Of a stretch of 64,000 nt of DNA, positions 1 to 64,000 are shown one piece after another. Source of the DNA: Epinephelus fuscoguttatus (Eukaryota > Chordata > Actinopteri > Perciformes > Serranidae); assembly GCF_011397635.1 (NCBI RefSeq), contig NC_064767.1, positions 16,531,537 to 16,595,536 of the forward strand. The letters are read 5' to 3'. Below the pieces are notes generated by a model. The model made no database searches. It was given only the letters and a program-made list of their open reading frames with translations, and was not told the DNA's origin. Position numbers and translations under genes: made by a program. The first letter of the stretch is position 1. Each line of letters opens with the position of its first letter.

Positions 1-2466
1 AAATAGTGTGCTGGGTGGCCCAATGACTATTTTCTATTTCAATATGAGAATAAATTGATACAAAATGAGATTTTTTTGTGCACTTTCTATGTAAATAAGG
101 TGACAGAGTGCATAAAAAGCATCAAAATAGAGCTTGTTTATCAGAAAGAGTGCCAGAGGAAGATTCCCCAAAACCCAGACAACCCAAAATGTCCTAGAAA
201 CGCCCCTGTGTGGAGCTGGTGCAGGACAGCAAATGTCAAAAGGTTAAAACACGGCAATTAATTTATGATATATACTGGCAATTATCATTAATGTTTGTCT
301 ATTGAGTGGACCCTGGTCTTGTGTTATTTCGTGGCCCCCAGGCAAAGCAAGTTGAGTACCCTTGCCTTAGCAGCATCACCAAACTGCCCTGCAAGAAATC
401 AGCCATCTGCCTTGCAGAGACTCAACTCTCCACTAGAGGGAGCCTGATCTCGGCGAGCACTATTCATCTAATTTAATTCAGAAATGTCACTTCTGCAACC
501 AGAGCCCCCAAACTGAGTGGAACACACAGCAACAAGGCAGACAAACACAGAGTGAGTGAGTAAATGAGGCGTTTTACCAATCATTTATGTTCAGTGACTG
601 ATGCTCCTCTAAAGAGCAATCTTCTAATTGGTTCCTGCTGGAGCCTGAGGGACACGGCACAGTTTTTTTTTCTCTCAGTGGGGGAAAAGGCAGGCAGACA
701 GAGATAGACAGAGGAAGGCACAAAAAGACACACACACACAAGATGACAAGCAGAAATGTAAGCTCGCGCACACACACACACACATATACACTCTCAGGGC
801 AGCGAGTCACACAGAGGAATGTGGGTCAGTTAGTCAGCAGACGGGAGGCGGTTGTATCAGCAGAATAAAGACATAAAAGGGGGTTGGTGGGAGGGAGAGG
901 AAAGCACTAGAAAAACATCATCTAACAGGATGAGTACAGTGTGACACCATCCTCCTCCGACATTTAACTGTATCTTTTTCAGCACTTTTGCATTTATAAC
1001 CCTACCTCTGTTTATTTCCATATTCGCCTCTGGGCCCAATCCTAGAGTGCTGCACTTTGGAACAGCTCTTTCCTGACTTATATGATGCACTGTAACTGCA
1101 GATATAACTGTCACGTTTTGGCGGGTTGGAGGGCAAGCTAAGCAACGCGGCTGAATTATGAACTGATGATGCATTTTTGTTTGGCCAGCTGCTGGGGCAG
1201 GAGGTGGTGCTCCGCAGCTTAGTGAATTTAAAAAGTTTGTAGGTGTAGGTGTTAAATTTCTCCTGCATTCAACACACCGCGAGCTCCCATCTGTCTCTTG
1301 ACACTGACTGCTTTCTTCAACCAAAAAACACATTTCGGCTTGCTTCACCAGTCAGCCCCGCTTCAGCTTCCCTCCTCCACAAGGTAAGCCTTCCTGCCAA
1401 AGAGCTGAAGACCCACATGTGAGAGGAGAGGAGAAGTAATTGAGCAAGAGGGAAGGCAGGAAACAGTCAGTCAGAGGCGGGGGAGTCACACCACCTTGGC
1501 TATGAATAGACTGGAGGAGACATGCATGGGCATCTTCTACTCTGTGCTGCATGAGCGGCAACACTACAGGTCACGGGTGCATCTGGCCATTTCATCATTA
1601 TAAAGTCTTCTGATATAGACTTCACTTCACTGACAGCTGCCTCAGTGGAATAAGAGTGAGATATATATATATATATAGGCTGCTGTAGTGCAAAACAACT
1701 ACTCAAAATCATGATGTCCAATAACAAGTGGTGGTTATAAGATATCAGGATGGGAATTAAATCATGCTTTCACAAAACAACACTGTGCAATCCAGTAAAA
1801 CTAGATTTTTACAGTAATTTTTGCAGAAACTGCGTCCAAAATCAGCTCTCTCTTCATCTGTTCAGTTCATTTCAGTGTAAAGCAATGACTTCAGTTAGAT
1901 ATACTGCAGGTCAAGGCAATGATTCAGAGGTGTAAGACTTTTACATGTAAATAAATGTCTGTTACATTTAAGGCCTTGACAAACAAGTTCACAAAGTGCT
2001 GATAAAGCCTGTCGCCGCCAGGGAAAGCTCTCTGGATTTAGCAGTATAGCAGACTTTTGGTGTCTGTGCAGCATTCTCAATCTCAGCTCATCAAATAGTG
2101 AGGCTTGGTCAGTGGCCCTACATGTCAAACTATAACGCTCTAGGTGCCTCTCCAGCATCAGAGTTGGATACTCAGGGACAGCATGTCAATTTATACTCAT
2201 TACACGCATTATATTTTCTTAATTGTATCTTCCGTTTTCACGGGAAATGTACAGTTTCCACTCATTAAATGCGTACTGTCTCTTTTCAAAATGAAGTTGG
2301 ACGATAGGTAAAACATTTCAGCTTTAGGTTCACTTCCTTAGCTTTATTCAACGACATTATGTGGTTAGGTTTACAAAAAAACCCATCATGGTTTGGCTTA
2401 AAATAAATACGTCTGTTACTAAGCTAATGTAGTGACCTGACATATGTCACTACATCATTATTTAAA
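1..2466. other. Non-coding stretch with CA and TA microsatellites
   Basis: I see no coding exon here. Open frames on the minus strand (up to 163 codons near 857-1348) have no recognisable protein character and cross simple repeats. The stretch contains CA-rich runs near 728-740 and 769-784 and a (TA)8 run at 1661-1677. It could be intergenic or intronic. Confidence 0.6.
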
Positions 2467-2651
2467 TGGTAAATGGACTGCACTTATATAGCACCTTCCT
2501 ATTCTTCAAACCACTCAAAGTGCTTTTACACTACATGTCACATTCACCTATTCACACACACAGTCACACACTGGTGGCCAAGGCTACCACACATGGTGAA
2601 AATCTTCCGATAAATGGATGACCTGCTCTACCACTGAGCCACAGCCACCCC
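2467..2651. repeat. Short dispersed fish repeat (SINE/MITE-like)
   Basis: The left end reads as a 'GTAAATGGACTGCA...TATATAGC' start and the right end as a '...CCACTGAGCCACAGCC' finish. I recognise this pair as a very common teleost dispersed repeat. The class is not assigned. No coding capacity. Confidence 0.6.
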
Positions 2652-3233
2652 AAGTAAAATAATGCAATTGGCCTGGGAACTGCCCATTGGTCTGACATCC
2701 CATTGTTCTGACCATATTAAACTCATTGTTCCGAAGTCCCATTGTTCCGAAATCATCATGATGCCCTGTGGTTAAGGTCTGGTTAGGTTTAGGCACAAAA
2801 ACCACTTGGTTAGGGTCAGGAAAAGATCATGGTGTGGGTTAAAATGAAAAAGAAAGTGACAAACACATAAGCTGTGAGCCTGCTTTGCCTCAAGCCTTTC
2901 CCAGCTCACCCAGAGCCGGTCGCAGCGCACCATCAAGGCAGAAATACACCCGCCGGGAGCCGTTCAGCACCGCCGACCGTCGGACTAATGTGATGTCGGA
3001 CCAATGGGCTGTCGGACCAATGACATGGACCCATTGGCCTTTGGTTTCACACGAGAAACAAACAGCAGTCTCCCGGGTGAAAGTCCGGAATTTGTCTAAC
3101 CCATCCACCTCCTGCCTGCCCTATGCAGACCTTCTTATACGACAGCACTTGCTCAGAGTGTCACAAAATGCAGCCGCCCGGCATGTCTCATACAGCTGCT
3201 AATGGGTGCACCTGTGTGTTGGTATCTGACATA
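2652..3233. repeat. Composite of fish dispersed-repeat fragments
   Basis: Positions 2769-2846 carry a 'GGTTAGGTTTAGGCAC...GGTTAGGGT...GATCATGGT' block that recurs widely in percomorph genomes. Around 2680-2760 and 2985-3030 there are repeated 'CCATTG'/'CGGACCAATG' units. The open frame at 2885-3202 ends with a 'QNAAAR' string reminiscent of the end of fish LINE reverse transcriptase, but this is too short to call. Confidence 0.45.
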
Positions 3234-3593
3234 ATAGGGTTGCAACAATATGAGGTTTTCACAGTATGGTAACTGTCACAGCAAATATCCTGGTATCACC
3301 GTATAAGGTTTTACACAATCATTATTATTTCAGTTACAGTGACCCTCAAAGGAATGACAACATAAGGTTTTTTTTTTCCTTTGGTTGATCAAACGCTTTA
3401 CTGTACTGTAGAATTAAAATGTGAATTTTTTTTGTGTGAAAAGTTTCCCTTTTGAAAATAACAAAAATAAAGGCAATACTCTCTGTCTGGTTGCATTCAT
3501 TTAAATACCGCAGATAAACAAATGCACACAGTTTGATGACTGTGAATTTTCATACCACTGTATACCTTGAAACCGATATACAGCTACAACCCT
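3234..3593. repeat. Degenerate inverted-repeat element (hAT-like ends)
   Basis: The left end begins TAGGGTTGCAAC and the right end finishes with CTACAACCCTA, so the termini are inverted copies of TAGGGTTG. Between them is A/T-rich non-coding sequence. I could not identify a clean target-site duplication. Confidence 0.45.
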
Positions 3594-5343
3594 ACAGCGA
3601 GGGCCACTGACCATGCCTTGATATTTGACGAGTTGGGAGTAAGACCAGGTTGGTCTGTGGCGACTTCTTGATGCGCTTTACATCAACCAGCCAGAGCTAA
3701 AGTGGGCAGCGAGAGAGGAAAGACCAGCGGAGAAAATCCCAAGAAGCGTCCAAGAAAAGTTTAAGGAGTGGATGCTCCAAATATAAAAAGAAACTTGACA
3801 TTCACAGGAAGGATTAAAGTAAAAAAAAAAAAAAAAAAGACTTGAAGAGAGCACTCCTGGTGGCGGGGGAGATGCAGCGAGCTCACCTTTACTGTATACG
3901 TCAATAGCAAGCGTTGACAGTGTTTGTGTGATTACTCTCACTGCCAGAGGGAGGAGACAAAAGTTTCGCGATCCAGCTTCAAGTTATCTTTTTAAGCACA
4001 CTTAGTGGAACTGAATTGCGATGACAGTGGAGTCCAAATTATCATAATGTATCGTGAAGTTTTGTTTATGATATGAAATAATGCATAAAACACAGTTACT
4101 TCCACTGCACATCAATTTGATAACTGATACTTGATTTGACAAATTAGGATAATAGTGTTGGTAATATCAGCATAATGATTTTGACCTTATCACCCTGTAA
4201 TGAAGAGCGCACATTTTGTTGGCCACATGTAACTCAGGTCTGCGTGTTTAGTATCGATTATCTGGTGAAGCATAGTGAAAATATCAATAAACAAACTCAG
4301 GATCAGATCTGTAACCTTCAACGCCTGGAATCATTTCATCATTTCTCTTCTCACTGGTGGTCTCAGCCGAAGAGATGGCAGAACCCGCCAGCTCAGAAGA
4401 ACGGCCTGCTCAGCAGTTTGAGAGCTACATTTGACCAAAAACCCAAATCTGTGGTATACATGACTTCATTTCCATAAATTAATTCCAGAGTTTTGACTCA
4501 TGTGAGAAGGAGATCCACTCCATTTCCAGAGAGAAAAGAAAAAAAGTCGACTCCACTAAGCGGGTTGAAAAGTCAACAGCAACTTTGAGAAGAGCTCTCA
4601 GCCAGAGGAGTGGCGGAGAGGAAGTACAGTTATCCTGCAGCCCTTAGCGCCGTCGCTGCTGGATTGTTACTTGACTAAGTGCTGTTATGTAACTTAACAA
4701 TAAGGGGATTGACCTGAGAGAAAATACGTGCTTAGTGCTGGAGGAGAGGAAGACAAAGAGGAGAAAGTCACACACTCAAACACACATGCAAACAACAGAA
4801 ACACACAACTCCAGGGATTGTCTGGCTCACTGTAGCAAGGGGGCAGGCACTTTGCTCAACACGCACACACTCAGTGTTGTGTTACTTGTGGCTGGGTAGT
4901 CGTGTTCACAGGTTCCCTGACAAGTCTGTGAATGTTACCAAGTCTCATCGTGACCAAAGTAACTGTCGTCTGATCTGACGAATGTTTCAAACTTCACAAT
5001 ATTCTTGATAACAGGAAGTTTTGTCTTGTGTTTGATGCACCAGGATTTTGACTTTGTGGGCTGAGAACAACACACATCATAACAAGTTATAAAATTCTGA
5101 CTTTTACAAGCTACAGTAGGATTTATGACAAAGACATCTAACATTCACATCACACCATTTCTGCAACACAGCCAATCCACAAATGTTTTGTAATTACATC
5201 TTACCTTTCTACTTAGATGCATTTCATGCACTGTTGGACTCTGTGAGTGCAACTTGAAGCATGCCATAATATACAGCATACTGTGTATCTAGAGTAGTGT
5301 ACTAAATTTTCATTTGTTCTGCACAGCATATCCCAATGACGTT
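3594..5343. other. Non-coding stretch with an A18 run
   Basis: No supported gene. A run of 18 A residues lies at 3821-3838 and could be a retroposed tail or plain slippage. The rest is unremarkable. Confidence 0.5.
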
Positions 5344-5702
5344 CTTAAAGATATACTATGCAAACATTTCGACTCATAAAGAAGTAATCCCTCTCAATCA
5401 TCACCCATAACCCACTAGACGTGTGGTGGTGTACTTTCCTGCAGAGTCTCTGCCCGTATTTTCTTATTTTCTGTGCTCAGGACGTTCATGGGCATGTACC
5501 CCAACCCCCCTCAGATGAGGTCGGGGATTTAGGTAGTGACCACGTGGCATACCGTAAGCAGCAGGCATCAAAGAGACAAAAGAAAAGGCAAATACAGCAA
5601 GGTGAAACCCCAACAAGTATGAATCTGGGGTTGGCTTTTACTTTCACTTCGACTTGTGAGCTTGTTTACAGTAACCAAAATCCTACATAGGACACCTTAA
5701 AA
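5344..5702. repeat. TTAA-bounded dispersed element
   Basis: The left end begins TTAAAGATATACTATGCA and the right end ends CCTACATAGGACACCTTAA. The two ends are imperfect inverted copies that resemble a common fish non-autonomous DNA element. No transposase frame is present. Confidence 0.45.
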
Positions 5703-5787
5703 TAAAAATATGGTGAGGCAAAACACCAAACTGACAAAACTCGCTCCACGCTCCAAGTGAATCTTGGAGTGGCTTTCACTTACACTG

Positions 5788-6088
5788 TTAGGGAGCGATC
5801 ACACCAAGATGAAACACTAGAAATGCGACACCAGTAAAACCAATATTTTCCTATGATACTGCGCATCCGACCAGTGTTCAAGCGTCTTTTTAGACGGGCA
5901 TTTTTCCGGCGTCTTTTTAGACGTGCGTTTTTGTAGACGCTTCTTTTTAGACACGCGTTTTTAGACGCTGAAAAATTAAAATATTTTCAACTTTTTGAGC
6001 ATCAGACACCGGTAGCTAGCGCGCATTGAATAAGCGCTTCCAGCATCCGCCTCTCTAGCGTCTCATTTCTGTGTGATCACCCCCTTAC
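5788..6088. repeat. Inverted-repeat element with internal GACG hairpin repeats
   Basis: The termini are inverted copies: GTTAGGGAGCGATCACAC at the left and GTGTGATCACCCCCTTAC at the right. Inside, at 5881-5970, a 'GCGTCTTTTTAGACG' unit is repeated several times; each unit can itself form a small hairpin (CGTC...GACG). Non-coding. Confidence 0.55.
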
Positions 6089-6275
6089 TGGCAATACTGT
6101 CTACACATAGTAACTGACAGTTCATGCAAAGAATACCTTTTATTGGCACTATTTTTGCAACCAATTAACTTTCTAAGTCAGTGCTCAAGTGCAAATTTCA
6201 AGTACTCATTATTGCTTCTAGCTTCTTCAATGTGAGGATTTTACAGCTTTGTACTGTTGTTCTTTAATGGACTAA

Positions 6276-6680
6276 AGCAGGAGTCTTCAACATTTTTCAG
6301 GCCAAGGACCCATTAGCTGAAGGAAAGATGGAGCACGGACCCCCTTCTGTATATAGTTGCGTATCAAAGTGGGCCAACAATAATGTGTAGGGTTGTCGAA
6401 AATGCCATGTAGACATATACATCTTCAAATGGTGCATCCAATACTAGGCTATTAATTACCGACAGATTCATATATCTATATGTCATGGATTCATTGGACA
6501 AGGATACATTAAATGGGTTGTTTGTCTGTTTGTTGTTTGCCAGTAGGCCAATTTATCTTTACTTATATGTTCGATTCATGTCAATTTGTATTTTCAGACA
6601 TGTTTTAAGGACAAAAGGACAAAAAAATGATCAAACAATAATTTGGATGACCCCCTGTCAAAGACCCATGGACCAAAAGA
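6276..6680. repeat. Fish hAT-type non-autonomous element, degenerate
   Basis: The left end carries 'GGAGTCTTCAACATTTTTCAGG' split by differences from a familiar fish element, followed by 'AAGGACCC', and the right end 'GACCCCCTGTCAAAGACCCATGG'. I recognise the architecture but the boundaries are approximate. Confidence 0.45.
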
Positions 6681-8564
6681 TAATAAATTGGGATGATAAA
6701 TGAAATTTTCTTGGTATGCAGGAAGTGACCAGCAAAATACAAACGGTCTCTTCACCAGCAGTGAGAGTAAACACTCTGCTGAACCAGCATGGGTTGAAAC
6801 ATGCTACTAAAATATTTCCCCACCAGCAACAGGTACTACAAGCCACTACAAAGAAGTTATTCCTGTCTGAGAAGTGTGACAATTACTCATGTCATACTAC
6901 TAGAGTTCTGGGTAATGAAGCCCTTTAAACTTTCACACAGTTGCATGTTTGGGCTGCAGAAGCGTGAAGTTGCCCTGCAAAGCTTTGACTGAGGTGTCAG
7001 TGTCAACAAATACTGTGAATGCCACTCCCATTATGAAGCTCTAAAATGATGCTCTTTCGTGCAGTTTAACAATGGATATGTTATTGGTACAGAGGTGAGC
7101 TGAGTTCAAAGTTAAGAGCTTGTGAAATGTGGCAGATGTATGCCACAGATGTGCGACCACAGCTTCTCTACTTTGTTTCACACTGGCACAAACAGAAGTA
7201 AAATTTTCATCAATTTGCCACAAAAAAAAATATTCAGAGTGCCGCACCAGGCGTTACATTGCATTGTTGCAGCTGTTGCATCACTCGGTGAGGTTATGAA
7301 TTCATACAGCTTCTCCATCTGACACCTTGTGCATCAAGAAATTTCACAAGCAGAAAGAGCCAGTTTTACACTTCAGAAACATATCTCTCTTTCAGCACTT
7401 TGTGTTACATCTCTTTCACTCGAGCTCATTCTTTTCTACTCCTTTTGTGATGAAAAGCACATAACAAGGCAGGCAGCCCAGGAGATCTTGTTTAGGTTGG
7501 TAATAGCACAGAAGACACAGAGGGAGGGAAGAGAAAGTGAAAGAGGTCTTTTTCTGACTGAGGCCATCTCTCAGAGGAGCCCTCTCGCCAGATTAAGAAA
7601 CCTGTGGGTTTGGCTAAAGGTGAAAAGGCACAGAATGAAGTAAAGCTACAGCTTTGACTTTGTCATAACACGTGTTTGACTGAAATATCTGTGGAGGCCT
7701 TCACTACAAGGGGGAGTTTTCATCTTGAAAAAAAAAAGAACGTTTTGCTCCTTCTTTTTATAGATCAGCCGAGCTTCCAGCGCTTGACCTCAGTGAACTA
7801 GTTTAACTATGTGAACTTGATGACCACCAGCACACGCAGACACAAAAGGGACTGAGCTGTGCAAGTATGGGTTTGTAGTCAAAGAATTAAGCTTAAGGGA
7901 AACCTGGCAACCTTTAGATGAACTGGACTTAACTTTTTTACTCTTTTCAGTCTTTTATGTTTTGAATATCTTTGTGAAGAAGTGAAGTCTTGTGCTTGAA
8001 ACATCATCCTTTTGAGGAAATAGTTCAACACTTTACTGTATGTCTTAACAGCCTGCGAGAGTCCAACTGCACGTAACATTGGCCACTGTCTGCCCCACAT
8101 CGAATCTTATTAATATACATTTCTGTTGCATCGTGTAAATAAACCAGGTAACTATCAGCTTTACACTACTGGATAAATTTATAATGTGACATGAGCTTTA
8201 GAGGTGATAATAGATTTTGGTTTTCAACAGTTATGAAAACAAGTTGTGTGTGTTGTGTTAGAAATCCAGCGCTCCCCTTTCCTTAAAAGCCCTGACAAAG
8301 CCATAGGTGAGTGTCTGCCGCTGTAGTCTTCACCTAATTTAGCATGTTGAATCGGCGACGGCTACAGCAAAGGTGAATGAAATCACTCTAATTGGCAGTT
8401 CAGCTCAGCGCATGAGAGGAGAAACAGAAGCGAGGAAAGTAAACAAACAGCTAAAGTCAAAGGGAGTGAGGTCAAAACAAACTCATTACATAAGGTAAAA
8501 AAAAAATTTCCTTAGCTATTGAGCTATTTAGCAGAAACTCTTCCTGAGGGATTGCGTCATTTTT
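6681..8564. other. Non-coding stretch, nothing recognised
   Basis: Short open frames on both strands lack recognisable protein content. I see no RNA gene, clear promoter or well-bounded repeat. Confidence 0.5.
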
Positions 8565-8881
8565 CACTAGCTTACGGTAAATATTCTTTGTTCTTTCAAC
8601 ACTAGATTGTGTTGTTATTGTGCTAACTGGCTAACTAGCATCATGACGATCTTCCAGTTTCCCCTTTTGAATGACAATTACAGACTACTGCCTTCTGCTG
8701 GTATGGAGAGTTATTTCCTCTCACACAGGCACAAATGTACATGCAGGTTGGCCACTGGCTGAAGTCTTTACATTGTGTTCATGGGCAACTTTTGGCTGAG
8801 ACACAGGCGACGTGCTACAACACAACAGTCTTCATTGCATCTAGTTCTTTGATATAGGTTGGGTGTGTCTGGGCCTTAACA
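8565..8881. repeat. Dispersed repeat G, copy 1
   Basis: This segment aligns by eye with 23264-23595 over about 320 bases, from 'ACGGTAAA' through 'ACAGACTACTGCC...CTGCTGGTATGGAGAG' to 'GTGTGTCTGGGCCTTAA'. The two copies are clearly diverged. No coding capacity. This copy lacks the insertion seen immediately after the TTAA in the other copy. Confidence 0.65.
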
Positions 8882-9177
8882 CTGGTGCATTCAATGTCGC
8901 CAACTTGGTGACTTTCTCAGGCCCTCTAGTGACCTTATTTCTGAAAATAACATGCTGCCAACGCAAATGCTACAGCTGCGGCCTATCAAGCTCTCATAAC
9001 GTTATAAGGCAGAGCTCTCAGGATGGCTAACATTTCATTCATAACGGCATCACCTGAATGTGTCGATGAACAAAATGAGACAGAAACAAATTGGAATTCA
9101 AAGTCACCGAGTAATCGTGTTAAATAATCATGATTTCCGTATATAATCATGATTTTTTTTACCTTAATCAAGCAGCC

Positions 9178-9362
9178 CTATTTTGGACAAAGCTAGGCTA
9201 GCTTTTCCCAGTTTTTATGCTAAGCTAAGCTAACGATCTGCTAGCTCTGGCTTTGTATTTACTGACAACAAACATGACAGTGGTGTCAATCTTCTTCTCT
9301 AACTCTTGGCAAGAAAGCCAATAAGCACATTCCCCATAATGTCAACTTGCTCCTTTAACAAC
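9178..9362. repeat. Common fish dispersed repeat (GCTAAGCTAAGCTAAC type)
   Basis: The block contains 'GCTAGGCTAGCTTTTCCC', 'TATGCTAAGCTAAGCTAAC' and ends near 'ATGTCAACTTGCTCCTTTAA', a combination I recognise as a frequent percomorph repeat. Degenerate, non-coding. Confidence 0.55.
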
Positions 9363-10420
9363 TGGAATGCATGTCGTTCAATGGACACACTAGCTGCAGT
9401 GAAATCTCATTAATGCAGCACATCACAGGACAGGCATACCTTACAGTCAACATTTTGAGGAAGAATTGTGTAGCAGCTACCCAAAGTGACTGCTTAAGAG
9501 TCTATGATTTATGTCCCTGAAAGTGCAAGATAGCAGAAAAAGAAGAGGCAGAGAGGGGAAGGTGGTTAAGGTTTCTCTTCTCTCATTAATCGGATAGTTG
9601 GGGCTCCGAGGGGCACGTAAAGCTGTCGCTCAGACCGCTGATTTACACCTTCCTCCTCCCTGCCAGCCTTTTTCTTCCTCCAACCCTCCCTGTCTAAATA
9701 CACCAGTTACTGACAATTACAGCTCCCCTCATTCTACCTCTCCATCATCATCACTATCCCCCCCAAGTCTGTCAGTCCATCTGTGCCTCTCCATGTATCT
9801 TTTTACTTCCTTTTGCATGTCCTGTCAGCCTCTGGCAGATAGCGTCCTTTTCATTCCCCGTTTCTCCTTTACATCGCCTTTTCTCTGAACCATTTTCCCA
9901 TCCTCCCCCTTCCCTCCTCCCTCCCTCCCTCCTCTCACATTCTCGCCATCTTTCTCTCCTCTCAACTCTAAACGAAATGAGACTGCAGCAGCACTAACTG
10001 CTGACTTGGGCTAATGCACAATTTTGTAATAATGCCTATTCGTTTAAGTCACCCAGGAAACGCATAATGGTGACATTATTGTGCACGGCAGCCTGTTAGC
10101 CTAACCCAGCGAGGCTTTCGGCATGGCCTGCATTCCTCCTCTCTCCAGCTCCTTACATCTAATGAACTAAAACAAAGTCTGGCATAAAATCTCCACAGGA
10201 ATAATTGGCTATTCATTTTTTCACAACAGAGGCCACTGAAGACTGAGAACAATGGAGTCCACATTTGAATTAAATAAAAAGCATTGTAAACATGTCTCTA
10301 AATACTATGTTGATATTTTTTTCCCCTTTACCTGATCAACTAGATACTGAATTTACTCATCTCAACTCGCACATGCATGTAAAAACACGTGTGAAGACTA
10401 TCACACCAAAACCTGTGGTA
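9363..10420. other. Non-coding stretch with pyrimidine-rich tract
   Basis: Positions 9640-9965 are strongly C/T-rich. Positions 10010-10270 are low-repeat and look like candidate conserved non-coding sequence, but I cannot test this without alignment. Confidence 0.45.
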
Positions 10421-10614
10421 CTTGAGCTGTCAGATAAAGGCTGTGTCCAAGATGCTTTTATTGTGGTAATAAATCTGTCTTCTCTACTCTCCTGTTGAAG
10501 ATAATGACCTTAGACCTTTTTTTCTCTGGACAGACAAAGACCAGTGCTAAGTGCTTAACTACAGAAACACTAACCTTTCATACAAGAGCAATACATCTGT
10601 GCGAATTGGATCAA
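10421..10614 (+). repeat. Duplicated 0.19 kb segment, copy 1
   Basis: About 194 bases that recur at 14764-14956 in the same orientation with only a handful of differences. Both begin CTTGA(G/A)CTGTCAG and end near 'TACATCTGTG...GGATCAA'. The flanks outside do not match. Such high similarity suggests a recent duplication or a young repeat. Confidence 0.8.
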
Positions 10615-11639
10615 CTTCTCTTCAAGGTTACCCTGGGACTGGTGGATGAGACCAATCTCCTTGGGTGATAGACATGATAAGCATATACCATTTGATGCTA
10701 ACTGCTAAATAGGGATGTACACCAAGTTGATTAACTGATATGCTGTCATGACCGCAGCAAAAATAGAGCAAACAGGAGGTGACACACGACTGTCTCTTAC
10801 CCTGAACTTATTTTTAAAAGATACGGCTAATTTGGCTCTTCATGAGATTAAAAAGCAAAATACCTTAGTCATGTTTTAGAAACTCAGGCGCAAGTTCACA
10901 AAAGGATTGCGCAACTTTTGCGGCTGCTAAACCTGCACAAATAAGAAAGTGTGTAATTCTCAAAACACCCGCAAAGGGTGAAATGCAGCCAGAACTGCGC
11001 TGCCAAGCAATTAGCATCTCCGTGCTCCTGCACTATTTGCACATATCTAAATAAGGTAATACGCATACATTTGGCACCACTGCACATGCAGTTACAGTGA
11101 AATTATTAGCATCTTCAGAGAGTTGGTGGCAACTGACGCCCATTTACAGTAAAAAGGGTGTAATGCCCAGACTTTCCAGTGATCATGGCAGTAGTAACTG
11201 TAGTCAAGCGAAGGCATCATGATGCTAGCATGCTAGTAAGTGGATATTTTGAACAAGAATATAACTTTTTGATTTAACTGAGACTGAAATTATTTGCGGG
11301 TTGGGTTCCAAATGGATAAGCTGCAAAGCTTTATGAGTATGTTTGCACTATTGTATCATTGGCCAATATGTTTTGTGAGTCGGACCTTAAGATGGAGCAG
11401 ATAGCCGTTGCAAGTGAGCGGCTATTAATGGTGCTATCAGCGGCCACAATCCATTCTGTGTGAATTCACCTTTCAGGACACTTTCACACGTAACCTGTTT
11501 AGTTCGGTTTAATAAAGTGTAGTATGTTTGCGAAGTTGGCTTGGTTCGAGCTCTAGTGGGGATTAAAGAACCAAAAGATGAGTCTCATTTGATTGGTTTG
11601 AATTTTGTAGGAAATCAAAACCTAAACCACGAATCAGAC
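10615..11639. other. Non-coding stretch, nothing recognised
   Basis: No supported gene or bounded repeat. A short 'CTTTCACACGTAACCTGTTTAG' stretch near 11480 vaguely resembles the ends of fish hAT elements but has no partner. Confidence 0.4.
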
Positions 11640-11922
11640 CTTAATTTATTAGCTGATTAACTGATTGGTCAACTGTTTGACAATTAATGGGCAAAAATTA
11701 TTTGGTCCTTCTCTTTTTATTATTTTATTATAATCTGAATATGTCTGAGTTTTGGACAGTTGGTCATATGAAAAAAGGAGTCATCCAAGGCTCAAGGAAA
11801 GTCTTATGGCCATTCCTCGCAATTTTCGACATTTTACATATTAAATGCTTTAACAATTAATCAATAAAATATTTGGCAGATAAATGAATACTGAAAAATA
11901 ATATAGTAGTCGCAGCTCTACT
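11640..11922. repeat. Degenerate hAT-like dispersed element
   Basis: An 'ATTAGCTGATTAACTGATTGG' start with breaks, internal 'TTTGGACAGTTGGTCA', and a 3' end of 'AATCAATAAAATATTTGGCAGA...GTCGCAGCTCTA' match a familiar fish element family. Another relic of similar type lies at 24500-24790. Confidence 0.5.
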
Positions 11923-13644
11923 GCTATTAAATCCATTTTCTGGCCATGAACTGTCAAGAAACTGATCTTAAAAGGGATCTGCACGAGCAGAACATAACTC
12001 ATGACCTTGGTAACATGTACGAATGTTCAGCATCATGTGAGTGTAAGAATATTCCCTCATCAATTGGTGAAACTGAGTGGAATGTCTTATTAGTGGGTAA
12101 CACCAGGTAGCAGAGCCTCAAAGGTCGGAGCCACGACCTCCTCCAAAAGGATCAACACCGTATCAGCCAGTACAAACCAGCCAGTGCTTGTGTTGCTAAT
12201 TAAAGTCTTGCCACTGAAGCATTATATTCTACAGCATGTGTGAAACTGTAATCAGCTGGACTCTTTGCCATCTCACCTTGTCTTTCTCGCCTCTTTAGCA
12301 CCTCCCCATTCCTCAGCTAACAGCTCATTGACATGAGGCCAAAGCAAAGAACAGACGCCTTATCATTTAGCCCAAGTCAAAACAATTTAGTTCCATTAAC
12401 TCAAAATATATAACCTTATGCTCGCTGATTTCTCACACCTCTCCAGAGTGAAATGTTTAAAACTATTTAGCTGCAACATGATAGAAATCCCAAGGAAAGA
12501 GCAAAGATGAGCAACAAAAATGCAATTATATTTTAGGGCTATGGAGTAATTATGCCTCAGGGAGATGGACGTTCAAATTCTTCCTTCCTTAACTAAAAAA
12601 AAATAAAAAATTAAATGAATAAGAATGTGTTGGAACAGAGCCGATCTCTTAAAAACTCCCTCAACCAATGGCTGATTGAAGAACAAAGATACCACAGTCC
12701 CATTTAGAGAGTAAATTTAGGATTTTCAAAGAAACACAGAGCATGACTGACGAGAAGAGACTATTAAAATAAATAAAACTGCTTCTGGGTCTAAAGAGCA
12801 AACATGAGGAGGACGAAAACAGAAAGCCACAAATACCTTCCTTCCCATAACATCCTGATCACTGTCAACAGTTTACTGCAAAATCAATTTGAATATTGCT
12901 CGTCAGGTACGACATTAGTGAGAAAATTTAGTCTCCACATAATACATAATTGTGAATCATTCCCACGAAATCCCCTCAGAATAGTTTTAGCGTAATTAGA
13001 TACACTTGTACATTTTTGTGTGTTGAGGTTGGCAAGTGCGAGTTTTAATTGTTGAACTTGATGATCTGTCGTTCCCTATCAATTAACGACTGAGCACCTG
13101 ATGCATATGCAACAACGGTAAAAGCAATTACACTGCAAATTAACTGTAGAGACGAGTTCACGATGTGAGTGCAAACGCTCATATTTTCAATGAGATTCGG
13201 TTCCCAATCTCACATTTCTAGGAGGAGTTAATTCATGATACAGAAATGTTATTCTCACCACGAGAGCTTCCTGAACCCTCGGTCATATTAAGTACCCCTA
13301 ATTTGAATCAATCAAAGCTCATCTTTGGCATGAAAATAAGACGTAGCTTTAATTTGTGTCATGGAATAATGGATTATTAAATTTTCACTTTTCATAATGA
13401 ACATCACCTTTTTTATGTATTAAGTTTTAAAATGTGGGCTAGTATTCAATACTTAATTGGAGAATTTGCATAAAACATATAAAAATACACACTTGAAAGT
13501 GTTAAAGATGCATTATCTATGGACGAATATTGTGCTCTTTTTTGAGACAAAGCATTTTCCTTTTGAATCTCTTGGATGTTTTTAGACGTCCAACTCTGTA
13601 GATTACACAAAGAGAAGGAAGATGTTGCATTTCAAGCAAAACAA

Positions 13645-13676
<32 letters not shown>

Positions 13677-14763
13677 TTTTATCATTTTGGGTATTATGTT
13701 TTAACAAAAATGACCAATTTTAAGTCTCTCAATTGTGAAAACTGATACCAGTGGTATTTTTTTTGTCAATACCTTAGTTTGAGCAATATAAACCTGCTTT
13801 CATTGAAAAACATGCCAAACTTCTCCTTGTTTGTCCTAACACAGGCAACCAAACAAGAACTGTGTCTCAATAAAACATAGTCTAAACTCAGCAAAGAAAA
13901 TATTTGAGAAGAGAAAAAGTAGCCTAAACAACACTAAGAATCTTGCGAAGCGTTTCATGTAAACTTCAAATTACTTGACAGTGTTTAATAGTTAAAGTTT
14001 TTAGGTTTTATATCCTGCCCTGACAGTGTGTCTGTGGTAAATTGTGCTCAGCTAGCATAGACTAAAATTCAGCTGTCTATTGGCAAACATTTCTGATGTA
14101 TATGGCAGAGTAGAATTACTGCCTGTGTTCATGGGAAGCAACCATGCGGCCATCTTGTCCAGGTCGAGGTATGTAAACAAACAAAGATGCGTGCCCCCAG
14201 TGATGCAAGAGATAGAACCAATCCGAGTCTGGAGCACGTTCCAGGACACCACTGTCCAATTTAAACATGACATCAATGAATTCACTGAGTCTGCTGTGGT
14301 TTTAATTTAGGAAAAGGAGAAGAACAGGACAGAAGCAACTGTACCGAAGCTACTAGGGCTGTGAAGTTTTGGTCGGTTGCTCAACTGTTTGGTTGTTATG
14401 CTCTTGTCTAACCAAACTGTCATTGGTCTGATAATCACTGGAGCTACTTTGATAAGGTTGTGTGTCCACCAAAGGTTTCTTTACCCAACTGAAAAACGAC
14501 AGCTGTTGTTGTTAAGAGCTTGTATTTGTCCTCTTGTGATGATGTGGTCGTTGCTGTGCTTGTCCCACCCTTCCTCCACTGATGGGTGGTGATAGTGACG
14601 AGCGCAGCATTTTTACCAAAGTTAAACATTTTTCAACTTTCATTTTTAACCAGAAAATGGATAAATAATCACAAAAGACATTCAGTGTCAGATTTATCAC
14701 TACGAAATTATTTTACAAAGTCTCCAAAAAGTCACCACAGTTCGAGGCTGGAATACAAAGCTT
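11923..14763. other. Non-coding A/T-rich stretch with TTA microsatellite
   Basis: No supported gene. A (TTA)n run lies at about 13648-13675. The segment around 14355-14460 ('AGGGCTGTGAAG...') may be another degraded DNA element, with no clear right end. Confidence 0.45.
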
Positions 14764-14956
14764 CTTGAACTGTCAGGTAAAGGCTGTGTCCAAGATGCTT
14801 TTATTGTAGTAATAAATCTGTCTTCTCCACTCTCCTGTTGAAGATAATGACCTTAGACCTTTTTTCTCTGGACAGACAAAGACCAGTGCTAAGTGCTTAA
14901 CTACAGAAACACTAACCTTTCATACAAGAGCAATACATCTGTGAGAACTGGATCAA
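14764..14956 (+). repeat. Duplicated 0.19 kb segment, copy 2
   Basis: Direct-orientation near-identical partner of 10421-10614. Differences seen include G to A in CTTGAACTG and a single T shorter run before CTCTGGACAG. Flanks are unrelated. Confidence 0.8.
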
Positions 14957-15651
14957 GAATTGCACAATTTTTGACGCAAGCAGGTTGAAAAGTTTCACAA
15001 TCAGAAACCATGGATTTTCAGAGCCATCCAGGATGCCATAAACACACCCGGCCAGTCTGGAAACGTAGACAACAACAAAGTAGCAGCCTACAATGTAAGA
15101 GGAGGCAAAAAGAACTAATATGAAATACACGAGTTAAAGGAGCTGGTTATATACTGCGCCTTACATGATTTCATCTGACAAATGATACTGATTACCAGAA
15201 CAAAAAGACACCTTTCAGCTTACTATGCTGTGAGCTGAACATCCTCGAGTGTGTTATGAAGGTCCAGGGGCTACAACAGTGTGAGCCATGTGGGTCGCTA
15301 CAAGGAGCCTCTGTGCTCTGATTGCAAAAGGCCAGCTGAACCAGGTACAGCTGTACTCTGCACAACACTACACAGCGTAAACATCTTGTCGGGTTCTTTA
15401 ACAGCAAACTACATGTTAGGTAAGTAGACTGTAAGTTAGTTGAGTAAATGGGGTTGAGGAAAGGCCAAGCTTGCCCCAGAGGCCGACTTGCCTTGAGCTG
15501 AACGCTACTGACCTAGATTAATACCAACCACAGCAGCGCCAGGACTATTAAACACACCCTGGTTTCCTGTATCCTGCCTTTCTGTCTCTGTGTGAAATGA
15601 TTCCATCTGTCAGTCTCAGCTGGGCTGTGAGAACACCGCTGAACGCTGCTG

Positions 15652-15692
<41 letters not shown>

Positions 15693-18274
15693 TCATATAT
15701 ACAGACGGACACCAAAAAACACAGACGTGTCGGCTGGGAACTGGGGCCAAGGTGGGTGTCTGGCTGCATCCAGCCTCCTGGGAGGAGGGGGCCCTGAAAA
15801 CTCTCTGCCCAGCATGAAAGGCAAGATGATGGGAAGCAAGACACGAGACAGCGACTGTGTGCGGCATCATACGAGGCAGTGTTCCTTTACGAGGCTTCAT
15901 AATTGCAGCCATGAACACTAACTGCACAGAATATTTTGTGTCAGTGGTACCTTAAAGGACCTCTTTTCAATGACAGCAGGTTTTGTCTCTACTCCACCAT
16001 CGTAGCTGTGGTAGTCTCCTTTCAGCCTCCATGTTAAGTTCATAGCTTGTTTTAATAAAGGCCAATTTATCACTGCATACATGTGTATTTCTGTCTAAGT
16101 CTGTGTGCAGGTATGTGTGTGTTTGTCTGCTTTTATGTACGTGTACATGTGTATGAGGCAGGTTTCTTACACTGGCATGCTTCCCTGACCAAGGACAACA
16201 GCTGGTATTCAATAGATACCAAACAGGGGAAACAAAAGCCAGCCAGCACACCCCTCAGCCACCTGTGAGCAAAAGCACACAGCGATGAAACTGAGGGAAA
16301 AAAGAGACAAGATAAGGGCACAGACGGATTAGGATGCACAACTGATATTCAGAGGAAAATAAGGGAAAGAGAGCTTAGCAGTAGACAAAAAAAGGAGAGG
16401 AGAGAAAGGTCAGGGATGAGGTTTAACCAAGGGAGAAAAGACGTGGACAAGTGGGTGAAAAAAGTGGAACAAAAAGCTGTGTTCTTTGAGTCATTTGAAA
16501 TATTTCAGCGGTTCAAACTTCCCCCGAGGCTGAAAAGGCCGCAAAACATATAACCTCTGTTCAAGTTTATCATCCTTTCAGCTTGGTGTGTGCAGTGAAA
16601 TGAAAAACTTTTCTCATGGCACATTCTAGACGAGATTAAAACAAAAAACAAAGCCCATAACAAGAGAAAAAAATGCAGAATATTAACAATACCAGCATAA
16701 AGTGACTGGTGCATGGAATTCATATTTCCCTTGGTACATCAATTTTACGACAAAATAAATCTTTCCAGCAGCGCTGCATTGACTGCATGTCTGATCGGAA
16801 AAATAGCACGTCTCTCTTTCTTCATATTCAAATTTGGCTGTGTTGCTTTTTTAAACAGCGAGTTCAGTATGGCTGTAGGTAAAACATAGACCTCATGCAT
16901 CAGCGAAATCCCTGACAAGGCAATACCAATGAACTGTGGCTCTGTTATCGTACTAATGCACTCCCCTATCTCCTGATGGCACAAAACTTCATTATTGGAA
17001 AAAATGTTCACCTTAGGTCAAAAGATGTTGGGAGCTATAAATAAAAAGCAGCGTTCACTTGTAGCCTGGGAACAAAATCCTGCTCAGTAAATATTTAGTA
17101 TAGAGAGTTATGTCTCTGTTTGATATGTCAGATATGTAAGTATAAAGAATAACAAGAAAAACTGCAGCATACACGTGTATAATTCCTTAAAATAGCATTT
17201 GGTAAAGCTGTCTGAAAACCCCAGGGACACCTATTTCTAACCTCACACAGAGTCCCGAGGGGAGTATTCACAGAGGACTGAGTGGGAGGGACTGAGAGTC
17301 TGTGGCTTCTCTCAGGCTCAGTGAAACATTAACCCACAGTAAATCCTTTTTGTTCAGGATCAGGAATCAAACATCTCCATACGGGTGAAAATCAAACATG
17401 TCTTTGTGCGAACAAGCTGACGAGTTGAAAAGCCAACCATCCCACTGAGCTTCTCAGCAGCCAAGAATCAAAGAATTAGCCTCGGGCTCGCCAAACATTG
17501 GTGATATCCATATTCATAATGGAGATAGCTGAGGCGATAAGACTCCATCGCTCAGCTCCGCCACTCACTTTGTCAACACTTCCATAATTGCTAGCAACGA
17601 GGAGATAATATGCCACTTTTCACCACAGATGAGTGATGAGGAGCAGGATGACAGCTCATCCTGTTTAGCTCTCCATACAGCAACAAGTAGATAACTGCTT
17701 TTGTGTGACATTGTGTAAGCATGTGTGAGGGTGTATGGTGCTCTGTAGCAGCAACCATGTTGATGTCCACTGCTCATTTAAATCAATGTGAAGTGCAGCC
17801 TCTCACTTAACGGTGTGGTTTAGGAGTCAAATGGTTTCATGGACATTTGCCAGATTTCCCTGCTTGGACTCCCGCCAGTATTTATGCAAGCAAAGAGGCT
17901 GTTAGATGCATGAAAGCGTGATATGTACGTAGGCAGTTTAAACCTGGACTGCAATGATAAACTTATGGCAATAAAAAATAAAGGTTGGGTTATGCTGGTG
18001 GCCTAAGGGCCCAGTCAAACCAGCATTAAAACAGCAAAATGTCACAGTGAAATCAATTCACTCCAATATAAATCGCCACTATCTGTGGATTCTCACTCGC
18101 AGGGGCAGTAAATCCACAAAAATGTCATGTCAAGTTTAACTCTGGTAAACTCTGACATGCACATTCATAACAGCCAGCCGTCTTAGTTTTGAGGGAACAG
18201 ACAGCTAAGAGTGCAAAATGGAGGAAGTTACTGTTGCTTATTAGCTGTATTGCACCATTCAGCTTCCTCTGTTG
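14957..18274. other. Non-coding stretch with long CA microsatellite
   Basis: A (CA)n array of about 36 bases lies at 15654-15689. The open frames at 15548-15927 simply translate that array and its surroundings. No gene supported. Confidence 0.5.
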
Positions 18275-18475
18275 GGGTCAATTCAATTCAACAGAAATTA
18301 ATTGGATTTTATTTTAAAAAGCCCAATATCACAAATCACGATTTGCCTCAGAGGGCACCCTCGACACCCTCTGTCCTTGGACCCCCCCTTCCTTCAGGAA
18401 CCTCAGGAAGAGCAACTAAGGAAAGATCCATATAAACTGCTCCTAACTGACAGATAGCAAGCAGCTGTCTAGCTC
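18275..18475. repeat. Common fish SINE-like repeat
   Basis: The block 'AAAGCCCAATATCACAAATC' followed by 'TTTGCCTCAGAGGGC', 'CCTCTGTCCTTGGACCC' and 'AGGAAGAGCAACTAAGG' is a pattern I recognise as an abundant percomorph repeat. Boundaries approximate. Confidence 0.6.
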
Positions 18476-18865
18476 AGATAGCTTTTATCCTCCTTAAAGC
18501 ACTCTTTAGACCAGACATCATCTCTATAAACAGGTGACAGGACAAAATTTTGGTAATATTGGTATTTCAGGTTTACATTTGTAGTGAGAGTAGTGCTGAC
18601 CAAACATGTTTAAACAGCAGGTAAACGCATTGGCCAAAATCTGAGGCGTGGCCTCACCGGATAAACCCAAAAAATAGGCCCTCATCCCAAGAGGCTTTAT
18701 CATCATCGGACCAGTAGCCGGTAGGTTCCAAGATTGGACCAGACATGGATGTATTGTGCTGTGCCAATTCCTGGTGTGATCAGGCCATAGAGTCAAAATA
18801 CTATTTTTTTTTAACTCTTTTAAACCACATCCCTGGTCATACTGTGCACCTAACTAACAACATTC

Positions 18866-19675
18866 TGATCCTGAGACCCTGCGTCCTCATATTAGGATAT
18901 CACATTTTGGGTGTACTGGACTTTACACTTCATTCTACTTAACTAAGACCTGTTGTCCGTGTTCGTGGACACTTTTTTGTGCCACCGAGTGGTAGTAAGA
19001 GCACAGTGCACTAATCCATGTAAAAACAAGATGGCAGCCATCTCTGCTAAGTCAGTCTGCAGCAAATCCCGACACAAAAGTGGACACGGTCCAAAACCTG
19101 ATCACATTTTATGGTTGAAACTTGTTTACCTATGATTAATGATGTTTGTAGTCTGATTAGTGATGGTGAAATCGAAGCTTCATGAAGCAGTGAACCACTT
19201 TGACACAACTGCTTCAAGAATGACACACTGCTTCGAAGCATTTCCTACAGTCAGAAGAGTGACATCTGCTGGCTGTGTGTCAGAACTGCATCTAAGTGGA
19301 AGACCGGGAAAATCACGTGACTGTGGGCATGCCAAAGCAGGGGTCGGAACAATTGCACTTCAAAAGATCGACACTGTGTCGAGCAAACTGGCTCGAGCGT
19401 AACATCACTAAGTTTGATATGGCAACACATTTGACCAATTTTAGCAACAGTAACAAGATAAGACACTGTTAGGAAGTACTGGTTTTAAGACATTTGGTCT
19501 TTATTATTGTCCTGTTTGAGGACATTAGGATTTTGTTATTGTCTCGTTTGAGGACATTGGGACTTAATTATTGTTGACAATGTTTCAGTTTTTATTCTTA
19601 TCAGGTCCTACTGATCCCCAATAGCTAGGTGAAATTAAAAAAGGCCTACCAAACAAAAGTTCAGGTCTCAGGTGG
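18866..19675. repeat. Dispersed repeat L copy 1, interrupted by a nested hAT-type element
   Basis: Positions 18871-19157 and 19419-19675 align by eye, in order, with one uninterrupted element at 61042-61548. Between them sits an extra 253-base element at 19158-19410. Terminal inverted repeats of this copy are damaged: 'CCTGAGACC' at the left and 'GGTCTCAGG' at the right remain. Confidence 0.75.
19158..19410. mobile_element. Non-autonomous hAT-type element with 8-base target duplication
   Basis: The element starts TAGTGATGG and ends CATCACTA, an 8-base terminal inverted repeat. It is flanked by AGTCTGAT (19150-19157) and AGTTTGAT (19411-19418), an 8-base duplication with one difference; 8-base duplications are the hallmark of hAT transposons. 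The corresponding uninterrupted site exists in the repeat copy near 61315 (AGTTTTAT). Length 253 bases, no transposase. Confidence 0.8.
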
Positions 19676-19680
19676 ATATA

Positions 19681-22600
19681 CAAATACATTGATTTTATCT
19701 TACTGTAAAACAAAATATGATGTGTGCTTACATAAGTTTGCACCAACCAATTTCAACTAATAATAATATAATGACATCCACCCATTAATCAGTGTGCGAT
19801 ATTTAGTCACACAGAGCTAAGATTCATTAGTTAGCTAGCTAGCAACAGTATGGTATGTCGGTATGGTATGACGGCTCCAGATTATGCACAGGGCATTCTA
19901 CAGTGGACTGCTTCAACAACTACATGGAACATACGATGGGCTTCGTCTCTCTTTCCCTGACTCAAAGTAGGTGAGGCCCCGACGGTGTACACCAACAGGG
20001 TCTTACCTACTTTGACAGTGAGTACCTTTAGGCCAACCTGCAAATAATGTTGGCTTACTAGACCACATGCAGTATACATTGATTTTCTTGTTACAGCATT
20101 AGAAATAATTTGACATCATCCACCAGCCACTGAGATGTAGGCTGCCAATATGTCCCATGTATGAAGCTTGCAATTAAATTCGTCCATGGAGTTATATGTC
20201 CCACATGGCTATCCTGTTTCACTCAGAAATATGTCATGATACTGAAGCTGTGCTCTCAAAATGCCATATCATCTATACTAATGTTCTGAGATTACATGAT
20301 ATCATATAATGGTGACATATTAAGAATTAGAAATGAATCAGGACCTTTGACTCATGTCCCCCTACCTCTTTAAACCCTAATTTCCTGAGGCTCTACATTA
20401 TCAAATTAAACAATCACTCTATATTTATCAATTAACGGCTGACGCTGGATAAACTAACACAATGATAGCGAGACTTTTCATACAGAGCTCACCACACCCA
20501 TGGGAGAACAGGCTCAGATGTAATACAAATTCCTATCTAATGACATCATTAATTGTTCTGTGTCCACACAGTCTAAAAGCTGGAGAGCAAGCAGGACTAT
20601 GAGACCAAATACTCCACAAGCAGGTCAAAGTCCAGGGAGATCAGTGGCACTTGTGGCCGGCTACTGCTAACAAAACTGCTCATAATAAACCAAGGACCCG
20701 GCGCTTCACTACAGGGCTGCCCAGTCAGAGCCACAGGGGCCCCGTCTAAGACTAGCAGCCTAACTCTGTCACACGGCATCAGCAGGCTTGTAAAACAAGC
20801 TGTTAAACTTTATCTGCATCATAACCATTGCGATAATACACCACAGATGTCAGAATTTCAAAAAACAAGATTTCCCCGAGGGTTTTATTTTCTGAATATA
20901 AGTCTATTCTTTGTGCCTCTGTGTTGAGATAATCTCTGTGCTGCCATAAAAAAAGAAAGTGATCATTTATTTAAAAAAAACTTCAGACTCCACATAATCA
21001 GTTAATAAAATGAGCTGATGCACCTTCCAGAGCTATTAGAAGTAGCACTCAGACAGTGTGCCTGCATACTGAAAGTGTACATACTGCACTACTCCAGATT
21101 GAAACATCCTATTAGCCTGCACATTCACAGAGCCATTAGCATTTAAATATGCAGGAGCTGTGCTCCTTTCAAAATGCCATTTTTACTCTGCTGCAAGGAG
21201 AGTTCTCCAGTTGTCATAAACAACTTTTTTTTTTTTTATTCAAGGACCTTTTCAAATGTCAGGGCCAATCAAACACAACACGACAGGTCTCTGGGTGGGA
21301 AAAAAAAATACAGCTCAGAGGGCAGAGAAGAAAAGCGGACTTATCATGCATATTCATGTGGTTGGAAGGTTCAATGACTGCTGTCTCTGAGAATTGTGAG
21401 GAGTGGCAAAACAGTTTGTGTGGTAGGAGACAGCTGAAAAAAAAAGTAAGCTTTTAACTCTTTTCTCCCCTTCACCATGTCCAAATGTCAATGTCAAAGA
21501 CCCACAATGGGCAAAGCTGTGTGTGCCCACAAGTGACTCCCAAAACCCCAACTCCAACTCTCTCCTCCACCCCTTTCTCCCCGTCAGCAAATTTGGGCAG
21601 AAAAGTTTTCTCTGTGAAGTGGTGCTCAGCAGAATGGCAAACAAACAGAGCCATCTCTCCACTGGTCAGGGCCCACTTCAGCATTTTAGACATCTCTTTC
21701 ACTTTACAGCTTGCCTAACATCAGCAGGATGGATCCTCCTGACACAAGTCTGTGTCAGCTGGACTGGAATAGGGGCTCTGCTGAGACACAATGGACCCCT
21801 TCCTACTCGTCCTCCTCCTCCTCCTCCTCATGCCCACCTCCCTCCTGAGACGCTGAGACAGGAGTGAGCGAGTAGAAAGGAAGGAACAAAAAAAAAAGAG
21901 GAAATAAAACACAATACATATGCCTGCACTTTCAGTCTGTGTGTATATGTGTGTAATCCTCTTCAGGAAACTTCACCAGCTCGGACTGAGAGAGAGCTGC
22001 ACGCCCGACTGGTATCTTCCTCTCTATCTGTTTCTGTCTTTCTCTCCCCTTCACTTCCTGCCTCTCTTCATTAGTCTCTGTCTCTCCACTCTGGCTCCAG
22101 CAAGGCACAGTCATCCAGGAGGACATTATTAGCTGTCAGCATTAACAACCAGCGTAGCAGCAACAGCAGCAGCAGAAGCAGCAGCAGCAGCAGAGTCTGT
22201 TTCGTAACAATGCTCACAGAAAGCCTCTTCTCTGCCCCAGCGAGAGGAGCAGGCAGTCAGGACAGCCTGCTGCGTGCAGATGGTGCTTTGTCTCTGCTAG
22301 TTCCTGCAAAAGTGACACGCAGACACACACGCGAGCACACATGTACATGCACACATAGTTGGAAGACGGTGCCACTATTCATTCCTAATCCTCTGTGGTT
22401 TGCATGAAAGTTAATGGCAGGTGTTTAAAGCTCGGGCTTTGCCAAGAGAAGGAAGGGGAGGTGAGTGGGAGAAGATCAACTCTCTTTTTTTTTCTCCTCT
22501 GCTGGCAAACACACACACGCTTTTCCATGTTGGAAAGACAGTGTATTACATCCCTATTAGATCTGCAAACTACGCCCCTTCATCCATCCTCATCCTCCCC

Positions 22601-23263
22601 CCATCTATCTCTGGCATAATGTCCATGCATGCAGTAGAGAGCAATTAAGACTTCTTTGGAGGAAAATAGCCAGTCATTAAGGAGGAGCAGGGACTCCACA
22701 GTGTGATGGTTTACGCCAGGTGGGAGGCTATTAGACAGCCAAGTGGTGTGAGCAAACTCCCATGGTCATAAATACAGGGAACAGTAAACATCCTCCACTG
22801 CCGCTGAGCGCTTTCCTCCAATAATATAATGAGTTAATAATTTAGAGAAATGCACATTTATGCATCCACAACATACTGTAGCCACATTCAGGCAACAGTC
22901 ATTTAGATGATTGGCCCTTTTCACAGCAGACCTTTTAGCACAGGTGCTACCAGTATCATTAAAGATGGCTCTGCTCTATCTGAGAGTCCCAGTAAGCTAT
23001 GACAGCGAGCCAGCATGTAAAGACCCTGACATACCAAGTCGACAGTCGGCCATTGCTCAGTGACGGGCTGTCAGTGAGCATCTGTTGCCCTCCTTTCTGG
23101 GGAGTGTTTTTGAGGTGTGTCCCAACAAAATTCAGCCTTTGACAGCTTTTTTTTTTTGCCCGATTAATTATATTGAATCAGCTCATCATTGAGAGTGAGA
23201 AATCTCTCAGTGCACGAGAAGAGAAACAAAAACAAACTGTTCGTAATTCTCTGCATTACTGTT
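19681..23263. other. Non-coding stretch with triplet repeats
   Basis: Contains a (CTC)n run at 21811-21829 and an impure (CAG)n run at 22157-22194. Open frames at 21354-21912 follow purine/pyrimidine bias rather than protein character. Positions 22660-22900 are low-repeat and could be conserved non-coding DNA. No gene supported. Confidence 0.45.
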
Positions 23264-23595
23264 CCCTAGAGCACGGTAAAAATAATTTCTTCTTTTAACA
23301 CCGGGTTGTGTTGCTAAAGTGCTAACTGCCTAACTAGAATCATGAATCTGTCCCATTGGTCTTCTGGTTTCTCTTCATGGAAGGAAAATACAGACTACTG
23401 CCACCTGCTGGTATGGAGAGTTTTGTCTTCTCACTCAGTCACAGAATGTAAGTGCTAGTTGGTCGTTGACTGTTGTCTTTGTAGCGTGTTCAAGTGCAAC
23501 TTCTTCTCCGAAACACAGGCCACGTGAGGCGACGCAACAGTCGGCTTTTGTCACCACTAATTCTTTGATGTCAGTTTGGTGTGTCTGGGCCTTAA
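23264..23595. repeat. Dispersed repeat G, copy 2
   Basis: Diverged copy of 8565-8881. It ends at the TTAA (23592-23595) that also forms the left boundary of the adjoining inverted-repeat element. Confidence 0.65.
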
Positions 23596-24426
23596 AGGAT
23601 ATCTTCGGCATTTTTCAACCTGGACCCTATTTCCCTGTGTAAATTGATCAAAGAGACTGATGCAAATAATAATTTTTGAAATTGGTCCAGTATTGAGTGA
23701 GCCAGTAGCGGCGGACAGCTGCGGAAACAGCTGCAATAATGCCAAAACGTTAGCGCATCCATATCTGACAGAGTCTATGACAGCTGCTCGAAGTGTAGCC
23801 CCTGCTGTCTGCACAGGTCGGAAATGCACATAAACTACCCTTTACAACATAGGCATTTTCCTTCTGTGGACAGAGGGTCCCACCAACTTCAGAGACTCCG
23901 TGGTCTCCCTGCCTCACGTCCTGCAGAGCCTCCGCTGCCTTTTTAATACCGGCAGCCATCAAATCCAAAGGCTTCATCTACATTATTGACATCAGGTACA
24001 TAACCAACTACGACACTGAATATCTTTTAGATAACACTGAACTATATTAACTGTAAAATACCCTGATTACTATACTTTCTCCAGATCTTACAGACCTTTC
24101 TACTGTTGTTTTCCTGCAACAAGTGACATCTCGTGATATTTCAGAAAGAGACTTCTGCTTAAAGAGGCAATAACAAACAGACCGGATCAAGTGAAATGTA
24201 AAGAGACACTTATAATAACAATCCGAGTCGCTCTGTGGCACAAATAACCATTTTAATGAACAAACAATGACAATGTTCAGTTGCCCCGTTAGCTTCCATT
24301 GCAGTTTGTTCCGCGGCTGCTGGACGCTGCAGGCTCCCTCAATACTGGAACAATTCCAAAATTGTTGTTCCCATCAGCCTCTTTAAAATAGGGTCCAGGT
24401 TGAAAAATGCCGAAGTTATCCTTTAA
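23592..24426. mobile_element. TTAA-flanked non-autonomous DNA transposon, ~0.83 kb
   Basis: The ends are inverted copies over about 40 bases: the left starts TTAAAGGATATCTTCGGCAT and continues to 'CCTGGACCCTATTT'; the right is its near-exact reverse complement ending 'GTTATCCTTTAA'. TTAA occurs directly at both ends (23592-23595 and 24423-24426), as for piggyBac or Kolobok type insertion. Internal frames show no transposase, so it must have been moved in trans. Confidence 0.8.
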
Positions 24427-24499
24427 AATGTTCAGCCATTATTAAATTCATTTACATCTGTGCTTTAATATTAGCAATGGCAATACAGCAGCTGACAAT

Positions 24500-24790
24500 A
24501 GTTGATGAATCCAATAGTCAATCAACAAAGTGCTAATTGACAGCAATTCTAATGATCAAACATTTCAAACATTTACTCGTTTAAACTTTCAAATGTTTGC
24601 TGCTCTACTGTGATATATGTAAATTGAGTGTCTTTTCATTTTAAAATCACTGGAATTGCAAAAGATCTGAAGACATCACCCTCTTGGGAACTTTTAATTG
24701 GCTTTTTCCCCTATTTTCTGCCAAAGGACTAATTAGTTAATCAAAATATACCTTATCAATTATGAAAAAAAAATCATTAGTTGCAGTCTT
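24500..24790. repeat. Degenerate hAT-like dispersed element
   Basis: Degraded relic with 'GTTAATCAAAATATACCTTATCAAT' split by mutation and a 3' 'ATCATTAGTTGCAGTC' end like that of 11640-11922. Boundaries approximate. Confidence 0.4.
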
Positions 24791-26649
24791 TAATGACATG
24801 TCAATGCGAGTTTTAACTCAAAGAGAAAAGTCTTCAGAGATCATAAAGAATTAAGATCAAAGTGTAATTGTAATTTTCTACACAAGCTGCAACACGGTAT
24901 CTGCACTCAGAGATATGATGCAGAAGTGCTCAGACACGATACTCAAATCTAACTTACTCACTTTATCACTTTGGATTTAATATTTAACATTTGGCAACAA
25001 CGTGAGGTTATGATTCTGCAGTTTTGTTTGATTATCTCAATTAAAAATGTTAATGCTTTCAAATGCAGCAGCAGCGGACTATAATTTGCTTGTTTTCTGG
25101 CCACTCCGCCAGCTGAACTGGGAACGACTATTAACTACATTATTTTGGATTGGCAAAGCTTCCAAACCAGCTTGCAGGATGCCAATATGGCAGGAGCAAG
25201 CTGCAGAGAAGCTGCTGTGAGAACATGAAAAATGACTTCAGCCACACTTAAGAGCAAACTACCGAGGATGTATCCATTTCTCCCTATCAGCAAGACGAGA
25301 GTGCGTGCACACTGTAAGCATCCACTCTCCCAAAGCTATCCTTCACAACCGCAAACAAAAAACTGACTCAGAACCAGGCGAGACACAACAGAGCAAGTTA
25401 GAACAAGTGAGAAGCAGGTGCTGGAAATTTGCAGAGTGCACCAATTACACTAAGCACACAGTTAGATTTAAAAATGTCTGTTCTTCGGAGACAAAACTAT
25501 TACCAGCCAGCATGAGATGCAGCACAACAGTTGCTCAAAGAATAAGTGAAGTACAACTGTTCCTTCATCGCAGTAGATTCATTTGCAGCACACAGCTCTC
25601 AATTTGCAAAGTGCACTACTTCACAGAGCAATCTTTGTTTCAGCATCAAAGCCTTAATAATATCTGAGAATTAAGGTTTAAGATCAGCATGGGAGAAATG
25701 CAGCAGGACTTTTTAGAAACAAAGAACAATGTTTCACATTCAAATACGCTACCGTGAAACTACAAAAGAAGCTAAACGAACGTATGTATGTAACAAAACT
25801 CTCAAATAAAGAAAAGCAACAACTTAAGGAGAGATTAATTGCAGCCGAATCAAAAGACCCATGGTGTAAATCCTGAATCATCCTCACTGTGTGCAGAGCA
25901 GTATGTCTGAGTGACATCAGGCTGTACATTTGCGGCCCCTTGCAGATGGCACAGTGTAATTTCACACCCATTACCTCCTCTCCACAATGCATAGCACAAT
26001 CACATGACAGTAAAATCCTCTCAAACCAACTCCTATGGGAACTTTTAGAAGCCGTTAGTGGCCTGGCCATTATGGGAATTCTCAGAAGAGTTCACAAGAG
26101 CTATTTCAGCAGCGTCCAAATTACTGTGTTAAATGGAGTATTAGGCTCTGAGAATATGATTAACCAATTGTAATTGCTTTGCTTCTGCGACTTCAAAACA
26201 GGCAGTCGACGCATGATTTAGATTTGGTTCTGTTGCCGTACTCTTCATCTCTATAAAGTAATCGTGTCAACGAAAACATGGCAGCGCTGCGAGGAATAGT
26301 CACAGGATAAACATAACATGCAGTCTCGGTCCAATGAAAAAAAAAACAGTACATGCCAAATAAGCAAGTGGTGAGTGAAAGTGAGAGACAGCACCTGTGC
26401 TTTCAAAAACCATCAGCTCTTCCTGCATCGGTGCACTCGCTCCCCCAGCTTACCTCTCCGCTACCCGGCGTGTTATAATACAGCAGAAACACACAAATGA
26501 GTCCCTACACAAGCATGTTGTACAGCAGATCAGCCATGTACAACAGTGCTCTCTACAAGCACAAATCATGTTCGTAATCACAGTACACCGACTCCCACCA
26601 GTCACAGGGGAATATCTGTTGAGGCAAATGAGACTCCTGATTTCCAATA

Positions 26650-26688
<39 letters not shown>

Positions 26689-27900
26689 ACACTGATAGCT
26701 ACCATCAAGCACAATCCGTATGCATGATATCATAAATATTAAAGCGTTGGTTTTGCATTTTCTTGGCATTTCCCTTCTCGTGATAAATCAAAAGGCCTGA
26801 TAGGAGCTGCCATGTACATTGCGATGCTGCCTGTGATGCGTTTGCCTTGGGAGGCCAGCTTTCATATCTGAACACATGCAGGCCACAAAGACGTGAGAGG
26901 AAGTTCAACCCCCAGCGGAGTTGAAGGCGGCGGATGAGGGGAGGGATAGGGAGAGGCGAGCAGGGAGGGTGGTGTTGCAGGTAGGAAAAAGGAAATCCCT
27001 GCAAAGCAGTGACAAACTGAGAAGTACTGGATCTGTTGCATCACCAGCAGCTCATGTGTTCACGGGGTAAAAGGCGCTCTATAATCTCTAATGATCACAT
27101 GTTGCAATAAACGCAAACATTAGCCTGTAGAAGGGTGTAGGCCACGGCCTGCATATCATTAACAAAGGCCTTTTCTCTGCAGGCAGACTCCACTCTAAGT
27201 TCCCCTGTCTGTTGTGACAATGCCCACAGGGGGAGAGCAGATGTCCGTTGCCAGCAGCACATCTGCATACAGCCTCAATCCCCACCCCTTCACTGGCCAG
27301 ACAATGGAGCCGCCCTCCTCCTCCTCCTCCTCCTCCTCCTCCACTTGAATCTTTCTTCCACTGGAGCCTTCAAATGCAGTAAAAAAAAGAGTGAAGAGAG
27401 TTGTGAACCCACTCTGCCTGTCAAAAACTGTGCAATGCAAGGATTATCCTCCTGTTTTTAAAAGGTGCAGATGCTCCTACGGGTGCCTGATTGACCCACT
27501 AATTAAGCACTTATTAATTAGTAGGCTACAGATGACAATGGAGTTGGCTTGTTTGCTTGTGCACATGCTAGCAAGAAATGCTGCACACACACACACACAC
27601 ACGCTTGTGCCAAACTTTTCATCAAAGTCTTCAGGATTGCAAATGCATATTTTTGGAAAAGGAGCCTGCAAACATTTACAGAAAAACATGCGTGTTAATT
27701 GGATCTTTAATATGTTGAGCATTACCCTGCAGCTGCCCAGCTCATTAGGAACTTAATAAAGCCTATTCCCACATCACTATGAAGTGTATCAGCTAATGTC
27801 TACTCCCACCCTCTCTTGTCCCTCCTTGCTGATGGCGCAGGGACACATGGACAGCGACGCGAGTATAGCTTGGAGAACTATACCCCGGTGGAGCACACAC
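24791..27900. other. Non-coding stretch with CA and CTC microsatellites
   Basis: Contains (CA)n at 26652-26684 and 27583-27603 and (CTC)n at 27314-27342. Positions 25860-26290 are low-repeat and look like possible conserved non-coding sequence. No coding exon supported. Confidence 0.45.
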
Positions 27901-27939
27901 TGAAATATTTCACACCACCTTCCTTTTTTTTGCAATAAT

Positions 27940-28400
27940 CTTGAATCCTACCTCGACTGGATGTTTACTGAGAGTTCAAACGTCGGCTTTGGGGGCTCCA
28001 GAAATAGCATCGCAGGCTACGCATTTCAAATTCGCTTGTTATCTCGGATTTAGATAATGATCCACCTTTAGATGACATAAAAACTTAATCCTGAACGCAA
28101 CGGGACAATCTCCGGCGCTGGGGAACGGTGCCTGGTGTCGGTTTGAACGGGGGGAAGTAGCGTCGGCTCTCGGTGTGCCTGGTTATCCTGCTGTTTACTT
28201 ATACGCTTCATAAACACTCCTATTCTTTTCCTCCTGCCAGAATTGAGAGGTGTGTATCAGTTTGCTTTTCCTTTTTTTCTCTCGCTTTTTGAGTGAGGCG
28301 GAGCCTTTGCCCACTTCTCCCTCACACACACACACACACACACTCACACTCACGCGGACCCGCGCGCGCACTCACAGCACACACGAGAGATACTACTTGC
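27940..28400. promoter_or_regulatory. CpG-rich patch, candidate orphan promoter or 5' non-coding exon
   Basis: CpG dinucleotides cluster here (by eye roughly thirty in about 0.5 kb), against a CpG-poor surrounding. No start codon opens a long frame on either strand. On the minus strand the sequence CGAG|GTAGGA offers a possible splice donor, with a candidate exon end at 27952. In human, CTBP2 lies on this side of TEX36 on the same strand as TEX36, so an upstream non-coding ctbp2 exon is one possibility. This is inference only; a (CA)n run lies at 28323-28342. Confidence 0.35.
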
Positions 28401-28639
28401 AGCTGATGGAGATGGGACAGTGGGAAATTTCGAGAAAGGCGATTTGTGATAGTGATATCTGTCCTTTTACACTCGACTACACTCGGTATTTCTTTTATGT
28501 CCTAATTTAAAGCGTCTAATCTGATGCAACTGAATTTTTTTTAGATTTTATTTTGACAAAAAGTTTAAGATTTTAAGCCAATTTTAATACAATACCCACA
28601 TGTTCACTGATTGTGACCTACTGAGGTGTTAAGGGAGGC

Positions 28640-30412
28640 TGTTCTTAATGTCTAAATTATAAAATTGAGCTTCACTATTCACACTTTACACATGACTGTA
28701 CCCAGTATTTTTTACTATAGTGTAAATTGGTTGCTAAGCAGTCTGTGGTTGCTGCGAAACATCTCTTCCCTCCAATCAAAAGCACTCAACAAGGCTACCT
28801 AAGCTAATGCTAAGCTAAGCTGTGACAAACCTTTTTATTTTTGTTTTATAGGCCAAACTATACATAGAATTTAGCTGTCAGTGCTTTGTAACTATTACTT
28901 TTTGTTTATATATTGTCTACATGGACGACTATTTCAGAGTCAGTGTGAAGGTATTTTATGTGCGAGTATATTGCATGTCAATTTATAATTTGAAACTAAT
29001 CTATTCACACCTAATCCAAAACTTAATTTTTTCACAGTAGCCTACAGGTTTGTTTGTTTGTTTTGTTTTGTTCGAAGGGGCTGTTTTAACTAACTTCTAA
29101 ATTACAAGATTGAGCTTCACTATTTGAACTTTTCATGTCTGTACCCATTTTTTACTGCTGTGTAAACTGGTTGCTAAGCAGTCTGTGGTTGCTGCAAAAC
29201 ATCTGTTCCCTCCAATCAAAAGCACTCAACAATGCTAAGCTAATGCTAAACACAACATCACTCCAGTATTATGTTTGTTTTGTTGGATAAACAATACGTT
29301 GAACTTCGCTGTCAATGCTTTGTAAATATGACTTTTTATTTATATACTATCTGCATGGAGAAATATGTGTTCCAGAGTCAGTGTAAAGGTATTTTATGTG
29401 CGAATAAATTGCATGTCAATTTAAAATTTGAAACCAATCCATCCACACCTAATCCAAAACTTAATTTTTTCACAGTACAGGGTTTTTTGTTTGTTTTGTT
29501 GTTCTGAATTGAGTTGCACTAGTCTGTGGTTCCTGCAGAAATCTGTTCCCTCCAATCGAAAGCACTCAGCTAGGCTACCTAAGCTGATGCTAAACAGAAG
29601 GTCACAATACGCCATAACAAACCTTCGTAATTTTGTTTTGTTGACTAAACACTATATCAAAATTCACTGTCAATGCTTTGTAAATATGACTTTTTGTTTA
29701 TATACTGTCTGCATGTAGAAATAGGTGTTTCAGAGTCAGTTTAGAGTAAAGGTCAAATAATTACATGTCAGTTTCAAATCTGAAACTCATCTATCTTTAT
29801 GAGCCTTGGGGTTGGCAACCTTTACTATCAAATGAGTCATTTTCAACCGAAAATAATAATAATAAAATATCTGGGTGGAGCCAAACAGCCTATTAAGTCT
29901 AAATGAGCCAATACTAATAATCTTGATGAGCATTTATTCATGTTTTACCACAAGGTGGCTTCTCTGCAAGGTACTATTATTGATTATTAGGTGCCTTTGC
30001 AGAGCTGGCAGTGGAAGCAAACAAATCTGTCCACACACTACAAAATCCTCTATTTTATTGCAAGACTTTTACCTTTTTGGATTTGGCATCCATAGCTAAC
30101 CAGCTAGGACTCAAGACTAGCCACTGCTATTAAAGTTCATCGAAGTTACAAGGAAAAGGTGCCATTGCCAGGCAATAGATTTTTGTTGTTGAAGTGTTAA
30201 AACATTTTTTATTTGGTATTAAGGCTTCACATTTTTACAGTTAGAGAATGTAAGAATTTCTTTAAGCCTTCAACACTGAAAAATAAAATGTTGCCACAGG
30301 GAGCCACTGGAGAGGGGTTAAAGAGCCACATGTGTCCCTGGAGCTGCAGGTTGCCTACCCCTGGCCTATCCACACCAAATCCAAAGGTTTATTTTTTAAT
30401 AGTACAGTTGTT
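28640..30412 (+). repeat. Local tandem triplication, third unit split by an insertion
   Basis: Three direct units can be aligned by the shared strings 'AGTCTGTGGTTGCTGC', 'CCCTCCAATCAAAAGCACTCA', 'TCAATGCTTTGTAAATATGAC' and 'CACACCTAATCCAAAACTTA'. The first string occurs at about 28740, 29180 and 29521, giving periods near 440 and 340 bases. Unit three runs to about 29794 and resumes at about 30365 ('CCTATCCACACCAAATCC'), the gap being filled by another element. Non-coding. Confidence 0.8.
29797..30363. mobile_element. hAT-type element inserted in the tandem array
   Basis: Left end 'TTGGGGTTGGCAACCTTTA' and right end 'GCAGGTTGCCTACCCCTGG' are inverted copies of the GGGGTYGGCAACC motif seen at the ends of many fish hAT-like elements. 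'CTATC' remains on both sides of the insertion, compatible with a decayed target duplication. A second, more degraded member lies at 32704-33497. Confidence 0.7.
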
Positions 30413-32703
30413 GTTGTTTTTTAAGATAATGTTACAAACAGAAACTAAATTTCTTTGTGATCATCAACTCACATGTGTCGATCACAAGAAGGGCAATTCA
30501 TTTGCAGTTTACACAGTCCATACACACATATAGACACGTACACATATCCTCCCAACAGTTGAACCTGACTTGCTTCTATCCTTGTCATTTTACTTACCTT
30601 GTTTCAAAACAGCTTTCTGAGTAAAACACAACCAAAGTCGGACGTATCCACGCAATTTTTCTTTGGTTATGTAATATCTCGTCTGCTGTAGCCTACGTGC
30701 TGAGGGGGTTGGGCATATCAGACTCATACGGGCTCAGAAAAAACTGCTGCGTTACTTTCATACCGCGTTAGGCCTCTTTTTGTACAGACTCCCCCCTTTC
30801 GGTGTCAGGTCAGATGTGGTGATTATTTTATAATTTACCTCTTCAGTCTGAACATGGTCAAGAACTAGCAAGCTAACGTTAGTTTTGTCAGATTCAGTTA
30901 GACACCTGCAGTTAGGCCTATTGTGTGCAAATATTTAGCAACAATTAATCTACGTTGAAAGTAACCTGACTTTGTGATGAGTAATTCACTAAAGAACGTT
31001 TTGATTTATTTGCTATAAAGGCTGGTCTTCCACTATCTCCATTCAGCATTTCTTATATTGATCTCTCTGAAGAAATGTGTTCCTGGGGTTTACTCTCCAT
31101 AATCTATGACGAATTCACATCCACTATAGCACTCACCATTAAAAACGAGAAACAACTATAACTTTAAGATCTGGGGCTTTTGGGAAATGGGGGTTATTAA
31201 AGACCTCGAAAAAATCTATAGATGAGTTGAGCAGATATATTGTGAAGTAAAGAAATGTTCCAAGGCTGTTTTTGTTATTGGCTTTGTTACAAATGTCAGT
31301 GGGATTTTAAATGAGGTTTCTTTCTTTGATTATGTTTGAATTCACTAACAGCTGGAGCAACAGTCTCCAGTGGGGATTTATATTCTACATTTGAAAGTTA
31401 CTCATCCTGAATAATTTATAGGCTGATTTTAGACTCAATCTATTTAAATTTAGGATGATAATTGGACTGATAAATGCTCTAATGACTGCTGGTTAAGTAT
31501 TTCCCATTCAGATTGAAGGCATTGTGGAAGAGACTTTGCAACAGTATCAAATACTGGGAGAAATAAAATTTACGTGAGCAGTTAACTGAATGAATAAGAT
31601 GAAAAATGCTAATAATTTGAACATTTTGCAGACTTTCTTTTTGGCATCAGGTCAGAATTTTATGAGGGGGGTATGGCTGTGTTGGGGGACACGAGAGTTG
31701 ACCTCTTTACATCTAAAACCCTGCCTACAGCCCTGGCTGTAATTAGTCCTGTTGTTTAGGCAGAGACACACACATAGATACATAGGTACATAGATAGATT
31801 TGGCGCTCAACTGCATGTTTACACAGTTATTTCCTCCTCCTCATGCCACAGGTGCAGATTGCAGCAACTGCAGCTGTGCCTTGATGTCATGCTTAAAACA
31901 TGCAATCTATATTCGCCTTTCTTAGCTCCAGTCTCAGGAGTAGAATAATTGTAGACCCTCCATTCATTCATGCAGCAGTGCTGGCCATATATAACACGGC
32001 ACAGATGGCAGAGAGCATCTTTGGATTTCCTGGTCACTTCACTCTCTGCATACTTTTCCAACACTTCCAGCAAATCACAGTCTTTGAATGGAGCTTTTCA
32101 CAAAGGCAAAGAAAATCACCGTTAGCAATGGATGAATCATTTACATACCGTCTACTCTGTACCGAGCTGTAGCTTCTGTACCATGTGCCCTCTGTGTGTG
32201 TCTGTGTGTGTGGTCCCAGGCCTGGGGGCTCTTGGCCCTGTCCTGAGTGCATCTTTTCCCTGTGGTCATTTTGTCTCCAGCACAATGTAACTACTGGGCA
32301 TGAACCCAAACACTCCAAAGACCCACACCAGCCAACAGGGGGACACCAACTGAAGCATATGTTTGCAATGGCAGCAGAGGGGATGGATGACAGGAGGAGG
32401 AAGAGACAGAGGAAACAGTTTGAATCACTGCTGTGAGGTTTTATCTGTAAGTCAAAATTAGATTTAGTTGGAGGAATCCCTTTCTCCCAAATTAATAAAA
32501 CAGCAAACACAAAGGCACTTAAACCCTTTGACTCACTGAAATCTAATGCAGTACGTTATTTAATGATGTAAAATGACATGTTTGATGTAGTATGTAACGG
32601 AGATATTAGCCATATGTGGCAGATTTCCCGTCTTGTTGTCATTTTGAATTTAAGAATTGTTTCAAAATCTTCTTTATTGTTGCAGCTTTAAAGATCTCGT
32701 GCA
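30413..32703. other. Non-coding stretch, nothing recognised
   Basis: No supported gene. Antisense frames at 31819-32510 lack recognisable protein content and include a TG microsatellite. Confidence 0.45.
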
Positions 32704-33497
32704 GAGGTCAGCAATGTTAACTATCATAGGAGCATTCGTTCATATCTTTTATCACAAGGTGACTACTCTGCAGTGTGCTATTTGTGATTTTTTGGAACTT
32801 TAACGTTGCAGCATTGGCGATGAAAGCAAACAAATCTATCCGCTTACTATTAAATTGACCTTTTGCTTAGCTCCGCCCCTTTGTCATGGTTCGGCAAGCT
32901 GTCGTAGTAAGCATGGAGCCCACACTGTAACTAACTGCACTCCCTGAAGAAATATGATCATATTTTTGGGAAAATGAAGCAGTGATTCCAGAGAGAAGCA
33001 GACAGAGGGGTCTACAGTCTGTGTTTGAAGGATATATCCAGGATGTCAAACTGACTCAGCAGCAACAACAGGTGAAAAAGACAAAGATAGTTAGAAGCCG
33101 AACTATAGGCTACAGATCACAGTGTAAAAGTGAACCACCACATCACTACTGATCGCCACAGAAGACAATGAATATAAAGGGAAACTTTGCTGATATTGAA
33201 CCAGCTGTGTGGCATCACAGTATGTGCAAATGATTGGTGTTTGGCTTCGCCCCCGTGCCGCAGCCAGCACCCTGACCTCCGCCGCTGGACAGGCAGGGAT
33301 CTCTCAGGGAAGTCAAACAACATTCATCTGCACACATTGCGATGACACACAGCTGGTTGAATATGAGCAAAGTTTCCCTGCTTCCCTTCACTGGTTCCTG
33401 TACATACATTCAGTAGGCTTCAGTAGGGTTAGCTAGCTAGCTTCTTCAGTAGCTAGCCACTGGAGAGGGGCTAAAGGGACGCATGCAGGCACCCTGG
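32704..33497. repeat. Degraded second copy of the hAT-type element at 29.8 kb
   Basis: Shared strings with 29797-30363 include 'GAGGTCAGCAATGTTAACTATC' (diverged left end), 'ATCACAAGGTG', 'GAAAGCAAACAAATCTATCC' and 'GCCACTGGAGAGGGGCTAAAG' near the right end. The right terminal motif is lost. It contains extra internal sequence relative to the first copy. Confidence 0.6.
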
Positions 33498-33499
33498 TC

Positions 33500-33851
33500 T
33501 ACTGTGTAGGATTTAGTAGCATCCATTCGTGAGGTTGCAGAACTGTAACCTCTCTCATGTGCCAAGCGTGTAGGAGAACGATGGTGGCCGATGCGAAAAC
33601 GTGCAAACAAGACTTACTCTATCTCGAACCAGTGTTTGGTTTTATCTGCTCTAGGCTACTGTAGAAACACCCATGACTTCGATGGAAGAGGAACAGCTCT
33701 GTATGTAGATATAAATGTCTCATTTTAAGGTTACAAAAACAAAGCAGTTCTTATTTTAAGGTGATTATACACTAATGAAAATATAGTTATGAAAATTATA
33801 CACCATGTCTTGCCAATAGATGCCCTTACATTGCACACGCTGGACCTTTAA
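33500..33851. repeat. Dispersed repeat Q, copy 1
   Basis: Aligns by eye with 46238-46586 through 'TGTGTAGGATTTA', 'GAGGTTGCAGA', 'CCAGTGTTTGGTTT', 'GGCTACTGTAGAAACA' and the right end 'CACGCTGGACCTTTAA'. This is a common percomorph element. The left terminus is mutated in this copy. Confidence 0.7.
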
Positions 33852-36800
33852 TCCCACAAAAGACTGTGTTTAGTAATTATAAGCTTATCCTCTTCTGTGT
33901 TTACTATAGGTCACTTAGTAAACCAGCTCCCTGTGCTTTATTTGTCTTCTTTCATTTTATCATACTCCACTCACTAGCATAAGAAGCTGGTTGTACTGAA
34001 TCAATACAGCCCTGAAAATTATTAAAATGTGCACCACATTAGGGTTGATATTATGATTTGCCTTTGTTTATACACTACTTGTAAGAGGATGACAGTCAAC
34101 ACACACACACCTCTAATCTCTTCACTGTACAGTGGGTATTTGAGAGGATCAGTAGTGTGCGACTGCATATTTCTGCAGAGAGACATTATTTCTTCCCTCA
34201 ATTCCTCCTGGCAGAGATCTGAGTGTTTGACCTTTTTAAAATGCAAAGCGATTCTTCTACTCCAGAGAGTGAACGGGAGGCTCATGATTGTGCTACTAAA
34301 TTTGAGGGACTTAATGCAGTAACTCACAGAGAGGGAGAGCTGTTCTGCACCTGCTGAAGTCTTGACTTGGTTACGGGGATACAATAACACCTCCAAGGGT
34401 TATGTTAATCTTTAAAGACGGGTTATTCTTATGCTGCTCCACTCTTTACCTCATTTGAATGAATATTTCACCGCAACCTTGAATCGGTCTCTCATGCTTA
34501 AATCTCCTTATTGCATAGCATTTCCTTTTACTTGGCCCTGCATGTGTACTATAATGCTTCGGTGTTTTGCTCTAGTCTTACATGTCAAAATAAACTGTGC
34601 AGATCTTCATACATTCAGCCCAACCATTCATTCATCTTTTATTCTATCAAATAAACTGTTACTATTCAGCATAACCTTGTCACTGTGCATAACCCAGCTA
34701 CCATTGTAGTGATCTCATCTGTGATTTTGCATTAACATTTAACATAATTTCACGTTTCCTCATTGAGAAAGCGAAGTGCAGCTAATTTGACTTCAACATC
34801 ACCAACAGAGCATTTGTGATTATCAGCAGCTAAAAAGTGGAGATCATGTTAAATTGAGAATTTAACAACTCATGACACACGCTACATATGGGATATTGTA
34901 ATGAGAAGCTCTTGGGAGTGTAATTTACATTTGATAATGATGTCAGATTGTTAAGAGCGCGCCATTGTGCTGCGTGTACCTCCTCCACAAAGTGTGCATA
35001 CAGTGCAGCGGCAGAATGTCTTTTAACATCGCTTTTGAGATGGCATAATATGATTCAAACAAAGCCACACAATAGCACTCTGACCGCACTCACGTCTAAT
35101 TATACTCCACCACATTAAGGCCTCTGACACATCCACAGCAGCCTTTAAAAGACACAGGGATGCCGTCATTGGTTTATATTTATGTCTCCAATAGGATGCA
35201 GATGAAGCAGATTTTCCCCTTTGACTGGACAATAACTGTGAAAACAGTTAATTAGACTTGTTGTGAGGTCTATGTATGTTTCGCTTGCATTCCACAGCAG
35301 GAAATAGAATACCGTGAATGCTTAAGTGAGATGTTGAAGCACTTTCCACAGCTCACTATATAAACTCTATATATGGTACGCAGTGAAGCTGAAAGCAGGA
35401 GGTTATACAGTCACAAAAACTACTGTGAGCACCGAAAAATCAAAATGTGACTAACTTCACTTAGCCTCCTTTTGGTCAAATGTGAGAGACAGTGTAAAGA
35501 CAGATTCTGTGGGTGTGTGTGGTCCGGCTCCTGATCTGCAAAATTGAAATAGATTCACCCATTTTACCTAATGAGATTAAAACGCAGTGATGCCGAGGTT
35601 ATGAAGGAGCAGACTAGATGAAACTAAGAGGTGGAGCTTCTTAAGTAGTGATGAAATACTTGGTAATATTGTACAAATGTGGCAAGCCAAACTGAGCCAG
35701 TGTTTGAGCTGGGAAGTGCGTTTCTGAGCGGAGCACAGAAGTGTCCGTTCTTGTCGCCTCAAGGTTGTCTCTGCATTGTTGCCTCTTCATCGACATACAT
35801 AACAATACACAGGAACAGGAATCCAAAAGAGTGACTCTGCTTGAAAAGGCATTTAGCAAATATATAATTTCATGTAAAGAAAACCAATCAACCCCTTTCA
35901 CTCCTGTTTAGCACACTTGTATACAGTGTTATCACGGCTACAACAGCTACGCATACAAACTGACACAGTCTTGAATACAATTTTCCTCGTATAAACTATG
36001 CATGATAAATTCATCCATCCTGTATAAACTATTTTCTTGTGCTCTCGCGGGTGGGGTACTTGAACAGACTGCTGCTTGTAGGTCTTTGTTTACAACCAGC
36101 CTAATGTAATTATACTCACCACCTACACACAAATTAGCATGCAAACTGTGTCGGAGGTTTGAAAAATACATGGAGGAATGTGATTTAGTGCGAGGAGAGG
36201 TCTGATCTTGCCGAGGCAGTGTTTCTGCAGCAGTGCTCGCTGCCACGATGTCAGGTCGACGGACCTCACAGCTGCAACATGGGAACCAGGGCTGCGGCTA
36301 ACAAGCTCCAAAGTACTCCATTTAAACACACATGTACAGTGGCAAAGAGACACCGAATACACACCCACAGAGCTTCAGAGCTGGGGAGCTCTTATCTCCA
36401 CTGAACAAACTCCTCGAGTGATGGGAATGTTCTCAGGATGTTATCTTGTCCTCTGTGGAAATGAGATAGCCAGCCACCTTTATCACCACCCTCAGACTCT
36501 GGAGGGCCCCTGACCATTACTGGAACAAGGACCAGTGGGCTGCCAGGGGACACTAACCAACTGGCTGCCTGGAAAAAAGAGACTGCCAGGGAATTGTAAG
36601 CACTGCAAGTGGAATGACTGACAGGAGATTGGAAGGAGTCTCACGGTTAGGTGGTTTAACCCAGCCAAGGGAGTCGACTCTGTGCCTTGAAGGCCATTTT
36701 GGACTTTTAAGTTGTTATTTGCACAGGATGCTGAACAAGATGAAATAAAAAAAGGAGAGACATACTGTGAGTCTTGACACCTTATTAAAAAGAATATAAG

Positions 36801-39800
36801 AAGAGAGGGGGGGGAAATCTAAAGGGAAGCTAGACATTAGTTATAATTGGCAAAAGAATAAACAGAAATCTTGGAGATATGTGATTTAACCGAAACATCT
36901 CCATGGCAACTCTCTTTTCAAGTCACATCTTTAATGAATAGGTAATGGACAAAATGCAAAACACACAACTTCATAACGTCAGAACAGATGCCAAAACTGA
37001 CATGGGAGGAAAAAAAAAAAGGTAGATTTTGTTTGACAAAAAGTGATTTTGCGGCGCGCACAACAGAGTGTGTCACAACAGCACAGCAGCTTCTTTCTTT
37101 TTTTTAAAGAAAGAAAACACACACACACACAGACAATAAACCAGAGCAACACAAATCTTCCTTCTGTTGCTGTCATTTTGACTGTCTGGCAAATCCACCT
37201 CTTGTTTTCAAAGCATTTTTTTTCCTCTAACAGGTGCAAAACCTCTCAACTCAACACATCAAAGAGACACATGCACCTGCGAATAAATCACAGCGAATGG
37301 TAAGAATCCAGACTAGGGCCTCCTAACACCAAAGAGGTAGGATTCAAAGTGTCTGATTTAATATTCATGAAGTGCAAGGCTTTGGTGGTTGAATGCTTGT
37401 TTACTGAGATGTGTCTTTTGTCCTTGGGAGAAGGTTTGATATTCCACCAAGCAGCTGTATTTACATATACTTGCTGTTTTTGCCTCGACACGATATAAAG
37501 ACACATCCCTCACCTAACATGGCAAATACATCTCACGCAGCCACATACTGACTAATGATTGACACGCAATTTCAGTATGCTCTCGTCTCCCCTGTGAAGT
37601 ATTAAAAGCCTTACTGTTGTTCTGACAGAGCTAATGAGAGTTTCTGATTATGAAGTGTTGGCGGCTTCCGTGCGGAGGAGTTGTTCAAGTTGCGGCAAGT
37701 CCAAAGCAAAGCGTAGTCTGCAAACTGCACCCACAGGGACAGAGGTGGCAGACAAGCAGCCGAGACCAGACGGAACCAACTGTCAAACACAAAGCACAGG
37801 TGTTTTTCATTAATAAACACGTCTGTTCCTCTCATTAACACCACTGCGCCTCTTTTTTTAGATTAATTTAGGCATGATGTGGCCTCTAAAAATGTTTATC
37901 AGCTTTATACTGTTGTTTCAATGACAAGGCAAAGACAGTTAATAAATGGAGCTGGTAACCTTTTTTTTTTTGCACCTGTTTTTTTCAAAGGTATGGTCAT
38001 TACAAACCCCTGGTCCTGCAGCTTGGTGTCAGTCATGCACCTGCATCGAGGAATCAGTTTTTTGGCAGCAGCTTGTGAGATAATCTCAAAGTGAAATCAC
38101 AAAGGGCAGCAGCTCCAGATGGATGTCTCACTGCTTTCTTCTCACGCTATATATATATATATATATATATAAAACGTGAGGTGTACGGCACCTTTCAGAA
38201 GTGAAACAAACTCATACAAGGTCGACACTCTATGTGGATCAGCTAATTACTACGGCTGAAAGAAAGCTTGTGAGAAAAACCCATCTCCCTGGCGGGTACT
38301 TAAAGAAAAGAAAGCAGCTGGTCAGAACATACTCTAGAGAAAACATCAGCCATTGGAGAAAGTGGTTGGGGATACTCTTCACTTAAGTGCTTTTCTCTGA
38401 GCAGTGTTCTCTGTTATTCACTCCCACGCTTTCTCCTCTCTGGTAGGGGCGGCACACACACATATCCATCCCTTTCATCCCCAGGGGTGAAACAAACCCA
38501 TGCATTATGACTCAAATCAAGCTTAATTTATTTCACATGCTCTAATTTAATGTCTTCGTGTTGATATGCATTGAATAAAAATAGCTGGATTATTTTTCTA
38601 ATTATTCCCCCCCACATTTTCTCCAGAGCACGCACATTACACAGGGGTTTTGGTTGTTGCATTTCTCACACAACTTGGCTGTTGAACAACTCAGTGGATC
38701 AGGAGGCCAACTGATGACTCGTGCAGACCTGCTGCCCTCTGCTGGCAAAACTGCAAACTACCAACAGTCCTGTAATCAAGACTATACATGGTTGTTTAGA
38801 TACTTGCATCACCTACAACTTCATTGCTCCTATTTTCTCATCTACAAAGCACATGAACCTTGTAAAAAAAGTAGACTAACTTACAGCCTACCTCATGTGT
38901 TAGTCTGCTAAATGTGCTTCCAAACTCACTTAATATTAATATAGCATATTAAACATGTTATTTTTGATGCACTAACATTGTGTTTCATGTACTTTATATA
39001 TAATTGGTTGGGACTGGAGACCAAAGGTTTGAAAATGAAAAGAAATCTGGGGTTGTGGAGTTGAAAAGAAGTCTGCTTCAGGCTAGCAGAGCCTCCAGGC
39101 TACATCAGCAGATACTAGTATACCCAAATCTCTGATGGTGCTGTTGGTGGTCCACTTGCATTGTGGGTAATTAAGGAGCCAGATTCTGGCAAAGAAGAAA
39201 AAGACACGGGATAAAAAAGATGATATCTCTGTTTTTTTATTTTAAAAAAAGCCCAGTAGGAGTCTGACAGTGTTATAAAAGTGCAATACTAAATCAGTGG
39301 AGTAGCCTTGCTACTCTGTAAGTAGCAATCAAGTGTGTTCAAGGACTCTGTATCACACTAGCTAGCAGTTTTAATCATGTACTTTGTATATAGGACCTAG
39401 AAACAAGAAGGATATTAATAATATTAATTTACTGGACTAGAAATAGTCTTTAAAATACTTTAAAGGGGCAATCCACAGAGTTTACACATGAAGTTCGGTT
39501 TAACAGCCATAAGGAGGACGATTCAACCTGTATAAACAGGTTAGATGATGTTTGTAAGTCTTGGAAAATAACCCCATTGTGTGTTATGGGTTATTTACAT
39601 CAGCTCAAAGACAACTTATCAACTGTTTCCTTATGTCCGCTAAGAAATGCTTGCTAATGTTGTGGAAGGGTTAAAACATCCCTAATGTGAATATGTGGCT
39701 TGATAATGTCGCCAGTACTGTTGAGGTGGAGAGGATCAGATATAATAGAAATGAGCAGGTGAATTTATTTGATGCCATCTGTCAACCTTTATTCAATATG

Positions 39801-40219
39801 TGGAGAAGATAACAGTGTAATACCATCTGCAGATTCTTGTTACCAGTTTAATGTAGGGGCCTTGGATTTTGTTTTGGGTGTCTGGGTTGGATGAGCTGGG
39901 TGCTTTATTGCTCTCCTTTCTTTGCTATTGTGTAGTTTTTTAAAATGAATTTGAAAAGAGAACGGTGTCTGTATCTTGTAGTGTTATCAATGCACATTGC
40001 ATTTATTCTTTTGTGTGCGTGTGTGGATGTATATATACACATACTAGATGTGCGTATGTGTATGTTTTTGTTTATTGCTGTTAAAATCAATAAAAATATT
40101 GTTGGAAATAACCCACTTATGTCATCAAGGCTATCTCAGATTGAATATATGGCTCCAATTTGTTTTAAAAGAAGCCAGAGTGATGTGTTTAGGACATAGA
40201 ATTTGAAAGACATTGGCAT
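33852..40219. other. Non-coding stretch with TA microsatellite
   Basis: A (TA)n run lies at 38150-38171 and a short CA run at 37117-37131. No exon is supported; open frames are short and without recognisable motifs. Positions 34700-35250 and 36840-36960 are low-repeat and could be conserved non-coding DNA. Confidence 0.45.
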
Positions 40220-41100
40220 TGACCATACACCGTATAAAATAATGGACGCAGCCACCGTGAGGTCACCCATTGCTTTGTGGACCACTGTACTGAAGCCTCG
40301 AGTTCGGCCTTTCAGCCATCGCCATCTTTTTTCTTTATTGTTAGTAAAGTAAAAAATTTTATATATTACTGGATTATTTTGATATGGATATATTTTATAT
40401 GACACTTTTCACAGACCAAAGTCTCAAAGTGCTTTCCAAAGGCAACATACAACAAAACATAGCAGGAAGAAGTGACTACCCGAGCCACCTCGTTAAGAGT
40501 GTGAAACCGTAAAGAATCTCAGTACACAATGAAAGTACACAAAATAAATAAAATACAGAGTTAGTGCATAAGTTACCCAAATGCCTGCCAAAACAGATGT
40601 GTCTTTGGCTGGCTTTTTAAGGAAACCGCAGTCAGCAGACAGCAGTCAGCAGACAGCAGTCAGCAGGGGTGCAAGCAGAGCATTCCAGAGTTAAGGTGCG
40701 ACTGCCTCAAAAGCCTGATCACCTCGGGATTTAAGGCAAGTGCGAGAGCTAACTAATGTTAGCTCAAATGAGTAGTCAACAATCCAGTTTTCTATATCCA
40801 CAGAACTTCCATAAAAATGAAATGCTTGGCAACCAGAGGTGTCTAATCGAGACAGGCATTTATTTGTCAAAATATGTAGCTACACTGGGCTAGCAAAAGG
40901 GACTGGGTGTTCATTGTACCAGGCTGTAAACATGTTTATTTCTGCTGTAAGGTTGGGCATTTTAAAAATGGCAGTCCATGGGGATTTACTGGCTTGAAGA
41001 GCCAGCCTCAAGTGGCCATTAGAGGAACTGCAGATTTTGGCACTTCTGCACTGGCTTCATTTTTTAACCCTGGAGGTTGCCACTTGGCATTGACTAGCAG
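40220..41100. repeat. Fish dispersed element with internal nested repeat
   Basis: The left part ('GTATAAAATAATGGACGCAG', 'GTGAGGTCACCCATTG') and right part ('GGCAGTCCATGGGGA', 'AGCCAGCCTCAAGTGGCCAT', 'CCTGGAGGTTGCCACTTGG') are the two ends of a familiar fish repeat. Between them sits unrelated sequence, including a second dispersed repeat ('CTTTTCACAGACCAAAGTC...GGCAACATACAACAAAAC') from about 40388. Confidence 0.55.
40629..40666. repeat. 14-base tandem repeat, 2.7 copies
   Basis: CAGTCAGCAGACAG is repeated directly at 40629-40642, 40643-40656 and partly at 40657-40666 with no mismatches. Too short and without spacers to be anything but a minisatellite. Confidence 0.85.
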
Positions 41101-41528
41101 AAAAGGTCTAACAACAGACACTATGAGTTGCATAGCAGGAAATGTAGGATCCAGTGTTTTTGGAGCTTGACCCTAACTAGTGACGAAAAGTCAGAATATA
41201 TCTGAAGCTTCATTTTTGACCACTTTTTTAAAAAAAAAAAAAAATAGTAAAAATAAATAAATCTCTCTTTTGTGAGTCCCCTAACCTAATAAAAATGTAA
41301 TGCCAAAGTAATTACAATGAAATACAGCACTTAAATGTAGTCAATCATATGATAAAATGTACTAATGATACACTGTTAGTTCATTAAGTGGATTGTTAAC
41401 AGTCTACTTTCCAGTCTAACCTGGGCTATTGTGGTATAAAGCCTTTACTGTAAGGTTTCTTTTTATCCATGTCTGCCATATAGCTCTAAAACAAGAGAAA
41501 ACACAACCTGCAGTTTCTAATCCTGTTA

Positions 41529-41534
41529 TTTATT
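41529..41534 (-). promoter_or_regulatory. Candidate polyadenylation signal of tex36
   Basis: AATAAA on the minus strand, about 95 bases after the tex36 stop codon, inside an AAATAAATAA context. Position fits a short 3' UTR. Confidence 0.55.
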
Positions 41535-41627
41535 TGACAGCTGGACCCTCCAGAAAGCTCACCTGACCCTCTCTGTATGTTATGCCCTCTCAGTGATGCC
41601 ATCTAGTGCCTTACATGTAGGAGTATC

Positions 41628-42601
41628 TCAGGGCTTGGCTGGTGCTGAGCAGTTGGTAGCTGCCAGCACTGACAGGGGCTCTGAGAGGTCGGAGTCGTGT
41701 CGTCCAAACCACATGACTTGCTCCCCTGCCTGCGCCAAAGCTGCCTCTTCAGACTTCAGCTTGTGGTTGCGGGGGAACCGGAGGAACTGCCTGGTGCTGG
41801 CTGGAACATTAGCAGCCTGTTTCACCGTAAAGTCAGACTGGTGAACCGTGACGTTCCCCCCGGTCTCTTCGGGGCTGCTGTGAGCTCCATCGTGGCACAG
41901 GCAGAAGTGGGAGATGTTCTGCTGTCTGTGATCGAGACACTTCCTGCGGCCCACACCCTGAATACCAACATAGAAGAGATATGTTTTCCTTTCAAGGTGT
42001 AATATTGTGACGGATCTGATCTTTTCATAATGGCCTTCATTTCTTTTTATACTCACATGACTGAAGACAGTGATGTTGTCTTTTAAGGAAAGCTTGTTGT
42101 CATGGTAGGAGAGTGGATACTCTCTGGATATCTGTAAAGAAACTCATGCTGGGATGACACTATAACGTCTGATACAACTGAATACAGTGGAATAGGGTGA
42201 AATGCTTTGATAAGAGGTGCAATAAAATCTTTCAAAGCCCTGGGCCATGGCTATACTTTGAAAAAAAGAACACTCATACCAAACACTATATTATCTACTG
42301 TACATACACACCTGCTGAGTTTTCAATTTAGGATAGCGCTGCAAGTTCAAAGCCTGGGGCAACGATGAGTTAACCTGAGTCAGCATGATCCCAGTGCTTG
42401 TACAGGCCTCACGACTCCTCATCTCGTTTTCAGGTGAAACTGGATGAGCAAACTGAGAAGGAAATGACAGAAAAGCTGATTATCACTCAGGTTCAGATGT
42501 TATGATTCGTAATGAATGAATGATTGTGTGTAAAATGAGGATTTTCTTACCCATTTGCCATCATTGCTCATTGAAGAATATCGCTTTCCACCTTTTACCA
42601 T
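41628..42601 (-). CDS. tex36: Testis-expressed protein 36 homologue
   Basis: Four coding exons on the minus strand: 42601-42551, 42452-42312, 42131-42057 and 41957-41628. All junctions are phase 0 with GT-AG introns; together they encode 198 residues and a stop. The product starts MVKGGKR and continues DGKW|FAHPV, like the start of human TEX36. It keeps the YHDN..SL and GRRK...RQ blocks (exons 3 and 4) and a C-terminal FRRFPR-like FLRFPR motif. Human TEX36 has a similar length (about 186 residues as I recall). Function is unknown; it is a testis-enriched protein in mammals with no enzyme motif, signal peptide or membrane span visible here. The gene lies next to edrf1, as in human, which supports orthology. 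The plus-strand open frame across exon 4 is an antisense shadow. Confidence 0.88.
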
Positions 42602-43540
42602 TTTAATATAGTTTGTGAGAGTAGTTTCACCAGTACAGTACACACACACTGTCAAACTTAGCAACTAATGCAAACACACACTGGTGGCTATGGAAACGTA
42701 CTGCTGCATGCACAAACCTGAAATGTGATCTGGATTTGCCATGGAGATGTGGAACTGGAATTCTGGCAGTAAATATACAAAAAAAAGGCCAGTTTTGTTG
42801 AATATTTAATTACAGCCATGTTAAGTAATTTTATGTAAAATGTGAGATTTTCCTTCCTTATTTTTTTTAAATGTTGAAAAATTATCCAGACAGTCCTTGT
42901 TAAGGAGCTCTGCAGTTCTGCAACTGTGGATTAATTTGCGACAAAACGACATTAAATTGGTGTGTATGAAACTTACAAGAAGGATTTCTCTGATGGACGA
43001 CAAAACAAACAAAATTAGCATATAAGCAACTTTATTTTTGCCAACACTGGATACAGAAAAAAAACCATACATAGCTATACAATATAGTTAATATTATATA
43101 TATTAATGGGAAATGTTAATTATGCAAAAGTAATTTTAAACTATGTTTTTTTAAATAGCCTACACTTTTTGACACAGGAAGTAAAAAATGATTCACGTGA
43201 TTTTCTGTGCAAATAATCTGTTAAAAGTGAAAATAGGTACATAGTCATAAATACCAAGCCCTGACTGTACAGTAGCACCAGCTTTGAATTGTTTACCACC
43301 TTAATGGTACAACTGGAAGCATTATTTTTAATTCTTTAGTGAGGTGTGTTAATCAGGCCAAAGTCCCGACGTGGTAAGTAAACTGGAGTGTAAGTGACAT
43401 TACTTAGGAAAAGGGGGGTTTTAGTGAAAGCAGCAAATGTAAAATTAGTCACTCTGATAAAATCTAAATTTAACAATATATTTAGAAAATATGGGAATAA
43501 TTTTTGTTGGCATTTTTGCCTTTATTAGATAGAAAAATCA
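42602..43540. other. Upstream region of tex36
   Basis: About 0.9 kb before the tex36 start codon. It is A/T-rich, without a CpG cluster or obvious TATA box at a convincing distance. No exon seen. Confidence 0.4.
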
Positions 43541-44137
43541 GTAACGCTTTACTTGAAGGTACCCACATAAGGGTGACATGACACTGTCATAACTAGGACA
43601 TGACACGGTCATGAACCTGTCATTATGTACATGTTATAAATGATTATGACTACTGTCATTAAGTGTCATTTGGTTTTTGTAATGACAAGTTGACATTGTT
43701 TGGGTTGTCTTGATTATGACACCTTGACATTAATTAAAGTGACATTACCAGAAGTTGTCTTTGTCATGACAAGTTGACATTAAATTTGTTTGGGATGTCC
43801 TTATAATGACAACTTGACATTAACCAGGATGACATTACCAGTAGATGTCTTTAAGTCAGTGTCAAGTTGTCATAATAAGAACGTCCCAAACAAATTTAAT
43901 GTCAACTTGTCATGACAAAGACAACTTCTGGTAATATCACTTTGATTAATGTCAATAATCAAGACAACCCAAACAATGTCAACTTGTCATTACAAAAACC
44001 AAATGACACTTAATGACAGCAGTCATAAACGTTGATGACATGTACATAATGTTCATGACGGGTTCATGACCGTGTCATGTCCTAGTTATGACAGTGTCAT
44101 GTCACTCTTATGTAGATACCTTTAAGTAAAGTATTAC
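43541..44137. mobile_element. Near-palindromic fold-back MITE, ~0.6 kb
   Basis: The two halves are reverse complements almost throughout, about 275 bases per arm. The left end GTAACGCTTTACTTGAAGGTA pairs with the reverse complement of the right end, GTAATACTTTACTTAAAGGTA. TGACA/TGTCA words recur many times inside each arm. AAAAATC occurs just outside both ends (43533-43539 and 44140-44146), a possible target duplication. No open frame. It lies between the 3' end of the ATG16-like gene and the tex36 promoter; a transcript through it would form a long hairpin. Confidence 0.85.
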
Positions 44138-44449
44138 CAAAAAATCTAGCATGAAATGGTCATGCAAAGGGCCAAAGCAAGGACAAAGCTTTTGTACGTG
44201 GGGCACCTGCTCTACTAGGTGAGCAAGTGGACACCCCACAATATGGGAATCTTCAAATTAATTTGTGGGTGAATTAAAAAAAGACAGATAAGAAACCAAA
44301 CACCTCTAGTAGCAAGCGGTTGCTCCTTTTCATCTTCCTGGTGCCACATACAGGCATATTAGTTTCTACAAACAAATGGAGGATGGTGAAATGTACAGAG
44401 AGGTCATCTTCATACTGAAAATTGTTGCTCCAGGATCCCATGAGGAATA

Positions 44450-47400
44450 TTAGACTCCAGCCACAGCTGAGACACAGTAGTGATCTGAGTGTCCCTGGTG
44501 TGGATCTGTTGTATTATTGATCCCTGAGGACGAGATGAGCACGACAAAAAGGTTCAATTACGTGTTTTAGGTTACGCTCAACACACTGCTTTAGAAGCTA
44601 CCATCCAGGGTCCAAACATGTTTATATTCTTTAAAGTAAGGTAACATGTAGGCACGCATAGACACCCAAACCTTGTTCCTTATTTATGTATCTTTTCTTG
44701 AAGCGCTCAAGATGTATAAAAATGGCTGCCTAACATGGTTTTATAGCTGACATCTCGAGTCCACTGAGTTATTTAATGACGGCTAAATGGGCCCTCATCT
44801 GTGCTGTTAGTGCTTTGTTGATCATGATAACATTGTCTTGACCTCATCAACTGGACCCTGTTAATTAAGAGGGTCATAAGGATGCTCTTAATGAAGGCTC
44901 TTGGTGCCTATGACGGTCCGTGTGGTGCAGCACTACAGTGAACTAATGGTATTAAATTAAGAGGCAGCCATTTGTTTGCACCTCCTGCATTATGCATTAA
45001 CATTTTGAAGAGAGTGCTGATTCTTACTCGGAGTGACTGATGTAGGCGTCTCTGTTTCGCTGCTCCAAGAGCTCGTCACTATGGGAACATACTCTTTTCT
45101 CTTCTCCCTATGGAGGTGCTTCTTCAGCTGTTTGGCCAAACGTTGCCACCTGGTGAAAAGCAGTAATCAGACACAACTTGAAATCTGCACAACTGTGGTT
45201 ATGTTATCATTCAAAGTAAAACAGAGATCACACTTACCGTTCCACTACGTCGTTGTGCTTATTTAACCTGTCTGCCTCTTCCCTCTTCTCCGCCATCCAT
45301 CGTTGCATGAGTGCATCTTTCTCTCTACGAGCCTGCGCCAATGCCTCATTTAGTCCTTTCTGCTCAGCACGCAGGACTGCCAACTCTTTGGACTGACACT
45401 CGATGGTGAACTCAAATTCTGAAAGGGTCGCCTTAAGGGTGTTACTCCCTTTAGCCAGAGTGCGAGCCTCTTGACGGTAGTGGGACACACTGAAACAGAC
45501 AAGTCATGAAACAGTGATTTACTGTACCTTAGATTAGCTCGTGGTACTGTTACTTTAAACTTTTAGATGTTGGATTATAGGTCACGAGTTCATCCACTAA
45601 TGGCGAAAAACACAGAGTTGCTAAAGGTGGATTCAAGCTTCCTTATCAAGGTCTTTCAGGGTCAAATACAGTAGCATCTTGGGTGTGTTGCTTGAGTGAT
45701 GTTATTATATGCCCAAAGTAATCACATTAAAGTGGAAATAGGCACATTTTTTGCTTTAACTTATCATTATGAAGTGAATGTTGATCATTCAGTATAATGG
45801 TTACAGAATAGTGACACCACTGGTGTTTAGTTTGGTTCCCTATAAGCCTCGCTTTCACTATGCCATTCTATCCACTTGGTATGATCTCACAGAAAACTGA
45901 AGGTTCAGCTTACGGCACAAAGGAAGCGTGGAACTGTGCAACCAAAAAACAAAGATGATAGTGGTATTGCTTACCCTGGTATCTATCGGTAGCTATCCCT
46001 TGCTATCAGTGTAAGTTCTTAGCAGTTACTATGCCCAGTAGCGTATGGTGGAACAACCCGACTAACTTTGGAAACTCTAGCCGGCAAAAGATAAAGAGCC
46101 TTGTTGCTAGGCTTTGAGAAAAATGGAAAGTGATCACAAAAGTGATCACAAAATAAGCTGAAAAATCAGGTGGATGTACTGTAAGGGACTGTATGCAAAT
46201 TATAGAGTTGAGTTGCTGAATCTGATATGTTATCCTATTAAAAGTCCAGTTTGTAGGATTTATAGGCATCAATAGTGAGGTTGCAGAGCTGAAACTTCTC
46301 CTGTGTGCCAAAAGTGAAGGAGACATACGGTGACTGACATGGAAAACTCAAATTGGCTTATCTAGAGCCAGTGTTTGGTTTGTCCGTTCAAGGCTACTGT
46401 AGAAACAACATGGTGGACTCTGTGGAAGAGGACCCACTCTGTTTGATATAAATGACTAATTAAAGGTAATGAAAACTCAATTATTATTATTTCTGTGTGA
46501 TCTTAAACAACTGAAAACATAGTTATGAATGTTATATTCCATTTCCACCAATAAATGCCCCTAAATCCTACACACTGGACCTTTAAAAAAGCCAGGCCTT
46601 CCCTTGTGTTATTAATATCTCCTTTGTACCCACCCCCTGACTTCAGAAACAACTGCAATACCCTCCCCATAATATCTTAAGACTGTATATTTATGGCAAA
46701 CTTAATAAAATATTACAACACAAGAATCTTGCTGCTCCCTATGTTTGAGAAAATAATAAATAAATAATAAAAATGATTTTCATACAGTGCCTAAAGGTGT
46801 CCAATGCTTATCTGTCTCTTCAGATTGATAAAGAAGGGAGCATACTGATAGCTTTAGTTGTCCACTGACAGTGATGCTCTGAAAACTTGAAATTACCGTG
46901 ACTGCCAGTACTGCAGTTCAGCCTCTTTCAGATACAGGACAGCGGTCAGGTCGGAGACAGTCTGAGACAGCTGGGGGGACAAAGGATGAAAAAATGTAGG
47001 CCTATGCTAATAATAATTTCACAAGGTTAAAGCCACTTAAAGCCATGTATTAATGTATTTCTGATTATGTCTCATCTTTATAATAAATATTTGTGCAAAC
47101 AGTTGCTGCTTATACAGTGGAATAATGTCTGAAACATGTCCATAATTGGATTTCTCCACATTTAACCAACACACCTTTTCTGCCAGGTGTTCACTCTCTC
47201 TCAGTTGGAGTTGAAGGAGTCTCGTGTCTTTCCCAACTTGAACTCCACCTTGCTCCGAACTGGAAATAAAAAACAGTGTTTAAAGATCAGATTTATAATA
47301 AAACAGAATCAAGCTTTGTGCATTAGATCATCAGACAGGCCAAATATGACTCTACATTTCTCACCTCTTAAACTGATCATCCAGAATTTGCTTGCGAATT

Positions 47401-47599
47401 TCAAACCGTTCCTCCAGCTGAGACACTGAAAGAAAACAAACACATGTCCTCAGGCTAAAACAGTGAGAGCTTCATCACTGCAAAGGCTGAGAGAGGAAAT
47501 ATTCATCTTACAGCTTGTAAAGACGCCAGCATACGGCAGTTTCTCTGTTTGGTCTCTGTGTTGCAGCCGAGCGCGCACGTGATTCTTCCAGCTTTGCAT
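44450..47599 (-). CDS. Short ATG16-like coiled-coil protein without WD40 repeats
   Basis: Seven coding exons on the minus strand: 47599-47512, 47425-47365, 47259-47175, 46970-46897, 45489-45238, 45149-45028 and 44523-44450. All introns are GT-AG with matching phases, giving 251 residues. The N-terminus MQSWKNHVRARLQHRD matches the W-K-x-H...L..RD pattern of the ATG5-binding helix of ATG16L1. Residues from about 60 to 205 are rich in heptad-type leucines and charged residues (coiled coil). Near residue 175 is RWMAEKREEADRLN, almost identical to RWMAEKAQEANRLN of vertebrate ATG16L1. ATG16 proteins scaffold the ATG12-ATG5 complex for LC3/Atg8 lipidation. Unlike ATG16L1/L2 there is no WD40 domain: the frame stops after a short Ser/Thr-rich tail, and I see no WD40 exon before tex36. 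The last exon (44523-44450) is the least certain. Divergent from edrf1. Confidence 0.78.
46238..46586. repeat. Dispersed repeat Q, copy 2, in an intron of the ATG16-like gene
   Basis: Inverted ends: left TTAAAAGTCCAGTTTGTAGG and right 'CCTACACACTGGACCTTTAA', with TTAA at both termini. Better preserved than copy 1 at 33500-33851. Sits in the 1.4 kb intron between coding exons 4 and 5 of the ATG16-like gene. Confidence 0.75.
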
Positions 47600-48393
47600 T
47601 GCAATAAAAACGAATTTTTCACACGGTACCCAAAAATGTCCTGCAGCGGTGGGTTTGATGCGTCTTTTCCTCCGCTCCCACTTGATTTTGGTCGAAGGCG
47701 AAATTATTGTTAAAAGGGAGAGTTGTTAAAAGGTCCCGTCAGCAGGAATGAACTGCCTGAAGCAAAGTTTCACAGCTCCTCCCTGTTCAGTCAGTCAGCT
47801 GCTTTACATTCCCCAGCATTATATAACTTCTGACCATGATTATATATAATATAATATAATATACGGTAATTTTATACCTCAACTTTGGTTTGTTACTATC
47901 AAAGGGAAATATTTTGTAAGCTACTTTTACTACACTGACAAGCTACTACTAGCCTAACTTTATATCTTAAGATTTTATTAAATCTATATTATATTATTTT
48001 TATGTACACAGAACATACAAACAAAACTTTCAAACGAAAAACTATCTGCCACCTACTATTCGTAAGTGTTATTCTTTACTTTATGCTGCTAATATTTCCC
48101 AAGACAGCATGTTTTATGTCAAACTTAACTTAAAGACTATTTGTACATTTACATATAGCTATTTCTACATAAATAAAAGACTCACCACTGAATGCAATGT
48201 AATATAATATGATATCAAATATTATAACAAAATAGAACCATTGTGTAATATAAAGATAAACCACAGGGCATTAAAGTAATTAAATTAAAGCTGTAGGTTG
48301 GCACGACTAACTTTGTTAATTAAACTAAATTAAATTAAATTACATTAAATTCAAATCAATTTAATTTAATTCGATTTCATTTCATTTCATTCA

Positions 48394-48427
48394 ATCTAAT
48401 CTAATCTAATCTAATCTAATCTAATTT
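48394..48427. repeat. Pentanucleotide tandem repeat (AATCT)n
   Basis: Six or so uninterrupted AATCT units, flanked on both sides by related degenerate pentamers (AATTA, TTTAA, TTTCA). Simple-sequence tract. Confidence 0.85.
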
Positions 48428-48758
48428 AATATAGTTTAATTTAATTTGATTTAATTTAACTTCATTTAATATTTAATACCAATTTTTTTTTACAAATTAA
48501 AAAGCTTTGTAAAATAGTTTTGTAATAATGATTAAGAATTATGAATTAAAAAAAAAAATTCGATTTTTGTTAAGCCTACCTTTTGGCTGCAAAATATGAA
48601 ATATTAATATAAACATAACATTTAATTAAATGGTTAAAAACTAGAAAAACTAGTCGACATACTTTAAAACATGTGATTGAATTTCAAAATAAAATACAAC
48701 GGGACAGAACAGAACGTGCTCAACTTTTCTACAACGAGGCTCTGGCACATCTTAAAGT

Positions 48759-48936
48759 ACTTCCGGTTCATATATTTTTCTAAATAAATCGCAAAAACTG
48801 AAATATATTCTTATACATATGCTAATATTATGCGTTACAATGTGTTAATTTTTTACTAAAATTCTGAGTTATTCTTATGGTCGAATTAAGACATAAAAAT
48901 GAATTTTGTAGTTTTTCTTACCGTTAAACCGGAAGT
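48759..48936. promoter_or_regulatory. Pair of facing ETS-type motifs
   Basis: ACTTCCGG at 48759-48766 and CCGGAAGT at 48929-48936 are exact reverse complements spaced 162 bases apart, upstream of the edrf1 start codon. ETS-family factors such as GABP bind this core in many housekeeping promoters. Functional use here is inferred. Confidence 0.4.
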
Positions 48937-49334
48937 TATTACTGCTCGCACTAACGTGTGCTCTGACAACAACAGACTGGCAGGCTGGTGATAGGAAGAG
49001 AAGCTGCAGGCATATTTAACAAGTCATGTAAGGGCTAGAAACAAAACAACAACAGCCCGTCATGTGAGCGTCGTCTAGCTTTAAATTAAATACCGTGTTG
49101 TATGACTACACTTCTTTTTTTTTTTTTTTACATTTCTAGGAGTCAGCGTTGTTCTTTAAAAGGAGCTAGCCTGTCAAGCTAGTAAACTCGAGACAACTTT
49201 ATTGACATAAGTGACGCGTCTCGCTGGTTATCTAGCTAATGTATAGGTTGTCTGTGATTCGTCGAAGACATGGATAGGTTGTCTAATTGTTAAAAAATTG
49301 CCAGTTTGGTGTGTTGAACGGTCGCGTGTCCAGT

Positions 49335-52300
49335 ATGAGCGCATCAGCTGGGGACAGAGAGCCTGCTGGGAGCCCTCTGGATAATGCAAAGGAGGAAATC
49401 ATTGGCCCTACCTGTTCAGGAGAGAACAGCAAACATGTAAGTAACCAGAAAGGTTTATGTAGATGAAGGACCTCGATCTAAATCCAACGCCTACCTCTGT
49501 CAGTGATCCCTGGTCATGGTAACTTCCTTACAACATGATGTCTTACCTTGTTATCTTGAAGGACTCCGCAGTGTGCACAGGAAACAGTGAAATAAAGAGC
49601 CGGGCCGTGGTGAAGTACTCTGCTGCCCCACCTCCCACCAGTTATGCTCTGCTGCAGGAACAGACAGACCTGAAGCTGCCTCCTGCCAACTGGCTGAGAG
49701 AAAACCCCCAGCTGGGCAGCGCTGGCACCACTATATTAGGGTCCAGCAGCAAGAGCAAGCCTTTCTCCAGGTACATCATCATGAGAAATACTATTACTAT
49801 AATTGATCTTTATCAATTTATTGTGGAACTGTACTGGTTTCTGTAGAGATGTTTAGTTTTTGCTTAATAAAGGGAGTACGCTGTCTGAGTGTACTTTCCA
49901 TAGTGGTGAGACAAAACACAACACTGAAAGGAGTCCATAAGACCTCACATCACACACTAAGTGCTGCATTCACCAGTCTACAGACACGTTCTAGTGCAGT
50001 GGTTCCCAACTGGTGGTCGCAGGGTCATTCAGAGTGGACCGCAAGTGACTCTCGAACATGTCAGATTTGAAATACAGTGAATTTCCAGCACAGAGCTTTT
50101 ATTTTGAAGTGCCATTTCCTGCTGTAGAGTGAGTGACTAATGGATAGCTACTTGACAGAGACAGCAAACTAGCTTGACGACATGGCCATACTTAGTATGA
50201 CATAGTAAGGGTTTAATACATTAAACTGTGTGGACCTTGAACTAATGACTAAGGAGAAATCTAGACCCTGTGACCGGACCAGTTGGGAACCACTGCGCTA
50301 GTGTGTACAGTTGTGTTTTGTGGGATTCTTGTAGGCTTTCATTGCACTCATATTTTACGTTTTTTTTTCCTCAGGATGCTCTATTTTTTCTCAAACACCC
50401 TGCACCATTGCAGTACAAAATATACTTTTCACATGATAGTCTATAGGTAACAAAAAAACACAAACAGTAAACAACAAAACTGAAAGCTAATACAGCAGTA
50501 CAGCATGTCCCCTTTCTAAGGCCCTCTGTTAAATCTGGTATCTAATGATCCCAACTGGTAATAAATCTGAGGATGCTACCCCCTACTTCAGTCAGTCAAG
50601 ACTCTTAATTCTTTCAGTTTGGCTACTATGAATAGTCATGAGCTCAATTAAGTCTTTCAAAAAGGTGTGCTTGTATTTTCCAGTTCCTTAATATAATATG
50701 TGCTGCATTAAGGAAGCCTGCATTAGCTAACCTAAACAATGCCTTTGTAAATCCAGATTGTAGACCATATATGTCTCCAGGAAGGCAAAAAAGTGGTGTG
50801 CTTGGCAAGGGCTGATCCAACTACTCCTCAGTAGCCTGAACCACTTGTGTCCAAAATGGGAAAACCCAGCGGACAGTCCTGCCTGAGGTGGAAAAAAGTA
50901 CCCACATGACTCTTACATTTCTTCCTTAGACACATTTTGTGTTTCTGCCTCCCTCTTACATTTTAAAGTTGATGTTGGATACATCCAGCTAAAACTAATG
51001 CAGTCTAATACAACAGCCATGCAGCAAATATGATGGCTGAAATGTTAAGTTATTGTTGAAACTGTTTTAGTTGAGGGTATTCATTCAGAAGTTGGATTTA
51101 AACTCATGGCTATTTTGGAGTTTTTAGATTGTTATGCTGTTGCATTGTATTGTGTCACAATATTTAAAATAGAATTATATAAAATACAGTGTAGACACCA
51201 TAAATGAGAAGCAGTGGACAACTTGTCAGTGGGTAAATCATGGATACTGAGTCACCGGTAAATGCCTTAAATCATTAAGCATCCTCACCCTGATCCATGT
51301 CACCATCAGCAGACACTCTGTAGTGATTAAGCTCCTTTTCTTCTTTTGTAGTTTTGGGATGGCGTATGAATTCATCGATTGTATCGGGGATGATGTCGAC
51401 GTAGTGTCAGACTCAGAGGTTTGTGGAGCTGTTCTAAACATTTCTGTCTTGGTTTTTCAAACACGCACCTGACCTCATTTTTTTCTGTCGCGTTCAGAAC
51501 ATCAAGAAGCTTCTGAAAATTCCCTACAGCAAGTCCCACGTCAGTATGGCCGTTCACCGCGTGGGGAGGACGCTGCTTTTGGATGAGCTGGACATTCAAG
51601 AGCTCTTCATGAGATCCTCTCAGGTACAGGAGGGCTCATTCGAGACTTTAAGTATAGTCCCTATGATAGTATGTTTTGTGTATGTGCTTTAAATCATTGT
51701 GTTCTCCCTGCTATGTGTGTGTTGTAGACAGGAGATTGGACATGGCTAAAAGATTTCTACCAGCGGCTAATAGATCAGAAGTGGCAGAGGAAAAAGAAGA
51801 GTAAAGAGCACTGGTATCAGAGAGCAATCCTGTCAAAGTTCCTCTACTATAGGTGAGCACTTGGGAGTCATGGGAGTTATGTTACACTTCATCTTAAGGT
51901 GCATGTTTCCCAGTCTTTATCCAACAACAACTGCTGTGTTTCCTCCAGTATAAATGGTAATGGGGCTGCAGAGCCTGTTCCAGACAACCCGGATGAAGGA
52001 GAGGAGGAAAATGAGACAGACGAGTTCAGTTCTTCGTGGCTCACCAGCACAGCATCTGATACAGAAGAATCAGACACTCCCAAACAGGTACAGTATCTTA
52101 GCTGTTGGACAGGTATTTAGCAGTCTCCAATCAGGCAGTGTTACTTCAGGAATTAAATTAATTTCTTCTTGATTAGGAATCAGTGTGCAGTAGCCATTCA
52201 TGACTTTCAGGATTTAGTGAGATTAAATGTGTTAGAAAATATAGTTTTTTGATTAGACTGGCCCTTGGTTGGCTGCCAAACTTATGTGAGTGAAGGTTTT

Positions 52301-55300
52301 GGTTTGCACTGCTTGCACTTACAGTATTGCCACCATTACATGTGCAGGAAAGTGTGTCTGTGGACAGCAAGTTTGCTCTGGGTCAGGTGACGTCTGTACC
52401 CAAAGAGCAAAACCTCCCTATGCTCTTCAACGAAGGAGAGAACAGTCAGGTGATACAATCTCTTACCCTTCCTTAATCGCATTCTTTCCACAGCTGGTAG
52501 CATAATGTCTAATGTCTGTGTACATTTTGATGTCACTTGTTCGACAGGGTTTAAGAAACGACTTTGTGCGAAACATCATGTGGACATTCGAGGATATCCA
52601 CATGCTAGTTGGGTCCAACATGCCTATTTTCGGAGGTGGTCGCTATCCTGCCGTCAGTCTGAGACTCAGGTTGGAATTTCAAACCATTTGCTCTCATTAA
52701 GCATAAAAAATTAAAACTCATTTAGAGCGAAAATGACAATGTAATCATGTGATTTTAATGGCATTGCTGTTGCCTTCTGTTGGGGTCTTGTCTTAGATGT
52801 CTGTGTCAGCAAGATAATGCAGATTAACACATGGCATTAATTTAGTTTATCTGACCTCAGAAGGTGAGCCACAAATGTAATTTTGGATGCTGCAGCCTCA
52901 TCAGAATTACACAGTGGCTCCACTACATTATTCGTGTTTAATCTAACATCTGACCTTTAATTTTCTGACTGTTTTTCAGGGACAACAATAAGCCAATCAA
53001 CATTCTGACAGGTATCGACTACTGGCTCGACAATCTGATGTGTAACGTCCCAGAGCTTGTCATGTGCTTTCACGTCAATGGCATTGTTCAGGTAAATTAT
53101 TGTTAATATCTGTTTGATGATTGCTATGGTTAATGTTCTCAGAAGGACATGATCTGTATTTTCTATAGAAGTTGTTTTAATGATAAAAAAAACTGTTCTG
53201 AAAATCACTCATCGCTCAGCCTTTTATTGAAAAGTGGGAGTAAAAGTTGTCGCTGTTTTTGCCTGTATTGTTTTCTCTGCAGAAATACGAGATGATAAAA
53301 ACAGAAGACATCCCTCACCTGGAGAACTCGACTTTTTCAACGAGGGTGGTGAAAGACATCGCCCAAAATATTCTCTCCTTCCTCAAGTCCAACTGCACCA
53401 AAGAGGGTCACACATACTGGCTTTTCAAAGGTGGGAGATAACTGAACAGGAAGTTTTTGTTTTTCCTGAAGTTTTGTGCCGTGTGCTGTGCACTTGTCTA
53501 TCCTGATGTTGTCTAATGTGATTTCTTGACTCCACAGCTAGTGGGAGTGACATTGTGAAGCTTTATGATCTTACTACTCTGTGTGAGGAGGCGGAAGAGG
53601 AGAAGTGTCAGAATCCCTTCACTCTTCCTGTGGCTGTGTTGCTATACAGGTAAGTCTCAGGAAAGACTCAGGATAGGAGCGTCTTTGTACTTTAGGATCA
53701 CTGCAGTTGCGAAAACTTGGAAAATCAATAAATTTGAGGGGCTGAAGTTCATAGATTTTGAAAAATGTCCTTCTGTCCAAAAAGAGCTTTTAGCATGTCA
53801 CAGAAAGTTTATTTAATATTTTACCTATAATCTTTAAATGTATAGTTGGACTTCAGTAAGTTTAAGTGCGTGTAGTAGGAGGCCTGAAGAGCCAAAATAA
53901 GTATGTAGTATTATTGAAAATATGGCAAGTGATAAAATCGGTCATTTTAAACTCTTGCAAGTGAGTTATGCCTAAATAATTTACAGTAAAATGGTGAAAA
54001 ACTGTAATGTGTTCTTGTCTATTTTCTGTTTTGTGGTGCAGAGTTGCCAGTAACTTGATGCTGAAGGCGAGGCAAAACAGAAAGCACTATGGCACAATCA
54101 GAACTCTGCTTTTAAACTGCGTCAAACTTCTGGATGAGGACAGGCACCCCCAGGTAAGCTTGGATTTAAAAAGATATTCCACCCTTACTTAAAAAGTTAA
54201 AATTAGATAGAAGTGGGACAGACTTGGACAGAGAGGAGATGATGTGTAACAAAAGTCCTGTACCAAATTAGTCATCAAAAGCAGTATTTTCAGTCTATAT
54301 TTAGACAGCGGGGAAGCAAAAAGTGACTTTATGTGAGATTGCCAAAGTTTGGATTTGATTGAACCTGACTCCTCTCCTGATCTCCTCCATCACCTGTCTG
54401 CTCAGATCATTGCCTCCGCCCACTACATGCTGTCAGAGCTGTTCCAGCTCGACGAGCCTCTGGAAGAAGACGAAGGGGAGTCGCTCCGGGCCGGCGGCTC
54501 AGAGGACAGCTACAGCGACGAAGACAGGGAGGAAGAGGAGGAGGAGGAGGAGCTGAGCGAGGACAGCGACGACAATGGCTCCTACAGCTCTTGCTCCAGC
54601 CCACAGGATGATAGTAAAGCCGTGGCTGTGATCCGCTCCGTTGGGGAGCTGTCGGTCCCGGAGAAATACAAATCCACTCATCAGATCAGAGTGAGTGCTT
54701 CTTAAAACACACAGACCTGTGGGGACAGTGTGGAATACACAGATTAATATGTTGTATGAAACACCAAAGCATAATCTTCCATTTTCTTTCAACCATGCAG
54801 CCAAGTGGTGCTTTCCCTGTTTCTCAAGACAAGGAGGAGAGATGCAGACATGTCCTGAGCTACGTGCTAAAGGCGAGTGCATGATATTTATATTTAGCGT
54901 ACATACAATGCTAATAATGTTATGTCACCTACTGTATTAGTAATTACGGTAATATACTACACAGGGGATGAAGGCAGTGGATGGCACCATCAAGAAGGAG
55001 AGTGACCTCCCAGCTGCAGACCCTAACACTCCCATTCCTCTTAAATATGAGGATAGAAGCGCAGCCGGAGCCTGCGCTGCTGAGCAAGGCATCTCTCTTC
55101 TTCTTGAAAGAGGTCAGTCTGCAGTCCTTCTTTCAAAGATATAACACCGCATAATAAAACAGGAAACAGGTCAGCATTATGACATACACCATGAGTCTCC
55201 GTCTATTAAGTTGCAAGTGTTTTTGCAAACGAAATACACACATTCTTCATCCCTCAAGCCTCCAAATGTCTTTCTGCTGGTTTTCAAACATGTGCGCGTC

Positions 55301-58300
55301 ATCAGCGAGGCCACTGCAGGCGGACCAAAAGCATCCAACACGCTCTGGGATGATCCCCGGGTCATGGCAGCACCGCATGAAGCTGCAGCTCTTCCTCAAA
55401 GCCTCCAAGGCGTACTACGTCCTGTCTGATGCAGCCACGAACTTGCTGAAGTACGGACGAGCCCTGCGCTACATCAAGCTGTCTCTGCAGTGTTATGGTA
55501 AGGCTATTTATAAGACTGTAACTGACATTTTGCTTTGTTAAATGCTTACTTTTAAAATGTCTGCCCGTCTTAATTATTATAGTGTCATTTATTTAATGTA
55601 TTAATTCAGTTAAAGTTGAATAAGAATTGAGTAATATAATTTAACATCCACTTTTGGCCATTTAGATATAATAATCAAATAAATAAGCTTCATGCTGCTA
55701 CTGTAACTACATTACTACATTTTATGAGGCAATATAATAACTCATTTAACATTTATTTCTCTTTCCCAATCCTGCTGCTTCTTCCATTGTTTCCTCCAGA
55801 TGCCTATTGTTCAGTGAGCGGTACGCTGCACCCACAGGTGCTGCAGTTTCACAGCCAGTGCCTGTCTCTGTGTGGGGACATCCAGCTGATGTTGGCCCAG
55901 AATGCCAAAAACAGAGCAGCTTACCTGGAGGAATACAGCTACCAGACCAAAGAAGACCAGGAGATCCTGCACAGCCTGCACAGAGAGAGCAGCTGTCAGG
56001 GTGAGTCGCTAAAGAGAGACAAATGTACAAATTTTAAAGCACACAGCTGCCGGCTTTCATGCTTGATATATTGAAATTAAGGATCTTAAAGGCCTGGTGT
56101 CTACTTATCCTTTTCTGTTCCACTAATGCCAGTCACAATAAAATTCCAGCACTTGTTTCACCCAAAAACGTAATTTAATTTAACTCCACTTGTCATTGCC
56201 TTTTCTCTTTACCCACCAGCCTTCAACATGGCGACAGACCTGGCCATGGACCCGGAGTACCAGCTGTTTGTTAGCAGTAAGTGCTACGAGGCAGCGTATG
56301 AACTGCTCCTCTCAGAGGCTTGTAAAGATCACGCCTCGGATCAGCTCGCTCAGGTGCTCAAAAGGCTGGGAAACATTCGCAACGAGATGGGAGTGTACTA
56401 TATGAACCAGGCTGCAGCCATGCAGACAGAGAAAGAAGGTATGTGGGATTAATAGACTACAGATGTAACTTTGAAAATTGTGTACAGAAAACAGTACTGT
56501 ACCTAACTGGCCCCTCTCCTTCCTATTCTAGCCAAGAAGTCTGTGTCCGTAGCAGAGCAGGAGATGTGGAAAAAGAGCTTTGCCTTCTTTGAGAAAGGCA
56601 TGAAGGATTTCGAAGCCATTGGGGACAGCACCAACACAGCCCTGCTGCTGTGTAACACTGGCAGGCTGATGAGAATTTGTGCTCAGGCCCACTGTGCCGT
56701 GTCTGCCGACCAGAACAGGGGGGAGTTCTCACCTGAAGAGGCTCTGTACTACAACAAGGTGTCATGCCAAATCCTTCAAGTCTTGGAATGTAGTGGGAAA
56801 TTACTTGTTCTTTTGCAATCTCTATTATTTTTATATCCATCTTAAAACATGTCGACTCTCCCTAGGATTCTGTTAATAAATAATTTCACCTAATCTTTTA
56901 TGTCAGGCCATAGACTATTACTTGCGGGCTATGAAGTCACTGGCAAGTCGAGAGAATCACCCAGCAGTGTGGGACAGTGTGAACTGGGAGCTGTCCACTA
57001 CCTATTTCACCCTGGCTACACTTCTGCAGGACTACGCACCGCTGTCCAGGAAGGCCCAGGAGCAGGTGGGTTTGAACACATAGTAAACGGATATTATAAA
57101 TTGGATATCGTACTTTATATCCTACAAAAGCTGGCTTTATACATTTAAGAAAATCTCAAGATCATTTATGATATGCACATTACATCATGGTGACTATATG
57201 GGTGCATATTTAAAACCATCTATCCCTGTGTGTGTTTTCCCAGATTGAGCGGGAGGTGACTGAGGCAATGATGAAGTCCCTAAAGTACTGCGACCTGCAC
57301 ACTGAGTCAGCTCGTCAGCCACTCTACCAGTACAGAGCTGCCACCATCCACCACCGCCTGGCCTCCATGTACCACAGTTGTTTCCGCAACCAGGTGGGAC
57401 ACCATGTCAGATTATACAGATTATTTATTTTCTCAGTGTTTGTTTGTTTTTGTGGTAATAATTCACATGTCTTAGCTGTCTATGCCAAAATTTTCTGCAA
57501 CAAAAAAAGGACTACACACTGACTAGAATAGAATCACTGGTGACGGGATGTCTGTGTTTCATACTTACAGCAGTATAACACGCTGAAGGATGTCTGTGTT
57601 TCTGGCTCTAATTGTGTGACAGGTGGGGGATGAACACTTGAGGAAGCAGCATCGCAGCCTGGCAGAGCTTCACTACAGCAAGGCTGTCTGTTTATTCCTC
57701 AGCCTCAAAGACGCACCCTGTGAGCTGCTCCGCACACTCCTGGAGAGGGTGGCCTTTGCTGAGTTCACCATGGCAGGTGTGTAACTGTTCTCAGTCATGT
57801 TTGGTTTAGTCAAGAGAACAGAAAGAGCATTTCCATCCACAGCCTCTTATACTCATTACTGTGTTTGCACAGGTCAGAGCAGCAGTGCGGCAAAGCTGAA
57901 GAGCCTCACTGGAGCAGTAGAGATCATGACAGAAACTCGCCACGCTTTCCAGCTGATTCATAAAGAGCTGCTGGAGGAGCAGATTCAGGTACGTTTCAGA
58001 GCAGCAGATGGGAGTGCTCACTCATGCTGATGCATCTTTGCAAAGCTTTGTTTGGGTTGCCCTCTCTTGATCACACACTGTAACCTACAGCATATTTTCC
58101 TTTCACTTCCTGTGCTGTAGTTGAGTCAATCAGAAGCTGCTGAGTCGGCAGAGTCTCCTGAGGTGGCCCCTGCTCCGGCCTCGGGACTGAACCTTGAGGA
58201 AGTGATGAAGTTAATTGGCGTGTTTGAGCCCAGTTTCTCCTTCCTGCTGCTGCAACTGATCAAACTGATGACAACAATGAAACGGAAACCAAGGTGAGCA

Positions 58301-59644
58301 AGAATTTAGAAATATTATATGTTAAGCTATATAGGCATCTCAAAGGAATACTTAACCTGCAGAGTGACCATTCATATATCAGTTAAGGTGCTTTCACACC
58401 TGCCATTTGGCTTGGTTCAATCAAACTGAGGTTTGTTTGCCCCCTAAGTGCGGTTCATTTGGACAGTTGTGAACACAGCATTCGCAACCAGACAGAGACC
58501 TTCTTGAAGAGGTGGTCTCGGTCTGGTTACAAACAAACGGTGGTGTGGTTCTTTGTGGTGAGAACGTGTTCCGACCTCAATCTGAACCAGCTGCAGTCAC
58601 ATGACACATTGTTTAGGTTAAACATGTGCATGTTACAGTCCTGGAGGATTATTAATGTGCACCTCCTCCTGTACTGCCTTAATATGCACATTCAGCACAT
58701 CCAATGCATCAAAACATTGTTTTCTAGTTGGAGCCGCGCCTCGTTTTCAAACTGTATGGTGTGACTAAAATGAACAATGACAGCAATATAGTCCACGATG
58801 AGCAGCGATAAAACCAACCTGCGTAGTTGTCCCTCCATTGTGACATTAGAAAGTGTCACATTTATCTTGCAAGTGTACTCTTCTTCAACGTTTTGTTTAC
58901 TTCCTGGATTTTTCCCACATGGAAATTCTGACCAATCAAGAGCAGCTTTCTCACGCAAGGCATTTGGTCTGGTCTGCTTGTAAATGCTGCCGTGAGAACA
59001 CGAACCAACTCTAGGCAATTACGCAACTTTGGAACAAAATTAGTTCCTGATTAGGACCAAAGCAAGACAACTCTGGGTCTGAAAGCACCCTTACTCACAG
59101 CGTGTTACCTTTAGTTTGTGAAGAAAGCTTGTGCAGTATAATCCAAGTCTCATTTATCCAGTCGTGTGCTCAGTACTTACCAAAGACATGCATTTTTGGC
59201 TAAAACATTACAACATATACAACTTCCTTCTACAAGTAGCATGCCTGAGTATGAGTGTGCATATGAGCTCTGTTTAGGTGTTATGAATCATGACGTTTTA
59301 GTGAGAAGTGTTTCTGCACAGCTTTTGTGAGACTTTGTAAATAGATGTTGTTGTTGTTGTTGTTGTTAAACGTGGGCCCCAGTGACTTAAATTCATGAAG
59401 AATGTTCACCTAGTATTCCTTTAATATCCTTCAGACTTTTTCAGTGGTTTCTTCTGACCAACTTATTTATGTCTGTTACAGCAATAAGGACGAGGAGCTG
59501 TTGAAGACCTATAAGAATGTTTACTCCAAGCTGCTGCGAGCTGAGAAAAACGCACCTCTGCTTAACCGTGTGGAGCTCCACATAGAGCTCCTGCAGCAGC
59601 TGACCCCCAAAACAGGAAGTGACGACAAGGGTACGCATTCATGA
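49335..59644 (+). CDS. edrf1: Erythroid differentiation-related factor 1
   Basis: Twenty-five coding exons: 49335-49436, 49562-49770, 51352-51418, 51498-51623, 51728-51852, 51949-52087, 52348-52449, 52548-52669, 52980-53091, 53283-53430, 53538-53649, 54042-54153, 54406-54690, 54801-54872, 54965-55112, 55306-55497, 55800-56000, 56220-56438, 56532-56758, 56907-57065, 57244-57393, 57623-57776, 57873-57988, 58121-58293, 59482-59644. Phases agree throughout, giving 1244 residues (human about 1238). Conserved blocks include SRAVVKYS, KLPPANWLRE, IKKLLKIPYSKSHVSMAVHR, WTFEDIHMLVGSNMP, NILSFLKSNCTKEGHTYWL and GMIPGSWQH. The C-terminal half (about 660-1190) is helical and TPR-like; residues about 531-545 are an acidic run. 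In mammals it is a nuclear factor promoting globin gene expression. Intron 14 uses a GC donor. The start of exon 16 is chosen by phase. Confidence 0.97.
49997..50295. mobile_element. hAT-type MITE in edrf1 intron 2
   Basis: Starts CAGTGGTTCCCAACTGG and ends CCAGTTGGGAACCACTG, a perfect 17-base terminal inverted repeat. Flanks are TTCTAGTG (49989-49996) and CGCTAGTG (50296-50303), an 8-base target duplication with two differences, as expected for hAT. Length 299 bases, no open frame of note. The terminal motif is that of widespread vertebrate hAT non-autonomous elements. Confidence 0.85.
54873..54964 (+). other. GC-AG intron of edrf1 (intron 14)
   Basis: The 5' splice site reads CTAAAG|GCGAGT and the 3' site CACAG|GGGATG. 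Joining at these points gives an uninterrupted frame (VLK|GMKAVD) that matches human EDRF1 (VLE|GLKSVD). No usable GT donor lies at the matching position, so this 92-base intron is best read as the minor GC-AG class spliced by the major spliceosome. Confidence 0.85.
58384..59092. mobile_element. Non-autonomous inverted-repeat element in edrf1 intron 24
   Basis: Left end TTAAGGTGCTTTCACACC and right end 'GGGTCTGAAAGCACCCTTA' are imperfect inverted copies, like the common fish hAT MITE with TAAGGTGCTTTCACACC termini. It accounts for most of the 1.19 kb intron 24. No clear target duplication and no transposase. Confidence 0.65.
59346..59367. repeat. (GTT)n microsatellite in edrf1 intron 24
   Basis: Seven GTT units in tandem. 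Confidence 0.9.
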
Positions 59645-60201
59645 TGAAGACACAAACCACAGCAAGGAAGACGCTCAAGACCTTAACTCTTCTCCAAGCG
59701 CCACACTGGGGAAGATTCAACAATTGTCTTCTATAAAATGCTGTGACAGAACACAATGATTTATAGTCACCATTATGAACAGACACATGCTCAGGCAACT
59801 CCGTCTTACCTGAATTACAGTTTTCAAAGCTAATTTCACCTCCTGCGCCTTTAAAAGCAACTCATCTTTTTCTAATATTTGCATCACAGGTTTTCAATTG
59901 TACATTTTTGTGAAAAGAGTTGTAAATTCTGAAGATATTATTTAACTTTCTTATTGCTTATGTGGTCATGGGTCACATGTAAAGCTCCGATCTGTGGGAT
60001 TTGTTGTTGACTGTAAACATCACCCAGATTGCCTCATTTTTCTACAAACAAAAACATACGGCGTAAGATTTCACAGATGGTGTAATCGCGTATAACACAG
60101 GGGCTTTAACAGAGAGAAATCATTTAGCACATGCTCACAAAAATTGATTCATTTGACTATAATTGGTGTTTTTGATATTCAATAATACCAATAATGCTGT
60201 G

Positions 60202-60207
60202 AATAAA
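60202..60207 (+). promoter_or_regulatory. Candidate polyadenylation signal 1 of edrf1
   Basis: AATAAA 558 bases after the stop codon. Confidence 0.45.
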
Positions 60208-60386
60208 ATTCATTGAAGTTTGAGTGATGGCTGACAAGTTTAATAATTCATCAGAAGTGTTACTTGCTTTCCAAAATGACAGCGTGCAATAGTTTGGCAA
60301 CATTCAATGCAAACTCAGAGGCTCGTGTGTCCACACGGCTGTATATACAAATGAGTTTATATCAGCATGGTTTGCTGTGACATGAA

Positions 60387-60392
60387 AATAAA
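60387..60392 (+). promoter_or_regulatory. Candidate polyadenylation signal 2 of edrf1
   Basis: AATAAA followed about 15-60 bases later by T- and GT-rich sequence (TTTTTAATTGTATGTG), a better downstream context than the first signal. Confidence 0.5.
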
Positions 60393-60410
60393 AAGTTTTT
60401 AATTGTATGT

Positions 60411-61041
60411 GCCTTCTGTAGATGTTTTGTTACCCTCATGATATTGTATGTTTCTATATTTGTCACAAAATGCTAATGTGCTAATGCTAATGTGCTCTTG
60501 TGCTAGTAAGTAGCGCAGTAGGAAGCGTGCACCTACTCATGGATGAGAGGCTCGTGCTCATGACAGCAGGAGATATAAACATTAATGGTGTCCTCCTTGG
60601 CTGAGCTGTGACGCTAGCTACCTCCTTGGTGCTAGGTGAGCTAGCAGTAGAGCTAGCTTCCTTCTCCTTGTTGATTCTGTTGGCAGGTGTAGTTTGTTAG
60701 AAAGAAAATAGTTCCTACATAAGACTGCTCACAACAAGGTCTGTGGATTATCTTGAGTAATCGGGTCATGATTTCTGGGAAGAGACATTGCTGTTGAGTT
60801 TTTCAAATGTATTTGTCTGTGCCTTGAGCACCACAAGCCAAATGCCAACTAGGTCCATTATACTCAAGAGAAGGCAGACATGTCTATGGCTGATATCTCC
60901 AACACCCTGCAACTCACACCAAAACAGTCTAGACTGATAAATATCACTACAGGTAAGAAGAAAAATATGTGCTTTTGATTTGGGGAGGAGTTGTACCTTT
61001 AACTTTCAGTTTAATTATTCATTTGGATACCAAATATACAT
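60411..61041. other. Non-coding stretch between edrf1 and dhx32
   Basis: Includes a 'GCTAATGTGCTAATGCTAATGTGC' style short repeat, broken here into units near 60470-60500. No exon recognised. Confidence 0.45.
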
Positions 61042-61548
61042 TATCCTCCTGAGACTCTGCGTCCTCGTTTGAAGGCATCACATTTTGGCTTTACTTGACT
61101 TTATACTTCCTTCTACTTAACTTAGACCTGTTGTCCTCGTTCGTGGACACTTTTCTGTGCCATCTAGTGGTAGTAAGAGCACAATACACTAATTTATGTA
61201 AAAACTGTCAAGTCAGTCTGCAGCCAGTCCTGACACAAAAGTGGATAAGGTCCAAAACCTGATCACAGTTTATGGTTGGAACTTGTTTACTGATGATTAA
61301 TAATGTTTGTAGTTTTATATAGCAACATATTTGACCAATTTTAGCCACAGTAATAAGCTAAGACACTGTATTCAGAAAGTACTGGTTTGAAGATGTTGGG
61401 ACTTTATTGTCGTCTCATTTGAGGACATTGGGACTTTATTATCATTAACAATGTTTAGTTTTTTGTACTTATTAGGTCCTACTGATCCAAAACAGCTAGG
61501 AGAAATTAAAAGTGAATACCAAACAAATGGTCGGCTCTCAGGAGGATA
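61042..61548. mobile_element. Intact copy of dispersed repeat L with perfect 13-base inverted ends
   Basis: Starts TATCCTCCTGAGA and ends TCTCAGGAGGATA, an exact 13-base terminal inverted repeat. Its interior matches 18871-19157 plus 19419-19675. It carries the uninterrupted site (AGTTTTAT near 61315) that holds the nested hAT-type element in the other copy. 507 bases, no transposase. Confidence 0.8.
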
Positions 61549-62240
61549 TGATGTAACATATTGGACTATTATTTCCGTTGATTTATCCTGACATTTAAAC
61601 ATCTACTAAATGATCCTAAACCAGATTGTGTGCAGCTGGTTTGCCTCGAAAAGACAGTTTGTAAAAGATTTTAAGTGGGTCAGGCGACACCGTACCCCAA
61701 GGGTTCTGGCACTGGTCCTTGCAGCACCATTCAGCCCGGGTCACTGAAGAGGGGACATGATGTTTTCAATGAAGTGTCAGTGAACTGGGTCACCCCACAG
61801 TTACTGAACTGTGTCCACACCAGATGGAGCTGCAGGTGGGCCCATACTGTCCCTATACCTCATTAATCAGGCTGGACCCTCAGTGCTGTGGGTGACTGAC
61901 TGTTGGACAGTGACTGAAGGTAAACTGTGAAAAGGAGCCACAGAGTCGTTAAATATTTCAACGGGTTGTGTGAACTGAAATTATAAACTTTGCGGAACTT
62001 TTAAGTATGAGAAAATCAGAAACCAGATTTTTCTGTTGAATAAGAACAAATATACATAACAGCAATTATTGTTTTCATTTCATATATTCGTGCACTATTA
62101 AAACATAAATACAGAACGTGATATTGTGACAAAAATAAGGGGCACAGATGAAAGGAAATAAAAACATCATCAATAAAACGACAGTGTGCTTCTGTGTAAT
62201 ATAGTGCAATAAATTCTACTGGGAGCAGTGGGTTAGTCGG
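61549..62240. other. Region downstream of dhx32
   Basis: Probably includes the dhx32 3' UTR (minus strand). I did not find a canonical AATAAA on the minus strand close to the stop codon. No other gene seen. Confidence 0.4.
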
Positions 62241-63164
62241 TCATTGTATGACACAGCGGTCAGAAGCCTGGTCCTCCTGCGGTTCCACTTGGGAGGCTTG
62301 AGGTTTCTTCTCTTGGCACTGAGGAGCTCCGTGGTTCAAAATGTTTTGGAGGATGTCTTTGCTCTCACTAGGCGGCAGATTGTAGAAGAAATACTGTGGT
62401 GCCATCTGAATGAACCTGGTAAAGGAGAGGACAACGTTGTCGATACAAACAAGAACTAATCTTTTCAATTTGTGTTGGCTTTGAATGACTTCCACTTACG
62501 CTGAATAGAAGAGTTACAGATACTTATATTTCCCCTTTTATTATTTGAACGGCAATGAACGGATCGACACATTTTAAGAACCTAAGAGAGCATGACAAAG
62601 GCTGCAGAGCTTTCTCCTCCTCCATTAAACCACAGCTCCACTTTCCCAGGAATCTGTGCTATCCATAATCCCCTTTCCAACCAGCTGATACTTGAGAACA
62701 GGATTAGGATACCTCCCCTCACAACCAGCATGACTAGTCCCTGCTGAACTGAGGTTTTACATCTGGACCAGACAGGAAAGCGAATGTGTCCATCTGATTA
62801 CATTTAAGCTTCTTTAAATGTGCAGATAAGACGGGTGGTCTGCTGGGTTCTTTTAAAGCATCAAGAGACTGCAGTCTAGTTAAGACTGAACATATTCATT
62901 TATGTGACTGTTAAACAAGTGCACAGTTTAAAATATCCAAAGAACAAAATGTTAAAACAAAGCTGAGACTTACTCCTCCGGTGTTATGTGGGTTGTGGTG
63001 CGGAGGCAGTTGTCCTCGGAGAAGGAGTGCTCATGGAATAGCACCCACTCAGGCAGGCCCAGCTTGGGGCTCTTGGCTCCATAGCCAGACAGAGGATGGA
63101 TCTGTGCCACGTGCTTATGGGTCAGGATGAAGTAGTTCCCTGATCCATCCACGTCCCGCGCCAC
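62241..63164 (-). CDS. dhx32: DEAH-box helicase 32, C-terminal two exons (partial)
   Basis: Two minus-strand coding exons, 63164-62974 and 62415-62241, joined in phase through a GT-AG intron, give the last 121 residues and stop. The 5' part lies beyond the right edge. The piece begins VARDVDGSGNY, continues LTHKHVAQIHPLSGYG, LPEWVLFHEHSFSE and APQYFFYNLPPSESKDILQN, and ends RCVIQ. Human DHX32 has ARDVDGSGNY, LTHKQVAQLHPLSGYS, MPEWVLFHKF, NLPPSESKDILQ and RCTLQ in the same order. This is the OB-fold-containing C-terminal region shared by DEAH-box RNA helicases. The helicase core (motor domains) is not in the window. The exon start at 63164 is chosen because ..CCCTCAG|GTGGCG is a good acceptor and the homology begins there; the frame stays open a little further upstream. 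Convergent with edrf1. Confidence 0.92.
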
Positions 63165-64000
63165 CTGAGGGAAATCATAGCCAGGCACAGTCCGATGGAT
63201 TTCCACAGAGGGACTGGAGTTACTATACTGATATAGGATATACTGTGTATACTGATTTTACCTTGAATAGTGCACATAAAAAAAATCCAACACATAAAAG
63301 ATGACAAGAAAAGGCAACTTCTCTCATAACTTGCAGCTAAAACATTTCAGACTTTGTGGTTTGCCTCTTTTTTGTTGCTGTTTTGTATCTCTTTGTTGTC
63401 ATTATACATCTTTTTGTGGTTTTATGTCTCTCATTTCCTGTTTCTTTGCATCTCTTCGTGTTCATTTTGAGTCTCTTTTAGGCCTGTATATGTTGTAATA
63501 ATCAGAGTGACATTTTGCAGATGAAGGCCAGAGGGGGTGTTGACACTTTGGGCTCCTGGGCCTGTGCCTGGTCGGCCCATTCAGTAATCCATCCATGATT
63601 TCAAGGAGTTAAAATACTGAAACAGTTGAAGTTTTAGTGGCAGTCAAAATACAAAATACTGAGAGAAGCTGAACTGTGGAAGTGTAAGCTGGTATAAGTG
63701 TAAGAACATGTCTCTTGAGATGTAAGAAAGCTGTTGGATAAAACTGTGCATGAACAGTGGAAGTTGTGGAAGTTACAATAGCTGAAGAAGGTTTAAGATG
63801 TTCAGATGCTAAGGCCTGAGACCTGAAAGGGTATTGTAGTGGCTGTTTCACATACCAAAGTTCCTAGGCCATTTAGTTTGTGAGGTGTCTCGGTTTTGTC
63901 TCGTGTTTTGTCCCTTCCAAAGTTACATCTTGTACGGTCCACTACCAACTTGATGTCCTATTTCTATATATTCTCACATATTATCCACTATTATACTTAA
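63165..64000. other. dhx32 intron (no further exon in window)
   Basis: The upstream dhx32 exon, which should encode the segment just before VARDVDG, is not visible up to the right edge. The minus-strand frame at 63609-63851 does not resemble DHX32. Confidence 0.55.

Follow-up and report, generated by a model that had tools for sequence, protein, structure and literature searches.

The window analysed, 64,000 nucleotides of Epinephelus fuscoguttatus DNA, contains a compact gene of the ATG16 family, a family that aids autophagosome building in cells. The gene lies on the minus strand, where seven exons running from 47599 to 44450 are joined in phase by splicing to give a coding sequence of 756 bases (251 amino acids and a stop). 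All six introns are GT-AG, and the original prediction of seven phase-consistent exons encoding about 251 residues was thereby confirmed. The coordinates of the gene and its parts are given in Table 1. The last coding exon (23-24 residues) was placed by consensus splice sites only and has no counterpart in atg16l1 or atg16l2; retention of intron 6 would stop the frame after 239 amino acids. In addition to the AATAAA listed in Table 1, an ATTAAA is found 3′ of the stop codon, at 43900.

Table 1. Features of the ATG16-like gene, in window coordinates
Feature	Position	Strand	Basis
ATG16-like gene, seven-exon coding sequence, 251 aa, without WD40	44450..47599	-	spliced model; Pfam PF08614; PDB ATG16-1 chains
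Exon 1, 88 bases, end phase 1; counterpart is the first coding exon of atg16l1	47512..47599	-	
Exon 2, 61 bases, end phase 2	47365..47425	-	spliced model, atg16l1 comparison
Exon 3, 85 bases, end phase 0	47175..47259	-	spliced model, atg16l1 comparison
Exon 4, 74 bases, end phase 2; equal length in atg16l1 and atg16l2	46897..46970	-	
Exon 5, 252 bases, end phase 2, coiled coil	45238..45489	-	spliced model, alignment
Exon 6, 122 bases, end phase 1; carries KEYVPI	45028..45149	-	spliced model, MAFFT alignment
Exon 7, 74 bases including stop; least certain exon	44450..44523	-	spliced model
Predicted ATG5-binding motif W4-V8-L12-R15-E19 (human W13, I17, L21, R24, Q28)	47543..47590	-	alignment; PMC6769624 (available text)
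Predicted Rab33-binding segment R166-N182, RWMAEKREEADRLNKHN	45252..45302	-	alignment, PDB match; PMC7395093, PMC8496732 (available text)
Candidate poly(A) signal, nearest AATAAA 3′ of the stop	43521..43526	-	

The gene sits between tex36 and edrf1, as had been proposed. On one side an HDNR domain (PF15115) is matched at 41631-42143 with an E-value of 2.4e-12, on the same minus strand. We take TEX36 to be the HDNR protein; its PF15115 match is the only one in the genome, all three candidates having been scored. On the other side EDRF1 domains were recognised in four of the six plus-strand frames tried, between 54337 and 59641. The edrf1 start codon is located at 49335 on the plus strand, so that edrf1 and the ATG16-like gene are arranged head to head with their start codons 1.7 kb apart (47599-49335). 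Between the ATG16-like gene and tex36 (43541-44137) lies a nested palindrome about 600 bases long, similar to a foldback transposon. Its three main arm pairs are 92-95% complementary, and it would fall in the 3′ UTR of the ATG16-like gene if the AATAAA at 43526 were used.

The spliced protein matches the Pfam ATG16 family (PF08614) with an E-value of 5e-9 and a score of 37.1 bits, above the family's cut-off of 33.7; residues 8-179 align with positions 2-200 of the 200-position profile. Among the 12 Pfam families matched at E up to 10, ATG16 alone passes its cut-off, the remaining matches being mostly weak coiled-coil ones. Its closest PDB entries carry the chain name Autophagy-related protein 16-1; the top match has an E-value of 3.2e-6, with 17.5 bits of composition bias. 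With PF08614 over its cut-off and both known paralogues located elsewhere in the genome, the assignment as a third ATG16-family gene, separate from atg16l1 and atg16l2, stands.

Similarity exon by exon is weak, and the case stands on the whole spliced protein together with the gene structure. When the genome (1.05 Gb, 26 contigs) was searched with the window protein, a retrocopy of atg16l1 was found at E 0.0024 and an exon of the atg16l1 gene itself at just E 0.74; atg16l1 in turn matched exon 5 of the window gene at E 0.039, with 28% identity. Two other weak matches, at C5:9809715 (E 0.033) and C21:16132080 (E 0.2, four stops), are regarded as chance. Scanning the whole genome in six frames with PF08614, a model that also gave below-cut-off matches in 6 of 14 prokaryote controls, listed four matches, all on contig C5 and none in the window. 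No relative of the ATG16-like protein was found in the prokaryote contigs searched.

Exons 4 and 5 can be aligned to atg16l1 without gaps over a block of 108 residues, with a score of 129. Shuffling this block 5,000 times gave -55.5 ± 20.3 and never reached 129, and registers shifted by 3, 4, 7 and 14 either way (n = 8) scored 4 or less. Against atg16l2 the same block scored 42 in register, and none of the shifted registers (3, 4, 7, 14) was positive. The fractions of hydrophobic a/d heptad positions are 0.75/0.83 in the window protein (12 heptads) vs 0.83/0.75 in this genome's ATG16L1. The exon phases, the exon lengths and the shifted-register controls rule out a generic coiled coil that resembles ATG16 by chance. 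The description of the protein as nearly identical to ATG16L1 holds for the RWMAEK..EA.RLN segment but not overall, since only 38 of 143 gap-free columns are identical.

Both paralogues were located on C5: atg16l1 at 181943-172410 (the part compared) and atg16l2 from 924637 upward, each followed by its WD40 exons. The exon-end phases are 1,2,0,2,2,1 in the window gene, 1,2,0,2,0,2 in atg16l1 and 1,2,0,2,2 in atg16l2. All three genes have a fourth coding exon of 74 bases. Next comes a 252-base exon in both the window gene and atg16l2, whereas atg16l1 has two exons of 70 + 182 = 252 bases in its place; the equality is partly guided with atg16l2 and less so with atg16l1. The atg16l1 junctions are backed by the retrocopy, except for the end of the last exon compared, which was set at a non-GT place. 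For atg16l2, exons B and C were chosen among 27 and 29 candidates, exon C having two possible starts, and the acceptor AG of the 252-base exon was selected to suit phase and alignment. The gene structure held in common (phases, 74- and 252-base exons) marks the window gene as a duplicate made at the DNA level and not as a retrocopy. The unsplit 252-base exon may tie the window gene to atg16l2, or else may be the ancestral state. The processed atg16l1 retrocopy lies at C5:10903000-10912000 (10.905 Mb), and its DNA is 92-99% identical to the parent exons. Within a 124-residue stretch of its N-terminal half it carries one TGA and one TAG; its C-terminal part has a stop-to-stop frame of 324 residues.

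Base shuffling of the coding sequence of the ATG16-like gene yielded no stop-free sequence in 20,000 trials (mean 12.4 stops), and G+C is 0.505 in the exons vs 0.378 in the introns. Identity between the window gene and atg16l1 at codon positions 1, 2 and 3 is 0.48, 0.54 and 0.37 (324 gap-free bases), a pattern typical of coding DNA but weak support because the atg16l1-atg16l2 pair itself gives 0.40, 0.54 and 0.45. Compared with the atg16l1 retrocopy, the ATG16-like gene has diverged much further, yet it is lesion-free whereas the retrocopy has two stops. The intact frame and the common exon layout suggest that the ATG16-like gene is real and old.

A product ending without any WD40 domain had been predicted, and no such domain was detected. 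Nineteen WD40 pieces, made up of nine pairs from atg16l1 and atg16l2 (one an out-of-frame reading) and one piece from the retrocopy, detected no counterpart in the window (lowest E 0.028) in a search that would overlook a WD40 domain far more divergent than the two paralogues' pieces. A WD40 signature pattern is absent from all 1687 frames scanned. As a control, the better atg16l1 and atg16l2 WD40 pieces match each other at 2e-13 to 1.5e-10.

Divergence was counted over 143 gap-free columns of the window protein, this genome's ATG16L1 and ATG16L2, and human ATG16L1. The window protein is identical to this genome's ATG16L1 at 38 columns, to human ATG16L1 at 39 and to ATG16L2 at 27; the two ATG16L1 proteins share 113. 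ATG16L2 matches this genome's and human ATG16L1 at 46 and 44 columns, so the window protein is somewhat farther from ATG16L1 than ATG16L2 is. The origin of ATG16L2 is placed near the vertebrate root in the available text of a chordate survey (PMC13020874). That the window protein is equally distant from this genome's and from human ATG16L1 makes an old split from ATG16L1 likely, but not proven. A fish-only duplicate of atg16l1 is not favoured: fish and human ATG16L1 differ at 30 columns, and of these the window protein agrees with fish in two and with human in three, a comparison of low power. It keeps 20 of the 42 columns at which both ATG16L1 proteins and ATG16L2 agree and has therefore changed fast; the gene may be a fast-evolving younger copy.

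We asked which functional residues are kept. Human residue numbers were assigned by counting residues of the PDB-matched ATG16L1 chain; the letters used agreed, the sole clash being T39 of PMC6769624, which is Y in the chain. The ATG5-interacting motif comprises W13, I17, L21, R24 and Q28, as given in the text available for PMC6769624. Three of these five are identical in the window protein (W4, L12, R15), the change of I17 to V8 is conservative, and Q28 is replaced by E19. Every residue singled out at the N-terminus by the original prediction (W4, K5, H7, R15-D16) was found. The helix-2 residues F32, I35, I36 and L43 correspond to Y23, V26, F27 and E34.

The RAB33B site of ATG16L1 is formed by V191, R193, W194, E197, K198, E201, A202, N206 and N209, according to the accessible portions of two reports (PMC7395093, PMC8496732). 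The same portions ascribe helix spreading to E197 and E201 and report that K198A, A202W and N206K abolish RAB33B binding, while N206A weakens it 36-fold and N209A 9-fold (PMC7395093, PMC8496732). Eight of the nine residues are identical in the window protein (R166, W167, E170, K171, E174, A175, N179 and N182). The lone change, V191 to M164, is located just upstream of the predicted segment in Table 1. This genome's ATG16L2 has kept K198, A202, N206 and N209 but has lost R193, W194, E197 and E201.

The WIPI2 site (E208, D212, E226, E230) and the FIP200 patch (E235-E241), as defined in the accessible part of PMC4104028, are a different matter. E208 and D212 are H181 and V185 in the window protein. 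E226 and E230 face L199 and K203 in the gap-free alignment, or E202 and E206 given the three residues (2+1) inserted by MAFFT, which also sets KEYVPI of exon 6 against KEPLPI/V, where the WIPI2 site of ATG16L1 ends. This stretch of the window protein is mostly basic, and the presence of a WIPI2 site appears doubtful. The FIP200 acidic patch is lost; by eye, the alignment places VTSSWSS past the P-I anchor. The D164-E165 pair of ATG16L1 corresponds to K137-E138, and the lipid-related I171 and K179 are both replaced by alanine (A144 and A152).

Vertebrate ATG16L1 resembles the window protein in its ATG5-binding helix, its coiled coil, its Rab33B-binding end (here predicted) and its exon phases and lengths. 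It differs in having the WD40 domain and the FIP200 acidic patch, in its sequence and in a split counterpart of exon 5. ATG16L2 has the unsplit 252-base exon and an ATG5-type N-terminus in common with the window gene; it differs in its WD40 domain, in the loss of RWMAEK from this genome's copy and in its still lower identity (27 of 143). Yeast Atg16 is likewise compact, with an ATG5-binding part, a coiled coil and no WD40. The PDB chain 6rgo (Autophagy protein 16), which we take to be from yeast, matches exon 5 over 45 residues at E 0.0011; the equivalent atg16l1 match has E 0.0034. The yeast protein belongs to a separate lineage, however, and binds Atg21 through D101/E102, the equivalents of human D164/E165 in the available text of PMC10688262; these positions are K137/E138 here.

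In our working interpretation, to which we give a little less than an even chance, the window holds a functional third member of the ATG16 family, which arose by an old DNA-level duplication within the atg16l1/atg16l2 family and whose product has a predicted ATG5-binding helix and coiled coil only. Judging from the residues kept, the N-terminal helix would hold the ATG12-ATG5 conjugate. The coiled coil would form a parallel dimer with itself, perhaps also with ATG16L1, and its diverging RWMAEK..EA.RLN end would dock on Rab33. LC3/GABARAP lipidation would thereby be steered to Rab33-bearing membranes (Golgi-derived or phagophore). Lipidation of the LC3-associated phagocytosis (LAP) type would not be expected, as the WD40 domain needed for LAP is missing, as is the FIP200 patch. 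Expression of the gene, binding of ATG5 and Rab33 and lipidation activity are what we infer for it. A broader proposal is that this is a third vertebrate ATG16 that split from ATG16L1 and ATG16L2 before the fish-tetrapod divergence and serves in at least some fishes as a WD40-less, Rab33-directed scaffold for LC3 lipidation, and that it is absent in human; we consider this possible but lean against it.

The closest engineered parallel is the mouse atg16l1-E230 allele, in which stop codons just after E230 leave a protein of about 27 kDa that has the ATG5-binding and coiled-coil parts without the linker and WD40. In the accessible text these mice keep autophagy and lose LC3-associated phagocytosis, and mice that also lose E230 are defective in autophagy (PMC6526875). 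The allele is man-made and retains the WIPI2 glutamates, whereas the window gene exists naturally, apart from atg16l1, and its WIPI2 site is doubtful. The defect of the E230-lacking mice thus indicates that a missing WIPI2 site could leave the window protein inactive in starvation autophagy.

The original prediction had also allowed for a regulator or competitor of ATG16L1. Here the protein would bind ATG12-ATG5, perhaps mix into ATG16L1 dimers and, being ill-recruited, keep the conjugate from ATG16L1. We judge such a brake less likely than not, though it is the main rival of the scaffold. The WD40 domain and the FIP200 acidic patch are absent, E208 and D212 are changed within a mostly basic WIPI2 stretch, and there is a precedent in mammalian ATG16L2, which binds ATG12-ATG5 but not WIPI2b and fails to sustain canonical autophagy in the parts available of PMC6769624 and PMC4104028. 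The retention of eight of nine Rab33-site residues, however, preserves a recruitment route, at a site where this genome's ATG16L2 has lost four residues, and KE..P does meet the end of the WIPI2 site when gaps are allowed. With the ATG5 and Rab33 residues kept, a scaffold fits somewhat better than a competitor or regulator; given the loss of the FIP200 patch and the doubt over the WIPI2 site, a competitor is still to be reckoned with.

It is improbable that the gene is narrowly expressed (for example in germ line or brain) and acts in Rab33-linked secretion or trafficking instead of autophagy. Narrow expression would agree with the name of the neighbouring tex36, presumably given to a testis-expressed gene. 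Rab33 genes function in zebrafish forebrain axon outgrowth, and an autophagy-independent action of ATG16L1 in hormone secretion comes from a report cited in the same source, of which part was available (PMC6372587). An ATG5-binding helix would be superfluous in a pure trafficking adaptor, yet the helix too is largely conserved. Still less probable is a decaying or dead gene (a unitary pseudogene) in Epinephelus fuscoguttatus. Strong divergence from this genome's ATG16L1 and the retention of fewer than half of the agreed columns are what such a gene might show, but there are no stops or frameshifts, six introns are intact in spite of the divergence, and the Rab33-site residues are retained far above background. 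We can exclude with near certainty that the window gene is a retrocopy, or that part of atg16l1 or atg16l2 was misassembled or misplaced here: a genuine atg16l1 retrocopy does exist in this genome, but the window gene has introns and is 27% identical, and both parents occupy their own C5 sites (181943 downward, 924637 upward) with WD40 exons.

A 2026 survey of 30 chordate species handles ATG16, in its available text, as one pair, ATG16L1/ATG16L2; some short sequences were removed, so a gene like the present one could be hidden there (PMC13020874). No mention of an 'ATG16L3' and no report of such a fish gene was found in the literature searched, which mostly excluded subscription journals; fish annotation databases may already carry an automatic name for the gene. 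If the assignment is true, a third and naturally WD40-less member would change the ATG16 count of that survey (PMC13020874), would show that nature too has produced the domain split made by engineering in mice, and would offer a handle to tell Rab33-directed from WD40-dependent LC3 lipidation in fish. Under the broader proposal above, canonical autophagy and WD40-dependent lipidation of single membranes would have been separated naturally.

We note two features of the known paralogues in this genome. atg16l1 and atg16l2 lie on one contig (C5, at about 0.17 and 0.93 Mb), about 0.74 Mb apart; human ATG16L1 and ATG16L2 are on different chromosomes. A 105-base atg16l1 exon occurs twice, at C5:162501-162605 and C5:164828-164932, with flanks identical over the 30 bases compared on each side, and may reflect a recent duplication, an alternative exon or an assembly artefact.
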